From Prescottella defluvii (GTDB taxonomy: Bacteria > Actinomycetota > Actinomycetes > Mycobacteriales > Mycobacteriaceae): a stretch of 64,000 nucleotides of DNA. The notes beneath the pieces were generated by a model. It was not told where the DNA came from. It saw only the letters and a list, made by a program, of their open reading frames with translations, and did not search any database. The stretch covers positions 2,976,001 through 3,040,000 of the forward strand of contig CP121458.1 in NCBI GenBank assembly GCA_029690005.1, read 5' to 3'. Below are positions 1-64,000 of this stretch, one piece after another. The first letter of the stretch is position 1. Each line of letters starts with the position of its first letter. The position numbers were made by a program, and so were the translations under genes.

Positions 1-69
1 CGGTGAACAATCGACTCTCGTGACGGTCATCACTCAGCCCCGGCAGGTGCGCGGCAGTGACGTCCCCGG

Positions 70-1955
70 GTGGACGCGCTCCAGCCCCACGTCGGCGCAG
101 ACCGGCGTCGCCGCCCCCACGCAGGTCGCGGGCGGAAGGCGTCGCAGCGGCGCGCCGATTCGTTCGGGTTCCGACTCAAGTACGGGCGCGCGACGATGCT
201 CGGTGCCCTCGGCATCGTGGCCCTCCAGCTGTTGTGGGTGCAGGGTATCGACGCGCCGCGCCTCTCGGCGGAGGCGGCCAACCAGCGGGCCACGACCGTC
301 ACGCTGCCAGCCGTGCGCGGCGCGATCGTCGACCGCAGCGGGAACAAACTCGCGTACACCCTCGATGCGAAGGCACTCACGTTCCAGCCGGTGCGGGAGC
401 GCAAGAACATGGAGGAACTGCACGCCAAGGACGAGCCGCTCCCGATCCGGAGACCCGGTTGAAGGAGATCGCGCGGGGTATTCACGCGCGACTCGGCGAC
501 ACCGCGCCCGAGAGCGATCTTCTGAAGAAGCTGCAGAGCAACGAGACCTTCGTCTACCTGGCGCGCAGCGTCGACCCGGCGGTGGCCGCCGAGATTGCCG
601 ACGAGTTCCCGGAGGTCGGACTCGAACGGCAAGACATCCGTGAGTATCCCGGTGGTTCCCTCGCTGCGAACATCGTCGGGGCCACGGGGTGGGACGGCCA
701 CGGTCTGCTGGGACTCGAGGACTCGATGGACTCGATGCTCGCGGGCAAGGACGGCTCGGAGACGCACGACCGCGGTTCGGACGGCGCGGTGATCCCCGGC
801 AGCCGGCGCGACCTGCAGCCGGCGGTCGACGGGTCCACGGTGGAGCTCACCATCGACTCCGATCTGCAGTACTACGTCCAGCAGCAGGCGCAGCAGGCGA
901 AGGACCTGTCGGGCGCGAAGAACGCATCGGTCGTGGTGCTCGACGCGAAGACCGCGGAAGTGCTCGCGATGACCAACGACGGCACGTTCAACCCGGCGAT
1001 CGGGGTCGGCAACAATCCGCCGACCGCGCAGATGGGCAACCTGCCGGTGAGCTCACCGTTCGAGCCGGGATCGGTCAACAAGATCATCACTGGCGCCGCC
1101 GCGATCGAGTACGGGCTGACCACACCGGAAGAGGTGCTGCAGGTACCGGGCTCGATCCAGATGGCCGGGGTGTCGGTCAAGGACGCGTGGGCGCACGGCG
1201 TCGCGCCGTACACCACCACCGGAGTGTTCGGGAAGTCGTCGAATGTCGGGACGCTGATGCTCGCCGAGCGTGTCGGCGAGGAACGGTTCGCCGACATGTT
1301 GCACCGGTTCGGCCTCGGCCAGGCCACCGGCGTGGGCCTTCCCGGCGAGAGCGCCGGCAATGTCCCGGAGCTGGAGGACTGGTCCGGCGGCACGTTCGCG
1401 AACCTGCCGATCGGGCAGGGCCTGTCGATGACGTTGCTGCAGATGACCGGCATGTACCAGGCGATGGCCAACGACGGTGAACGCATTCCGCCGCGGATCG
1501 TCAAGGCGACCGTCGCGCCGGACGGCACGCGGACCGAGACCGAGCGGCCGGAACCGGTGCACGTGGTCAGCGAGCAGACTGCACGCACCGTGCGCGACAT
1601 GTTCCGAGCGGTCACCCAGAAGGATCCGATGGGTTACCAGCAGGGGACCGGTCCGCAGGCCGCGGTCGAGGGCTACCAGATCACCGGCAAGACCGGCACG
1701 GCGCAGCAGGTCGATCCGGTGTGCAAGTGCTACTCGAACTCCAACTACTGGATCACGTTCGCCGGCATCGCTCCGGCCGACGATCCTCGCTACGTCATCG
1801 GCATCATGCTCGACGCGCCGGTGCGTGGCGTCGACGGCGGCGGGGGCCAGTCGGCCGCCCCGCTGTTCCACAACATCGCGTCGTGGCTGCTGCAGCGTGA
1901 GAGCGTGCCGCTGTCACCGGACCCGGGTCGGCGGTTGGTGTTGCAGGCCGACTGA
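70..1955 (+). CDS. ftsI: Penicillin-binding protein FtsI/PbpB (septal transpeptidase)
   Basis: Septal peptidoglycan transpeptidase that cross-links new wall at the division site with FtsW. A basic cytoplasmic tail is followed by one membrane segment (about residues 40-60, ending LQLLWVQGIDAP), a dimerisation domain and the transpeptidase domain. The three catalytic motifs are all present: SVNK (near nt 1071), SSN (near 1235) and KTG (near 1688). About 628 residues, normal for actinobacterial PbpB. The reading frame changes near nt 453, where a G appears to be missing in the codons for LPDPETR. The start is uncertain: GTG 70 is the first in-frame choice after a stop at 58-60, but frames in the first 150 bases are inconsistent, so the true N-terminus may lie upstream. 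It heads the visible part of the cluster; murE follows after 182 bp. Confidence 0.93.
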
Positions 1956-2137
1956 CCACAAGCTGGGGTGACTATTCCCACGCGAGCGCGCGAGCTGTAC
2001 GTGCTGGCTCGTCCGTAGGGCGTCACCGCCGGTAATCTGACACGTCGATCTGCGTCGAACGTATCGGCGACGATCGCGCGACAACCACCGAACAGCCGTC
2101 CCGTACGTATCGACTGACCCGAGAGGACATATCGCCT

Positions 2138-3795
2138 GTGCTTCCGAGTCCGCAGCCTTCCACACCGGACACGGCGCCGGGGAGCGGTCTTCGCCCCACG
2201 AACCCGCCACTGACCGATCTCGCGGAGCTCGCGGCGAGGGTCGGCGCCCGGATCGAATGGGTGCCGTCGGTCCCGGTGCGCGAAGGTGAACCGGCGACCG
2301 TCACCGGTGTCGAACTGCGCGCACAGGCGGTGCGGCCGGGCGACCTGTTCGCGGCGTTGCCCGGGCGCACACGCACGGTGCCGAGTTCGTCTCGACCGCG
2401 CTCGACGCCGGCGCGGCGGCCGTGTTCACCGACGACGCCGGGCTCGCCTCGATCACCGCTCGTCTCGGTTCCGTGGACTCGGTCGTGCCGGTCCCGGTCA
2501 TGGTGCATCCCGATCCGCGCCGCGTGCTCGGGGAGATCTCGGCCACCATCTACGGGCGCCCGTCCGAGCAGATGCAGGTGATCGGTATCACCGGCACGTC
2601 GGGCAAGACGACGACGTCCTATCTGGTCGAGGCCGGGCTCGCCGCCGCCGGACGGAGCATCGGTTTGGTCGGCACCATCGAGACCCGCGTCGAGGGCCAC
2701 CGCGTCCCGAGTGCGCTCGACCACCCCGGAGGCCCCGCAGCTGCACGCGTTGTTCGCGGCGATGCTCGAGCGGGGCGTCGACACCGTCGTCATGGAGGTG
2801 TCGAGCCACGCGCTGGCGCTCGGACGCGTCGATGGGTGCGTTTCTCGATCGGTGCGTTCACGAACCTGTCCCAGGATCACCTGGACTTCCACAAGGATTT
2901 CGACGACTACTTCGGCGCCAAGAGCCGGCTGTTCGCGGCCGATTCGACGGTGCGCGCCGAGCGTGCGGTGATCTGCGTCGACGACGAGTGGGGCGTCCGC
3001 ATGGCCGAGATCGCGCGCGGCGCCCACCCGGACCGGCCCGACGCGGTCGCGACGGTGTCGACGCGCGCCACCGGCGACTGGACGGCCGGACCGCCCGAGG
3101 TCGAGCCGTCGGGCAGCCAGGTCTTCACCCTCACCGGACCGAGCGGTGCGTCGCGCCAGGTGTCGCTGCGCCTGCCGGGCGACTACAACGTCGCCAACGC
3201 GGCACTCGCCGTGGCGGTGTGCGTGGCCGCCGGCGCGGACGCGGATGCGGTGCTGGACGGGATCGCCCGGGTGGATGTGCCGGGCGGGTGCAGCGCGTCG
3301 AGCGCGGGCAGGACTTCCTCGCCGTCGTCGACTACGCGCACAAGCCGGCCGCGCTCGAAGCGGTCATCGCGACGCTGCGCGGTCAGACGGAGGGCCGGAT
3401 CGCGGTCGTCGTCGGCGCCGGCGGGGACCGCGACAGCGGCAAGCGGGCGCTGATGGGGGAGGCCGGTGCCCGCGGCGCCGACCTGCTGGTCATCACCGAC
3501 GACAATCCACGCACCGAGGACCGGCCACGATCCGGCCGCACTGGTGCAGGGCGCACTGGCCGTCCCCGCCACCGAGCGCGGCGAGATCCGCGAGGTCGGC
3601 GATCGGGGCGAGGCGATCGCCGCCGCGGTCGGTTGGGTGCGTCCGGGCGATGTGGTCCTGGTGGCCGGGAAGGGCCACGAGGCCGGCCAGGAGATCCACG
3701 GGGTGAAGTACCCATTCGACGACCGCGAGGTTCTGGGAGAGGCGATCGATCGGATCGTTTCCGGAGAAGGCCCCGCACACGGAGGAAACGCATGA
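2138..3795 (+). CDS. murE: UDP-N-acetylmuramoyl-tripeptide synthetase MurE (frame-disrupted read)
   Basis: Adds the third stem-peptide residue (meso-diaminopimelate in this group) to UDP-MurNAc-dipeptide in the cytoplasm. The Mur-ligase P-loop GTSGKTTT lies near 2592, followed by [22 protein letters not shown], the linker [12 protein letters not shown] and the C-terminal block DNPRTED, which in MurE recognises diaminopimelate. The frame shifts at about 2370, 2720, 2835, 3295 and 3520. The first fits a G lost from a GGGG run before HTHGAEF. Five breaks in an essential gene argue for sequence error rather than decay. The GTG start at 2138 follows GAGAGG, and the stop overlaps the murF ATG (ATGA). 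Confidence 0.9.
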
Positions 3796-5298
3796 TCCCG
3801 ATGACGCTCGCCCAGATCGCACAGGCGGTCGGCGGGACGCTTCACGACGTCGACGATCCGTCGGCCACCGTCTCGGGAACGGTGGAGTTCGATTCCCGCA
3901 AGGTCACCCCGGGTGGACTGTTCCTGGCGTTGCCGGGCGCGCGGGTAGACGGACACGACCATGCGGCCGCTGCGGTCGCTGCCGGTGCGGTCGCGGTGCT
4001 CGCGGCCCGTCCCGTCGGTGTCCCGGCGATCGTGGTCGAACCGCTCGGCCCGTCGGCAGCGCGGCGCTGGCCCTCGAACACGACCGTGACGGTTCCGGGG
4101 CGGCGGTGCTCGAGGCGCTCGCCAGGCTGGCCCGCGCGAGCGTCGACCGGCTCACGGCGGAGTCGGGGCTGACCGTTGTGGGTGTGACCGGCTCGTCGGG
4201 CAAGACGTCCACGAAGGACCTGCTCGCGGCCGTGCTGGCTCCGCTCGGTGCCGTCGTCGCGCCTCCCGGATCTTTCAACAACGAGCTCGGTCATCCGTGG
4301 ACCGCGTTGCGCGCCGACGCCGACACCCGGTTCCTGGTGCTGGAGATGTCGGCCCGCGGGCGCGGGCACATCGCCGCCCTCGCGAAGACCGCGCCGCCGC
4401 GTATCGGTGTGGTGCTCAACGTCGGCACCGCGCACCTCGGTGAGTTCGGGTCGCGTGAGGCGATCGCCGAGACCAAGGGCGAGCTGCCCGCGTCGCTGCC
4501 GTCGGCCGCCGACGGTGGTGTCGCTGTACTGAACGCCGACGACCCGCTGGTTGTCGCGATGGCGAAGCGCACCAAGGCCCGTGTCGTGCTGGTCGGGCTG
4601 TCCGGCAATGCCGACGTCCGTGCGAGCGACGTCCAGCTCGACGACCAGGCCCGCGCCAGCTTCACGCTGACGTGCTCGGCCGGCAGCGTCCCGATCACCC
4701 TCGCGGTGCACGGTGAGCACCACATCGGCAACGCGCTCGCGGCCGCCGCCGTCGCACTCGAGTGCGGCGCGACGCTCGAGCAGATCGCCGCGGCGCTCGG
4801 CGGTGCGGCACCGGTGTCGGCCCGCCGGATGGAGGTGGCCGACCGGGCCGACGGCGTCACCGTCGTCAACGACTCGTACAACGCCAACCCCGACTCGATG
4901 CGCGCCGCGATCAAGGCGCTGGTGTCCATGGCGAAGTCCGGGCGTGGTCCGGCACGCCGGACGTGGGCGGTCCTCGGTGAAATGGCCGAACTCGGGCCAG
5001 AATCAGTCGTCGAGCACGACGCGATCGGACGGTTCGCGGTGCGCTTGGACGTGACCAAGCTGATCCTCGTCGGACCGGGCCGTCCTGTGCGCGCGATGTA
5101 CCAGGGAGCGGTGATGGAAGGTTCGTGGGGTGACGAGGCGGTCCATGTTCCCGACGGTGCGAGCGCGATCGCTCTGCTGGAGGGGAACTGCAGGCCGGTG
5201 ACCTCGTGCTGGTGAAGGCCTCGCAGTCGATCGGCTTGTGGGAGGTCGCGGACGCTGTGCTCGCCGCGCCGGTGACTGATTCGGAGGCGTCGCAGTGA
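3792..5298 (+). CDS. murF: UDP-N-acetylmuramoyl-tripeptide--D-alanyl-D-alanine ligase MurF
   Basis: ATP-dependent ligase that adds D-Ala-D-Ala to complete the UDP-MurNAc-pentapeptide. The N-terminal domain contains [17 protein letters not shown], the P-loop is [10 protein letters not shown] (near 4192), and downstream are [12 protein letters not shown] and [11 protein letters not shown], all typical of MurF. The frame changes between about 4060 and 4105 and again near 5184, where a G5 run appears to have become G4. The continuation reads [14 protein letters not shown] and stops at 5296-5298. ATG 3792 overlaps the murE stop, and the end overlaps the mraY GTG (GTGA), so translation is probably coupled along the operon. 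Confidence 0.92.
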
Positions 5299-6388
5299 GG
5301 CAGATTCTCTTCGCGGCGGGCATCGCGCTCGCCGTCTCGATCCTGCTGACGCCCGTCCTGATCAAGATCTTCTCGCGGCAGGGCTTCGGGCAGGAGATCC
5401 GCGTCGAGGGTCCGGCGAGCCACCAGGCCAAGCGGGGCACCCGACGATGGGCGGTGTCGCGATCCTCGCCGGTCTGTGGGCCGGCTACTGGGGCTCGCAC
5501 CTCATCGGCATCGGCTACGACGCGGAGGGGCCGACGGCGTCGGGTCTGCTGGTGCTGGGCCTGACGACCGCGCTCGGTGGCGTCGGCTTCCTCGACGACT
5601 TCATCAAGATCCGCAAGCAGCGGAATCTCGGCCTGAACAAGACGGCCAAGCTGGTCGGCCAGCTCGTGGCCGCGGTCCTGTTCGGCATCCTGGCGCTGCA
5701 GTTCCGCGGCGGCAGCGGCCTCACGCCGGGCAGCGTGCACCTGTCGTACGTGCGCGACATCGCGACGGTGAGCATGGGCTCGATCGTGTTCATCCTGTTC
5801 TGCTACCTGCTGGTCAGCGCATGGTCGAACGCTGTGAACCTCACCGACGGTCTCGACGGCCTGGCGGCCGGCTCGATGAGCCTGGTGCTCGGCGCGTACG
5901 TGATCATCACCTTCTGGCAGTACCGCAACGCCTGCACGTTGGGTCCGGGCAGCCTCGGCCCGGCCAAGGGCTGCTACGACGTGCGCGATCCGCTGGATCT
6001 GGCGCTGCTGTGCGCGGCCGGCGCCGCGGCCTGCATCGGCTTCCTGTGGTGGAACGCGGCTCCGGCGAAGATCTTCATGGGCGACACCGGTTCGCTGGCG
6101 CTCGGCGGCATGCTCGCGGGTCTGTCCATCACCACCCGCACCGAGCTGCTGATGGTCGTCATCGGCGCGCTGTTCGTCGCCGAGGCCGCTTCGGTGGTCA
6201 TCCAGGTGGCGGTGTTCCGGTCCAGCCGGCGACGCGTGTTCCGGATGGCGCCGTTCCATCACCACTTCGAGCTGGGCGGCTGGGCCGAGACCCAGGTGAT
6301 CATCAGATTCTGGTTGCTGGGCGCCATCGCGTCGGCGATCGGTCTGGCCCTGTTCTACAGCGAGTACCTCGCGGCGATCGGGGACTGA
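5295..6388 (+). CDS. mraY: Phospho-N-acetylmuramoyl-pentapeptide transferase MraY
   Basis: Membrane enzyme that transfers phospho-MurNAc-pentapeptide from UDP to undecaprenyl phosphate, making lipid I. About ten hydrophobic segments are visible. Diagnostic motifs are [19 protein letters not shown] (near 5838), [12 protein letters not shown] (near 6075) and [11 protein letters not shown] (near 6252), which carry the Mg and substrate ligands. About 365 residues, as expected. One frameshift near 5443: the codons for GTPTMGG have lost a C from a CCCC run. GTG 5295 overlaps the murF stop. Confidence 0.95.
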
Positions 6389-6391
6389 CGC

Positions 6392-7919
6392 ATGCAGTTC
6401 GAGCAGACGTACCTCGACGAGGCGGGCCTGGGCCGGCTGCGGGACGCGGACGTCCTGGTGACCGGCGCCGGATCTCGGGCCGCGCGGTCATCGCGCCGCT
6501 GCTCGATCTCGGTGCCAGGGTGACGGTCACCGACGCCAACGACGACGCCCTCGCGCGGTGCGCCGAGCTGGGTGCGGCGACGGTCCGGATCGACGAGCTG
6601 GTGGCGGACCCGCAGCGGGTGGCCGAATTCGCGCTGGTCGTCACGAGTCCGGGCTTCCGGCCCGACGCGCCGGTCCTGTCGGCCGCAGCGGACGCGGGCG
6701 TCCCGGTGTGGGGCGACATCGAGTTCTCGTGGCGGGTCGACCAGGCCCGGATGTACGGGCCGCCGCGGCGCTGGCTGGTCGTGACCGGCACCAACGGCAA
6801 GACCACCACGACGTCGATGGTGCACTCGATCCTCGAGGCTGCCGGGATGCCGTCGGCGGCGTGCGGGAACATCGGGTTGCCGGTGCTCGACGCGCTGCGG
6901 GCGCAGGAGCCCCGCGCGGACGTGCTCGCGGTCGAGCTGTCGTCGTTCCAGCTGCACTGGGCGCCGTCGGTGCGCCCGACGCCGGTGTGGTGCTGAACAT
7001 CGCCGAGGACCATCTGGACTGGCACGGCGGCATGCCGGGCTACATCGATGCCAAGGCGCAGGCGCTGACCGGTGACGTCGCGGTCGTCGGCCTCGACGAC
7101 GAGATCGCCGCCGGACTGGCGTCGCGCCCGCGGGATGGGCACACCGTCGGCTTCCGGCTCGGCGCCCCCGACACCGGGGAGCTGGGTGTGCGCGGCGGAA
7201 TGCTCGTCGATCGGGCGTTCGCGGATTCCGTCCCGCTGGTCGCGGCCGACGAGATCAGTCCCGCCGGGCCGGCCGGCCTGTGCGACGCGCTCGCGGCGGC
7301 AGCGTTGGCCCGCGCGATCGGCGTCTCACCGGCGGCGGTCGAGGCGGGCCTCCGGGCTCACCGGGTGGGCCCGCATCGCGCGCAGCTGGTGCGCACCGTC
7401 GGGGACGTCGCCTTCGTCGACGATTCGAAGGCGACCAATCCGCACGCGGCACGCTCGTCGATCATCGCGCACGAGTCCGTCGTGTGGATCGCCGGCGGCC
7501 TGCTCGAGGGTGCACGGATCGACGACCTCGTCGAAGAGGTCGCGGGCCGACTGGCCGGCGCCGTCCTGATCGGGCGCGACGCGGACCAGATCGCGGACGC
7601 GCTCGCGCGACACGCCCCCGACGTCCCGGTCGTGCACGTCCGGTCGGGAGACGATGCATCCATGGGTGCTGGGAACCCCGACGCGGTGGCGCTCGACCTT
7701 TCGGGCGCCGACGCCGACACCGTGATGGCGGAGGCCGTGCGTGCCGCCGCGGCGCTGGCGGCACCGGGCGACGTCGTCCTGCTCGCACCCGCGGCCGCGT
7801 CGCTCGACATGTTCGACTCGTACGGTCACCGGGGCCGCAGCTTCGCCTCGGCGGCCACCGGCCTGTCGGAACAGGAGATCGGGCCGTCACGTTCTGCGGG
7901 GGAGCCCGGATCCCACTGA
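6392..7919 (+). CDS. murD: UDP-N-acetylmuramoyl-L-alanine--D-glutamate ligase MurD
   Basis: Adds D-glutamate to UDP-MurNAc-L-Ala. The N-terminal Rossmann domain begins VLVTGAG, the ATP loop [10 protein letters not shown] is near 6787, followed by [32 protein letters not shown] and [11 protein letters not shown] in the C-terminal domain. The frame changes near 6470 (a single G missing in GAGVSGRAV) and near 6985 (before [11 protein letters not shown]). About 508 residues, slightly long but normal for actinobacteria. ATG 6392 follows mraY by 3 bp. The stop TGA (7917-7919) shares its A with the ftsW ATG. Confidence 0.93.
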
Positions 7920-9414
7920 TGAGAGACGAGACCGAGCGCCGCACCGAGAAGGCCGACCGTGGGCCTCGGACCGGATCGGTGCGTGGCTGGCCCGTCCGCT
8001 GACGTCGTTCCATCTGGTCGTCACCATCGCGATCCTGCTGACGGTGCTGGGCCTGGTGATGGTGCTGTCGTCGTCGAGCGTCGAGTCGGTCGCGCAGGAC
8101 GGCTCGGCGTACGGAAAGTTCATCTCCAGCTGATCTTCGCGACGATCGGCTTCGTCATCTTCTACATCGCGTTGTTGATCCCGGTCCGGTTGCTGCGCAA
8201 ATGGTCGCTGCCCGCGTTCGGTGCCACGATCGCGATGCTGGTGCTCGTCTTGATCCCCGGCATCGGTACGAAATCGCAGGGCACCCGGGGCTGGTTCGTG
8301 ATCGGTCCGATCTCGCTGCAGCCGTCCGAGCTCGCCAAGATCGCGTTCGCGGTGTGGGGTGCGCATCTGCTCGCGACGCGCCGACGCGACAATCCGTCGC
8401 TCAAGGAGATGCTGATCCCGCTGGTGCCGGCGGCGATGCTGGTGTTCCTGTTGATCGTGCTGCAGCCCGACCTCGGCACGACGATCTCGCTGGCGATCAT
8501 CCTGCTGGCGCTGCTGTGGTTCGCGGGCCTGCCGATCAAGATCTTCTCGTCTGTGCTCGGCGCGGGCGTGCTCGGGGCGGTCACCCTCGCCCTGACGGCG
8601 GGCTACCGGTCCGCGCGTGTCCAGGCGTTCTTCAATCCGGGCGACGACCCGCAGGGCATGGGCTACCAGGCGCGGCAGGCCAAGTACGCGCTCGCGGACG
8701 GTGGAGCTCTTCGGTGAGGGGCTGGGCCAGAGCCGCGCCAAGTGGAGCTATCTGCCCAACGCCCACAACGACTTCATCTTCGCGATCATCGGCGAGGAAC
8801 TCGGATTCATCGGCGCGGGCGCGGTGATCGGATTGTTCGGGCTGTTCGTGTACACGGGACTGCGGATCGCGCGGCGATCGGCGGATCCGTTCCTGCAGTT
8901 GCTCGCCGCGACCGCGACGGCTTGGATCACCGGTCAGGCCTTCATCAACATCGGTTACGTCGTCGGCGTCCTGCCGGTGACGGGACTTCAGCTGCCGCTC
9001 GTCTCTGCGGGCGGTACGTCGACCGCCACGACGCTGCTCATGTTCGGTCTCGTCGCGAATGCGGCCCGGCACGAACCGGAGGCGGTCGCGGCGTTGCACA
9101 GCGGCCAGGACGGACGCGTGTCGCGGCTGCTGAGGCTGCCGAAGCCGGCGCCGTACGTTCCGCCGCGGCCGCGGGGTGCGGCCGTCGTGCGCCGGGCGGA
9201 GAACAAGCGAGTGCAGCCGGCCCGTGCCGAACGGGCGTCGCGGCCGCAAGCACGGGCCGTGCGCCACGACGACCCCCGACGGCGCCAGCCGGACGGAGGA
9301 CGCAAGCGGGTGGACGACAATCGAGGACATCGGGGATACGCCCCGGTTTCGGAACGTGGGCGGGCGGCGCGATCGCGTGACGCCCGGTCGGGAGAGCGAG
9401 GAATGCTCAGGTGA
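7919..9414 (+). CDS. ftsW: SEDS glycosyltransferase FtsW
   Basis: SEDS-family lipid II polymerase of the divisome, partner of FtsI. A short basic N-terminus is followed by about ten membrane helices. Family signatures are [23 protein letters not shown], the [18 protein letters not shown] loop near 8750 and [10 protein letters not shown] near 8995. The C-terminal 110 residues are basic and low complexity ([11 protein letters not shown]), as in other actinobacterial FtsW proteins. Frames change near 7970, 8125 and 8712; the last fits an inserted G within the DGGLFGEG codons. ATG 7919 overlaps the murD stop, and the end overlaps the murG GTG. Confidence 0.93.
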
Positions 9415-10556
9415 ACGGCGACAACCGCGAAAAGGCCGCACTGTCGGTGGTGGTGGCCGGTGGCGGCACCGCAGGCCACATCGAACCAGCGATGGCGGTA
9501 GCGGATGCGATCCGTGTCCTCGATCCGTCGGCGGTGGTGACGGCACTCGGAACCGAGCGTCGGCCTCGAGACGAAGCTGGTGCCGGAGCGCGGCTATCCG
9601 CTCGAGCTGATTCCGCCCGTGCCGCTGCCGCGCAAGCCGACGATGGACCTGCTCCGGCTGCCCGGGCGGATCCGGCGCTCGGTCGCCGCCACCCGTGAGG
9701 TCCTCGATCGAACGAATGCGGACGTGATCGTCGGCTTCGGCGGCTACGTGGCGCTACCGGCCTACCTCGCGGCGGGTTCGGGTCTGTTCGGTCGGCGCCG
9801 GAAGGTCCCGATCGTCATCCACGAGGCGAACGCCAGCGCCGGCATCGCCAACAAGATCGGTGCCCGGCGCGCCCGGCGGGTGCTGGCCGCGGTCGCCGGG
9901 TCGGGCGTCGCCGCGCGGGGCAACAAGGATGCGGAGATCATCGGTATCCCGGTCCGGTCGTCGATCACCGGTCTCGATCGCGCCTCGCTGCGGGCGAAGG
10001 CCCGCGAGCACTTCGGGCTGCCCGCGGAGGGCCCGGTCCTGCTGGTCTTCGGAGGCTCCCAGGGTGCCCGCTCGCTCAACGAGGCCGTCGTGGGAGCGGC
10101 GCCGAAATTGGCCGCGGCGGGATCTCCGTCCTGCACGCGTACGGACCCAAGAACTCGGTGGACGTCGCATCCGATTCGGCCGCGCCATACGTCGCGGTGC
10201 CGTACCTGACGCGGATGGACCTCGCCTACTCGGCCGCCGACGCGGTGATCTGCCGCTCCGGCGCGATGACGGTCGCCGAGGTGTCGGCCGTCGGGCTGCC
10301 CGCGGTCTACGTGCCGTTGCCACACGGAAACGGCGAACAGGAACTCAACGCGCGGCCGGTCGTGGCCGCGGGTGGTGGGATGATCGTCGCGGACGCGGAC
10401 CTGACGCCGCAGTACGTGTCCGACACCGTCGTGCCGCTGCTCGGTGATCGAGCGCGGCTCGACGAGATGGGTCGGGGCGCAGCCGGTGCGGGCCACCGCG
10501 GCGCGGCCGCCGCGGTCGCGCAGATCGTTGTAGACGTAGCAAGGGGAAATCGATGA
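9411..10556 (+). CDS. murG: UDP-GlcNAc:lipid I N-acetylglucosaminyltransferase MurG
   Basis: Peripheral GT28 glycosyltransferase that converts lipid I to lipid II on the inner membrane face. Visible motifs are the glycine loop [41 protein letters not shown], the second glycine loop [11 protein letters not shown] and the donor-binding [10 protein letters not shown]. About 381 residues. The frame changes near 9556 (an extra C before the codons for [11 protein letters not shown]) and near 10117 (GGGG read as GGG before ISVLHAYG). GTG 9411 overlaps the ftsW stop, and the end overlaps the murC ATG. Confidence 0.94.
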
Positions 10557-12050
10557 GCGAGCAGTTGCCCGCAGGTCTCGAGCGGGTGCGCATGGTCGGC
10601 ATCGGCGGCGCCGGGATGTCCGGCATCGCCCGGATCCTCCTGGCGCGTGGCGGGCAGGTGTCGGGATCGGACGCGAAGGAGAGTCGCGGCGTCCTCGCGT
10701 TGCGGGCCCGTGGCGCAGTGGTCCGGATCGGGCATGACGCCAGCGCGCTCGACCTGCTGCCGGGCGGCCCGACGGCGGTGGTGACGACCCGCGCCGCGAT
10801 CCCGAAGGACAATCCCGAGCTCGTCGAGGCGCGGCGCGCGGCGTCCCGTGATCCTGCGGCCCGCGGTCCTGGCGTCGCTGATGCGCGGACACCGGACGCT
10901 GCTGGTGTCGGGCACGCACGGCAAGACGTCGACGACGTCGATGCTCGTGGTTGCATTGCAGCACTGCGGATTCGATCCGTCCTTCGCGGTCGGCGGGGAG
11001 CTGAACGAGGCGGGAACCAACGCCCACCACGGCTCGGGCGAGGTCTTCGTCGCCGAGGCCGACGAGAGCGACGGATCGCTGCTCCAGTACGACCCGGACG
11101 TCGTGGTGGTCACCAACATCGAGGCGGACCACCTCGACTACTTCGGCGGCAGCGAGGCGTACGTCCAGGTGTTCGACGACTTCGTCGCACGCATCGCGCC
11201 CGGTGGGCTCCTCGTCGCGTGCCTCGACGACCCGGGTTCGGCGGCGCTCGCGCGTCGGACGGTCGAGTCCGGGAGCGGCGACGTCCGCGTGCTCGGTTAC
11301 GGAACCTCCGAGGCCGTCGCGGCGGCGCAGGGGATTTCGGTCGGCGCGGAACTGGTGTCGTGGACGGCGCGGGACGTCGGGGGAGTGGCCGTCATCCGGC
11401 TGGCCGGCGAGTCCGAGCCGCGGACGCTCCGACTGGGGGTGCCCGGAAAGCACATGGCGCTCAACGCCCTCGCCGCGTTGCTGGCCGCGTTGGATTCCGG
11501 CGCGCAGGTCGACGAGCTGCTCGAGGGACTCGCGGGTTTCGGCGGTGTGCATCGTCGGTTCCAGCTCACCGGCCGGGAGCGCGGCGTGCGGGTGTTCGAC
11601 GACTACGCCCACCACCCGACGGAGGTCCGTGCGGTCCTGGGCGCCGCGCGCGAGCTCGTCGCCGAGGACCCGCAGCAGGGCCGTGTCGTCGTGGTCTTCC
11701 AGCCGCACCTGTATTCGCGGACGGTGACGTTTGCGCAGGAGTTCGGTGAGGCACTCGATCTCGCCGACGAAGTGGTCGTGCTCGACGTGTACGGCGCCCG
11801 CGAGGAACCGATCCCGGGTGTCAGCGGCGCGCTGGTCGCGCAGGGCATGACGAAACCCGTTCACTATCAGCCCGATCGGTCCCAGGTGCCACGTCAGGTC
11901 GCGGGCATCGCCGAACCCGGCGACGTCGTGATCACGATGGGCGCGGGTGACGTCACGATGCTCGGCGGGCAGATCCTCGACGCGCTGCGCGCGCGCCCCA
12001 ATCACGTTCGCCGTTCGGGGGCGGCGGGATCCGGTTCGGGGTCGCAGTGA
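10553..12050 (+). CDS. murC: UDP-N-acetylmuramate--L-alanine ligase MurC
   Basis: First stem-peptide ligase, joining L-alanine to UDP-MurNAc. It starts with a nucleotide-binding loop [12 protein letters not shown], then the ATP loop [12 protein letters not shown] (near 10907), [29 protein letters not shown] and [11 protein letters not shown], all standard MurC motifs. About 499 residues. The frame changes at about 10830-10845, where two bases appear to be missing around the codons for [11 protein letters not shown]. It overlaps both murG and ftsQ by 4 bp. Confidence 0.94.
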
Positions 12051-12873
12051 CGGCCGGCGGTCGGGGTCGATCGCGCGGCGGACGTCCGGACGCACGCCGT
12101 GAGCGGCGCGGCGGCACCCGGACGAGTACCCGCGAGCGCTCCGCGCCGACGGAGCGCGCGAGCGGTGACGGCCGGCCCGGTCGGGGTTCGGCCGATCGCG
12201 AACGAGCCCGTTCGTTGCGTCGCAAGGTCTTCCTGATCGTCGCCGCGTGCGCGACGGTCCTCGTCGCGCTGTTCGCGACACTGTGGTTCAGTCCGTTGAT
12301 GTCGGTCCGGCAGATCGAGTTCGTGGGTGACGGGGTGGTCACCGAGGAGGAAGCGCTGGCGGCCCTCGACATCGCCGAGGGCACGCCGCTGCTGCGGGTC
12401 GACACCGGGGCGGCCGCACAGCGGGTCGCCGAGATCCGGCGCGTAGCCGAGGCTCGCGTGCAGCGACAGTATCCGTCGACGGTGAAGCTCGCGGTGGTCG
12501 AGCGGATTCCCGTGGTGTTCTTCGATTCCCCGGACGGGCAGCATCTGATGGACGCCACCGGTGTCGACTACGCCATCGAGCCGCCGCCGTTCGGTGTGCC
12601 GAGGCTGGTCACCCCCACCCGAGCCACGACGACCACGCGACGCGGGCGGCGTTGCAGGTGCTCGAGGCGCTTCCGGAATCGATTCGAGTGCAGGTGTCCG
12701 AGGTTGCGGCACCGACGATTTCGAGTGTTTCGGTTACGCTTGTGGACGGCCGTGTCGTGGTGTGGGGCGGCGTCGACGGTTCCGCGAGGAAGTCGGCGGT
12801 CGTCTCCGTGCTGCTGACACAGCCCGGCCGGATATTCGATGTGTCGAGTCCCGAGTTGCCCACAGTAAAGTGA
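12047..12873 (+). CDS. ftsQ: Cell division protein FtsQ
   Basis: Bitopic divisome scaffold that links FtsW/FtsI to other division proteins. A long Arg/Gly-rich cytoplasmic tail (about 60 residues) precedes one membrane helix ([19 protein letters not shown]), then a POTRA-type domain beginning [12 protein letters not shown], and the beta domain containing [12 protein letters not shown] frameshift lies between about 12600 and 12650; the continuation [14 protein letters not shown] runs to the stop at 12873. About 275 residues. GTG 12047 overlaps the murC stop. It is the last gene before the 219-bp ftsZ leader. Confidence 0.88.
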
Positions 12874-13000
12874 TGGGCGACGCGAAGGCTCGCACCGAAA
12901 ACCGGTTCGGGGCTTCGTGCCCGCAAAAACTTGGCGCGTGTCGGCGCGCCTGCTGGCGGAACGCTCTGGCACTGCATAGCGTTTCGCACCAATGGACTAC

Positions 13001-13092
13001 TTGACATAACCTTGACCCTGTGGTTGAGGTTGAGGGTTTTCCGACACTGACCCAGAACGAGCGCGAAACCCACTCACGGAAGGCGAGAGCCC
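13001..13092 (+). promoter_or_regulatory. Promoter-like leader upstream of ftsZ
   Basis: The 219-bp gap between ftsQ and ftsZ contains a perfect TTGACA (13001-13006), followed by a segment with ACCCT and AGGGT ends that can partly fold back. No clear TATAAT follows at 17 bp. A ribosome-binding site GGAAGG lies about 10 bases before the ftsZ ATG. A dedicated ftsZ promoter at this place is usual in related genera. The exact transcription start is inferred, not seen. Confidence 0.5.
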
Positions 13093-14322
13093 ATGACGCC
13101 CCCGCACAACTACCTCGCCGTCATCAAGGTCGTCGGTATCGGCGGCGGCGGCGTCAACGCGGTCAACCGCATGATCGAGCAGGGACTCAAGGGAGTCGAG
13201 TTCATCGCGGTCAACACCGACGCGCAGGCGCTGCTGATGTCCGACGCCGACGTCAAGCTCGACGTCGGACGTGAACTCACCCGTGGTCTGGGCGCCGGCG
13301 CCGACCCCGAGGTGGGTCGCAAGGCCGCCGAGGACCACAAGGACGAGATCGAAGAGGTCCTCAAGGGTGCCGACATGGTCTTCGTCACCGCCGGCGAGGG
13401 CGGCGGCACGGGAACCGGCGGTGCGCCGGTCGTCGCGAGCATCGCCCGCAAGCTCGGTGCCCTCACCATCGGTGTCGTCACCCGCCCGTTCTCCTTCGAG
13501 GGCAAGCGTCGCGGCACCCAGGCCGAGTCGGGCATCGCCGCGCTGCGCGAGTCCTGCGACACCCTGATCGTGATCCCCAACGACCGCCTGCTCCAGCTCG
13601 GTGACGCGGCCGTCAGCCTGATGGACGCGTTCCGCAGCGCCGACGAGGTGCTCCTCAACGGTGTCCAGGGCATCACCGACCTGATCACCACGCCGGGTCT
13701 GATCAACGTCGACTTCGCGGACGTCAAGAGCGTCATGTCCGGCGCGGGCAGCGCCCTGATGGGCATAGGGTCCGCGCGGGGCGAGGGCAGGTCGATCAAG
13801 GCCGCCGAGACGGCGATCAACTCGCCGCTGCTCGAGGCGTCTATGGAGGGCGCCCGCGGGGTGCTGCTGTCGATCGCCGGTGGATCGGATCTGGGTCTGT
13901 TCGAGATCAACGAGGCGGCGTCGCTGGTCCAGGAGGCCGCGCACATCGACGCCAACATCATCTTCGGAACCGTCATCGACGACTCGCTCGGCGACGAGGT
14001 GCGTGTGACGGTCATCGCGGCCGGCTTCGACGGCGGTGCGCCGGTCAAGCGTCCGCTCGAGGTCCAGTCCGCGATCGGCCGCGGCAACATCGGTGCCGGG
14101 CGCGCCGGTGAGGTCGGACAGTCCGAGCGTCCTGCGGCGCCCGCCGCGGCAGCTCCCGCAGAGCCGGCGCCGGCCGCCCCCGCGGCTCCTCGTGAGCCGG
14201 TCGGAGCGCCCACCGGGTCGAGCCTGCCGCCGCTGGGGAGCCCTGCGCCCCGCGTCGTGCCGGTCAGCAACGAGGAAGGCGAAGACGACGACGTCGACGT
14301 TCCTTCCTTCATGCGCCGTTGA
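13093..14322 (+). CDS. ftsZ: Cell division protein FtsZ
   Basis: Tubulin-like GTPase that forms the Z ring. The nucleotide-binding fold begins [16 protein letters not shown]; the tubulin signature [10 protein letters not shown] is at about residues 102-111 and the T7 synergy loop [11 protein letters not shown] follows near residue 210. After about residue 310 comes an Ala/Pro-rich linker, then the acidic C-terminal peptide [12 protein letters not shown], which binds SepF and other partners in this group. 409 residues, uninterrupted. ATG 13093 has an upstream SD-like GGAAGG. Its stop overlaps a possible TTG start of the next gene. Confidence 0.98.
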
Positions 14323-14333
14323 GCGGGGTCTCC

Positions 14334-15059
14334 GTGACGGGTGTCCGGGTCCGGCGGGTCGTCACGACCCGTGCGGGTGGTGTGTCCGCGGCGCCGTACG
14401 AGTCGTTCAACCTCGGTGATCACGTCGGTGACGATCCGGCGGCCGTCGAGGCCAACCGTCGTCGTCTCGCCGACGGGATCGGGCTCCCGTTCGAGCGGCT
14501 GGTCTGGATGGAGCAGATCCACAGCCGCAACGTGACGGTGGTCGACGGTCCGGTCGACGGACCGGTGCCGGCGACGGACGCTCTGGTGACCAAGGAACCC
14601 GGTCTCGCGCTCGTGACGTTGAGCGCCGACTGCGTTCCGATCCTGCTCTCCGACGACGAGGCGGGCGTGATCGCGGCGGTGCACGCCGGCCGGATCGGCG
14701 CCCGGATCGGCATCGTGCCCAAGGTGATCGGCGCGATGATCGAGCAGGGTGCCCGGCCCGAGCGGATCGGCGCCTTCCTGGGTCCGGCCGCGAGTGGCCG
14801 CCAGTACGAGGTGCCGGCTGCGATGCAGGCCGACGTCGAGAAGTTCCTGCCCGGCAGCGCGACGCGCACCGCCAAGGGCACGCCCGGACTGGATCTGCGT
14901 GCGGGACTGCGTCGGCAGTTGCTCGCGGCGGGGATCTCCAGCGTGGCGGAGGATCCGCGGTGCACGATCGAGGACCCGATGCTGTTCAGTCACCGTCGAG
15001 GAGCCCCCACCGGCCGGTTGGCCGCCGTGATCTGGATGGATCCGTCCGGAGACGAGTGA
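14334..15059 (+). CDS. pgeF: PgeF/YfiH-type protein (multicopper-polyphenol-oxidase-like fold)
   Basis: Member of the YfiH/PgeF family found beside ftsZ in many Gram-positive bacteria. In E. coli PgeF acts on UDP-MurNAc carrying L-Ser instead of L-Ala, correcting peptidoglycan precursors. Motifs include TTRAGGVSAAPYESFNLGDHVGDD, with metal-ligand-like Cys and His in LSADCVPILL and AVHAGRIG. The usual HAGWRG is replaced by HAGRIG. 241 residues from GTG 14334; a TTG at 14319 overlapping the ftsZ stop would give 246. The frame is intact. Confidence 0.85.
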   Translation: MTGVRVRRVVTTRAGGVSAAPYESFNLGDHVGDDPAAVEANRRRLADGIGLPFERLVWMEQIHSRNVTVVDGPVDGPVPATDALVTKEPGLALVTLSADCVPILLSDDEAGVIAAVHAGRIGARIGIVPKVIGAMIEQGARPERIGAFLGPAASGRQYEVPAAMQADVEKFLPGSATRTAKGTPGLDLRAGLRRQLLAAGISSVAEDPRCTIEDPMLFSHRRGAPTGRLAAVIWMDPSGDE

Positions 15060-15086
15060 CGGGATCGACGTGGACGATGGGCACCG

Positions 15087-15815
15087 ATGAGTAGGCACGA
15101 AGAAATCGCGTCGGCGCTGACGGAGGTGCGCGCCAGGCTCGAGGCCGCCTGCCTCGATGCTGGCCGCAACCCGGCGGACGTGATGCTGCTGCCGGTGACG
15201 AAGTTCTTCCCGGCATCGGATGTTCGGATCCTCTACGACCTCGGTTGCCGGGAGTTCGGCGAGTCGCGCGAGCCCGAGGCCGGCGACAAGATCGCCGAGT
15301 TCGGGTCGGCGCCGGAGGTGGTGGATCCGGTTCGCTGGCACATGATCGGTCGGCTCCAGCGGAACAAGGCCCGCTCGGTCGCGCGGTGGGCCGACACGGT
15401 CCATTCGCTCGACAGTGCCCGACTGGCCGACTCACTCGACACCGCGGTGGGCGCCGCGCGGGACGAGGGCGCGCGCTCGGGCCCGCTCCGCGCCCTGATC
15501 CAGGTGAGCCTGGATGCCGATCCGACCCGCGGGGGTGTTCCGGTAACGGAGTTGGCCCCTCTCGCCGATCACATGGCGGGTTCGTCGAATCTGGCCCTCG
15601 GTGGCCTGATGGCGGTGCCGCCGCTCGGGTCCGATCCGGACGAGGCGTTCGAACGTCTCCAGGCCGTGCACGCCGACCTGCTGGCTTCCCATCCGGAGGC
15701 AACCGAGTTGTCGGCCGGAATGACGGGTGACCTGGCGGCGGCGGTCCGGCACGGGTCGACGTGTGTGCGTGTCGGAACTGCGATCCTCGGCCACCGCCCG
15801 ATAGTCTCGAAATAA
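15087..15815 (+). CDS. PLP homeostasis protein, YggS/PROSC family
   Basis: Single-domain pyridoxal-phosphate-binding protein of the YggS/PLPBP family, involved in PLP and amino-acid homeostasis. The PLP lysine is in [23 protein letters not shown] replaces the commoner GENRVQE, followed by [11 protein letters not shown] and, near the C-terminus, [19 protein letters not shown], the phosphate-binding end. 242 residues, intact. ATG 15087 lies 27 bp after the pgeF stop. It sits between pgeF and sepF, the conserved order in this cluster. Confidence 0.92.
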
Positions 15816-15875
15816 TCACCAGTCACACCATGAACACCAGCCACACAAAGATCGTCAGTCCATCCGCCAAGATCT

Positions 15876-15891
15876 CTGCGGTCGACCGCAG
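15876..15891. promoter_or_regulatory. 16-bp perfect palindrome upstream of sepF
   Basis: CTGCGGTCGACCGCAG is a perfect inverted repeat without spacer, in the 118-bp gap before sepF and 43 bp before its ATG. It could be an operator, or a hairpin in a longer yggS-sepF transcript. Nothing else in the gap was recognised. Confidence 0.3.
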
Positions 15892-15933
15892 GTTTCATCA
15901 GTACCCGTCCGCCGCGCCCAGGAAGGTCGATCA

Positions 15934-16539
15934 ATGAGCACTCTGCACAAGTTCAAGGCTTACTTCGGCATGGTTCCCCTCGAAGACTTCGAGGATGATT
16001 ACATCGACGAGCCCGGGCCGGCTCGTCGGGAGTACGCCGAGCCCGGATACCCGTCGAGCCGTCGTGACGAGGTCGAGGACGACTTCGACCGCTACGAGCC
16101 GGCGCCGCGCCACTCCGCGCGGGTCGAGCCGCTGCCGGCGCGCCCGTCCCGACCGGCGCCGAGTGCGGGAGCGCGCGGCGCGACCCGGGGTGCACTGGCC
16201 GTCGACCCCCGGATGGACCGGCTCGAGGGCCGTCGTTCGGTGGTGGAGGAGGGCGGTCCGCTGTCGAAGATCACGACGCTGCGCCCGCGCGACTACGGCG
16301 AGGCCCGCACCATCGGCGAGCGGTTCCGTGACGGCACGCCGGTGATCATGGATCTCGTCGAGATGAGCAACGCCGACGCCAAGCGTCTCGTGGACTTCGC
16401 GGCCGGACTCGCGTTCGCGCTCCGCGGCTCCTTCGACAAGGTTGCGACCAAGGTGTTCCTGCTCTCGCCGGCCGACATCGACGTGTCCGCGGAGGAGCGT
16501 CGTCGCATCGCCGAGACCGGCTTCTACAACCAGAAGTAA
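15934..16539 (+). CDS. sepF: Cell division protein SepF
   Basis: Membrane anchor for the Z ring that binds the FtsZ C-terminal peptide. The N-terminus [14 protein letters not shown] is the expected amphipathic membrane-binding helix. An acidic then Arg/Pro-rich linker (residues 20-100) leads to the DUF552 core, beginning [19 protein letters not shown] and containing VIMDLVEM and [15 protein letters not shown]. 201 residues, intact. ATG 15934 has the upstream SD-like AGGAAGG. Confidence 0.95.
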
Positions 16540-16643
16540 CCGTTGCGGCCGAGAATCGTGTCACACCTCACCTGTGATGTGACGCGTGCCTCGGCTCGTC
16601 GAATGGTTTTGATCGACCGGTTGTCGTCAGGCAGAGTGAAGGT

Positions 16644-16946
16644 GTGGCCGTGTTCTCGGTGATCTACGTGATCCTGTTCATCTTCTGGTTGTTGCTCATC
16701 GGACGGATCATCGTCGAGTTCATCCGGGTATTTGCAAGGGACTGGCACCCGACGGGATTCGTCGTGGTCGTGCTGGAGGTGATCTTCACGGTCACCGACC
16801 CGCCGGTGAAGCTTCTTCGTCGGCTCATCCCGCCGATCTCGCTCGGCGGGGTCCGGCTCGATTTGTCGATCATGGTGCTGCTTTTCCTGCTGTTCATCCT
16901 CATGCAGGTCGTGTCGGGACTGGCGTCACCTACGGGTTTGGTGTGA
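16644..16946 (+). CDS. YggT-family membrane protein
   Basis: Small YggT-family integral membrane protein, 100 residues, with two long hydrophobic segments (about residues 3-27 and 75-93). Between them is the family motif TDPPVKLLRRLIPPI. YggT proteins are linked by gene neighbourhood to division and osmotic adaptation, but no activity is established. It lies between sepF and wag31 as in mycobacteria. GTG 16644 is chosen because it gives the usual short N-terminus. Confidence 0.9.
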   Translation: MAVFSVIYVILFIFWLLLIGRIIVEFIRVFARDWHPTGFVVVVLEVIFTVTDPPVKLLRRLIPPISLGGVRLDLSIMVLLFLLFILMQVVSGLASPTGLV

Positions 16947-17060
16947 CAGAATGACCCGCAGTTACAGTGTGACGAGTAACGAAATGGTTAACGAGTACGC
17001 GCAACGCGCTAGAACTGAATGCGTGCTAGACCGCCAAATGATGTGTGAAGGGATCCTTCC

Positions 17061-17888
17061 ATGCCGCTGACTCCAGCTGATGTGCACAACGTCGCGTTCA
17101 GCAAGCCGCCGATCGGAAAGCGTGGCTACAACGAGGATGAGGTCGATGCCTTCCTCGATCTCGTCGAGCAGGAGCTGACGCGACTGATCGAGGAGAACGC
17201 AGATCTCCGTCAGCGCGTCGGCGAGCTCGATCAGGAGCTTGCCGAGGCCAAGAAGGCTCCGCGTCCCGTCGCCGCCGCGGCGCCGCCGGCACCCGCTCCC
17301 AAGCCGGAGCCGGTTCGTGTCGTCGAGCAGCCCAAGCCGGAACCGGTGCCCGCCGCGGCGCCGCGTCCGTCGGAGGACGCCAACATGCAGGCTGCCAAGG
17401 TCCTGGGTCTCGCCCAGGAGATGGCGGACCGCCTGACCGGCGACGCCAAGGTCGAGGCGGAGCAGCTGCTCAGCGATGCCCGCACCAACTCGGAGCGTCT
17501 GGTCACCGACGCCCGCACCAAGTCGGAGACGATGGTGTCGGACGCCAAGCAGAAGTCCGATTCGCTGCTCTCGGATGCGCAGACCCGCTCGGAGAGCCAG
17601 CTGCGCCAGGCCAAGGAGAAGGCCGACGCGCTGCAGGCGGACGCCGAGAAGAAGCACACCGAGATCATGGCGACGATCAACCAGCAGCGCTCCGTCCTGG
17701 AGGGCCGCATCGAGCAGCTGAAGACGTTCGAGCGCGAGTACCGTGTGCGGCTCAAGTCGTACCTGGAGTCGCAGCTCGAGGAGTTGGAGCAGCGCGGCTC
17801 GGCGGTGCCGGTCGACGGTGGCCAGGACGCCTTCGGGCAGTCCGGCTCGCAGTCGGGCTTCGGCCAGTTCGCCAAGGGAAACAACTGA
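17061..17888 (+). CDS. wag31: Polar growth protein Wag31/DivIVA
   Basis: DivIVA-family coiled-coil protein that marks curved membrane at the poles and directs polar wall growth. The N-terminal domain is classic: [20 protein letters not shown], then [15 protein letters not shown] with a coiled coil. A Pro/Ala-rich linker (about residues 70-115) is followed by a long second coiled coil with repeated D-A-R/K-T-x-S-E units. 275 residues, intact. ATG 17061 has an SD-like AAGGGAT upstream. Confidence 0.97.
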
Positions 17889-17928
17889 CCGAGCCGACGC
17901 CGGCCGGCTCTCGAGCAGAGGGTGAATC

Positions 17929-18207
17929 GTGCTGGTCATGACGCTGGTCCTCGCGGCAGTGGGGTTTGCACTGCTGGTGGCCGCCCTGATGACGGGTTCC
18001 GTGGTCTGGGCGTGGGGATGCATCGCGATCTGTGTCGCGGGCGCCGTCCTCCTGCTCGTCAGTGCGTTGGCGAGCAGGAAGGCGGCACCTGCCGCGGATT
18101 CGACCGGTGCGGCACCGGAGCGGGAGACCGGGAATCGGTCGTTCGGCAACGGCCACGACGTCGAGTCGGATCCGGGCGATTCCGGGTGGAACTCGACTCA
18201 GGGCTAG
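17929..18207 (+). CDS. Small two-helix membrane protein downstream of wag31
   Basis: 92 residues with two hydrophobic helices (about 3-25 and 28-49), followed by a hydrophilic tail rich in Asp, Glu, Ser and Gly. It occupies the position held in M. tuberculosis by the transmembrane protein gene next to wag31. Function unknown. GTG 17929 starts 40 bp after wag31; the intact frame and consistent codon use support a real gene. Confidence 0.75.
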   Translation: MLVMTLVLAAVGFALLVAALMTGSVVWAWGCIAICVAGAVLLLVSALASRKAAPAADSTGAAPERETGNRSFGNGHDVESDPGDSGWNSTQG

Positions 18208-18217
18208 ACTGAAACGC

Positions 18218-18450
18218 ACACATGGTGTCGATCCGGCCATCACCGGGGAGCCTTCGGAAGAACGGTCGACGATGCGTGTCGCAACGCGCGATGGGCATCC
18301 GACTCACTAGACCCGAACGGGTGGGCCCGTCACAGCCTTGATCGAGTGGCTCGTCTCGCGTACGCGACGTCGGGCAAGCGGGGTGGTACCGCGGCTGCGG
18401 CGCACAGTGCGTCGTCGTCGTCCCCGTGCCGGTAGATGGGCACGAGGAGC
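18218..18450 (+). promoter_or_regulatory. ileS T-box riboswitch (translational type)
   Basis: The 249-bp leader of ileS has the features of an actinobacterial ileS T-box. A short stem I contains the isoleucine specifier ATC at 18239-18241 in the context GCCATCACCGGGGAGCC. The T-box core GGTGGTACCGCGG (18382-18394) pairs with the uncharged tRNA 3' end. Just downstream, CGTGCC (18425-18430) pairs with GGCACG (18439-18444), and the stem extends, with one mismatch, into GAGGAG (18444-18449), the ileS ribosome-binding site. No U-tract follows. This indicates translational control: uncharged tRNA-Ile would free the ribosome-binding site. Confidence 0.88.
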
Positions 18451-18456
18451 CACGCG

Positions 18457-21400
18457 GTGACAAGTAACGAATCCACCTCTCCCCAGATGAACGACGGGTA
18501 CCCCCGCGTCGATCTCGTCGGCGGCCGCGCCACCGGCGCCGTCTCCTTCCCGGACCTCGAGCAGAAGGTGCTCGCGGCGTGGGAGGCGGACGACACCTTC
18601 CGCGCCAGCATCGCGAACCGCGAGGGAGCCGAGGACTTCGTCTTCTACGACGGCCCGCCGTTCGCGAACGGCCTGCCGCACTACGGCCATCTACTCACCG
18701 GCTACGTCAAGGACCTGGTGCCGCGCTACCAGACGATGCGCGGCAAGAAGGTCGACCGCCGGTTCGGCTGGGACTGCCACGGCCTGCCGGCCGAGCTCGA
18801 GGCCGAGAAGCAGCTCGGCATCAAGGACAAGTCGCAGATCGACGCGATGGGCCTCGCGGAGTTCAACGCCTACTGCAAGCAGTCGGTCCTGCGCTACACC
18901 GACGAGTGGCGCGACGACGCGACCCGTCAGGCCCGCTGGGTCGACTTCGACAACGACTACAAGACGCTGGATCTGGACTTCATGGAGTCCGTGATGTGGG
19001 CGTTCAAGGAGCTCCACGACAAGGGCCTGATCTACCAGGGCTTCCGGGTGCTGCCGTACAGCTGGTACGAGCAGACGCCGCTGTCGAACCAGGAGACCCG
19101 CCTCGACGACGCCTACAAGATGCGCCAGGATCCGGCCGTCACGGTCGACATGGTCCTGGCTGTGCCTTCGGGTCACTCCGCAGGCTCCGCTCCCGACGCC
19201 CGGATCGCTGCCCTCGACGGCGCCAACGCGCTGATCTGGACGACGACGCCGTGGACGCTGCCGTCCAACCTCGCGATCGCGGTCCATCCGGACGTCGACT
19301 ACGTGCAGGTCCTCGGCGCGGACGGGAAGCGCTACGTGCTCGCGGCCGCGCGGGTCGGACACTACGCGCGCGAACTCGGCGAGGCGCCCGAGGTTCTCGG
19401 CGAGTACAAGGGCACCGACCTGGTGGGTCTGTCGTACCTGCCGCCGTTCGACTTCTTCCACGGCCCCGGCAAGGGACACGAGGAAGCGCACCGCGCGCTG
19501 TCGGCCGACTACGTCACCACCGACTCCGGTACCGGCGTCGTCCACCTCGCGCCGGCCTTCGGTGAGGAGGACATGGAGTGCGCGACGGCCAACGGCATCG
19601 AGATCGTGCAGCCGCTGGATCCGGGCGGCAAGTTCACCTCGATGGTTCCGCCGTACGAGGGCCTGCAGGTGTTCGATGCGAACCCGGTCATCATCAAGGA
19701 CCTCAAGGCCGCCGGAAAGCTGCTGCGCCACGAGACGATCGAGCACTCGTACCCGCACAGCTGGCGCTCCGGCCAGCCGCTGATCTACATGGCGGTGCCG
19801 TCGTGGTTCGTCGCGGTCACCAAGTTCCGCGACCGCATGGTCGAGCTCAACCAGGAGATCACCTGGGTGCCGGAGCACATCCGCGACGGCCAGTTCGGCA
19901 AGTGGCTCGAGGGTGCGCGCGACTGGAACATCAGCCGTAACCGCTACTGGGGCAGCCCGATCCCGGTGTGGGTGTCGGACGATCCGTCGTACCCGCGGGT
20001 CGACGTCTACGGTTCGCTCGATCAGCTCGAGGCGGACTTCGGTGTGCGCCCGACGGATCTGCATCGGCCGATGATCGACGAGCTGGTCCGTCCGAACCCG
20101 GACGACCCGACCGGCAAGTCGATGATGCGCCGCGTCCCAGAGGTGCTGGACTGCTGGTTCGAATCCGGCTCGATGCCGTACGCGCAGGTGCACTACCCGT
20201 TCGAGAACCGGACTGGTTCGACTCGCACTACCCGGGCGACTTCATCGTCGAGTACAACGGTCAGACCCGCGGCTGGTTCTACACGCTGCACGTGCTGGCG
20301 ACTGCGCTGTTCGACCGGCCCGCGTTCAAATGCGTTGCGGCGCACGGCATCGTGCTGGGCGACGACGGCCTGAAGATGAGCAAGTCGAAGGGCAACTACC
20401 CGGACGTCAAGGAGGTGTTCGACCGCGACGGCTCGGACGCCATGCGGTGGTTCCTGATGTCGTCGCCGATCCTGCGGGGCGGCAACCTGATCGTCACCGA
20501 GCAGGGCATCCGTGAGGGCGTCCGGCAGGCACTGCTGCCGATGTGGAACGCGTGGAGCTTCCTGCAGCTGTACGCGTCCAAGCCGGGGCAGTGGCGGACC
20601 GATTCGCCGAACGTGCTCGACAAGTACATCCTGGCGAAGCTGGCGGCCACCCGGGACGCGATCACCGACGCGCTCGAGGTCATCGACATCGCGGGGCGTG
20701 CGACGAGCTGCGCACGTTCTGCGACGCGCTCACCAACTGGTACGTGCGCCGCTCGCGCAACCGGTTCTGGGACGAGGACCGCGACGCGATCGACACGCTG
20801 CACACGGTGCTCGAGGTGGTCACCCGCCTCGCGGCGCCGCTGCTGCCGATGGCGTCCGAGGTGATCTGGCGTGGGCTCACCGGTGGTCGTTCGGTGCACC
20901 TGGCCGACTGGCCGTCCGAGACCGAGCTTCCCGCCGATCCGGAGCTGGTCGCCGCGATGGACGACGTCCGCAGCGTGTGCTCGACGGTGCTGAGCCTGCG
21001 CAAGGCGCAGAACCTGCGGGTGCGCCTGCCCCTGCCCGAGGTCACCGTCGCGTCGCCCGACGCGGAGAAGATGCGCCCGTACGTCGGTCTGATCGCGGAC
21101 GAGGTGAACGTCAAGAAGGTCGATCTCACCGACGACGTCGACGTGCACGGCCGGTTCGAGCTGGTCGTCAACGCGCGCGCCGCGGGTCCGCGCCTGGGCA
21201 AGGACGTCCAGACCGTCATCAAGGCGGTCAAGGCCGGCGACTGGACCGAGACGGACGGTGTCGTGTCGGCGGCGGGCATCGAACTGCTGCCCGAGGAGTA
21301 CACGCAGCGCCTCGTCGCGGCCGAGCCCGAGTCGACGGCGGCGCTGCCCGACGGTGCGGGTCTCGTGGTGCTGGACTCGCAGGTCACCGAGGAGCTCGAG

Positions 21401-21646
21401 GCCGAGGGTTGGGCCAAGGACCGGATCCGCGAGTTGCAGGACGCTCGCCGGAACGCGGGACTCGATGTCTCCGACCGCATCTCGGTCACGCTGCAGGTGC
21501 CGGCCGAGCGCCTCGAGTGGGCGACGCGCCACCGGGAGCTGATCGCGGGTGAGATCCTCGCGACGACCCTCGAGATCGGCGACGTCAGCGGCGCCGCGGT
21601 CGTCGACCTCGGTGAGGGCGTGCGCGCGGTGCTCGCCAAGGCCTGA
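18457..21646 (+). CDS. ileS: Isoleucyl-tRNA synthetase (IleRS2-like)
   Basis: Class I synthetase that charges tRNA-Ile. The HIGH-type motif reads [19 protein letters not shown] (HYGH). The CP1 editing domain contains [21 protein letters not shown] occurs as [14 protein letters not shown], and a long C-terminal anticodon-binding region follows. About 1063 residues. The HYGH form and long C-terminus match type 2 (eukaryote-like) IleRS, as in mycobacteria. The frame changes near 20205 (CCC read as CC before GACTGGTTCGAC) and near 20697. GTG 18457, with GAGGAG 7 bases upstream, is preferred over ATG 18436, which lies inside the sequestering hairpin. Confidence 0.95.
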
Positions 21647-21695
21647 CGGTCGAGGCCACACGGCCGGTGTCGGTGCGGCGGCGTAGGTTGCTGCC

Positions 21696-22038
21696 ATGGG
21701 TACCAGCAAGGAGACGGTCGCGTACGTCCTGGGGCAGCTCGAGCCCTGGACGTGCGCGCCCGGCGATGTTCGGTGAGTACGGCTTGTACTGCGACGACAA
21801 GATCGTCGCGCTGATCTGCGACGACATCGTCTTCGTGAAGCCGACCGAGGTGGCCGCCCACTACCTCGGGCCGGAGACCCTGGCTCCGCCGTACCCGGGC
21901 GCGAAGGATCACTTCGCCGTCCCCGGCGAGCGGCTGGACGACGTCGACTGGCTGCACGAGTTCGTCCAGCGGACCGCCGACGTTCTGCCCGCTCCCAAGC
22001 CGAAGAAGCCGAAGTCGAGGAAGCCTGCGCCGCGATGA
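21696..22038 (+). CDS. TfoX N-terminal domain protein
   Basis: Small protein of about 114 residues carrying the TfoX N-terminal domain. Recognisable segments are [20 protein letters not shown] and VFVKPTEVA, followed by a Lys/Pro-rich tail ([14 protein letters not shown]). In gamma-proteobacteria TfoX regulates competence; solitary actinobacterial TfoX-N proteins have no established role. ATG 21696 gives [17 protein letters not shown]. Two single-base losses (near 21745 in a C run and near 21768) are needed to join this to the conserved part. The stop overlaps the dinB start. Confidence 0.75.
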
Positions 22039-23373
22039 CCCGTCCGCCCACCTCGCGCCGGTGGGTGCTCCACCTCGACATGGACGCGTTCTTCGCGTCG
22101 GTCGAGCAGCTGACCCGACCGACGCTGCGGGGGCGGCCGGTGCTCGTCGGCGGCCTCGGCGGTCGGGGCGTGGTGGCCGGTGCGAGCTACGAGGCGCGGG
22201 TTTTCGGTGCGCGGTCGGCGATGCCGATGCACCAGGCCAGGCGTCTGGTGGGGGTGCTGCCGTCGTGCTGCCTCCGCGCGGTGCCCTGTACGGGCACGCG
22301 AGTCGGCAGGTGTTCGATGCGCTGCGTGTGAAGATGCCTGTGCTGGAACAGCTTTCGCTCGACGAGGCATTCGGCGAACCGGCCGAGTTGACCGGCGCCG
22401 GGAAGGCCGAGGTCGAGCGGTACTGCGAGGAGTTGCGCGCGCTCGTCCTGGCGGAGACGGGGCTGGTCGCGTCGATCGGCGCCGGCGCGGGCAAACAGGT
22501 GGCGAAGATCGCGTCCGGGCTTGCCAAGCCCGACGGGATCACGGTGGTCTCCCCGGACGTGCAGCAGGAGTTGATGAGCGCGCTGCCGGTCCGAAAGCTG
22601 TGGGGTGTCGGGCCGGTCGCGGAGGAGAAACTCAAGCGGCTGGGGATCGAGACGATCGGTGCGCTCGCGGCGCTGCCGGATCCCGAGGTGATCTCGGTGC
22701 TCGGCGCGACGATCGGGCCGAGCCTGCAACGCCTCGCGCGGGGCATCGACGACCGTCCGGTGGCTGAGCGCGCCGACGCGAAACAGGTCAGTGCGGAAAC
22801 GACTTTCGCGCAGGACATCGTCACGCTGGGGGAGTTGCGGCGCGCGGTCGAGTCGAGCGCCTCGGCTGCGTACCGGCGCCTGGAGCGGGATGGACGCGCG
22901 GCCCGCACGGTGGTCCTCAAGCTGCGCAAGTCGGACATGAGCATCGTCACGAGATCGCTGACGCTGCCGTACGCGACGACGGATCTACAGGTTCTCACCG
23001 CGACCGCGCAGCGACAGGTGATCGACCCGCTCGAATCGGGGCCGATCCGGCTCGTCGGGGTGGGGTACGGCGGCCTGTCGGCGGCGAGTCAGGGATCGCT
23101 GTTCCGCGAACTCGATCAGGCCGCTCCCGACAGCGACGACGAAGAGGCGGTGAGTGATTCGGTCCCGGACAGAGCGAGGGCACGGCGCCGCAGTGGCGGC
23201 CCGGGCTGGACGTGTCGCACCCCGAGTACGGTCACGGGTGGGTCCAGGGAGCGGGGCACGGCGTGGTGACGGTGCGATTCGAGACACGCAGCACCGGGCC
23301 GGGGCCGTCACGTACATTCGATGACAACGACTGCGACCTGGTGGTCGCGGACGCGACCGACAGCCTCGGGTGA
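22035..23373 (+). CDS. dinB: DNA polymerase IV (DinB, Y-family)
   Basis: Error-prone Y-family translesion polymerase. The palm motif [13 protein letters not shown] (metal Asp residues), [13 protein letters not shown] and LSLDEAF (catalytic Asp-Glu) are present, followed by [20 protein letters not shown], the helix-hairpin-helix region [17 protein letters not shown] and the little-finger domain. A C-terminal actinobacterial extension ([19 protein letters not shown]) lies in a different frame and ends at 23373. Frames change near 22262 and near 23165. In M. tuberculosis the equivalent dinX also follows ileS. No beta-clamp-binding motif was identified with certainty. Confidence 0.9.
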
Positions 23374-23485
23374 GGTGGGCCTGACCGGTACTCTTGCTGT
23401 GAACTGGCGTCATAGCTGGGACTGGGGGACACCGACCCGGCTGATGCGTGAACGATGTTCGACCGAGAATGAAAAGGACAAGCAC

Positions 23486-23977
23486 TTGAAGCTTCGGAAG
23501 ATGACCATCGCCGGTGTGGCGATCGCGGCTGCCCTGACCATGTCGGCCTGCTCGAACGACAGCAGCAGCACCGAGCGCACCACGGCTCAGCAGACCACCG
23601 CCACCACGGCCGCGGCCGAGCCGACGCTGGCCCCGCCGACCGCCGACCAGCTCAACGCCGACCTGACGAAGGCGTTCGACGAGAGCGTTCCGCTCGACCA
23701 GAAGGTCGCCCTGGTGCAGGGTGCGCAGGCCGATCCGGAGCTGATCAACCAGGTCATCAAGGCCGCGAAGGACAATGGCGCCACGATCCGCGTCGTGGAC
23801 GTCACCCCGACCGGTGCGGACACCGTGACCGCGGGTGTCACCATGACGATCAATGGCCAGGACAACCCGGCCACCGTCGACTTCGTCGCCGAGAACGGCA
23901 TCTGGAAGATGTCGAACAGCTACGCCTGTGGCCTTGTCAAGATGGCGAACCTGACCTCGCCGGCCTGCCCCGCGTAG
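23486..23977 (+). CDS. Secreted lipoprotein, MTB12-like
   Basis: Lipoprotein precursor of 163 residues. The TTG start at 23486 follows an AAAGGACAAG ribosome-binding site and gives MKLRKMTIAGVAIAAALTMS, then lipobox SAC with Cys near residue 22. A Ser/Thr-rich linker precedes a domain of about 110 residues (ADQLNADLTKAFDESVPLDQK, then GIWKMSNSYACGLVKMAN) that resembles mycobacterial low-molecular-weight antigen MTB12. Function unknown; exported to the cell envelope. The frame is intact. A strong terminator follows. Confidence 0.8.
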   Translation: MKLRKMTIAGVAIAAALTMSACSNDSSSTERTTAQQTTATTAAAEPTLAPPTADQLNADLTKAFDESVPLDQKVALVQGAQADPELINQVIKAAKDNGATIRVVDVTPTGADTVTAGVTMTINGQDNPATVDFVAENGIWKMSNSYACGLVKMANLTSPACPA

Positions 23978-23994
23978 TTCGTCGTTCACGCGTC

Positions 23995-24030
23995 GATGCC
24001 GGCGCCACCCGATCGGGTGGCGCCGGCATC
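23995..24030. terminator. Bidirectional intrinsic terminator-like hairpin
   Basis: A perfect 16-bp inverted repeat with a GATC loop (arm GATGCCGGCGCCACCC), followed by GGCGTTTTCG. It lies exactly between the convergent MTB12-like gene and the minus-strand lipoprotein gene, so it can end transcripts from both sides. Confidence 0.85.
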
Positions 24031-24042
24031 GGCGTTTTCGCG

Positions 24043-24791
24043 CTAGTGCGCCGGGGCAGCGGCGTGCACCCGGTCCGCGGTGGTGCGTGCGACGTCGGTC
24101 GCGACGTTGCCGTCCGCGCCGTCGGGTCCGGTCGCGATCACCTGGACCACCGTCGAATCGACGACGGCGAGGACGACGTCGGACACCAGCGTGAATCCGC
24201 CGCTGGTCGTGGTGAGCCGAATCGCGGTCGACGCGTCACCGACAGTGGGCTGCGGAAGGGGTTCGACCCGGTACTGCACCGACGTCCCGTCGGCGTCCGT
24301 GCCGGTGAACGTCGTGCACTCGCGCAGCGTGCCCTGGACGGCGGCGAAGGCGTCCGCGGAGCCGGTCCCCGCGTACGCGGCGGCGTCTACGTCGATGCTC
24401 GTGAATCCTGGGCCGGTGAAGTTCTCCTCGGCCGAGGCCACGGCCCCGGGGACCTGACGGGCCACCGTGTCGGCGACGTTCGCGCAGCGGGTGGGGTTCG
24501 TCGTGGACCGGTCGGTGCCTGGGTCGCTGTCGGACTGCGCTCCCAGGTCGGGATCGCGGGCAGGCGGGCGTATCCGGCGGGTAGGTCCGTCGCGGCGGGC
24601 AGCGCGGCCTGCAGGGTGGCGGCGGTCCGGGATCGGACCGGCCGACGGGGTCCCGGCGCCGTCACCGCGGGGCCCAGGTCGGCCGCCGTCGGCGTCGGCG
24701 TCGACTCGTCGGACGATCCGCACGCCGCCAGCGGTGCTCCGAGGGCGACGAGGGCCGCCGTCGCGGCCGCCGTCCGGGTCAGCCGAGCCAC
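24043..24791 (-). CDS. Lipoprotein, unrecognised family (distal gene of a pair)
   Basis: GTG start (24791) gives [20 protein letters not shown], with lipobox LAAC (Cys about residue 24) and then a Ser/Thr/Pro linker. The C-terminal part, read in another frame, contains GFTSIDVDAAAYAGTGSADA, ECTTFTGTDADGT and VVQVIATGPDG. This layout resembles sensor-type extracellular lipoproteins of mycobacteria and relatives (PknH-sensor-like), but the resemblance is weak. At least two frameshifts between about 24420 and 24640 separate the lipobox from the C-terminus. It overlaps the preceding lipoprotein gene by 13 bp, so the two are co-transcribed. Confidence 0.65.
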
Positions 24792-25728
24792 TGGACCTTC
24801 TCACCGGTGGTCTGCTGCAGCCGCATCGCGCCCGCGGATCGCTGAACGACTGGGTGCCCGCGACGGAGACGGAACCGTCGACCGGGAGCGGCGACCGGAG
24901 GTCGATGACGACGGTGCCGCCCCCGCGCAGCGCGTACGAATCGACGTTGAGCGTGCCCGCCCCGTTCGGCAGCTCGAATACGGGGACTTGGGGAACTGCT
25001 CCACCTGGACGTCGACGGTGAGCCGGTCGCCGTCGCGTGCCGACAAGGTGGCGGTCGTCACCTGGTCGAGGGCGATCGCGCTCATCACCTGCTGATGGAT
25101 CTTCCACACCGCGCCCACACCGATCGGCTCCACCGGGAAGGCGACCATGCGGTAGACGGCCTGGTAGAACGCCTGCTCGATCATCGACCGGGCCTTGTTC
25201 TGCGCCTCGGGGTCCGGACGCAGGCGCAGCGCCGTGATGGCCCCGGACGAGTTCATCGTGAACCCCGCATGCGAGTTGGTCGCGGGTGTGAGGAGGTCGT
25301 TCGTGTCGTTGTCGGGGTGGTCGGGTGCCGAGCGTGAGATCGACCGTCGTGGCGGGGGTGGCGTCCGTCGCGGCCTGCGTGACCAGGGCCGTGAGCGGCA
25401 TCGTCAGCTGCGGGGTGGAGAAGTTCTGGGCGGCCTGGCCGTCGATCTGCTGCGACACGTCGGCCGTGGTCACCAGCTGGGCGTGCTGCTGGGTTCCCTG
25501 TCCCGGGCGAAGTTGCACCACCGCCCGCGGCTCGGCCCCGGCGTCGACGATCTCGGTAGTGGCGGTCGTCACCGGGACGGTGACCTCGTCGGATGCTGCC
25601 CCGACGGCATCGGGGCTCGCTGGGGCGGCGTCGCCGCCGCTGCTGCACCCGGCGACCAGCACCGAAAGGGAGAGCGTCGCCGCGACGAGCGCGGATCCGG
25701 GGTGGAGGAGTTTCGAGGACAGTGGCAC
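24779..25728 (-). CDS. Lipoprotein, unrecognised family (proximal gene of a pair)
   Basis: ATG start (25728) gives a basic n-region, hydrophobic core ([15 protein letters not shown]) and a lipobox Cys followed by SSGGDA. The mature protein of about 290 residues includes [20 protein letters not shown], an internal stretch in another frame ([20 protein letters not shown]) and a beta-rich end containing [18 protein letters not shown]. The C-terminal tail [14 protein letters not shown] stops at 24779. Frames change near 25320, 25000 and 24835. Probably a membrane-anchored extracytoplasmic protein; function unknown. lspA, which would process it, is the divergent neighbour. Confidence 0.65.
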
Positions 25729-25793
25729 GTCAACAGGTTAGTCGGCGTGGGTGGCATGACCGGTCTGTCTCCCGAGTAGGGGATGATGGCGGG

Positions 25794-26399
25794 GTGAGTG
25801 ACGACCGCGCCGACAGCGACGACCGTGCAGTGAAGGGTGAACCGATCTCCGAGCCAGCCTCCTCCGAACCCGACGAGACCGCCGGGTCGGTGTCGTCCGG
25901 GCCGCGTCGGATGGTGCTGCTCGTCGCTGTCGCGGTGGTGGTACTCGGACTCGACCTGCTGACCAAGGTGCTCGCGGTCGCGTTCATCGATCCGAAGAAT
26001 CCGGTCGAGATCATCGGTGACACCGTCACCTTGACGCTGATTCGCAACCCGGGCGCGGCGTTTTCGATGGCCACCGGGATGACGTGGCTGCTGACGCTGG
26101 TCGCGGTCGGCGTGGTGATCGGCGTGATCAAGATTGGGCGCACGCTCAGCTCGCCGTGGTGGGCGCTGGGTCTCGGTCTCGTCCTCGGTGGCGCGCTCGG
26201 TAATCTGATCGACCGGATCTTCCGCTCGCCCGGCCCGCTGCAGGGCCACGTCGTGGACTTCGTTTCCGTGGGCTGGTGGCCCGTGTTCAACGTCGCCGAC
26301 TCGTCGATCGTGTGCGGGGCGATCCTGTTGGTGGCACTCACGCTGTTCGGAATCGAACCGAGCGGCGTCAAGACTTCTGGAAAGGGGGATGCGGCTTGA
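25794..26399 (+). CDS. lspA: Lipoprotein signal peptidase LspA
   Basis: Aspartic membrane peptidase that cleaves prolipoproteins after lipid attachment. After a hydrophilic N-terminus of about 35 residues there are four membrane helices. The catalytic-Asp motifs are [22 protein letters not shown] and [20 protein letters not shown] is also conserved. 201 residues, intact. GTG 25794 starts 65 bp from the divergent lipoprotein gene. The end overlaps the start of the pseudouridine synthase gene. Confidence 0.95.
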
Positions 26400-27323
26400 G
26401 GGAGACGCGTTCGATGCCGGTTCCCGACGGACTCGACGGGATGCGGGTGGATGCCGGGCTGGCCCGGCTGCTCGGGCTCTCGCGCACCGCGGTGGCGGCC
26501 CTGACCGAGGAGGGCGCCGTCCTCGTCGACGGGGCGCCGGTCGGCAAGTCCGACCGTCTCGCGGCCGGCACGTGGCTCGAGGTCGAGCTTCCCGAGCCGC
26601 CGCGCCCGCTGACGATCGAGGCGGAGCCGGTCGAGGGCATGGAGATCCTCTACGCCGACGACGACGTCGTCGCGGTCGACAAGCCCGTGGGAGTCGCGGC
26701 GCACGCGAGCGTCGGCTGGACGGGACCGACGGTCATCGGTGGTCTCGCCGCGGCCGGCTTCCGTATCTCGACGTCGGGTGCGCACGAGCGGCAGGGCATC
26801 GTGCACCGTCTCGACGTCGGCACGTCCGGCGTCATGGTGGTCGCGACGTCGGAGCGCGCGTACACGGTCCTCAAGCGGGCGTTCAAGCAGCGCACCATCG
26901 ACAAGCGCTACCACGCGTTGGTGCAGGGGCACCCCGATCCGAGCAGCGGCACGATCGACGCGCCGATCGGCCGGCACCGCAGCAACGACTGGAAGTTCGC
27001 GGTCACGGCCGACGGCAAGCCGAGCATCACGCACTACGACACGGTCGAGGCGTTCCAGGCGGCGAGCCTGCTCGACATCCATCTCGAGACCGGTCGCACG
27101 CACCAGATCCGGGTGCACTTCTCGGCGCTGCGCCACCCGTGCTGCGGCGACCTGACGTACGGCGCCGATCCCCGACTGGCCGAGCGGCTGGGCCTGCGAG
27201 CGCCAGTGGCTGCATGCCCGGTCGCTGGGCTTCGCGCATCCCGCCGACGGGCACTGGGTCGAGATCACCAGCGAGTACCCGAAGGATCTGCAGCACGCGC
27301 TCGGAGTCCTGCGGGGCACGTGA
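26396..27323 (+). CDS. rluD: 23S rRNA pseudouridine synthase, RluD/RluA family
   Basis: Pseudouridine synthase with an N-terminal S4-like RNA-binding domain ([20 protein letters not shown]) and the RluA catalytic core. The catalytic Asp is in [14 protein letters not shown]; further motifs are [29 protein letters not shown] and [13 protein letters not shown]. About 308 residues. A frameshift near 27200 fits one extra C; the end then reads [14 protein letters not shown] and [11 protein letters not shown], the usual RluD tail. TTG 26396 overlaps the lspA stop; ATG 26414 is an alternative. The lspA-rluD pairing is conserved across bacteria. Confidence 0.92.
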
Positions 27324-27324
27324 G

Positions 27325-27979
27325 ATGAGTTCGCGGATCTGGCCGACCGTCCTCGCGGCGCTCGCGCTGGCGGGCACGGCCGTGGGGCTCGGCGTGGCGA
27401 ATCCCGTTCCGGTCGCCCGAATCTCGACCGACCGTTTGGGGCCGGACTCCGGCGAGCAGGTGTCGGTGTACCTCGACCGGGCGCAGGCGACCCTGAACGC
27501 GCACGGCGACGCGGATCCGGCGACGCAGCACTGGGCGATGGTGTCGCTGGATGCGTCGGTGACCCGTCGCAGTTGCTGGACGTCGTCGGGGACGTCCGGG
27601 TGTCCAGGTGCTCTTCCGCGTGCCGCTCGATCGGGTGCAGACGCCGATGGTGGCGATCCCGGTCGCGGCCAACCGGACGGCCGTGGAGCGGGCGCCGTCG
27701 GTTGCGGCCGCGCGGTTGCAGGCGTCGGTGGTCGGACACGATCGGCCGTCGCTGCTCGCGGCGTATTCGGCCGACCAGCTGTCTGCGGGCTGCGCGTGCG
27801 TCGTGGGCGCCACGGTGCGCGGTTCGCTCGATCAGTTGCGCGCGCTCGACGCGGTCCCGGCGGTGCGGGCGGTCGAGGCGCTGCCGGCGGACGCGGTTGC
27901 CGGTTCCTTCGCGGTGAGCCCGCTGCTGCCGGAGCAGGTCGACGTCGTCGTTCCCGGACCGGACGACGGCGAACTCTGA
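27325..27979 (+). CDS. Hypothetical membrane-anchored or secreted protein
   Basis: Unrecognised protein of about 218 residues. ATG 27325 gives a hydrophobic N-terminus ([20 protein letters not shown]) that is a signal peptide or anchor. It is followed by a soluble domain containing [22 protein letters not shown] and, after a frameshift between about 27575 and 27605, [20 protein letters not shown] and [20 protein letters not shown]. Two Cys sit close together in the second half (GCACV). It starts 1 bp after rluD, so it is probably in the lspA-rluD operon. Confidence 0.6.
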
Positions 27980-28037
27980 CTCATCCGAATCGCTGGTTTT
28001 GCCGGGACGGCGGATCCCGGACGTGTACGGTGCCAAC

Positions 28038-29782
28038 GTGGCGCGGGCTTTCGGGTATGTCGTGGTCATGTTCGCTGCTGCGATCGGGCTGCTGTGGCCG
28101 TTGATTCCGGCATCCGGTTCCGGTGACGCGTCCAGCGTCGACGAACCGGTCACGATCACCACGTACGCCGCGGACTACGGTGTCGATGCCGGTGGACGGC
28201 TCACCGCAACCGAGACGCTCAGCGCAGAGTTCCCCTCCGGTCGGCACGGGATCTTCCGGTTCTGGGATGTCACGACGGCGTCGGATCCCCACGTCCGCCA
28301 CGTGCCCGACATCGTCTTGGTCGAACAGGACGGTGGGCCGGCCTCGTTCGAGCGGAGCACGAGCCAGGGCGCGCGGTTCGACGTCGTGAAGATCGGCGAT
28401 CCCGACGTCTACGTCACCCCCGGCCCCCACGTCTACCGCATCAGCTACACGATCGACGGCGTGCTCGACCCGGCGGGGAACGAAGCCGGATCGGTCTTCC
28501 ACTGGAGTGTCGTCGCGCCCGGCTGGCAGATGCCGATGGACCGGGCCGACGTCACGGTGCACCTGCCCTCTCCGTCCACGGCGGTGGAATGCCATGTGAC
28601 GGGCTCGTTCTGCGCCGTCACCGGCGAGGGGACCGACACGGTCACGATCGGGGCGACCGGGCTCGCGCCCCGCACCGGCGTCGATGCCCGGATCGGACTG
28701 GAGATTCCCGCGCCGGCCCGGGACACGGTCCCGTGGTCGGTGCGGTGGGATCAGATTCTCGGCCGGTCGGTGCCGACCGCGGCCGCGATCGGCGTCCTGA
28801 GTCTGCTCGCGTTCGCTGCCGCGTCGCGCTGGGCGTGGACATCCCGTGAGCCCGAGCCGGGCCTGCCGGTCCTCTATTCTCCGCCGGACGGGCTCGGGCC
28901 GGTGCAGTCGGCGTACACGTGCTCGGAAACACCCGGTTCCGCCCCGCTGGCCGCGACGCTCTTGTATGCGGCCGAGCAGGGACTCGTCGAGCTGACTCCG
29001 GCCGGGCCGGGCCCGAAGCGGAAGACGACCGTGTGGGAGGTGCGTGGTGTTGCCGATCGGAATCGGTGGGCGGCAACCGATCCGGTGACCCGCGCGCTCG
29101 GCGACGCACTCGGCGTCTCGGAACCCGGCACGGTGCTGCGGGCGGACGGGACCAAAGCCGCGGGCGAGTCGCTGTCGAAGGCGACCAGGAAGGTGCCTGG
29201 GGAGTGCCGCGCCTGGGCCCGCCGGAGCGGACTGCTGATGCCGTCGACTGCCGAACGGCTCGGCAAAGCTGCGGTGGTGGTGGCGCTCGTTCTCGCGGTG
29301 GTGGGATTCGTGGGAACGATGTGGCCGAGCATGTCGGGCCTGCCGGGGCGGCGTTCGTACTCGGTGGGTGGGGGCTGCTGCGGCCCGGCGTGGGCACCCG
29401 GCGCACACCGGCCGGGAGGGAGATGTGGTCACGGGCGGGCGGGTTCCGCCGCATGCTCGTGACTCCGTCGAGCGAAGACCGCTACCGGTTCTCGGCAGAA
29501 CGGAATCTCTACACCCGCTACATTCCGTACGCCGTCGCGTTCGGTGTCGCCGAGAAGTGGGCGGCGAAGTATCGGACGGCGATGGACGCCGAGCCGCCGG
29601 ACGCAGATTGGTATCCGACCCCGGTCGGTGCACGTGGATTCGCCTCGGGTGCGCGCGGATTCGACAGTTTCGAGTCCGCGCTGTCCGCCTCGATCAGTGC
29701 CTACACCGCGTCGCAGTCGTCGTCCGGCAGCAGCAGTGGCGGTGGGGGTGGCGGCGGTGGTGGAGGTGGCGGCTCGTGGTGA
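28038..29782 (+). CDS. DUF2207-type membrane protein
   Basis: Predicted DUF2207-family protein of about 581 residues. GTG 28038 gives a signal peptide or anchor helix (VVVMFAAAIGLLWPLIP), then an extracytoplasmic beta-rich domain (ADYGVDAGGRLTATETLSAE, FPSGRHGIFRFWDV, GPHVYRISYTIDG), a membrane helix near residue 255 and further helices around nt 29270-29340. A cytoplasmic part follows. The tail ends in a run of 12 glycines then SW, a hallmark of these proteins. One frameshift lies near 29390. It precedes lemA by 56 bp; DUF2207 and LemA genes are often paired, but function is unknown. Confidence 0.8.
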
Positions 29783-29838
29783 GCGGCTCCGCGCACGGAA
29801 CATCGGACTATTCGTAGGAGAGGAAGGAGGGCGGTGCG

Positions 29839-30399
29839 ATGGTGGCCGTCATCGTGATCGTCGTGCTCGTGGTGGTTCTCGGCGCGCTGTTCGTCGTCGG
29901 TTTCAACCGATTGCGCCGAGCCGACGTGCTGGCGCAGGAGGCACTCGGCGGAATCGACGTCCAGCTGAGTAGGCGCGCAGATCTCATCCCGAACCTCGTG
30001 GCGACGGTTCGTGGGTACGCAGGACACGAGAAGGCCGTGTTCGAGGAGGTGACGGACGCCCGCACCGCCGTCACGAAAGCCGCGTCGAGCGGCACCGTCG
30101 CCGAGAAGGCACAGGCCGAGTCGCGTCTGGAGAAGGCGGTGGTGGATGTGATGGCGGTCGCCGAGAACTATCCGGACTTGAAGGCCTCGGCCAATTTCCT
30201 GGACCTGCAGCGTCAGCTCGGTGATACCGAGGATCAGCTCGCGTTCGCCCGCCAGTACTACAACGACGCGGCCGGCCGGCTGAACTCGTCGCTTCGGACC
30301 ATTCCCTGGATGTTCTTCGCCGGCGCGTCCGGTGTCGGCCTGCGGGACTTCTACACCGCTCCGACGGGTGCGGGACGGCCACCGGCCGTGTCCTTCTGA
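29839..30399 (+). CDS. lemA: LemA family protein
   Basis: LemA-type protein of 186 residues. An N-terminal membrane helix (VIVIVVLVVVLGALFVVGFN) is followed by an all-helical domain with the family motifs RRADLIPNLVATVRGYAGHE, AENYPDLKASANFLDLQRQL and FARQYYNDAAGRLN. The biochemical role is unsettled. ATG 29839 has a strong ribosome-binding site (AGGAGAGGAAGGAGGG). It is probably co-transcribed with the upstream DUF2207 gene. The frame is intact. Confidence 0.93.
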   Translation: MVAVIVIVVLVVVLGALFVVGFNRLRRADVLAQEALGGIDVQLSRRADLIPNLVATVRGYAGHEKAVFEEVTDARTAVTKAASSGTVAEKAQAESRLEKAVVDVMAVAENYPDLKASANFLDLQRQLGDTEDQLAFARQYYNDAAGRLNSSLRTIPWMFFAGASGVGLRDFYTAPTGAGRPPAVSF

Positions 30400-30428
30400 G
30401 CCGGGAAGGCTGACGCGCGGCCCCGCAG

Positions 30429-31495
30429 TCAGGCTGTCGGGGTGTCGACGGCGTGCTTGCGGACGAAGTCGATGGTCTGGGCGAGCGCGTTCATGCCGTC
30501 GGCGTTGTCGAGGTCGAACTGGTACTCGTGCTCGAGTGGCGGCTGGTGGTCGTCCGGGTAGAACAGCGTCGTCACGTCGACGCCGAGGCCGGTCAGCTTC
30601 GCCGCCAGTGCCCTGGACTGCTTGTCGGTCAGGGGATCGGCGTTGCCGCCCGAGATGTACGTCGGCGGGAAGTTCTCGGTGACGTGCCGGAGCGTCGACA
30701 TCTGGGCCACCGCCGTCGAGTTCGTGAGGTCCTTCGTTCCCGTATAGGCCCAGAGCGACTTGTCGGCGCCCCAGCCGACGATGCCGGGACCGCCGACCAT
30801 TTCCGTGACCTCGTAGATGCCGCAGTTCAACACGACACCGCGCAGTTGGTCGGGGCGCAGTGCGGACTCGATCCCGACCGCGCGGGCGTAGTCGGGGTTG
30901 GTGGCGATCGCGGCGAGCTGGCTCGACAGCTGTGCCCCGGCCGAGTCGCCGGCGAGGACGATCCGGTTCGAATCCACGTGCAGGCGTTCGGCGTTCGCGA
31001 GTACGTAGGCGTGCGCGTCGCGCAACTGCTCGACCGCGGTCGGGTACGTGCGTCGGGCCCGAGTGAGTAGTCGAGGGAGACCACGGTGAAGCCGGCGTCG
31101 GCAAGCAACTGGTAGTAGGGCGCGTAGTCGGTTCGGTGTCCGGAGATCCAGGCGCCGCCGTGCGTCCAGATCACCGTCGGCAGCGCGTCGGTGGTGTCGG
31201 CGACGGTCGCGGGGAAGTAGACGTCGAGGAAGGCGTCGTCGTCGCCGTCGCGGTACTGCTGATCCTCGAGCGACGCGACCCCGTCGGGCGCGTGTTTCTG
31301 CAGGGCGTCGGTGGTCTTCGCGGCGCCGCGATCGAACACTGCGCGCACGAGCAACGCTCCGGGCCACGGGCTGGAGACGAACGCGACGACACCGGCGAGA
31401 ACGACGACGAGGAGGGCGGTGAGCGTCCAGAGGACGCGTCGACGCCACGGTCGCGCCGCGACCCCGGCCCAGGCCGTCTCGGTGGTGGGCGTCAC
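30429..31495 (-). CDS. Alpha/beta hydrolase, hormone-sensitive-lipase-like, membrane-anchored
   Basis: Esterase/lipase-type alpha/beta hydrolase of about 355 residues. GTG start (31495) is supported by AAGGAGA 6 bases upstream. A membrane helix (RVLWTLTALLVVVLAGVVAF) anchors it. The oxyanion motif WTHGGAWISGH and nucleophile elbow AGDSAGAQ are clear; the acid and histidine are probably in GGNADPLTDKQ and LEHEYQFD. One frameshift near 31065 joins SLDYSLGPDAR to TYPTAVEQLRDAHAYV. It converges on lemA. Substrate unknown. Confidence 0.85.
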
Positions 31496-31571
31496 AGGGA
31501 ATCTCCTTGGCGGCGGGTGCAGTTCGATGCAGTGGCGAGTCAGCGTAGCCCGGCGGCTATCGTGCCGGGAC

Positions 31572-32504
31572 GTGACACAACGGCCCCGCTCGGAAGATTC
31601 CACCGGACTGATGGCGGGCGTCGGCGCCTACCTCATCTGGGGTATGTTCCCGATCTTCTTCGGTCTCCTCGCGCCCGCCGGTTCGCTCGAGGTGTTGGCC
31701 CATCGAATGCTGTGGACCGTTCTGCTGATGCTCGGGGTGCTCGCGGTGCTTGGCCGGCTCGGGTCGTTGCGCGGCATCGGTGCGCGGACGTGGGGACTGG
31801 TGACGGCGGCGACCGTCGCGATCGCGATCAACTGGGGCGTCTACATCTACGCGGTGGTCTCCGGGCACGTCGTCGAGGCCGCCCTCGGCTACTTCGTCAA
31901 CCCGCTCGTGAGCGTCCTGCTCGGTGTCGTGCTGTTCCGGGAGCGGCTGCGTCCGGCCCAGATCGCCGCGCTCGTCCTCGCCGCGGTGGCGGTGATCGTC
32001 ATCACCGTCGACTACGGGCGCCCGCCGATCGTCGCGCTCACGCTGGCGCTGTCGTTCGCGCTGTACGGGGTGCTCAAGAAGGTGGTGCCGCTGGATCCGC
32101 GCACGAGCCTCACGGCGGAGGGCGTGGTGGCGGCGCCGTTCACGGTGGCGTACCTGGTCGTGCTCGCGGTGACCGGCACCGGATCGTTCTTCGACAACGG
32201 GGTCGGGCACAGCCTGCTGCTCATGGCGGCCGGGCCGGTCACCGCCGTGCCGCTGTTGCTCTTCGGTGTCGCGGCCCAGCGCATCCCGCTGACGACGCTC
32301 GGCATCCTCCAGTACCTCACGCCAGCGCTGCAGATGGCGTGGGGCGTGCTCGTCATGCACGAGGTCATGCCGCCGTCACGGTGGATCGGATTCGCCCTCA
32401 TCTGGGTGGCGCTGGTGGTGTTCACCACGGATGCGCTGGTTCGTGCACGTCGGGTTCGCCGCGGTGCGTCGCGGGACGCCGAGACCGTCGGTGGGAGGGC
32501 ATAG
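31572..32504 (+). CDS. rarD: RarD/EamA-family membrane transporter
   Basis: Ten-helix EamA-type permease of about 310 residues. RarD hallmarks are AYLIWGMFPIFFGLL, EVLAHRMLWTVLL, INWGVYIYAVVSGHVVEAALGYFVNPL, FRERLRP and LTTLGILQYLTPALQ. RarD proteins were first linked to chloramphenicol sensitivity, but substrates are not established. GTG 31572 gives VTQRPRSEDS. The frame is intact. It is divergent from the hydrolase gene and followed closely by dnaE. Confidence 0.9.
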   Translation: MTQRPRSEDSTGLMAGVGAYLIWGMFPIFFGLLAPAGSLEVLAHRMLWTVLLMLGVLAVLGRLGSLRGIGARTWGLVTAATVAIAINWGVYIYAVVSGHVVEAALGYFVNPLVSVLLGVVLFRERLRPAQIAALVLAAVAVIVITVDYGRPPIVALTLALSFALYGVLKKVVPLDPRTSLTAEGVVAAPFTVAYLVVLAVTGTGSFFDNGVGHSLLLMAAGPVTAVPLLLFGVAAQRIPLTTLGILQYLTPALQMAWGVLVMHEVMPPSRWIGFALIWVALVVFTTDALVRARRVRRGASRDAETVGGRA

Positions 32505-32563
32505 ACTCAGGGACTGCTGGATCCACCGATACTCGCGTATCGGCGAAATACAGAGAGGCGCGC

Positions 32564-35500
32564 GTGGCTGACTCGTTCGTTCACCTGCACAACCACACCG
32601 AGTACTCGATGCTCGACGGTGCGGCAAAGGTCGGCCGTTGTTCAAGGAGGCCGAGCGGCTCGGGATGACCGCGGTCGGGATGACCGACCACGGCAACATG
32701 TACGGCGCGAGCGAGTTCTACAACGTCGCGAAGAAGCACGGCATCAAGCCGATCATCGGCATCGAGGCGTACATTGCGCCGGAGTCGCGGTTCAACACCA
32801 AGCGCGTGCTGTGGGGCGATCCCGGCCAGAAGTCCGACGACGTCTCCGGTAGCGGTGCCTACACCCATATGACGATGGTCGCGGAAAACTCGACCGGCCT
32901 GCGGAACCTCTTCAAGCTGTCGTCGCTCGCGTCGATCGAGGGTCAGCTCGGCAAGTGGCCGCGCATGGACGAGGACCTGATCGCGCACCATGCCGAGGGC
33001 ATCATCGCCACGACGGGGTGCCCGTCGGGCGAGATCCAGACCCGGCTCCGTCTCGGTCACGACCGCGAGGCCCTCGAGGCCGCCGCGAAGTGGCAGGAGA
33101 TCTGGGGCAAGGACAACTTCTTCCTCGAGCTGATGGACCACGGGCTGTCGATCGAGCGGCGGGTTCGCGAGGGCCTGATCGACATCGGCAAGCAGTTGGG
33201 GATCCCGCCGATCGCCACCAACGACTGCCACTACGTCACCAAGGATGCCGCCGAGAACCACGAGGCGCTGCTGTGCATCCAGACCGGCAAGACGCTGTCG
33301 GATCCGACGCGGTTCAAGTTCGACGGCGACGGCTACTACCTCAAGTCCGCCGCGGAGATGCGGGCCATCTGGGATTCCGAGGTACCCGATGCGTGTGACA
33401 ACACGATGCTCATCGGCGAGCGGGTGCAGCCGTACGAGGACGTGTGGCAGCACCGCGACCGCATGCCGATCTTCCCCGTGCCCGACGGCCACACGCAGCA
33501 GACGTTCCTCCGCCACGAGGTGATGCGGGGCCTCGATCGCCGATTCCCGAGCGGTCCGCCGCAGGAGTACCTCGAGCGCGCCGACTACGAGATCGGCGTC
33601 ATCAACGAGATGGGCTTCCCCGCCTACTTCCTCGTCGTCGGCGACCTCATCAACCATGCGCGCGAGGTCGGCATCCGAGTCGGTCCGGGGCGAGGCTCGG
33701 CCGCGGGTTCGCTCGTCGCGTACGCGATGGGCATCACCAACATCGACCCCATCCCGCACGGCCTGCTGTTCGAGCGGTTCCTCAACCCCGAGCGCGTGTC
33801 GATGCCCGATATCGATATCGACTTCGACGATCGCCGCCGCGGCGAGATGGTCCGTTACGCCACGGAGAAGTGGGGCAGCGAGAAGGTCGCACAGGTCATC
33901 ACGTTCGGCACAATCAAGACCAAGGCCGCCATCAAGGACTCCGCGCGAGTCCAGTTCGGCCAGCCGGGTTTCGCGATCGCCGACCAGATCACCAAGGCGC
34001 TGCCGCCGCCGATCATGGCGAAGGACATCTCGGTGTCGGGTATCACCGACCCCGAGCACGAGCGCTACAAGGAGGCCGTCGAGGTCCGGGCACTCATCGA
34101 CTCGAACCCGGATGTCGCGAAGATCTACCAGACCGCGAAGGGCCTCGAGGGTCTGATCCGCAACGCCGGTGTGCACGCCTGCGCAGTCATCATGTCGTCC
34201 GAGCCGCTCACCGACGCGATCCCCGTGTGGAAGCGTGCGCAGGACGGCGCGATCATCACCGGTTGGGACTACCCGTCGTGCGAGGCCATCGGCCTGCTGA
34301 AGATGGACTTCCTGGGCCTGCGCAACCTCACGGTCATCGGTGACGCGATCGAGAACATCAAGGCCAACCGCGGCGTCGACATCGATCTCGACACGTTGCC
34401 GATCGAGGATCCGGCCACGTACGAGTTGCTCGCGCGTGGCGACACGCTCGGCGTCTTCCAGCTGGACGGCAGCGCGATGCGGGACCTGCTGCGGCGCATG
34501 CAGCCCACCGGCTTCGAGGACATCGTCGCGGTCCTGGCGCTGTACCGCCCGGGCCCGATGGGCATGAACGCGCACAACGACTACGCCGACCGAAAGAACG
34601 GGCGGCAGGACGTCAAGCCGATTCATCCGGAGCTCGAGGAGCCGCTGAAGGACATCCTCAAGGACACCTTCGGTCTGATCGTCTACCAGGAGCAGATCAT
34701 GCAGATCGCTCAGAAGGTGGCCGGCTACTCGCTCGGACAGGCGGACCTGCTCCGCCGAGCGATGGGTAAGAAGAAGAAGGAGATCCTCGACGAGGCCTAC
34801 GACGGCTTCGCCGACGGCATGAAGGCAAACGGGTTCTCGCAGGCGGCCATCACCGCGCTGTGGGACACGGTGCTGCCGTTCGCCGGCTACGCGTTCAACA
34901 AGTCGCACGCCGCCGGCTACGGCCTGGTGTCGTTCTGGACTGCGTACCTCAAGGCGAACTACCCGTCCGAGTACATGGCCGGCCTGCTCACGTCGGTCGG
35001 CGACGACAAGGACAAGGCCGCGGTGTACCTGTCCGACTGCCGGAAGATGGGCATCACGGTGCTGCCGCCGGACGTCAACGCGTCGCGGGTCGACTTCGCG
35101 TCCGTCGGCGAGGACATCCGGTTCGGTCTCGGTGCCGTGCGCAACGTGGGCGCCAACGTGGTGTCGTCGATCATCGCGGCGCGCGAGGAGAAGGGGAGTT
35201 TCACCGACTTCTCCGACTACCTCAACAAGATCGACGCACTGGCGTGCTCGAAGAAGGTCACCGAATCTCTCGTCAAGGCAGGCGGATTCGATTCGCTGGA
35301 TCATCCGCGCAAGGGCCTGCTGCTGGTGCACGCCGACGCGATCGACGCGGTGATGGGCACCAAGAAGGCCGAGGCGATGGGTCAGTTCGACCTGTTCGGC
35401 GGGGACGACGCCGACGAGTCGATCGCGTCCGTGTTCAACGTCAAGGTGCCCGACGAGGAGTGGGACACCAAGCACAAGCTCGCTCTCGAACGCGAGATGC

Positions 35501-36100
35501 TGGGCCTGTACGTGTCCGGGCACCCCCTCAACGGTGTCGAACACGTGTTGGCCGCCCAGTCCGACACCTCGATCCCGACGATCCTCGAGGGCGATATCAA
35601 GGACGGCACCCAGGTCACCGTCGGCGGCATCCTGGCGTCGGTCAACCGCCGGATCAACAAGAACGGCCTGACGTGGGCGTCCGCCCAGCTCGAAGGACCT
35701 CTCCGGTGGTATCGAGGTGCTGTTCTTCCCGCAGGCGTACTCGGTGTACGGCATGGATGTGGTCGAGGACTCGGTGGTTCTGGTCAAGGCGCGGGTGTCG
35801 ATCCGCGACGACCGGGTGTCCCTGATCGCGAACGATCTTGCGGTGCCGGACCTTTCGGCGATCGGTGTGGCGAAGCCGGTGTCGGTGAGCCTGCCCGTGC
35901 GGCAGTGCACCAAGGAGAAGCTCGGTGCGCTCCGTCAGGTGCTGTCGCGGCACCCCGGGACGGCGGACGTGCACGTCAAGCTCATCGGATCGCGCGGCAC
36001 CTCCCTGTGGAAGGTGGACGAGGTGCTCCGGGTGGAGCCGTCGTCGGCCCTGATGGGCGATCTCAAGGCTCTGCTCGGGCCCAGCTGCCTGGCGGGCTGA
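32564..36100 (+). CDS. dnaE1: DNA polymerase III alpha subunit (DnaE1)
   Basis: Replicative polymerase catalytic subunit, about 1179 residues. The PHP domain begins [16 protein letters not shown], with [10 protein letters not shown] next. The polymerase core carries [18 protein letters not shown] and [15 protein letters not shown] (catalytic Asp residues), then [11 protein letters not shown] and LYRPGPMGM. The beta-clamp-binding segment is likely GQFDLFGG. An OB-fold follows, containing [18 protein letters not shown]. Frames change near 32637 (CCC read as CC in the [11 protein letters not shown] codons) and near 35693 (an extra G). GTG 32564 is the only start that keeps the PHP histidine motif. 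Confidence 0.96.
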
Positions 36101-36115
36101 CGCCGGAACACGTCT

Positions 36116-36143
36116 CCGCCCGGACCTGGATCGGTCCGGGCGG
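36116..36143. terminator. Hairpin between dnaE1 and the convergent small gene
   Basis: Perfect 11-bp stem (CCGCCCGGACC / GGTCCGGGCGG) with a TGGATC loop, 16 bp after the dnaE1 stop. No U-tract follows on the plus strand. It sits between two convergent genes and probably terminates both. Confidence 0.65.
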
Positions 36144-36160
36144 TCCACTACGCGGTACGG

Positions 36161-36424
36161 CTACCGATGGTGGTGGTGCTGGTGCTGGCACATCCAGTGC
36201 ATGTTCCCGTACTGGTCGCGCTGCATGCAGTGGCAGTGCCCGTGGTGGTGATGAACCGGGGTCACCGCGACCACGGCCGGGCCCGCAGCCGGCGTGGCGG
36301 TGTCTGCGAGTGCAGGTGCCGCGGCCAACCCGAACGGGACGGCCACCAGCGACAGCGTGATCAGGACTTTGGCGAACAGTCGCCTCATCGTGCGTACCCG
36401 CGGGGTTTCGTACTCCTGTTCCAT
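36161..36424 (-). CDS. Small secreted His/Cys-rich protein
   Basis: 87 residues from ATG 36424, which has GGAGAGG seven bases upstream; a second Met gives 75 residues. The signal peptide is clear ([22 protein letters not shown], cleavage probably after ALA). The mature peptide of about 45 residues has a short Ala/Pro/Thr stretch and then a His- and Cys-rich end: [26 protein letters not shown]. Three Cys, many His and three Met in about 30 residues suggest binding of a soft metal such as copper, zinc or nickel. That role is inferred from composition only. No partner gene is adjacent. Confidence 0.75.
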
Positions 36425-36652
36425 GCGAGATCCTCTCCGCACGGCCGACCACCGGGGTCGTTTGCCACCGGCGGCCGACCACCGGATGGTGATCCGGCGG
36501 TCGAATGGCCGTTGCGGTGCGTCGGGTACCGCCATCACGACGCTCGGCGCATCGCTGCTTGTCGTGCACCTCCCATGTTATTGCCGGATTTGTCTGCTAT
36601 CCGAAACTCGTAGGAGATTCACAGGTGGGCGTGACCTGGCCCGTCGGTGTGC

Positions 36653-37544
36653 TCAGAGTCCACCGAGATCGGACAGGACCTCGAGCGCGTGGTCGGTGGC
36701 CCGCCACAACGCATCGATCGCCTGCTCCGCGGTCGGCCGCGTCTGCGGGTTCTGCAGAGCGAACCCGTTCGCCAGGGTGATGGTGTTGTAGCCGGTGTCG
36801 GCGGCGCGCAGCAGTTGGCGCGACGGCTGGTCGTTGCCCGCCAGCCGGTCCAGTCCCTCGCCCACGAAGTAGAACCGCCACAGCGGCCCGAGGTCGCCCC
36901 CGTAGAGCACCTTGGTGAGCGTCACGATCGAATCCCCCTTGTCGGCAATGGAATCGACGATCTTGTAGTAGTCGGGATGTTCTCGGTCGGGTGCCGCTGG
37001 AGTCGACGGCGTAGGCGAGGTCGACGGTGAGGTGGGCGTTGTAGCCGGCCATCGCAACCCGGGCGGGGCTCTGCGTGCACTGTCGGGTCAGTGCGAAGTA
37101 GTTGGCCCACGGCGGATCGACCTGTGCGCCGGTGAATTCGGCGTGGAGATTGCGCAGGTAGCGGGCGAGCAGGTCGTAGCTGATCTTCGGGGACCACACG
37201 CGGTCGGGCAGCGCGGTCGGGTCGCGTTGCAGCGGCAGAACGACCTCGTACTCGACGGCATTCAGTCCGACCGAGAATAGGCCCCTCCAGTCCCGATGTG
37301 CGACAAGGATGTCGGTGATCCGGCGGTGCCGGTCGATCGCCGCCTCGAGCCGTGCCAGTCCGGAACCGGACAAGGTGGACGTATCGCTCAGATCGGTGAT
37401 GTGCTCGATATCCGTCGCGCTCAACGGTGTTCCGCATGCCGTCGCGACCGGGGAGGCGACGTCGGCGGCTGCAAAGCCGGGGGAGAGGAGCGTGAGCGAT
37501 GCGGCGAGCGTGGCGGCGGGTGCGTACAGCCGGCAGAAGCGCAT
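36653..37544 (-). CDS. Secreted DUF5995-like protein
   Basis: Exported protein of about 297 residues with a signal peptide (YAPAATLAASLTLLSPGFAA). The mature part contains ACGTPLSATDIEHITDL, RRITDILVAHRDWRGLFSVG, DPPWANYFALTRQC and MAGYNAHLTVDLAYAV. The last, with its central NAH and acidic residues, resembles the core motif of DUF5995 proteins; the assignment is tentative. A frameshift near 36990 joins this to HPDYYKIVDSIADKGDS and a C-terminal helical part. A cell-envelope location is likely. Confidence 0.65.
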
Positions 37545-37638
37545 CGCACGAGCCTAGATCGCCGGACGTGATTTCCGTCCGAACGTCGGTGGGGTGTCGC
37601 GCGACTCGGGTGTCCGCGGTGGGTGCTCGGGGCGGGTG

Positions 37639-37869
37639 CTATCGGCGGCGGCGCGTGAGCATGACGCGCCGGGTCCACCACACCGCGACGGCGGTGCCGG
37701 CGGCCGTGAGCACGGCGGTCTGCAGGGCATGGGTGACTGTGAGGATCAGCAGGAACGCCAGCACGCCGGCGGCGATCGCCTCGAGCTTGTAGACCGGCCA
37801 CGCGGTGCCGGCGATGTCGACGGTGACGTGCGCACGACGCGGGGCGTGTCCGTGCAGTACCGCGGTCAT
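37639..37869 (-). CDS. Small membrane protein
   Basis: 76 residues; ATG 37869. A polar start (RRAHVTVDIAGTAWPVYKLE) is followed by two hydrophobic segments (about residues 30-47 and 50-64) and an Arg-rich C-terminus ending TRRRR. No family recognised. It lies between the DUF5995-like gene and the divergent nitroreductase gene. Confidence 0.5.
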   Translation of the reverse strand: MTAVLHGHAPRRAHVTVDIAGTAWPVYKLEAIAAGVLAFLLILTVTHALQTAVLTAAGTAVAVWWTRRVMLTRRRR

Positions 37870-38026
37870 GTGTGCACCTCGTCCGTGTTCGGCTACCTCG
37901 TCGGTGTTGTTCAGAATACCGACACATCCGAGTTCGGTCCACCGAACAATTCCCATCGAGATGTGAAAGTCTCGCTTTCCGGTCAGCCGGGTGGTCAAGA
38001 TCATGTACGGGGTGTTGACTGGGCGC

Positions 38027-38463
38027 ATGCCACTCACCGGTGAATACGAACCCAGTCCCTCGTCTTGGGCCGCGGACCAGGTCGACCTCTACGAACGTTC
38101 CGGCGGCACCGAGGGAACGATGCTGAACGGCAAGCCCGTCATCATCCTCACCACGAAGGGCGCCAGTCCGGCAAGCTCCGCAAGACCCCGCTCATGCGCG
38201 TCGAGCACGACGGGCAGTACGCGGTGGTCGCATCGCTCGGCGGCGCCCCTAAGCATCCGGTCTGGTACCACAACGTGGTTGCCGACCCGCACGTCGAGCT
38301 GCAGGACGGCACCGTCAAGCAGGACATGACCGCGCGTGAGGTGACGGGCGACGAGAAGGCCGTGTGGTGGGCGCGCGCGGTTGAGGCGTGGCCGGACTAC
38401 GCCGAGTATCAGAAGAAGACCGGACGTCAGATCCCGGTCTTCGTGCTCAGCCCGCAGAAGTAG
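38027..38463 (+). CDS. F420-type nitroreductase/oxidoreductase (Ddn family)
   Basis: Split-barrel protein of about 145 residues in the Ddn family (deazaflavin-dependent nitroreductases and quinone reductases of mycolic-acid bacteria). Motifs are [42 protein letters not shown] (after restoring one A near 38167), [20 protein letters not shown] and [12 protein letters not shown], with [20 protein letters not shown] at the end. These include the conserved F420-contact regions. ATG 38027 is preferred; GTG 37991 is an upstream alternative. Confidence 0.88.
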
Positions 38464-38556
38464 GCGTCAACCGTCGTCCCCGGCCGCCGTGCGTGATTTC
38501 CGAGTAGCCTGCGAGAAGTAGGGCCACGAATCCGGATCTCGCGGGCGGAGGCTGAC

Positions 38557-40332
38557 ATGGCGGCGAAAACTGTTGCAGATCAACTTGTTTCCCAACTCCA
38601 GGATGCGGGGAGTGCGGCGTATCTACGGGATCGTGGGAGACAGTCTCAATCCAGTGGTCGACGCCGTCCGCCGGACCGGAGGGTCGGTGGCGGGCGGCAT
38701 CGACTGGGTCCACGTCCGGCACGAGGAGACGGCGGCGTTCGCCGCGGCCGCCGAGGCCCAGGTGACCGGTCGCCTCGCGGTGTGCGCGGGCTCGTGCGGT
38801 CCGGGCAACCTCCACCTGATCAACGGCCTGTACGACGCGAACCGCTCCGGGGCCCCGGTGCTGGCGATCGCGTCGCACATCCCGAGCGCGCAGATCGGCA
38901 CCGGTTACTTCCAGGAGACGCATCCCGATCGGCTGTTCGTCGAATGCTCGCGCTACACCGAGATGATCAGCACGCCGGCGCAGTCGGCGCGGGTGGTCCA
39001 GAGTGCGATGCAGCACGCGCTCGCGCTGTCCGGCGTCGCGGTCGTCACGCTGCCCGGCGACGTCGCGGAGGAGACGGCCGTGGGCACGCCGCCGCCGTTG
39101 GTGCGGACCGGGCGCCCGGACGTCGTTCCGGCGGAGGCTGACGTGCGCGCCCTCGCGGACGCGATCAACACCGCGTCGGCCGTGGCGATCTTCGCCGGCG
39201 CCGGGGTGCGGGACGCCCGCGATGAGGTCCTGGCGCTCGCCGACACGATCGGCGCGCCGATCGGGCACACCCTCCGCGGCAAGGAATTCATCCAGTACGA
39301 CAACCCGTTCGACGTCGGCATGACCGGATTGCTCGGCTACGGCGCCGCACACGACGGCATGCACGACGCCGACCTGCTGATCCTCGCCGGCACGGATTTC
39401 CCCTACGACCAGTTCTTGCCCGACGACGTCCGCACCGCGCAGATCGACGTCGCCGCCGAGACTCTGGGGCGGCGCACCGGGGTCGACCTGGCCGTGCACG
39501 GGACACCAGATCGGTCCTGCGGGCGCTGGCACCGCTGGTCCGGCGCAAGACCGACCGTGGCTTCCTGAAGAAGTCCCTCGACCGGCACGAGAGGCTCATG
39601 ACCAAGGTCGTCGGCGCCTACACCGAGCCCGTCAAGCAGCGGATCCCGATCCACCCCGAGTACGCCGCGTCGATCCTCGACGACATCGCCGCCGAGGACG
39701 CGGTGTTCACCACGGACACCGGCATGTGCAACGTGTGGGCGGCGCGCTACCTGAACCCCAACGGCCGCCGCAGGTTCCTGTCGTCGGCGCTGCATGGGTC
39801 GATGGCGAATGCGTTGCCGCACGCGATCGGCGCGCAGTTCGCCGAGCCGGGACGGCAGGTGGTGGCGATGTCGGCGACGGTGGATTGTCGATGCTGCTCG
39901 GTGAATTGATCACGGTCGCGATGTACAAGCTGCCGATCAAGATCGTCGTCTTCGACAACTCGACGCTGGGCATGGTCAAACTTCGAGATGCTCGTGGACG
40001 GTCTGCCCGATTTCGGGGTGGATGTTCCGTCTGTCGACTACGCCGCTCTCGCAACGGCTTTGGGGATGTTCTCCCGTCGGATCGAGGATCCCGCGGATGT
40101 CGAGTCCGGGCTCCGGGCGGCCTTCGAGCACGACGGCCCGGCGCTCGTCGACATCGTCACCGATCCGAATGCACTGTCGTTACCGCCGGCGATCACCGGC
40201 GAGCAGGTGCGCGGGTTCGCGCTCGCGATGTCCAAGATGGTGATGAACGGCGGTGTGGCAGAAGCGGTTCAGATGGCCAAGTCGAATCTGCGGAACGTCC
40301 CGCGGCCGTCGCAGTTCTCGCCGCGCGGCTGA
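38557..40332 (+). CDS. poxB: Pyruvate:quinone oxidoreductase-like ThDP enzyme (PoxB family)
   Basis: Thiamine-diphosphate enzyme of the pyruvate oxidase/dehydrogenase (quinone) group, converting pyruvate to acetate and CO2. Motifs include GVRRIYGIVGDSLNPVVDAV, the ThDP-activating Glu in VRHEETAAFAAAAEA, CAGSCGPGNLHLINGL, the FAD domain near IGHTLRGKEFIQYDNP, and the ThDP/Mg motif beginning near GGLSMLLGEL with DNSTLGMVK. About 592 residues. Frames change near 38605, 39500, 39880 and 39985. The C-terminal end (PAITGEQVRGFALAMSKMVM) matches the membrane-binding tail region of PoxB proteins. Confidence 0.88.
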
Positions 40333-40406
40333 CGGTGCGGGGTCGCGTCCGGACGCGCGGGTGGGGCGGTTGCGCGCGGTGCCGTGCGTAGTGGGAAAAT
40401 GGCGGG

Positions 40407-41770
40407 GTGTCTAACTCGCCGGAACTCGCAGAACTGAAGGTAACCTCGCCCGCGCTCACCGCGGACGAGATCGATGCGGCTGCCGAGCGAATTGCGCACA
40501 TTATCGACGCGACACCCCTCCAACTCAGCGATCGGCTCTCGGCGCTGACCGGCGCCAAGGTCTACCTCAAGCGTGAGGACCTGCAGGTGGTCCGGTCGTA
40601 CAAGCTGCGCGGCGCCTACAACCTGATCATGCAGCTCAGCGATGTCGAGCGGGCCGCGGGTGTTGTCACGGCCAGCGCCGGCAACCACGCCCAGGGTGTG
40701 GCGTTCGCCTGCCGGGCAATGGAGATCCGTGGCCGCATCTACGTCCCGGCCAACGCCCGAAGCAGAAGCGCGACCGGATCATGGTGCACGGCGGCGGATT
40801 CGTCGAGCTCATCCCGACCGGGGAGACCTACGACGCGGCCGCCGCGGCCGCCGCCGCCGACGTCGAGCGGACCGGGCGACGATGGTCCCGCCGTTCGACG
40901 ACCCGCGCACCGCTGCCGGTCAGGGCACCATCGCGGCGGAGATCCTCGAGCAGTTGGGCGAGGCGCCGGACTGCGTCGTCGTCCCGGTCGGTGGTGGCGG
41001 CTGCATCGCCGGCATCGCCACCTACATGCACGAGCGGGCGCCCGAGACCACCATCGTCGGTGTCGAGCCGGTGGGTGCGGCGTCGATGACCGCGGCCCTG
41101 GTGGCCGGCGGCCCGGTGACGCTCCCGGAGGTCGATCCCTTCGTCGACGGTGCCGCGGTCAAGCGGGTCGGCGACTTGCCGTACGCAGTGGTGTCCGCAC
41201 TCGGGGCGAGCGTCGTCTCGCACGCGTCGCTGCCGCTGGTGGCCGGTCCCCGCGCGGGCCGGGTTCCGGAGATGGGCCCGGAGAAGTTCGCGATGACCCA
41301 GGTCGACGAGGGCGCGATCTGTACCGCGATGCTCGAAGCTGTACCAGAACGAGGGCATCATCGCCGAGCCCGCCGGGGCGCTGTCCGTCACCGCGCTGGG
41401 TCAGCTCGACGTCGAGCCCGGCAGCACGGTCGTGTGCCTGATCTCCGGCGGCAACAACGACGTCTCGCGCTACGGCGAGATTCTCGAGCGGTCCCTCGTG
41501 CACCTGGGCCTCAAGCACTACTTCCTCGTGGACTTCCCGCAGGAGCCGGGCGCGCTGCGCCGCTTCCTCGACGAGGTGCTGGGACCGGACGACGACATCA
41601 CTCTCTTCGAGTACGTCAAGCGCAACAACCGCGAGACCGGTGCGGCGCTGGTCGGCGTCGAGCTCGGTTCGGCCGACGGGCTGTCCGATCTGCTGGACCG
41701 GATGCGCAGTTCGCGGATCGAGGTCGAGCAGCTCGAGCCCGGTTCGCCCGCGTACCGCTACCTCGCGTAG
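40407..41770 (+). CDS. ilvA: Threonine ammonia-lyase IlvA
   Basis: Biosynthetic threonine dehydratase, making 2-oxobutanoate for isoleucine. The PLP lysine lies in VRSYKLRGAYNLI, followed by TASAGNHAQGVAFA and the phosphate-binding loop VPVGGGGCIAGIA. The C-terminal single ACT-like domain (HYFLVDFPQEPGALRRFLDEV, DITLFEYVKRNNRETG) indicates the short type found in actinobacteria and bacilli. About 454 residues. Frames change near 40755, 40880 and 41345. GTG 40407 gives SNSPELAELK. Its 3' end overlaps, antisense, the read-through end of tetR. Confidence 0.93.
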
Positions 41771-42329
41771 TCGGGTCGCTCTCAGCGTGATCGCTGCCCG
41801 CCGGGTCGGTGCCGAGCAATCGGTTCACCACCCGGCGGTGCAGGTCGGGGTCGGATTCCGGTAGTCCGAGCAGGGCGGCCAGGTAGATGCCGTCGCCGAC
41901 GAGTCGGATGATCTCGGCCTGGACCGGGTCGTCGATCTCGGCGAGCAGTCCGGCGTCCCAGGAGCGCATCACGTCGGCGACGGCCTGCTGCACCTCGTCG
42001 TGCTGGCCGTCGGCGCTGCGCATGGCCGCGAGCATCGAGCGGTAGAGCGCCATCTCCTCGGCCGACTCGGCCACCGGGTACTGCAGGTAGATCTCGGAGA
42101 CGGTGCGGCCGCTCGAGACGGCGTCGGCCAGCTGCTGGTCCGAGCGCTCGCCGAGGCGTCGCACCATCGACGCCAGCAGGGCCTCCTTGGTGGGGAAGTG
42201 GTACAGCAATCCGCCCTTGGAGACCCCGGCGGCCGCCGCCACCGCTTCGAGGGTGACCTGGGCCACGCCGACGCCGAGCAGGAGACGTTCGAGGGCGTCG
42301 AGGATGCGGTCGCGTGTGTCGGATGCCAT
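41616..42329 (-). CDS. TetR-family repressor
   Basis: N-terminal helix-turn-helix domain: DTRDRILDALERLLLGVGVA, VTLEAVAAAAGVSKGGLLYH, FPTKEALL. The ligand-binding part contains EIYLQYPVAESAEEMALYRS and DPVQAEIIRLVGDGIYLAALL. The frame as read gives 237 residues, but the last 55 or so are Arg-rich and lie antisense to ilvA. The real protein probably ends near 41790 at about 180 residues, and a lost base probably hides the stop (TGA appears in another frame). ATG 42329 lies 9 bp from an operator-like repeat and has no evident ribosome-binding site, so the mRNA may be leaderless. Confidence 0.85.
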   Translation of the reverse strand: MASDTRDRILDALERLLLGVGVAQVTLEAVAAAAGVSKGGLLYHFPTKEALLASMVRRLGERSDQQLADAVSSGRTVSEIYLQYPVAESAEEMALYRSMLAAMRSADGQHDEVQQAVADVMRSWDAGLLAEIDDPVQAEIIRLVGDGIYLAALLGLPESDPDLHRRVVNRLLGTDPAGSDHAESDPTTRGSGTRANRARAARPRSANCASGPADRTARRPNRARRRPAPHRSRGCCA

Positions 42330-42337
42330 GAAAATCG

Positions 42338-42397
42338 ACTGTACCGGCTGGACGGTCGACTGTTATCCTGGAATCGTTACTGTACCGGCTGGACGGT
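42338..42397. promoter_or_regulatory. Twin 19-bp operator repeats between tetR and the MFS gene
   Basis: The sequence ACTGTACCGGCTGGACGGT occurs twice in direct orientation, at 42338-42356 and 42379-42397. The start-to-start distance is 41 bp, close to four helical turns. Each copy contains ACCG-(6)-CGGT dyad symmetry and is flanked by GAC or TAA-type bases. A TATCCT hexamer lies between them. This fits two TetR dimers binding the same face of DNA and controlling both divergent genes. Confidence 0.75.
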
Positions 42398-42447
42398 TAA
42401 CTCCGTGGTCGGTTCCTGTTCACCAATCAGTTCGTGGGAGTGGAAGC

Positions 42448-43961
42448 ATGTCTGTGGGCACCGTGCGCGATACGCACGTAGCGAGGGCCAGCCGCAAGGA
42501 CTGGCTGGGGCTGGTCGTGCTCGCCTTCGCTGTCCTGCTCATCTCGGTCGACGCGACAGTCCTCGACCTCGCCTTGCCGTTCATCAGTGAGGATCTCGAG
42601 CCGAGCAGCACGCAGCTGCTGTGGATCATCGACGTCTACTCGTTCGTCCTCGCGGGCCTGTTGGTGACGATGGGCACCCTGGGCGACCGGATCGGTCGGC
42701 GTCGGCTGCTCCTGATCGGTGCCGCCGGGTTCGGGTTGGCGTCGCTGGTCGCGGCTTGGTCCGCGAGCCCCGAGATGCTCATCGCGGCCCGCGTGCTCCA
42801 GGGTGTGTCGGGTGCGACGCTCATGCCTGCCACCCTCGGCCTCATCCGGACGATGTTCGTCGACCCGCGTCAGCGCACCACCGCGATCGGCGTGTGGGTG
42901 CGATGGCCGGTGGCGGTGCCGCAGCCGGCCCGCTGATCGGCGGTTGGCTGCTCGAGCACTACTGGTGGGGCTCGGTGTTCCTGATCAACATTCCGGTCAT
43001 GATCGGCCTCATCGCGCTCGGCCCGCTGGTGATTCCGGAGTCGAAGAACCCCGAGCCGGGTCGTTTCGACCTGATCAGTGCCGCGCTGTCGATGCTCGCG
43101 ATGGTTCCAATGGTCTACGCGGTCAAGGAAACTGCGGTGCACGGCCCAAGTTGGGCGCTCACTGCGATCGGCATCGTGGGCCTGATCGCCGGTTGGATCT
43201 TCATCCGTCGCCAGCGGGTGCTCGACGACCCGATGCTCGACCTGTCGCTGTTCGCCCGCCCGGCCTTCTCGACGGCCGTGCTGACGAACCTGCTCTCGAT
43301 CTTCGCGCTCGCCGGCGTGCTGTTCTTCGGCTCGCAGTACCTGCAGCTGGTCCTCGGCTATCGCCCGCTCGAGGCCGGACTGCTGATGCTGCCGGGCACG
43401 TTGGTCAGCGCGTTCGCGTCGTTGGCCGCGGCGTGGCTGGTCCGGCGGTGGGAACCGAGCCGGGTGCTCAGTGTCGGCCTCCTGGTCGCGGCCTTCGGTG
43501 CCGCGGCGATGATCGCGCTGCAGACGGACAGCGGGCCGCAGGCGTTCGTCGTCGGGTTCCTGCTCGCCGGTGCGGGTATCGGTGTCGCACTCACCCTGAC
43601 CAACGACCTGGTCGTCGGCGCCGTCGAACCGGAACGCGCGGGCGCGGCGTCGGCCGTCTCGGAGACCGCGTACGAACTCGGTGTCGCGCTGGGTGTCGCG
43701 ATCCTCGGCAGTGTGGTTCTGGCGATCTACCGCGGGGGCCTCGACGTCTCGGGGTTGAACGCTGACCAGGCGCACATTGCGCAGGGCACCCTCGGCGGCG
43801 CGGTTGACGTGTCGCACTCCCTGCCGGCGAACGAGGCGGCGGCGTTCGTCGAGACGGCGCAGTCGGCGTTCGTCGACGGCATGCACATTGCGGCGGGCGC
43901 GACGGCAGTCGTGTTGCTCGCGACGGCGATTCTCGTGGCGCGCATGCTCCGTAAGCGCTGA
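42448..43961 (+). CDS. MFS multidrug efflux transporter, DHA2 (14-helix) type
   Basis: Proton-driven drug exporter of about 504 residues with some 14 hydrophobic segments. Motifs: SVDATVLDLALPFISEDL in helix 1, the MFS loop TLGDRIGRRRLLLIG, and ARVLQGVSGATLMPATLGL followed (after a frameshift near 42900) by MAGGGAAAGPLIGGWL, a motif-C-like antiporter signature. It resembles QacA/LfrA/SmvA pumps; the substrate is unknown. ATG 42448 has GGGAGTGGAAGC upstream. The gene is divergent from tetR and is followed by a terminator. Confidence 0.92.
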
Positions 43962-43977
43962 CTTGTAACACAAATAG

Positions 43978-44008
43978 CGGCCGGCTCGAATCACATTCGA
44001 GCCGGCCG
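43978..44008 (+). terminator. Intrinsic-type terminator after the MFS gene
   Basis: Perfect 14-bp stem (arm CGGCCGGCTCGAAT) with a CAC loop, then TTGTCGTGT, 17 bp after the MFS stop codon. Confidence 0.85.
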
Positions 44009-44401
44009 TTGTCGTGTGAACGCATCTGCGCGGCAATCGGTGTGAGGCTGCGCCTCACGTTTCTCGGTGGTGGGAGCCTCCTGCGGCGAGGTGGTCGTCG
44101 ACGCCGCCGCCCTGCCCAGGATGTCGCCTTCGGGCCGATGGGATGAAAACTCGGGTGAAATACCGAATGACCTCCCTGTTGTCGTGGAAGTCGCCCGCCA
44201 GCTTCACACTTCGTCGAAACATGCTGTCGTGCAGCATGATTAGGCGGGTGAAAGCAAGGGGAGGCGCGGTGTCGGGCGCGCGGCCGGCGGATCTGGATGT
44301 ATCTCCGATTGTGCTTCTATGTCCCGCGTCGGGTGATTGTCCAAGTCATCCATCGCTCGTTGCCGGATCCGGCCGGGCGTCCATCAGAAGGGCCTCAAAT
44401 A
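44009..44401. other. Non-coding stretch upstream of the repeat-rich surface protein gene
   Basis: About 390 bp without a convincing gene. It holds two short perfect hairpins: GTGAGGC-TGC-GCCTCAC (44042-44058) and CATGCTG-TCGTG-CAGCATG (44220-44238). The second is about 165 bp before the next ATG and could be an operator. Base composition is less GC-rich than the surroundings near 44150-44240, as expected for a promoter region. No clear -35/-10 pair was identified. Confidence 0.4.
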
Positions 44402-47400
44402 ATGGGGAGGTTAGGCGGCGCCCTGCGTAAGGGCGTCATCCGAACTGTGGTCATGGCCATGCTGGCCGGCGTGGCCACAGTGTCGACCGTAACGGTCGGC
44501 GCAGGAACCGCGGCAGCCGCGGGCAACCTGCGATGCGATGTTCTCTATTCGGTCGACAACAATGCCGGCAAGGCGAAGCAGATCGACCCCGCGACGGGGG
44601 CGGCGACGGATGCCTTCGACGTGCTTCCGAGCGGCGATACTCGCCATAACCAGCTCGGGATCGGTCCTGGCGGCGCGTACGCGATCTACACGTCCGGTGA
44701 CGGCAATATCTACAAGTACGACGCCGCGTCAGGCAAGACGACCAGCACTGCCAGGGACAAGGGCGTCACCGTCGACACGCACGGTGCGATCAATCCGGCG
44801 AACGGGTTGTTCTACTACGGCGGGAAGGACAACAACGCAGACAGCTTCACGTTCGGTGCGTACGATCCCGTCAACAACAAGTCGCTCGGCGTCGTTCTGA
44901 AGGTGAACTTCGACAAGAAGACGACAGTCCGGGCGGCAACGGCGACATCGCGTTCGATGCCAAGGGCAACCTGTTCATCGTCGCGGCCGGGACAAAGGCC
45001 GCATCTACTCGGTCGCGGCCCCGATGCCGACGTCTTCAGTGCAGACTCTGACGGGCAAGGCGATCACCGAGGAATCGAGCTCGTTCAAGAAGAGCAATTC
45101 GATTGCGTTCGGACCGAATGGTTACCTGTTCGTCGGTGGCGGCGGAAGCCTCCTCAAGGTCGATCCGGGTACGGGCAAGGAAGTCCCGAGCAACCTGAAG
45201 AACTCGTCCATGACCGACATGGGCTCCTGCAACGATCCGAACACGATCGAGCTGCACAAGAATCTGCCCAGTGGGCGCGTCGGAAACGATGATCAGTTTG
45301 GCCTCGAGATCTCCGGTGGCGGCCTGAGCGAGGGCAACACGGCGATCACGACGGGTACCAAGTCCGGGTCCAGAGCGAGGCGGCCGGTCCGGTGCTCGGT
45401 TTGGCCGGTACGAAGTACGCCATCAAGGAGACCGCCCAGAACGGCGCGAACCTCGACAACTACGTCACTACGTGGGAGTGCGTGGACGCGAAGGCTGGGA
45501 CAAAGCTTGGCGGTGGCTCGGGGGCGACTGGTGAGGTGACACTTCCGGCTGGTCAGAGCGGCAAGAGCATCAGCTGCACCTTCACGAACGCAGCCAAGAA
45601 GCCCGGCCTGGACTTGGTGAAGTCGGTAACGCCGGACGGTCCCTACAAGGTCGGGGACGTCGTCACCTACACCTTCAAGATGACGAACACCGGTGCCGTG
45701 CCACTGAAGGACGTCAAGCCGGCCGAGAAGTTGTTCAATGGTTCTGCGAGCATGTCCGCGTTCGAATGCCCGGATGCGGCTAAGTCGTTGGCACCGAGCG
45801 CATCCGTGAGCTGCACTGCGAAGTACACGATCCTGCAGGGTGACGTCGACCGCGGAACCATCGACAACACCGCGACCGCGTCGGGCACCGATCCGGGTGG
45901 CAGGACCGTGTTGTCGAAGGAATCGAGTGCCAAGCTCGTCGGTAGCCCGGCAGCGGCTGGCATCACGCTGGACAAGGTCGCGTCGCCGAAGGGCGCCGAG
46001 GACTACAAGCTCGGTCAGACCATCAAGTACAGCTTCAATATCAAGAACACCGGCAATGTGACGCTGACGAAGCTGCGCGTGAACGAGGGCACCTTCACCG
46101 GCAATGGCAAGCTGCAGGACGTTAGCTGCCCGGATACTGCCTTGGCCCCCGGGGCCTCGGTGGCGTGCACCGCGACGTACACGCTGACGCAGGCAGACAT
46201 TGATCAGGGGTCCGTCGAGAACACCGCGACCGCGACGGGTACGCCTCCTGGCAAGGACACGCCGCCTATCGAGTCCAATCCGGACACGGAGACGGTCAAG
46301 GGCAATCCGGCGAAGTCGCTGTCGATCGTGAAGGGCGCGTCCCCGTCGACTACCGAGTCCTACAAGCTCGGCCAGAAGATCGAGTACACGTTCACGATCA
46401 AGAACACCGGTGACGTGACGCTGACGAACGTGCACCCCAACGAGGAGAAGTTCTCGGGCACGGGCACGCTGTCGAACCCGGTCTGTGAGGACGGGGCGAA
46501 GTCGCTGGCTCCCGGCAAGTCGGTGACCTGCACGGCGACTTACACTCTGACGCAGGCTGACATCGATGCCGGCAAGCTCGAGAACATCGCGACTGCGACG
46601 GGTACGCCTCCGGGTAATGGCGAGCCGGTGACGTCGGGTCCGGACACCAAGACGCTCGCGGGTGAGCCGAAGCCGGCGATCAGCCTGGAGAAGACCGCCT
46701 CGCTGACCGAGGCTGACCAGTTCAAGGTGGGCGAGACCATCACGTACACCTTCACGATGACCAACACCGGCAACGTGACGCTGAAGGACGTGCACCCCAA
46801 CGAGGTCGAGTTCACGGCGGGTAAGGACAAGCTCTCGGCGTTCGACTGCCCGGATCGGGACAAGCCGTTGGCGCCCAACGCCTCCGCGAAGTGCACCGCG
46901 GCGTACACGCTGACGCAGGAGGACGTCGACAGGGGCAAGCTCGACAACACTGCCACCGCGACCGGTACCACGCTGTCGGGTGATCCGGTGAAGTCGAATG
47001 AGGATACGGTGAAGCTCTCGGGCAACAAGAAGCCGGACCTCGAGATCAAGAAGACCGCGTCGCCCAAGAGCGTCGAGACCTTCAAGGTCGGCCAGGAGAT
47101 CACCTACACGTTCGACATCAAGAACACGGGCAACCAGACTCTGACGAACGTCAAGGTCGTCGAGGGGCATTTCACGGGCTTCGGGAAGATCACCGACCTG
47201 TCCTGCCCGGACGGCGCGAAGTCGATGCTCCCGGGTGCGACGGTGCAGTGTTCGGCGAAGTACACGATCACGCAGGCCGACGTGAACGCCGGCACGCTCG
47301 ACAACAGTGCGACCGCCACGGGTACGCCTCCGGGCACCGAGAAGCCGATCGAGTCGAAGCCGTCCGAGGAAACCCTGACCGGTGATCCGAAGCCGGGCCT

Positions 47401-48421
47401 GACGCTTCAGAAGACCGCGGATCCGCGTGAGAACGTCAAGGTGGGCGACACTGTCACCTACACGTTCGAGATCAAGAACACCGGTGATCAGACCCTCACC
47501 AAGGTGCACGTGAACGACAAGCAGTTCTCCGGTTCCGGCAAGCTGTCCGACATCTCGTGCCCGAAGAACTCGCTGGATCCCAGCGAGTCGGTGACCTGCA
47601 CGGCCACCTACGTGTTCACGGACAAGGACATGAAGGCCGGCAAGGTCGACAACATGGCCACGGCGACGGGTAACCAGCCGTCGGGCAAGCCCGTCGACTC
47701 GAACCTGTCGGAGGCCACGGTCACCGCGGGTGAGCAGCCCGGTGGAACGGGCTCGCTCGGTTCGCTCGGTACCGGTTCGCTCGGTTCCCTGGGCGTCGGC
47801 TCGCTAGCGGCGGGCTCGCTTGCGGCGGGATCGCTTGCGGCCGGCTCGCTTGCGGCAGGTTCGCTGGACGCCGGCTCGCTGGACGCGGGATCGCTTGCGG
47901 CGGGCTCGCTGGACGCCGGTTCGGTGGACGCGGGATCGCTTGCGGCGGGCTCGCTGGGCGCGGGCTCGCTGGACGCCGGTTCGGTGGACGCGGGATCGCT
48001 TGCGGCGGGATCGCTCGGCGCCGGTTCGCTGGCGGCTGGCTCCCTTGCGGCTGGCTCGAAGGAGAACTCGGGCTCGGCCGGCTCGACTGGTTCGGGTACG
48101 CCCGGCGGCTCGAACACTCCTGGTGGAGGAACGGAGACCGGTAATCCCGGAACGCCCGGCAACCCCGGCAATCCCGGTAACCCCGGAACCCCCGCTGACT
48201 CCGACAACGGCGGCAACGGCGGCAACGCCGGAAAGTCGGGAGACACGGGAACGACCGGCAACTCCGACACCGGGACCGGTGCGAAGATCGACTCCGGTCT
48301 GGGCGCCGACAGTGACGGCGGAATGAACGCCGGACTGGTCGCTGGTGGTCTGGTGCTGCTGATCGCCGCAGGCGGTGTGCTGCTCTTCGCACTGCGTCGG
48401 CGGAATCAGGGGAACGAGTGA
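44402..48421 (+). CDS. Large repeat-rich surface protein (beta-propeller-like N-terminus, six DUF11-like domains)
   Basis: About 1340 residues. ATG 44402 gives a signal peptide (VVMAMLAGVATVSTVTVGAG, then TAAAAG). The N-terminal 270 residues (LYSVDNNAGKAKQIDPATG, YAIYTSGDGNIYKYDA, IAFGPNGYLFVGGGGSLLKV) look like a beta-propeller of the DUF6923 kind. Six DUF11-like domains of about 118 residues follow, then a pentad array (G-S-L/V-A/D/G-A), a Gly/Pro/Asn linker (GNPGTPGNPGNPGNP), a membrane helix (GLVAGGLVLLIAAGGVLLFA) and tail RRRNQGNE. There is no LPxTG motif before the helix, so it may be membrane-anchored or use an unknown signal. Frames change near 44930, 45000 and 45370. A terminator separates it from the sortase gene. 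Confidence 0.85.
45602..47729 (+). repeat. Six tandem DUF11-like domains within the surface protein
   Basis: Repeat units begin at about 45602, 45955, 46312, 46672, 47032 and 47392, each near 355 bp. Shared protein landmarks are L-x-K-x-A-S-P near the start, YTFxxxNTGxxTL in the first third, a Cys-Pro pair (SCPD), LAPGxSVxCTATYTLTQADI and NTATATGTPPG near the end. Two Cys per unit may form a disulfide. Units share recognisable blocks at DNA level (for example GCGACGGGTACGCCTCC), so recombination between them is plausible. Confidence 0.85.
47750..48058 (+). repeat. 15-bp tandem array encoding G-S-L/V-x-A pentads
   Basis: About 20 units of 15 bp, regular from about 47805, encode pentads such as GSLAA, GSLDA, GSVDA and GSLGA with strict five-residue periodicity. 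The first few units (GSLGSLGTGSLGS) are irregular. It links the DUF11-like domains to the Gly/Pro wall-spanning tail. It is similar in period to, but different in consensus from, the A(D/N)LxX pentapeptide-repeat family. Such short repeats can change in copy number by slippage. Confidence 0.85.
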
Positions 48422-48464
48422 AGTGTGACGTCGCAGAACAACTGTGACGATCACTGATGAGTGA

Positions 48465-48510
48465 CCGAGTGGCCCGAGGCGTAACCGCCTCGGGCCACTC
48501 GGCTGTTTTT
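48465..48510 (+). terminator. Strong intrinsic terminator between surface protein and sortase genes
   Basis: Perfect 17-bp stem (arm CCGAGTGGCCCGAGGCG) with a TAAC loop, followed by CTGTTTTT. It lies 43 bp after the surface-protein stop and 31 bp before the sortase start, so the sortase needs read-through or its own promoter. Confidence 0.9.
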
Positions 48511-48541
48511 GAGAACCCAGTGTGAGCGGAGGACTTCCATC

Positions 48542-49279
48542 GTGGGCAGGCATTCGGCAGGGCGATCGTCGGGGCGCAGTGGTTCGATCCTGACGATCGT
48601 GATCGCGTTGGTGCTGCTCACGTGTGGTGGTTTTCTGGTCTTTCGGGGGTTGCAGCCCACGCCGGCGGCGTCGGCGCCGGTGCCGAAGTCGACGTTCGAT
48701 CTGACGCCGGACGGTGTGGTGGATCCGGTGGCCGGTCCGGCGCCGTCGATCGGTGCCGGTGGCAAGGCGCGTAAGCCGGGGCCGGCGTCGGCGGATCCGG
48801 CGAAGCGGCCGCAGATTCCGTTCGGACCCTTGCCGGACGATCACCTGGTGATTCCGGCGATCGGGGTGGAGACGGCGCTGGATCCGCTGGGGTTGGCGTC
48901 GGATGGGAGTTTGCTGCTGCCGCGGGATGTGGCGCAGGTGACGTATTGGACGGGGTCGGCGCCGATCGATGCGGCCGATGGCGGGATTCTGGTGGCCGGG
49001 CATGTGGACAACGCGAATCAGGGTGAGGGCGCGTTGTATTGGATGCACACGCTGTATCCGGGTGATGCGGTCTATCTGACGCGGGGTGGTGTGGTCACCC
49101 GCTGGAAGATCACGCGGATGGAGCGGTTCGTGAAGCAGGCGTTGCCGGAGTGGGCGTTCCAGGGTGCGACTGGTCCTCGGGAACTGCATCTGGTGACGTG
49201 CGGTGGCGAGGTCGTCAAGGACGCGCAGGGGCGGGGGACCTATCTGGAGAACGTGGTCGTCACCGCCGTCCCGTTCTGA
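48542..49279 (+). CDS. Class F-type sortase
   Basis: Cysteine transpeptidase of 245 residues. An N-terminal membrane helix (ILTIVIALVLLTCGGFLVF) is followed by a Pro-rich linker and the sortase beta-barrel. The catalytic His is in ILVAGHVDN, the Cys in HLVTCGGEV and the Arg probably in AQGRGTYLENVVV. DDHLVIPAIGVETALDPLGL and LLLPRDVAQVTYW also fit the class F actinobacterial sortases. GTG 48542 follows GGAGGA by 8 bases. The frame is intact. The last 14 codons recur, diverged, at 56010-56054. Its natural substrate could be the LPVTG adhesin downstream. Confidence 0.9.
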   Translation: MGRHSAGRSSGRSGSILTIVIALVLLTCGGFLVFRGLQPTPAASAPVPKSTFDLTPDGVVDPVAGPAPSIGAGGKARKPGPASADPAKRPQIPFGPLPDDHLVIPAIGVETALDPLGLASDGSLLLPRDVAQVTYWTGSAPIDAADGGILVAGHVDNANQGEGALYWMHTLYPGDAVYLTRGGVVTRWKITRMERFVKQALPEWAFQGATGPRELHLVTCGGEVVKDAQGRGTYLENVVVTAVPF

Positions 49280-49563
49280 CCCGCACGGGTCCGCGCCGTC
49301 GTTGTGACTGCGGTCTCAGCGCACCAAACAAACGGATGATTTAGAGGATGAAGTTTCAACTACATCCTCCGGCTTCGGGTGTCTCGGTTCGGGTCTTCTC
49401 GGTCTGCCGAATCATTATGTGGCGCAATGGATTGTTCGAGTTCGTCGACTGTCGATTGACGTCTGAGTTGCCCGGTTGCGGCGGACGGTTGTGTCACCGT
49501 CTGTCGCGGCATGTCCTGTATATGGATGTTTGTCCAGTTTGTGCTGTTAAGGGAAGGAATCGA
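49280..49563. other. Non-coding stretch between sortase and the adhesin block
   Basis: 284 bp with lower GC content than the flanks and no supported gene. It contains a 26-bp near-perfect palindrome, listed separately, and a likely ribosome-binding site (AAGGGAAGGAA) at its end for the 42-codon ORF that follows. Probably the promoter region of the adhesin block. Confidence 0.45.
49344..49369. promoter_or_regulatory. 26-bp near-perfect palindrome (candidate operator)
   Basis: The left arm GAGGATGAAGTT and right arm AACTACATCCTC are reverse complements except at one position, with a TC centre. It lies 65 bp after the sortase stop and about 510 bp before the adhesin ATG. Without a U-tract it looks more like an operator for a dimeric regulator than a terminator. 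Confidence 0.5.
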
Positions 49564-49692
49564 ATGGCAAGCCTTGCGGCCGCGTCGCGCGCGGCACGAA
49601 GACTGCTCGCCAGTCTTTTCACGTCCTCGCCCCAGAGTGGGCTGTCGGGCGGCGCTGCCGACCACGACCTCGGTGGCGCCGCCCGGGGGTAG
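49564..49692 (+). CDS. Small ORF of 42 codons upstream of the adhesin gene
   Basis: ATG 49564 is preceded by AAGGGAAGGAATCG, a good ribosome-binding site. The peptide begins MASLAAASRAARRLLASLF and ends GLSGGAADHDLGGAARG. The first half could form a basic amphipathic helix; the second is Gly/Ala-rich. It may be a genuine small protein, a leader peptide for the adhesin gene, or the start of a longer protein broken by a sequencing error. No homology recognised. Confidence 0.4.
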   Translation: MASLAAASRAARRLLASLFTSSPQSGLSGGAADHDLGGAARG

Positions 49693-49856
49693 TTGCGGCT
49701 GTTCTCGGGTCCGCGAGGGGCCACCTCTGAACCACCGGTGCTCACATCGAGGCCACAAGAGTGCGACGGAGCGGTTCCGGCGATCCCGTGCGCCAGTCCA
49801 GCAGCCTCTGGCACGCAGGCCAAATCAAGTGTGTGTTGAACGAAAGGTGTACCTCC

Positions 49857-52800
49857 ATGCGTAACCGTCTATTCCTGCGACGTGCTGGAGAGGGGGTGGT
49901 GTCTCGGTGGGCGGCGCTGGGGATGATCTTTGCGGTCCTGGCGCTGGTCATATCTTCGTTCTCGATTCGCCCCGGTTGCCTTGGCGGACGAAAGCGGTAC
50001 CTCGGCCACCTCAACTACGACGCGAACAACGCAGAGCTCGCCCTCGTCAGCGGAGCAGAGCACCACTCCTGCCACGCCCACGACGAAGGCGCCGGCTGCG
50101 ACCACGTCGGAGTCGCCCGCGACCACGTCGGAGTCGCCCGCGACCACGACGAAGGCGCCGGCTGTATCCATGTCACAGTCGCCCGCGACCACGACGAGCG
50201 CGGCCCCTACGTCGGCGAAGCGAGGCGCGGCGGTCACGCCGCTCGGACTCAATCGCGGCATCGTGGTGGAGATCACCGACATCCAGGTCGAGCGTAAGAA
50301 GGACCAGCAGATCACGGTCGGGGATTCCGTCGAGGTTCACGGCACGTGGGACGCGAGGGAGGCCGACCCGAAGCCGGGCGACCAGTTCACGGTCAAATTC
50401 CCCGATGAGCTGAAGCTCGATGCCAACCCGTCGATCGCGCTGGAGGGCGGCGGGACGGTCTGGGGCACCTGCGAGCTGGTGGCCACCACCAATCTCATGA
50501 CGTGTGTGCTCTCCGACGCCGTGGCCGAGCGCCCCATGGATGTGTACGGAACCTTCAAGGTCTTCACGAAGGCGGTCCAATACACCACGTCCGAGACGGT
50601 CAACTTCGAGATCAACGATGTGCTCACGCCGGTCGACCTACCCGGTAAGGGCGGCATCAGCGACGGTCGCGTGATCGGCGAGGCCGCGAAGTCCGGCAAG
50701 CTCCAGGACAACAAGCAGTCTGTGCGTTGGACCATTGACATCCCCGGAGCCGATTTGGCCGCTCTGGACACGGCCGGCAACGGTTCGGTGACCCTGAGTG
50801 ACACGCTCTTCGAGCAACATGAAGCTGTGCGAGGGCGCCCTGCCCAACGCGAGGTTGCTGTCCGGACGTCCGGGTGATCTCAAGGACGTCCCCGGCGGGG
50901 TCGCCGTCACGCAGACTGGCGGCGCGGGTGCTCCCGTCTCGATCGCGATCAACAACGGTAAGGCCTTCAAGAGCGACATGCTCTACCGCGTCGAGTACAC
51001 CTCGTGCACGACCAGCGGCGAGGTGGATCTCCCCGGAGAGGACGGCGCGCAAGCCGTCTACAACAACTCCGTGACGATCGGCGGCAAGACGGTGGGCGCG
51101 CCCGGTGTCGGGCAGGACTGGCGTCCGAAGACCGGGCCGGAAAAGTCCGGCACGCTCCTTCAAGGTGACCGCTTTCGGAAGGCAGCCTGGACCATCATGG
51201 TCCCGGGCAGCTTCATCGACGCCAGCCCCAACCAGGTGGTCACCATTGCGGAGAGTCTCGGTGCCGGGCACGCCGTCTGCGACGCCGGCCTCGGGCTGAA
51301 GATCGAGCGCGCCAACCGTCTGCCCGCACTGGGCGGCACTGGACTCGGAAGCACCGACGTCACCAAGGATTTCGACGTCGTCAGCACCGCCGTGGCCGGC
51401 GGCACCTCCTTCAACCTGACAATCACGCCGAAGGATCCCGCGCAGATCGACCCGAAGCAGTACTACTACGTGAAGTACTCGACCTGCCTCACCGGGGACA
51501 AGGTGCCGGACTCCACGAATACCTTCACCAACTCGGCGACCGTCAACGGCACGCCGGTCAGCGGTTCGGCGAAGGGTCCCGGCTTCACCGGCAAGAAGAA
51601 CGGCAAGCTCAATCTCGAATCGACGGACGTCGCCGGCCAGGCACAGCCGGCCGGCACGACCCTCACCTGGAACGTGGAGGTTCCCGGACAGCATCTCGAG
51701 AGCCTCAACGAGCGTGCGGTCATCACGGACACCTTCTCCGGCACCATGACGGTGTGTGAGGTCAGCAACGATCTCAAGGCGAATCTCAACCTCAGGGTCA
51801 CCGCGAAGGACTTCCTCGGCAACACCAATGCCAACGCAAACCGGGACCTCACCGCAGGCACCACGGTCACGCGTACCGCCAACGGGATCGATTTCACCCT
51901 CCCGAAGGAGGGTGTCGACTACAGCCGTGAGGTGCGGTACTTCATCGAGTACACCCTCTGCACCTCGAGCGGCGGGCTGGACGAGCGCAACACTCAGTAC
52001 AGCAACACGCTCGCCTACGAGGGCGGCCCGAATCTCTCGTACGGTGTCAAGCAGGAATGGGGCGGTGGCGGCACCGGCACCGGTGTGGCGCGGGGCTCGT
52101 TCTCGCTGCTGAAGCAGATCGATTCCTCCTCCGAGAAGTTCCCGGAGGGAACCGAGTTCACCGTGAAGGTCGAGGAGTTCGCCCCGGGCAAGGATCCGGC
52201 GAAGGACGCCGCGGCGAGCACCTACGAGATCAAGGTAAAGGCCGACGGAACGCCGGTGAGCGGGCTCGACCCCCGCGGCACCGGCTGGCAGATCCGCCTC
52301 TCCGAGGTCAGCCTGCCCAAGGTCGACGGCGTCTACTTCGAGCAGGGGAAGTTCCGCCCGGCGGAGGGTGTGACGCTCAACGCGGACGGCACCCAGGCGC
52401 TGGTGACCATCGCGCCGAAGAGCAACGTCGAGGTCAAGCTGGTCAACAAGGCCGTCCTGGGCTCGGCGAAGATCACCAAGACCGTCATCGGTGACGGGAT
52501 GAGTGGGCTCACGGGCAACGAGAAGTTCGTCGTCAACGCGGAGATCGAGCGCGGCGACGGGAACGTCGGCGCCGAGACGCGAGTGATCACGCTGAAGAAC
52601 GGTCAGCACTACGACCTGGGCAAACTGCCCATCGGGGCGAAGGTCACCTTCACCGAGGTGAAGCCCGCCGACACCGACCTCGTGACGTGGTCGGATCCGG
52701 TCATCACGCCGAAGACCCTCACCATCGGCACCGACGCAGCGGCGAACACGGTCTCCGTCACCAACGAGGCCAAGATCACCATGGGCACCTTCGAGTTGAA

Positions 52801-54636
52801 GAAGAAGCTCACGGGTCCGGAGGCATTCGACAAGGCCGTGCCGAAGACGTTCGACGTGCTTGCCACCTGGACCGCCGACGGCAACCCGCGGTCCAAGACG
52901 CTGACGCTCCCGGCCGACGGCAGCGCGATTCCGTTCGGCGAGAGCCTGCCCGGCGGCACCAAGGTCACGCTGGCCGAGGTGGTTCCGGCAGACGGTAACG
53001 GTCTCGCCTGGGGCGTGCCCGCATACTCCGGGAACGTGACGATCGGTGACGACAGCTCGGCCGTGGTGACCATCGGCAAGGACCGGGCAAGGTTGAGGTG
53101 ACGAACTTCGTCGACACCAACGACGGAACCCTGCGTATCGCCAAGCAGGTCAGCGGCGAGGCCGCCGGCGCCGTCGGCGACGACGTGGAGTTCACGGTCC
53201 AGGCGCGCTGGCGCGACGGCACTAACTACGCCACCAAGGATCTGATCGTCAAGAAGGGTGTGGCCACGCCGCTCGGCGTCGACCTCCCCGTCGGCACCGA
53301 GGTGACCTTCACCGAAACCGGTCGTCCCGATGTCGCAGGAGTCGAGTGGGGCACGATCTCGTCGGGGCACCGACCCGCGCGGGGAATCGTGGCTCGTCAC
53401 GAATCCCGGCGGTACCGCGACGGGCATCGTCTCCGACGACCCGACCGAGGGCCGTTTGATCACCCTGACGAACGAGGCACTGTGGAAGAGCGGCTCGGTC
53501 GAGTTTACGAAGTTCATCTTCGACGGCGACAACCCGATCCCCGCCACCGAGGCTGACCTGCCCGACGGCGCGGCGTTCGAGGTCAGGATCGAGGGAATCG
53601 ATCCGGCGCTACCGGCAGGAACCGATTTCCCGGCAGTGGGTGAGACCATCACCCTCGACGCCGGAAACGGCTGGAGTTGGAAGTCCGGCGAGGTTCTGCC
53701 GCGGAACACCGTGATCACCTTCTCGGAGGTCGATCCCGCTGCCCTGCCCGGCATGGACTGGGCGCGGCCGTTCTACTACGTGGCTGCGGACGCTAACGAG
53801 CCCGGCGACCGGGACACCGTCCAGATCGTTGCGGGCGACGAGGCTGTGGTGGAGATTCGCAACCGCCCGATCCCGACGGCGGACGTGGACATCGACAAGA
53901 TCGTGACCGGCCCCAAGGGCAACCAGGTTGCCAAGGACGGATCCACGATCTTCCAGGTCACGGCCACGTGGACGGACGTCGACGACGAGGCGCGTTCCTG
54001 CATCCTCGACGTGAAGCCGGGCGCTTCGGCCACCCCGACGGCGGATTGTGACGCCTCGGTCATCGACGGCCGGGTCCAGTTCCCGCTCGACACGGAGATC
54101 ACCTTCGTCGAGACCGGCGCCCACACCGACGTGACCAACGTCAAGTGGGGCGAGGTGGTGTGGAGCGTCAAGGAGGGCAGCGCGGACGTCGTCAAGATCG
54201 ACGGCAAGCCGACCGGGTCTCCGTCACTCTCACCGGTGACGCGAACGATTCGGTCGTGCTGGGACTCGAGAACAAGACCAGCAGCAACGGTCTGATCATC
54301 ATCCCGCTCCCGATCCCGTTGCCGCCGTGGGGCGGATCGCTGATCCCGCCGGGATCGGGCTCCCAGTGGCCGACCCCGCCGGTCTCCGGACAGCCGGGCG
54401 AGCCGGGCCAGCCGGGTCAGCCGGGTGGACCTGTTTCGCCGGAGAAGCCGGGCGAGACCGGTCACAACGGTGCGCCGGGCAAGCCGGCGCCGGGCAAGCC
54501 TGCTCCGGACCAGTCGTCGTCCCTGCCGGTGACCGGTGCGAACGTCATCTGGCTCGCCGGTGCGGCGCTGGCCCTGATCGCCGGTGGCGCATGGCTGACC
54601 CTGCGTAGCCGCAGGCGGGTGTCCGGCGAGGGGTAA
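49857..54636 (+). CDS. LPVTG-anchored multidomain adhesin
   Basis: About 1593 residues. ATG 49857 follows GAAAGGT and gives a signal peptide (WAALGMIFAVLALVISSFS). A Thr/Ser/Pro linker (TTKAPAATTSESPATT) leads to adhesin domains of SdrG-like immunoglobulin fold (VGDSVEVHGTWDAREADPKP), a middle part with regular domain ends (NNSVTIGGKTVG, NSATVNGTPVSG), then several DUF5979-like units (SAKITKTVIGDG, GTFELKKKLTGPEAFDKAVP, GTLRIAKQVSGEAAG). A Pro/Gly spacer (PGEPGQPGQPGGP) precedes the sorting signal LPVTG (54523-54537), a hydrophobic helix and RSRRR. Frames change near 49975, 50810, 53085, 53370 and 54220. Likely a sortase-attached wall protein mediating adhesion; the ligand is unknown. Confidence 0.88.
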
Positions 54637-54658
54637 CTCCCTGGCCGGCACACGGAAA

Positions 54659-54697
54659 GCGGGGCGGGTGCGACCTCCTCGGTCGCATCCGCCCCGC
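54659..54697 (+). terminator. Hairpin after the adhesin gene
   Basis: GCGGGGCGGGTGCGACC pairs with GGTCGCATCCGCCCCGC (one G/T mismatch) around a TCCTC loop, 22 bp after the adhesin stop. No U-tract follows, so termination may be partial. Confidence 0.65.
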
Positions 54698-54786
54698 ACT
54701 GCTGCCACACCGACCGAATACCGCTCACCAGCGGATCAAACACCTCGCGGCCGATCGCTCGGCCGCCCTTGAAAGGAGAATCTCCC

Positions 54787-54927
54787 GTGCTCGTCCTTCC
54801 GCTCTCTCTCACCTTCGACGTCCAGACCACCGGTTCGGCCGTGATCGACGGTCTCGGTCGCCTGTCCGTCCTTCTCTATGATCTGCTCGGTGGCGCCGGA
54901 AGCGCCGCGATCAACGTGGGCAGCTAG
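54787..54927 (+). CDS. Small ORF of 46 codons with strong ribosome-binding site
   Basis: GTG 54787 follows AAAGGAGA by 7 bases, one of the best ribosome-binding sites in the window. The peptide runs MLVLPLSLTFDVQTTGSAV, IDGLGRLSVLLYDLLGG and ends AGSAAINVGS. It is hydrophobic with no charged N-terminus and no Cys, so it does not look like a signal peptide. It sits between the adhesin and the class E sortase, 35 bp before the latter. Envelope-located small proteins without signal sequences occur in mycolic-acid bacteria (small porins), but no specific match is claimed. Confidence 0.55.
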   Translation: MLVLPLSLTFDVQTTGSAVIDGLGRLSVLLYDLLGGAGSAAINVGS

Positions 54928-54962
54928 CCGGTTCGACACACCTCTGGAGGGGGCTCCGGCCC

Positions 54963-55766
54963 ATGCGCGATACGAAATTGCCGGGGCCGGAACGGACCCG
55001 GCCGAATGCCGGCCGGGTCGTCGGCGAACTGCTCCTCACGATAGGAGCCGTCCTCCTGCTCTACGTGTTCTACGAGGCGTACTGGACCAACATCGTCTCG
55101 GGGCGCCTGCAGGACGAGGTCGACAGAAGCCTGGACGAGTCCTGGGGTCAGGGGCGACCGGTGACGAGCCGGTCGCTCCGCCGACCCCGGCGCTCGGCGA
55201 AGGGTTTGCGCGCGTGCACATTCCGCCCTCGACGCGGCCTACGCCATCGTTGAGGGCACGCGCGACGAGGACCTGAGGGCCGGCCCCGGCCACTACGTCG
55301 ACACACAGATGCCTGGCGAGCCGGGGAATCTCGCGCTCGCCGGGCATCGGCATCGGGACCGGTGCGGTGTTCCAGCACCTCGATCGACTCGACGCGTGCG
55401 ACGCGGTCGTCGTCGAGACCGAATCCCAGTGGGTCACTTACCGAGTGCTCCGCTCGAGACTTCGTCGCCCGAACGGCGTACGGAGGCGGCCGCCTGCCTG
55501 GGTCCCGAGCAGGTCGATCGCGTCGCCGTCGGTGACTACGCGCACGTCCAGGGCCGGCACATCACCACGCCCGACGACATCGCAGTCGTCAACCCACTGC
55601 CCGGCGCCCGTCGGTCGCAGCTGACCCCGGGCTCGAAAGCATGCTGACGCTGACCACGTGCCATCCGCTGTTCTCGAACACCGAACGCATGATCGTGCAC
55701 GCCATGCTCGTCGAAACAATCCCGAAGTCCTCGGGCCACATTCCCACGGCATTGCAGGAGCGATAA
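54963..55766 (+). CDS. Class E-type sortase
   Basis: Sortase of about 268 residues. ATG 54963 follows GGAGGGGG. One membrane helix (LLLTIGAVLLLYVFYEAYW) precedes the barrel. Reading across frames gives ALGEGFARVHIP, GPGHYVDTQMPGEPGNLALA, catalytic His in AGHR, and Cys and Arg in LTLTTCHPLFSNTERMIVHA. TLTTC followed by a basic or acidic substrate loop is typical of class E enzymes, the housekeeping-type sortase of high-GC actinobacteria. At least four frameshifts occur (about 55190, 55340, 55450 and 55625). The density is high, so decay cannot be fully excluded, but all catalytic residues are preserved. Confidence 0.82.
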
Positions 55767-55918
55767 ATGTACGGCTACCTCTGGCGTGCTCTCCCGGCCC
55801 GCGACCGGTGAAGGCACTGCTGCTGATCGTCCTCGTTGTCGCGCTGGTGCTGCTGCTCATGGAAGTCGTATTTCCCTGGCTGTCCGAGCACATGCCCTAC
55901 TCGGACGTCACCGTATAG
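55767..55918 (+). CDS. Small membrane protein of the class E sortase cassette
   Basis: About 50 residues: MYGYLWRALPGPRPVKAL, then one hydrophobic helix (LLLIVLVVALVLLLMEVVF) and the end PWLSEHMPYSDVTV. It begins directly after the sortase stop codon (TAAATG). A short protein with the same plan (MYG-x-W start, PGP, one helix, PW, DVTV end) is, from memory, commonly encoded beside class E sortases in rhodococci and relatives. One base is missing near 55797. It may stabilise or guide the sortase; no function is established. Confidence 0.75.
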
Positions 55919-55929
55919 ACCGCCCTCAC

Positions 55930-56034
55930 TGTTCGACGCGGCACGCCGCCGCGAGCAAGGAATGAGTGAACGGTAATGTCGCAGAACACCTGTGACGATC
56001 GCTGATGTGGGCGCCTATCCGGAGAACGTCGTGG

Positions 56035-56054
<20 letters not shown>
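55930..56054 (+). pseudogene. Scar: 3' end of a surface-protein gene fused to the 3' end of a class F sortase gene
   Basis: This strip matches two places upstream. Bases about 55930-56006 resemble 48382-48457: the end codons of the surface protein (RRR-x-Q-G-N-E-stop) and the 3' untranslated start GTCGCAGAACA-CTGTGACGATC-CTGATG. Bases 56010-56054 match the last 14 codons of the class F sortase (GAYPENVVVTAVPF here, GTYLENVVVTAVPF there). The terminator and about 700 bp of sortase body are absent between them. The simplest reading is a second, diverged surface-protein/sortase module that has lost its interior. Confidence 0.8.
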
Positions 56055-59621
<3,567 letters not shown>

Positions 59622-59915
59622 GATTGACACCTCTGGCGAACTGAGTAGCGTCGAAAGTTGTTGCCCCGCAGATGTTGATGCCTCCTGGACGGGGTGACGG
59701 CCCCGCAGCTCCACCAGGACGTGAGTTGCGGGTTCCGGCGGCACCGCGTGGTGGGCGATAAGCGGTGCCGCTCCGTTGTCTGTCGAGCCGGCGGGGGCGT
59801 CGCTGAAATCATCTGGGTACAACACGTGAACACTCCTGGCACTGCGTGATGACGAGCCTGTATCAGGTTGGCGATGACGCCGGAATGCGCTCCGATCGTG
59901 CCTATGGTGGCGGGC
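59622..59915. other. Stretch without a supported gene
   Basis: 294 bp after the methyltransferase gene. The minus strand could encode a short peptide starting at GTG 59825 behind a CCAGGAG-like site, but it runs antisense into the methyltransferase and has no recognised motif. No hairpin terminator or tRNA seen. Confidence 0.3.
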
Positions 59916-60128
59916 ATGGGTGTGAACCAGAAGACAATTGCATTCGACGTCGTCGAGCGGCGGGACGTGCCGCAACCGGAGATTGATCGCCTCGCGCGCA
60001 GCACGTGGAGATCGCTGACCGAGGACACGACGGGACCGTGCGAACATCCGCGCTGGGTGAACAGCGGACCTGTCGCGGACGCTGAGGCGTACGTCGTGCA
60101 CCGATACGAAGGCACGGTCACCGACTGA
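59916..60128 (+). CDS. Small hypothetical protein
   Basis: 70 residues from ATG 59916 (an upstream GTG/ATG would lengthen it to 86). It contains MGVNQKTIAFDVVERRDVPQ, EIDRLARSTWRSLTEDTTGP and ends HRYEGTVTD. It is hydrophilic, with no signal peptide or membrane segment, and charge-balanced, as in real small proteins. No family recognised; ribosome-binding site weak. Confidence 0.45.
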   Translation: MGVNQKTIAFDVVERRDVPQPEIDRLARSTWRSLTEDTTGPCEHPRWVNSGPVADAEAYVVHRYEGTVTD

Positions 60129-60185
60129 CTGCGCGCGAGAAGGCCGATGCGGCCGAGAGTCACAGCGGGGAACGAACAGTAGCGC

Positions 60186-60494
60186 TTACCCGAGAATTCT
60201 GGGCTGATCGATGACCCACAGCCAGCTGCCGTCCGGCTGTAGGCGGGCCGCTTCGACGGTGGCGTCACCGCCGGCGAGGCGCACCGACGTCATCGCCAGG
60301 TCGCCGCTGCGGAGGGCGGGCCGGATCTCGCCCGGGGCGAACACGGGAGCGCTCGCCACGAGCTGCTCGTAGGCGGCCCGGATCTCGGCGGTCCCGGTGG
60401 CAACCCGACCATCCGGCAACGCGAGTACCGCGTGGGGCTCGTACAGGGCGACCAAGCCGTCCACGTCGCCGGCGTTGAGCCGTTCGACGACCAT
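60186..60494 (-). CDS. SnoaL-like / NTF2-fold small protein
   Basis: 102 residues: MVVERLNAGDVDGLVALYEP, HAVLALPDGRVATGTAEIRA, FAPGEIRPALRSGDLAMTSV and LQPDGSWLWVIDQP. This is the pattern of DUF4440/SnoaL-like proteins of the NTF2 fold, a small cone-shaped domain used by isomerases and as a binding module. The usual N-terminal helix is short here. Coding potential (AAQPEDLSR) continues in frame upstream of ATG 60494, so the true start may have been lost to an indel near 60540. Confidence 0.7.
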   Translation of the reverse strand: MVVERLNAGDVDGLVALYEPHAVLALPDGRVATGTAEIRAAYEQLVASAPVFAPGEIRPALRSGDLAMTSVRLAGGDATVEAARLQPDGSWLWVIDQPRILG

Positions 60495-60777
60495 CCGGCT
60501 CAGGTCCTCGGGCTGCGCGGCCTGCGGTCTCGCGGATCGTCGACACCGATGGGCGCTGAGGTCGCCGAGCCGAGGTGCGGGTCACGAAGTAGGCAATTCG
60601 GGGCAATCGGCTTGAACCGCACAAATTGCCTGTCGCCGCCGGATCGGTGATGCTGTATAGCAAACCGGTTGGTCGCGAAAGGTTCGATTTCCTCATGTTT
60701 ACCGAAGCCGCCGCCGTCGGCGTCTCCAATGTCGTGCGCTCCGCAACCCCGGGGGTTGGCGAGATCGGCGGCGACAT

Positions 60778-61963
60778 GGTATCGAGGCCGAATTCGTCTC
60801 TACTATCCCGGACTCGCTTCCGATCATCGAGGCGACGTTGCCGGTGGTGGGGGAGCGCCTGGGGAGATAAGTCAGGTTCTCTATCGGTATCTGTTCGACG
60901 GTCTGCCCTCGTTCGCATCCGATCTGTTCAACCGGTCGAACCAGGAGAACGGGGAGCAGCAGAAGGCCCTGGCCGGATCGATCGCGGCGTTCGCCACTCT
61001 TCTGGTCACCGAGGATGCGCCGCCGGTCGACCAGGTGATGTCGCGGATCGCGGCCAAGCATGCGTCGTTGGGAATCGTCCGGGCGCATTACGACCTCGTA
61101 CACCGTGCGCTGTTCAAGGCCATCGCCGACGTGCTGGGGGACGCGGTGACCCCTGAGGTCGCTGCGGCTTGGGACGAGGTGTACTGGCTGATGGCCGACT
61201 CGCTGGTTGCGCAGGAATCGACGATGTACGAGCAGGCGGGGGTCGCGGCTGGGAGTGTGTGGCATGTACTCACGGTCGTCGGTCGTCGTGAGGTTGCGCC
61301 TGGCGTGTGGACGTTTACGCTGGCCGGTGGCAAAGGTTCGCCGATGGCGAAATGGGCTGCAGGACAGTATATTTCGGTCGCGGTTATCGCCGAGGGCGGT
61401 GCTCGTCAGATCCGTCAGTACACGGTGATGTCGGGAGACGAGCCGGACACGTGGGAGATCACGGTCGAACCGATGCCGGGTGGCCTGGTGTCGAACAAGC
61501 TCATCGCAGACGCCGGGATCGGGTATCCGCTGGTCGTATCGATCCCGTCGGGGACGCCGTACCCGGTTCCCGGAGACAATCCGGTCGTGCTCTGCTCGTC
61601 CGGCGTCGGTTCTGCTCTCACCGTCGCGGTGCTGCAGAAGATGATCGGACTGCGGCAAACGCGTCCGGTTTACGTGCTGCACGTCGACAGAGACGAGGCG
61701 TCGTTCGCTCACCGGATTCGGATCCGCGACCTCCTCGAGGCGTACCCCGGGGAGTCATCGCTGGAGAACTACTACGTCGAAGATCCGGAGGAGGTAGTGC
61801 CGATCCTGCGTGACCGCGAATGGTACGGCGGCGCCGAGGTGTACCTCTGCGGCTCACCGCGATTCATGCGGAAGGTTCGCAGGCTCGCGGTGGTAAAGGG
61901 AGTTGCCCGGAGAACATCCACTACGAAGTTTTCACACCGGATTCCTGGCTCGGCTTCGACTGA
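60778..61963 (+). CDS. hmp: Flavohemoglobin (nitric oxide dioxygenase)
   Basis: Globin-FAD-NAD protein that oxidises NO to nitrate. The globin domain has LFNRSNQENGEQQKALAGSI and the proximal His in IAAKHASLGIVRAHY. The reductase part has the FAD motif RQYTVMSGD and the NAD loop VVLCSSGVGSALTVAVLQ, and the C-terminal tail ENIHYEVFTPDSWLG reaches the stop at 61963. From ATG 60778 the length is about 394 residues, matching the family (E. coli Hmp 396). ATG 60695 would add about 28 residues of no recognised homology. Frames change near 60783, 60873 (a G5 run shortened to G4) and 61897. Confidence 0.88.
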
Positions 61964-62024
61964 CCTCGCACATCGACATCCCTGCTGTTCTTGAACTGGT
62001 CGGCAGAATTGGCTCTCAGGTGCG

Positions 62025-63287
62025 ATGTGTGCGGCATTCACGAGCATTAGCGTTGCGGCAATGATGAACGCTTTGTCGACAGGGATCGCTGCTCTGCTGC
62101 GGCCGGAGCCAGTCGCACTGAGCACGCGGTGGCGTGCGCCCACGAGTTGGGCTGGAGCGCTCAGAGTTTCCCTCGGAGTGTTGCTGGTGGTCGGGTTGTT
62201 CGCGGCGTCGGTCGTGCAGCTCAACGGCATGTTGTCCTCTGTGGCCGTGTGCTACGCGATCGGGGCGCTGCAGACCCTGCCGTTGTTGCTCAGCTGTGCT
62301 GCGCCGGTTCTGGCCTGGCAGCTCGTCGCGCTGGGCATGTTCGCGGGAACGATCTCCGGGCTGTTCCAGGACGGCGCTGCCTTCGCGTGGCCGTCGGCGG
62401 GGTGCATTGCCGCGCTCGTCGCCGTGTACCGGCTGGCACGCGCCCGACCGTCGAACGTGGCGAGCGCGGCCGTCGCAGTATCCGTGGTGGTCGTGGCTGC
62501 GCCTGCGATGTGGACTGTGGGGATGCCCTTGTTCCGGTTGGTGACGATTGCGATTGCGTTGACTGCGGTTGCCGTCGGTGGTTCGATCGTGCAGCAGTTG
62601 CGGTCTACCGAAATCGCTCTCGCCGGCGAGAGGCAGGAGCGGATCGATCAGGACCGCCATCAGGCAGTCATGGAGGAGCGAACGCGGATCGCGCGGGAGT
62701 TGCATGATGTGGTCGCCCATCACATGTCGATGATTGCAGTTCAGGCGCAGGCCGCGCGATTCAAGAATGATGCGCTCCCGCCGGCGGCGACCGATGCGTT
62801 CGACAACATTCACCAGGCGTCGGTTACGGCGTTGACGGAGATGCGGCAGGTGGTCGAACTCCTGCGTGATCCGGACGAGGGCACAGAGCATGCACCGGCG
62901 CCGAATCTGTCCGACCTCGATACCTTGGTCGACCAGTGGCGCAGGTCCGGTGCGCAGCTCACACTGCGTCGAACGGGATCGTTCGCGGACCTTCCCGAAA
63001 CGCTGTCCGCGAGTGCGTACCGCATTGTCCAAGAATCGCTCACGAACGCGGCACGGCACGCGCCCGGGGCTGCCGTGGACGCCGAGATCGTGCATCTCGA
63101 TGACACTCTCACGGTGCGCGTGTCCAATGCCGTCACGGAAACAACCAGTAGCTCGGCGGGTTCAGGTGAGGGACGCGGGTTGCTCGGCATCCGCGAGCGG
63201 GCTGCAGTCTTCGGCGGTCGGTCCACCGCCGGACTCACCGACGACGGTCGATACGAGGTTTCTGCTACGTTCCCGATCCAGGCATGA
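62025..63287 (+). CDS. NarL-type sensor histidine kinase
   Basis: Membrane sensor kinase of 420 residues. An N-terminal region with about five hydrophobic segments (residues 45-190) is followed by a coiled coil and a HisKA_3 domain, with phospho-acceptor His in ERTRIARELHDVVAHHMSMI. The ATPase part has VQESLTNAARHAPG (N box) and GEGRGLLGIRERAAVFGG (G box). No distinct extracellular sensor domain is present, as in intramembrane-sensing kinases. ATG 62025 is used; ATG 62061 is equally possible. The frame is intact. The partner response regulator follows after 49 bp. Confidence 0.92.
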   Translation: MCAAFTSISVAAMMNALSTGIAALLRPEPVALSTRWRAPTSWAGALRVSLGVLLVVGLFAASVVQLNGMLSSVAVCYAIGALQTLPLLLSCAAPVLAWQLVALGMFAGTISGLFQDGAAFAWPSAGCIAALVAVYRLARARPSNVASAAVAVSVVVVAAPAMWTVGMPLFRLVTIAIALTAVAVGGSIVQQLRSTEIALAGERQERIDQDRHQAVMEERTRIARELHDVVAHHMSMIAVQAQAARFKNDALPPAATDAFDNIHQASVTALTEMRQVVELLRDPDEGTEHAPAPNLSDLDTLVDQWRRSGAQLTLRRTGSFADLPETLSASAYRIVQESLTNAARHAPGAAVDAEIVHLDDTLTVRVSNAVTETTSSSAGSGEGRGLLGIRERAAVFGGRSTAGLTDDGRYEVSATFPIQA

Positions 63288-63336
63288 ACGCACCGACTCC
63301 GAGACGGTGCATACTCCGTCGGTTGTTAGGGGAGAG

Positions 63337-63999
63337 ATGACGACGATCACCGTTCTGCTCGCCGACGATCAGGAACTGGTGCGGGACGGCATCGCGGCTG
63401 TGCTCAACGCCGAGAACGACATCACTGTGATTGGTGAGGCCTCGAACGGTAGGGAGGCGATCCATCTCGCCCGAAGCCTTTGCCCCGACGTCATCGTGAT
63501 GGACATTCGGATGCCAGTCCTCGACGGTATCCGGGCGGCCGAGGAAATCCTCGCGGACGACGCCAACTGTTCGAAAGTGTTGATGCTCACCACATTCGAT
63601 CTCGACGACTACGTTTATGACGCACTCAGCGTCGGTGCCAGTGGGTTTCTCCTCAAGCAGGCGCCTTCAGCGGAATTCACCCGCGGTGTGCGGACGGTCG
63701 CCGCAGGAGAATCCATGCTGGCGCCGACGGTGACGACGCGTCTGATCGCCGAGTTCTCTCGCCGCCGCAGTCGACGCCGGAACAACGATTCAGCTCCGGC
63801 ACTCACTCCTCGTGAACTGGACGTGCTGCGAGCACTTGCGCGCGGGCTGTCGAATCGTGAGATCGCGGCCGAACTCTTTCTGGCTGAGGAGACCGTCAAG
63901 ACCCACGTCGGTCGGATCCTGTCGAAGCTCGGCTTGCGCGACCGAACCCAGGCCGTCGTCTTCTACTACGAGAGTGAACTCGCGCACGGAGACAGGTAG
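63337..63999 (+). CDS. NarL/FixJ-type response regulator
   Basis: 220 residues, complete within the window. The receiver domain has acidic pocket LLADDQELVRDG, phospho-acceptor Asp in DVIVMDIRMPVLDG and the conserved Thr/Lys (LTTFD, FLLKQAP). The LuxR-type HTH reads LTPRELDVLRALARGLSNRE, then EETVKTHVGRILSKLGLRDR. ATG 63337 follows AGGGGAGAG. It pairs with the upstream kinase; targets are unknown. Confidence 0.95.
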   Translation: MTTITVLLADDQELVRDGIAAVLNAENDITVIGEASNGREAIHLARSLCPDVIVMDIRMPVLDGIRAAEEILADDANCSKVLMLTTFDLDDYVYDALSVGASGFLLKQAPSAEFTRGVRTVAAGESMLAPTVTTRLIAEFSRRRSRRRNNDSAPALTPRELDVLRALARGLSNREIAAELFLAEETVKTHVGRILSKLGLRDRTQAVVFYYESELAHGDR

Positions 64000-64000
64000 C

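What the first reader, a model, noticed from the sequence alone, without database searches (positions are those of the whole stretch)
44402..55918. Surface-display locus with two sortases of different classes, an LPVTG adhesin and a repeat-rich second surface protein
Within 11.5 kb are a class F-type sortase, a class E-type sortase with its small membrane partner, one classical LPVTG substrate, one giant DUF11-repeat protein, and two small ORFs. Sortases of two classes in one locus raise the question of whether they have separate substrates or act in sequence. In the M. tuberculosis order as I recall it, the flanking genes (ilvA and treZ) are close together, so this block looks inserted. I know of no described wall-attachment system with this composition in rhodococci.
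Basis: partly seen in the sequence, partly recalled or inferred. Interest (0 to 1): 0.8.

Follow-up and report, generated by a model that had tools for sequence, protein, structure and literature searches.

The report
Two sortase and surface-protein pairs
The block is two separate wall-attachment kits side by side, each a sortase enzyme with its own surface protein; one protein carries an unusual attachment tag that seems to belong to class F sortases, whose tag has been an open question.

Summary
The genes are present as described, but the assembly is indel-rich: the DUF11 protein, adhesin, SrtE and its small partner are frame-broken, as are ilvA, treZ and the MFS gene. Relatives carry intact copies. 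The genus is Prescottella, and P. equi DSM 20307 carries the same genes; this is very probably the R. equi "srt2" island of Letek et al. 2010, so the island is not new.

What is new is its logic. Module A: LPVTG adhesin, a conserved 46-aa ORF, class E sortase, 50-aa membrane partner. Module B: a DUF11/DUF7507 protein whose tail has no LPxTG but a conserved IDSGLGAD box, plus a class F-like sortase. In 14 Prescottella genomes SrtE goes with the adhesin (8/8, 0/6 without) and SrtF with the tail (7/7, 0/7). A second SrtF copy sits beside an adhesin-like ectodomain bearing the same tail. A second tail subtype and its sortase subtype occur in the same 9 of 301 genomes, unlinked in 8.

Neighbours of class F sortases in other Actinomycetota carry related Gly-rich tails (consensus PxGGVxTGxGG). 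NCBIfam models these as GVDTG_CTERM; my searches found no paper tying tail to enzyme. Best reading: separate sortase-substrate pairs. Cleavage is inferred, not shown.

The parts
44402..48421 (+). Module B substrate: signal peptide, N-terminal domain, DUF7507/DUF11 repeats, Ser/Gly- and Pro/Gly-rich stalk, C-terminal tail with TM and RRR; frame-broken near 44950 and 45290-45390
48287..48310 (+). IDSGLGAD box of the proposed class F sorting signal, a short way before the TM segment
   Evidence: coordinates counted from the reading frame
48542..49279 (+). SrtF, class F-like sortase (GTG start; N-terminal TM helix; His154, Cys220, Asn237 of the aligned protein invariant in 45 sequences)
49857..54636 (+). 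Module A substrate: adhesin with Big_8 and DUF5979 domains and LPVTG anchor; frame-broken at several places
54523..54537 (+). LPVTG motif
   Evidence: coordinates counted from the reading frame
54787..54927 (+). Conserved 46-aa ORF with a strong ribosome-binding site, found in the 14 module A loci that continue past the adhesin (partial match in G217)
54963..55766 (+). SrtE, class E sortase (in pieces here; intact in relatives)
55767..55918 (+). 50-aa membrane partner of SrtE (frame-broken here)
55978..56056 (+). Likely relic of a second SrtF copy: an upstream intergenic repeat (also at 48421-48459) next to the last SrtF codons, overlapping the 3' end of treZ

Best explanation
The block is two independent sortase-substrate modules in one place. 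Module A: SrtE (class E), with its 50-aa membrane partner, cleaves the LPVTG signal of the adhesin and joins it to the cell wall; a conserved 46-aa protein belongs to this module. Module B: SrtF (class F-like) recognises a different, proline-free signal, [LKR]-I-D-[SA]-G-L-G-A-[DNE] followed by a TM segment and Arg-rich tail, on the DUF11 repeat protein, probably cutting at the [S/A]-G bond by analogy with T-G in LPxTG. The signal is a local variant of a general class F signal, consensus P-x-G-G-V-x-T-G-x-G-G. Shown: module composition, tail conservation, tail-sortase co-occurrence in cis and in trans. Inferred: cleavage, the scissile bond, wall attachment and adhesion.
For: Genus, 14 genomes (tables compiled): SrtF x tail 7/0/0/7; SrtE x adhesin 8/0/0/6; cross-pairs not associated (p=0.10). 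Module A is contiguous in 13 of the 14 loci that continue past the adhesin. Module B occurs without the adhesin in G001, G060, G076, G208, and at a second site in G007. There the protein beside the SrtF copy is Big_8/SdrD_B/DUF5979, an adhesin-type ectodomain, with the SrtF-type tail (88% over 43 aa) and no match to the DUF11 protein's N-domain or repeats. In trans: tails of type IxSGxGAGESG in 9 of 301 genomes; the sortase found beside one of them has orthologs (59-63%) in the other eight and no intact one elsewhere in the 301, at places far from the tails. Generality: 67 of 80 named class F loci have an upstream TM+basic-tail ORF. A motif learned from a separate set separates 37 non-redundant held-out tails from 72 control tails (p=6e-8). 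NCBIfam GVDTG_CTERM matches 38 of 66 such tails.
Against: No biochemistry. In P. equi and R. hoagii AcN21-7 module A lies between the tail gene and SrtF, and in Rhodococcus sp. OK519 they are about 44 kb apart. G217 (85% complete) has adhesin and 46-aa ORF but no SrtE in the 4.8 kb that follow and only fragments of class E elsewhere; G208 has a class E sortase without this adhesin. Eight of the nine second-type genomes are one genus, so counts are not independent. Tail subtypes were assigned by reading them, and three weak tail hits (G033, G079, G192) were set aside. The window's own tail has no GVDTG_CTERM match at E<=1. 13 of 80 class F loci showed no upstream tail ORF, and 15 of 37 non-redundant held-out tails lack the regex. 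P. acnes class F is called a housekeeping sortase (title seen in a reference list), and I recall, from no call, that it was assayed on LPxTG.
Confidence: 0.7

Rival explanations
1. The two sortases act in sequence on the same proteins, for example SrtF joining the DUF11 protein to the LPVTG adhesin (pilus-like) and SrtE anchoring the product.
For: Both modules are neighbours in 5 of 14 genomes, and the DUF11 gene and SrtF flank module A in P. equi and R. hoagii AcN21-7. Over 301 genomes SrtF and the adhesin are associated (p=1e-6).
Against: Each module occurs alone: adhesin without SrtF in 9 genomes of 301, SrtF without adhesin in 4. Within the genus SrtF x adhesin and SrtE x tail are not associated (p=0.10); the 301-genome association comes from the genus itself.
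Confidence: 0.08
2. The DUF11 protein is only membrane-anchored by its TM tail; SrtF serves other proteins and the two genes are neighbours by descent.
For: No LPxTG in the tail; weak or no match to curated anchor models.
Against: The pre-TM box is nearly invariant while ectodomains differ; the second tail and sortase subtypes co-occur without linkage in 8 of 9 genomes; in G008 and G009 a likely SrtF scar remains and the tail protein is absent too.
Confidence: 0.18
3. One sortase (SrtE or SrtF) anchors both proteins and the other is redundant.
For: In Actinoplanes deleting four class F sortases gave no phenotype while the class E enzyme mattered (passages of PMC13251363).
Against: The same paper set aside the class F neighbours for lacking a known motif and did not analyse them further. 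Here each substrate tracks its own sortase within the genus.
Confidence: 0.05

Closest known systems
R. equi srt2 HGT island (Letek et al. 2010, PMC2947987; passages seen)
   Same: Sortase island with an LPVTG substrate plus a second putative substrate; only the LPVTG one in R. erythropolis; the P. equi type strain carries the genes seen here (L115)
   Different: In the passages seen it is not split into modules and the second signal is not identified; REQ27480 itself could not be compared by sequence here
NCBIfam NF058571 GVDTG_CTERM sorting domain
   Same: Same kind of tail, found beside class F sortases (38 of 66 tails)
   Different: The window tail (KIDSGLGAD) does not match it; a search for GVDTG gave 2 papers, unrelated by title
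Actinoplanes srtF1/srtF4 with AMIS_11010/AMIS_36440 (PMC13251363; passages seen)
   Same: Class F sortase beside a secreted TM+basic-tail protein without a known pentapeptide; authors say these 'may encode substrates'
   Different: No motif proposed in the passages seen and not analysed further; I did not compare their tails
Streptomyces SrtE1 with LAXTG chaplins (PMC5148588; passages seen)
   Same: Class E enzyme; a GHY loop that I take for the conserved beta3/beta4 Tyr is in 12 of 12 relatives read
   Different: The substrate here is mostly LPVTG, not LAXTG

Membership tests
Class E sortase (NF033747) | Score above the curated cut-off (160) | tested here: met
   241.7 bits for the intact G004 ortholog; 8 hits over the cut-off in 7 genomes of the genus. 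The window copy is in pieces, each below it
Class E sortase (NF033747) | Cys and Arg in the TLTTC...R pattern and the beta3/4 Tyr | tested here: met
   GHY loop in 12 of 12 relatives; TLTTC..R read in 11 of 12 (the regex missed G005)
Class F sortase (NF033748) | Score above the curated cut-off (166) | tested here: not met
   78.7 bits for the G004 ortholog, E=3.6e-22; hence 'class F-like'
Class F sortase (NF033748) | N-terminal TM helix, sortase-like strands, catalytic His and Cys | tested here: met
   AlphaFold2 pLDDT 86.9, helix 12-36 then strands; H and C invariant in 45. A fold comparison was not possible
GVDTG_CTERM sorting domain (NF058571) | Score above the curated cut-off (29) | tested here: not met
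   No match for the window tail at E<=1; 10 of 14 tails in the set match at E<=1, best 1.3e-6
LPXTG anchor (TIGR01167, PF00746) | LPXTG + TM + basic tail on the adhesin | tested here: met
   18.2 and 21.2 bits, cut-off 15.9, for two relatives; window PF00746 20.4, cut-off 20
R. equi srt2 island | LPVTG protein plus a second substrate plus sortases in P. equi | tested here: met
   L115/L044 P. equi DSM 20307
R. equi srt2 island | Identity of REQ27480 with this adhesin | not testable with these tools
   Strain 103S locus tags were not at hand; supplements not readable

The most novel reading that the evidence does not exclude
Class F sortases are a mechanistically distinct class: they read proline-free, glycine-rich signals (P-x-G-G-V-x-T-G-x-G-G and the IDSGLGAD variant), and the position in the last strand that holds the catalytic Arg in other sortases is an invariant Asn. 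In 45 aligned sequences His, Cys and Asn237 are invariant, and 11 have no Arg 5-17 residues after the Cys. Each tail subtype is matched to one sortase subtype, so genomes can hold several orthogonal wall-attachment channels.
Probability: 0.4. Interest if true: 0.75.

Novelty: new variant of a known kind. Interest (0 to 1): 0.58.

Why it matters
Signals have been assigned to class A-E sortases; the passages I read assign none to class F, and a 2026 study says the physiological roles of class F remain unknown. The tails found here are a concrete, peptide-scale prediction of that signal. Co-occurrence in trans suggests orthogonal sortase-signal pairs, which would be useful as tools and would let many unannotated actinobacterial proteins be called wall-anchored.

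Tried and rejected
A first random-start motif search on the redundant tail set locked onto other sequence and separated held-out tails poorly; after removing redundancy and seeding from every k-mer it found P-x-G-[GAS]-[VA]-x-T-G. A loose regex matched 32.5% of shuffled tails and was not used. LPxTG-like motifs were in 1 of 37 non-redundant held-out tails (the P. equi adhesin, L115) and in 1 of 72 controls. Solved-structure searches by sequence gave no match for SrtF alone and only distant sortases by profile, best E 2e-4 and 2e-5. Sequential or pilus-like action was ranked low. Insertion of the whole block as one recent unit was rejected because of the likely SrtF scars in G008 and G009. Literature searches (listings unless said otherwise): Rhodococcus+sortase (80 papers, 20 listed), 'class F sortase' (12), a five-term search with class F and sorting signal (7), sortase+DUF4397 (0), sortase+P. 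acnes+catalytic+class F (3), GVDTG (2), sortase+LPVTG (5), Prescottella+sortase (1).

One search showed that in G006 all six genes lie between ilvA and treZ. One search added G208 as a class E carrier without the adhesin. My odds for the best explanation went from 0.72 to 0.70 for these.

Rows dropped before counts: the 67 upstream tail ORFs include L142 (a spurious 82-aa ORF, dropped, leaving 66) and L115 (the adhesin, not the DUF11 protein). Of the 6 control tails that match the regex I judge 4 (L115, L136, L163, L185) to be likely real substrates; they were left in the control count. Tail hits G033, G079, G192 were set aside as not of the ID[SA]G type. In the 10-of-10 table for the LIDSG-type tail, G060, G076 and G208 were assigned by reading their tails, and G004 counts in both tail types.
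Full report
What is there. The window lies in a 5.8-Mb genome of 79% completeness. Frame breaks hit ilvA, treZ, a methyltransferase, the DUF11 protein, the adhesin, SrtE and the small protein, and the MFS gene is split over two ORFs. I treat them as assembly indels: the other 13 genomes of the genus are 99-100% complete, and open copies of the block's genes were read in relatives. SrtF and the 46-aa ORF are intact in the window. I read proteins from relatives and mended nothing.

Where it is. I call the genus Prescottella on that ground. Letek et al. 2010 described in R. equi 103S an srt2 island with two putative sortase substrates, one LPVTG, and only that one in R. erythropolis (PMC2947987, passages only). 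The P. equi type strain carries such a locus, so I take the window block to be srt2; the 103S sequence itself was not compared.

Two modules. One search places the genes in 21 regions. Adhesin, 46-aa ORF, SrtE and 50-aa partner are contiguous in 13 of the 14 loci that continue past the adhesin (G000, G002-G008, G025, G092, G097, G144, G244). The exception is G217 (85% complete), which has the adhesin and part of the 46-aa ORF but no SrtE in the next 4.8 kb; G212 is cut by its contig end, with a class E sortase on another contig. The tail protein and SrtF occur in genomes without the adhesin in G001, G060, G076 and G208, and at a second chromosomal site of G007. In G003 and G004 they flank module A; in G006 the same order holds with about 38 kb of other DNA before SrtF. 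Within the 14 genomes SrtE and the adhesin are in the same 8, and SrtF and the tail in the same 7; cross-pairs are not associated (tables). Only one further class E sortase passes the cut-off in the genus, in G007. Outside the genus 6 of 7 adhesin carriers have a class E sortase over the cut-off (G217 only fragments), and of three SrtF carriers without adhesin G208 has one while G060 and G076 have none. So SrtE goes closely, not perfectly, with the adhesin.

The second sorting signal. The DUF11 protein has signal peptide, repeats, TM segment and RRR, but no LPxTG. Its tails read GALIDSGLGADSDGG or close variants before the TM segment; R. rhodnii has LIDSGLGAD and G208 RIDAGLGAN, HNM0569 KIDSGLGAE. 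The G007 second site is a natural domain swap. Its protein has Big_8, SdrD_B and DUF5979 domains, an adhesin-type ectodomain (the LPVTG protein has Big_8 and DUF5979), yet it carries the IDSGLGAD tail (88% over 43 aa), has no match to the DUF11 protein's N-domain or repeats, and stands beside SrtF. The tail, not the ectodomain, follows the sortase.

A test in trans. A tail profile matched 21 of 301 family genomes. Ten carry the LIDSG type, and these are the ten genomes with SrtF at E<=1e-40. Nine (G004 is in both groups) carry a second type, IxSGxGAGESG, on proteins of up to 2508 aa; three weak hits (G033, G079, G192) were set aside. In 12 wider regions one search found a class F sortase in one only (G004:C10). 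I then searched that sortase in the same 301 genomes. Orthologs of 59-63% are in the other eight tail genomes, on other contigs or more than 0.6 Mb from the tails. The remaining hits at E<=1e-20 are 34-39% identical (G001, G029, G060, G076, G208) or a copy split over two frames in G002, which has no such tail. Eight of the nine genomes are one genus, so the counts overstate independence; G004, in another genus, is one independent repeat. G008 and G009 lack SrtF and the tail, yet keep what looks like the SrtF 3' end next to treZ (9 and 15 residues), which fits joint loss.

Generality. A class-wide search found class F matches in 115 of 148 genomes; the 30 loci returned gave 21 upstream tail ORFs. 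A width-9 motif learned from their 16 non-redundant tails, P-x-G-[GAS]-[VA]-x-T-G, was tested on the 80 named loci (the best 80 of 386 confirmed). Sixty-seven have an upstream TM+basic-tail ORF, one of them spurious (L142); 37 are non-redundant. Twenty-one of 37 exceed the 95% shuffle threshold against 4 of 72 control tails from the same loci (Mann-Whitney p=6e-8). The regex [VIAPM].[TSA]G.G[GSTA] matches 22 of 37, 6 of 72 controls and 7.4% of shuffles. In 10 neighbours scanned, Pfam found DUF4397 (3), Excalibur, sub-threshold CHRD and VWA, and nothing in 4, so the ectodomains are diverse. NCBIfam GVDTG_CTERM matches 38 of 66 tails at E<=0.01, so NCBI curators have already modelled the general tail. 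The only two held papers with the word GVDTG are unrelated by title. The window tail is not matched by that model.

The enzyme. Across 45 class F-type sequences His154, Lys198, Thr219, Cys220 and Asn237 are invariant, besides some Gly and Pro. Asn237 starts the last strand, where other classes have the catalytic Arg (SrtE here: TLTTC..R); 11 of 45 have no Arg 5-17 residues after the Cys. That Asn replaces Arg is an inference from alignment and needs a structure.

History of the site. ilvA and treZ bracket all six genes in 6 of 14 genomes (G000, G003-G007), module A in G002 and G008, module B in G001, a likely SrtF scar in G009, and none of it in G011 and G013; G010 had no treZ match and in G012 the two flanks are on different contigs. 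The window and G005 carry SrtF beside the DUF11 gene and a 3' relic of SrtF at treZ; G001, G003, G004 and G006 have SrtF next to or overlapping treZ. The simplest history is SrtF convergent with treZ early in the genus, followed by loss, and by relocation or duplication towards the DUF11 gene.

How it works, and limits. I propose that SrtE attaches the LPVTG adhesin and SrtF the DUF11 protein, in parallel and without shared substrates. Cleavage, wall linkage and any role in adhesion are untested. The best contrary points are the G217 and G208 exceptions, 13 of 80 class F loci without a detected tail neighbour, 15 of 37 non-redundant tails that miss the regex, and separation of tail gene and SrtF in three genomes.

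Verdict. The island is known; the modular logic and the class F signal variant are, as far as my searches show, unpublished. Literature basis: listings for all papers, passages only for PMC2947987, PMC13251363, PMC11854999 and PMC5148588.

Noticed in passing
window 54787-54927: A 46-aa ORF with no NCBIfam match for its G004 copy is conserved with module A; its core TTGSA.(I/V)D.LG.LS..LYDL is nearly constant over 13 rows. Size and lack of a signal peptide recall mycomembrane porin-like peptides (recalled, not tested).
   Followed up: partly
window 55978-56056 and 48421-48459: Likely SrtF relic and a repeated intergenic element; the relic also occurs in G005, and its 3' part in G008 and G009.
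   Followed up: yes
L076, L080, L082-L084 and Prescottella loci: SrtE orthologs keep a GHY loop, which I take for the Tyr said to favour LAXTG, yet most partner adhesins end in LPVTG; two are LAVTG (G097, G144). The G217 adhesin ends in LANTG and has no SrtE beside it.
   Followed up: partly
L222-L232 (mostly Rhodococcus-type genus g23): Giant DUF11-type repeat proteins up to 2508 aa with the INSGGGAGESG tail, not linked to a class F sortase (one scanned with Pfam).
   Followed up: partly
L229 (G004:C11): A third tail type in R. hoagii AcN21-7, GLIDAGLGADGG, on a protein with no class F sortase in the fetched 17 kb; possibly another SrtF substrate.
   Followed up: no
L244, L249 (P. defluvii, G002): A class F sortase gene split over two frames, with no matching tail protein found.
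   Followed up: no
L271 (G007:C1:545302): A second class E sortase with a related small membrane partner but no LPxTG protein noticed among the longest ORFs nearby.
   Followed up: no
L116/L034 (P. agglutinans): A 776-aa ORF that I read as sulfatase-like sits between the MFS gene and the DUF11 gene; no family search was run.
   Followed up: no
G006:C1 about 1346940-1384710 (Rhodococcus sp. OK519): About 38 kb of other DNA separates module A from SrtF inside the ilvA-treZ interval.
   Followed up: no
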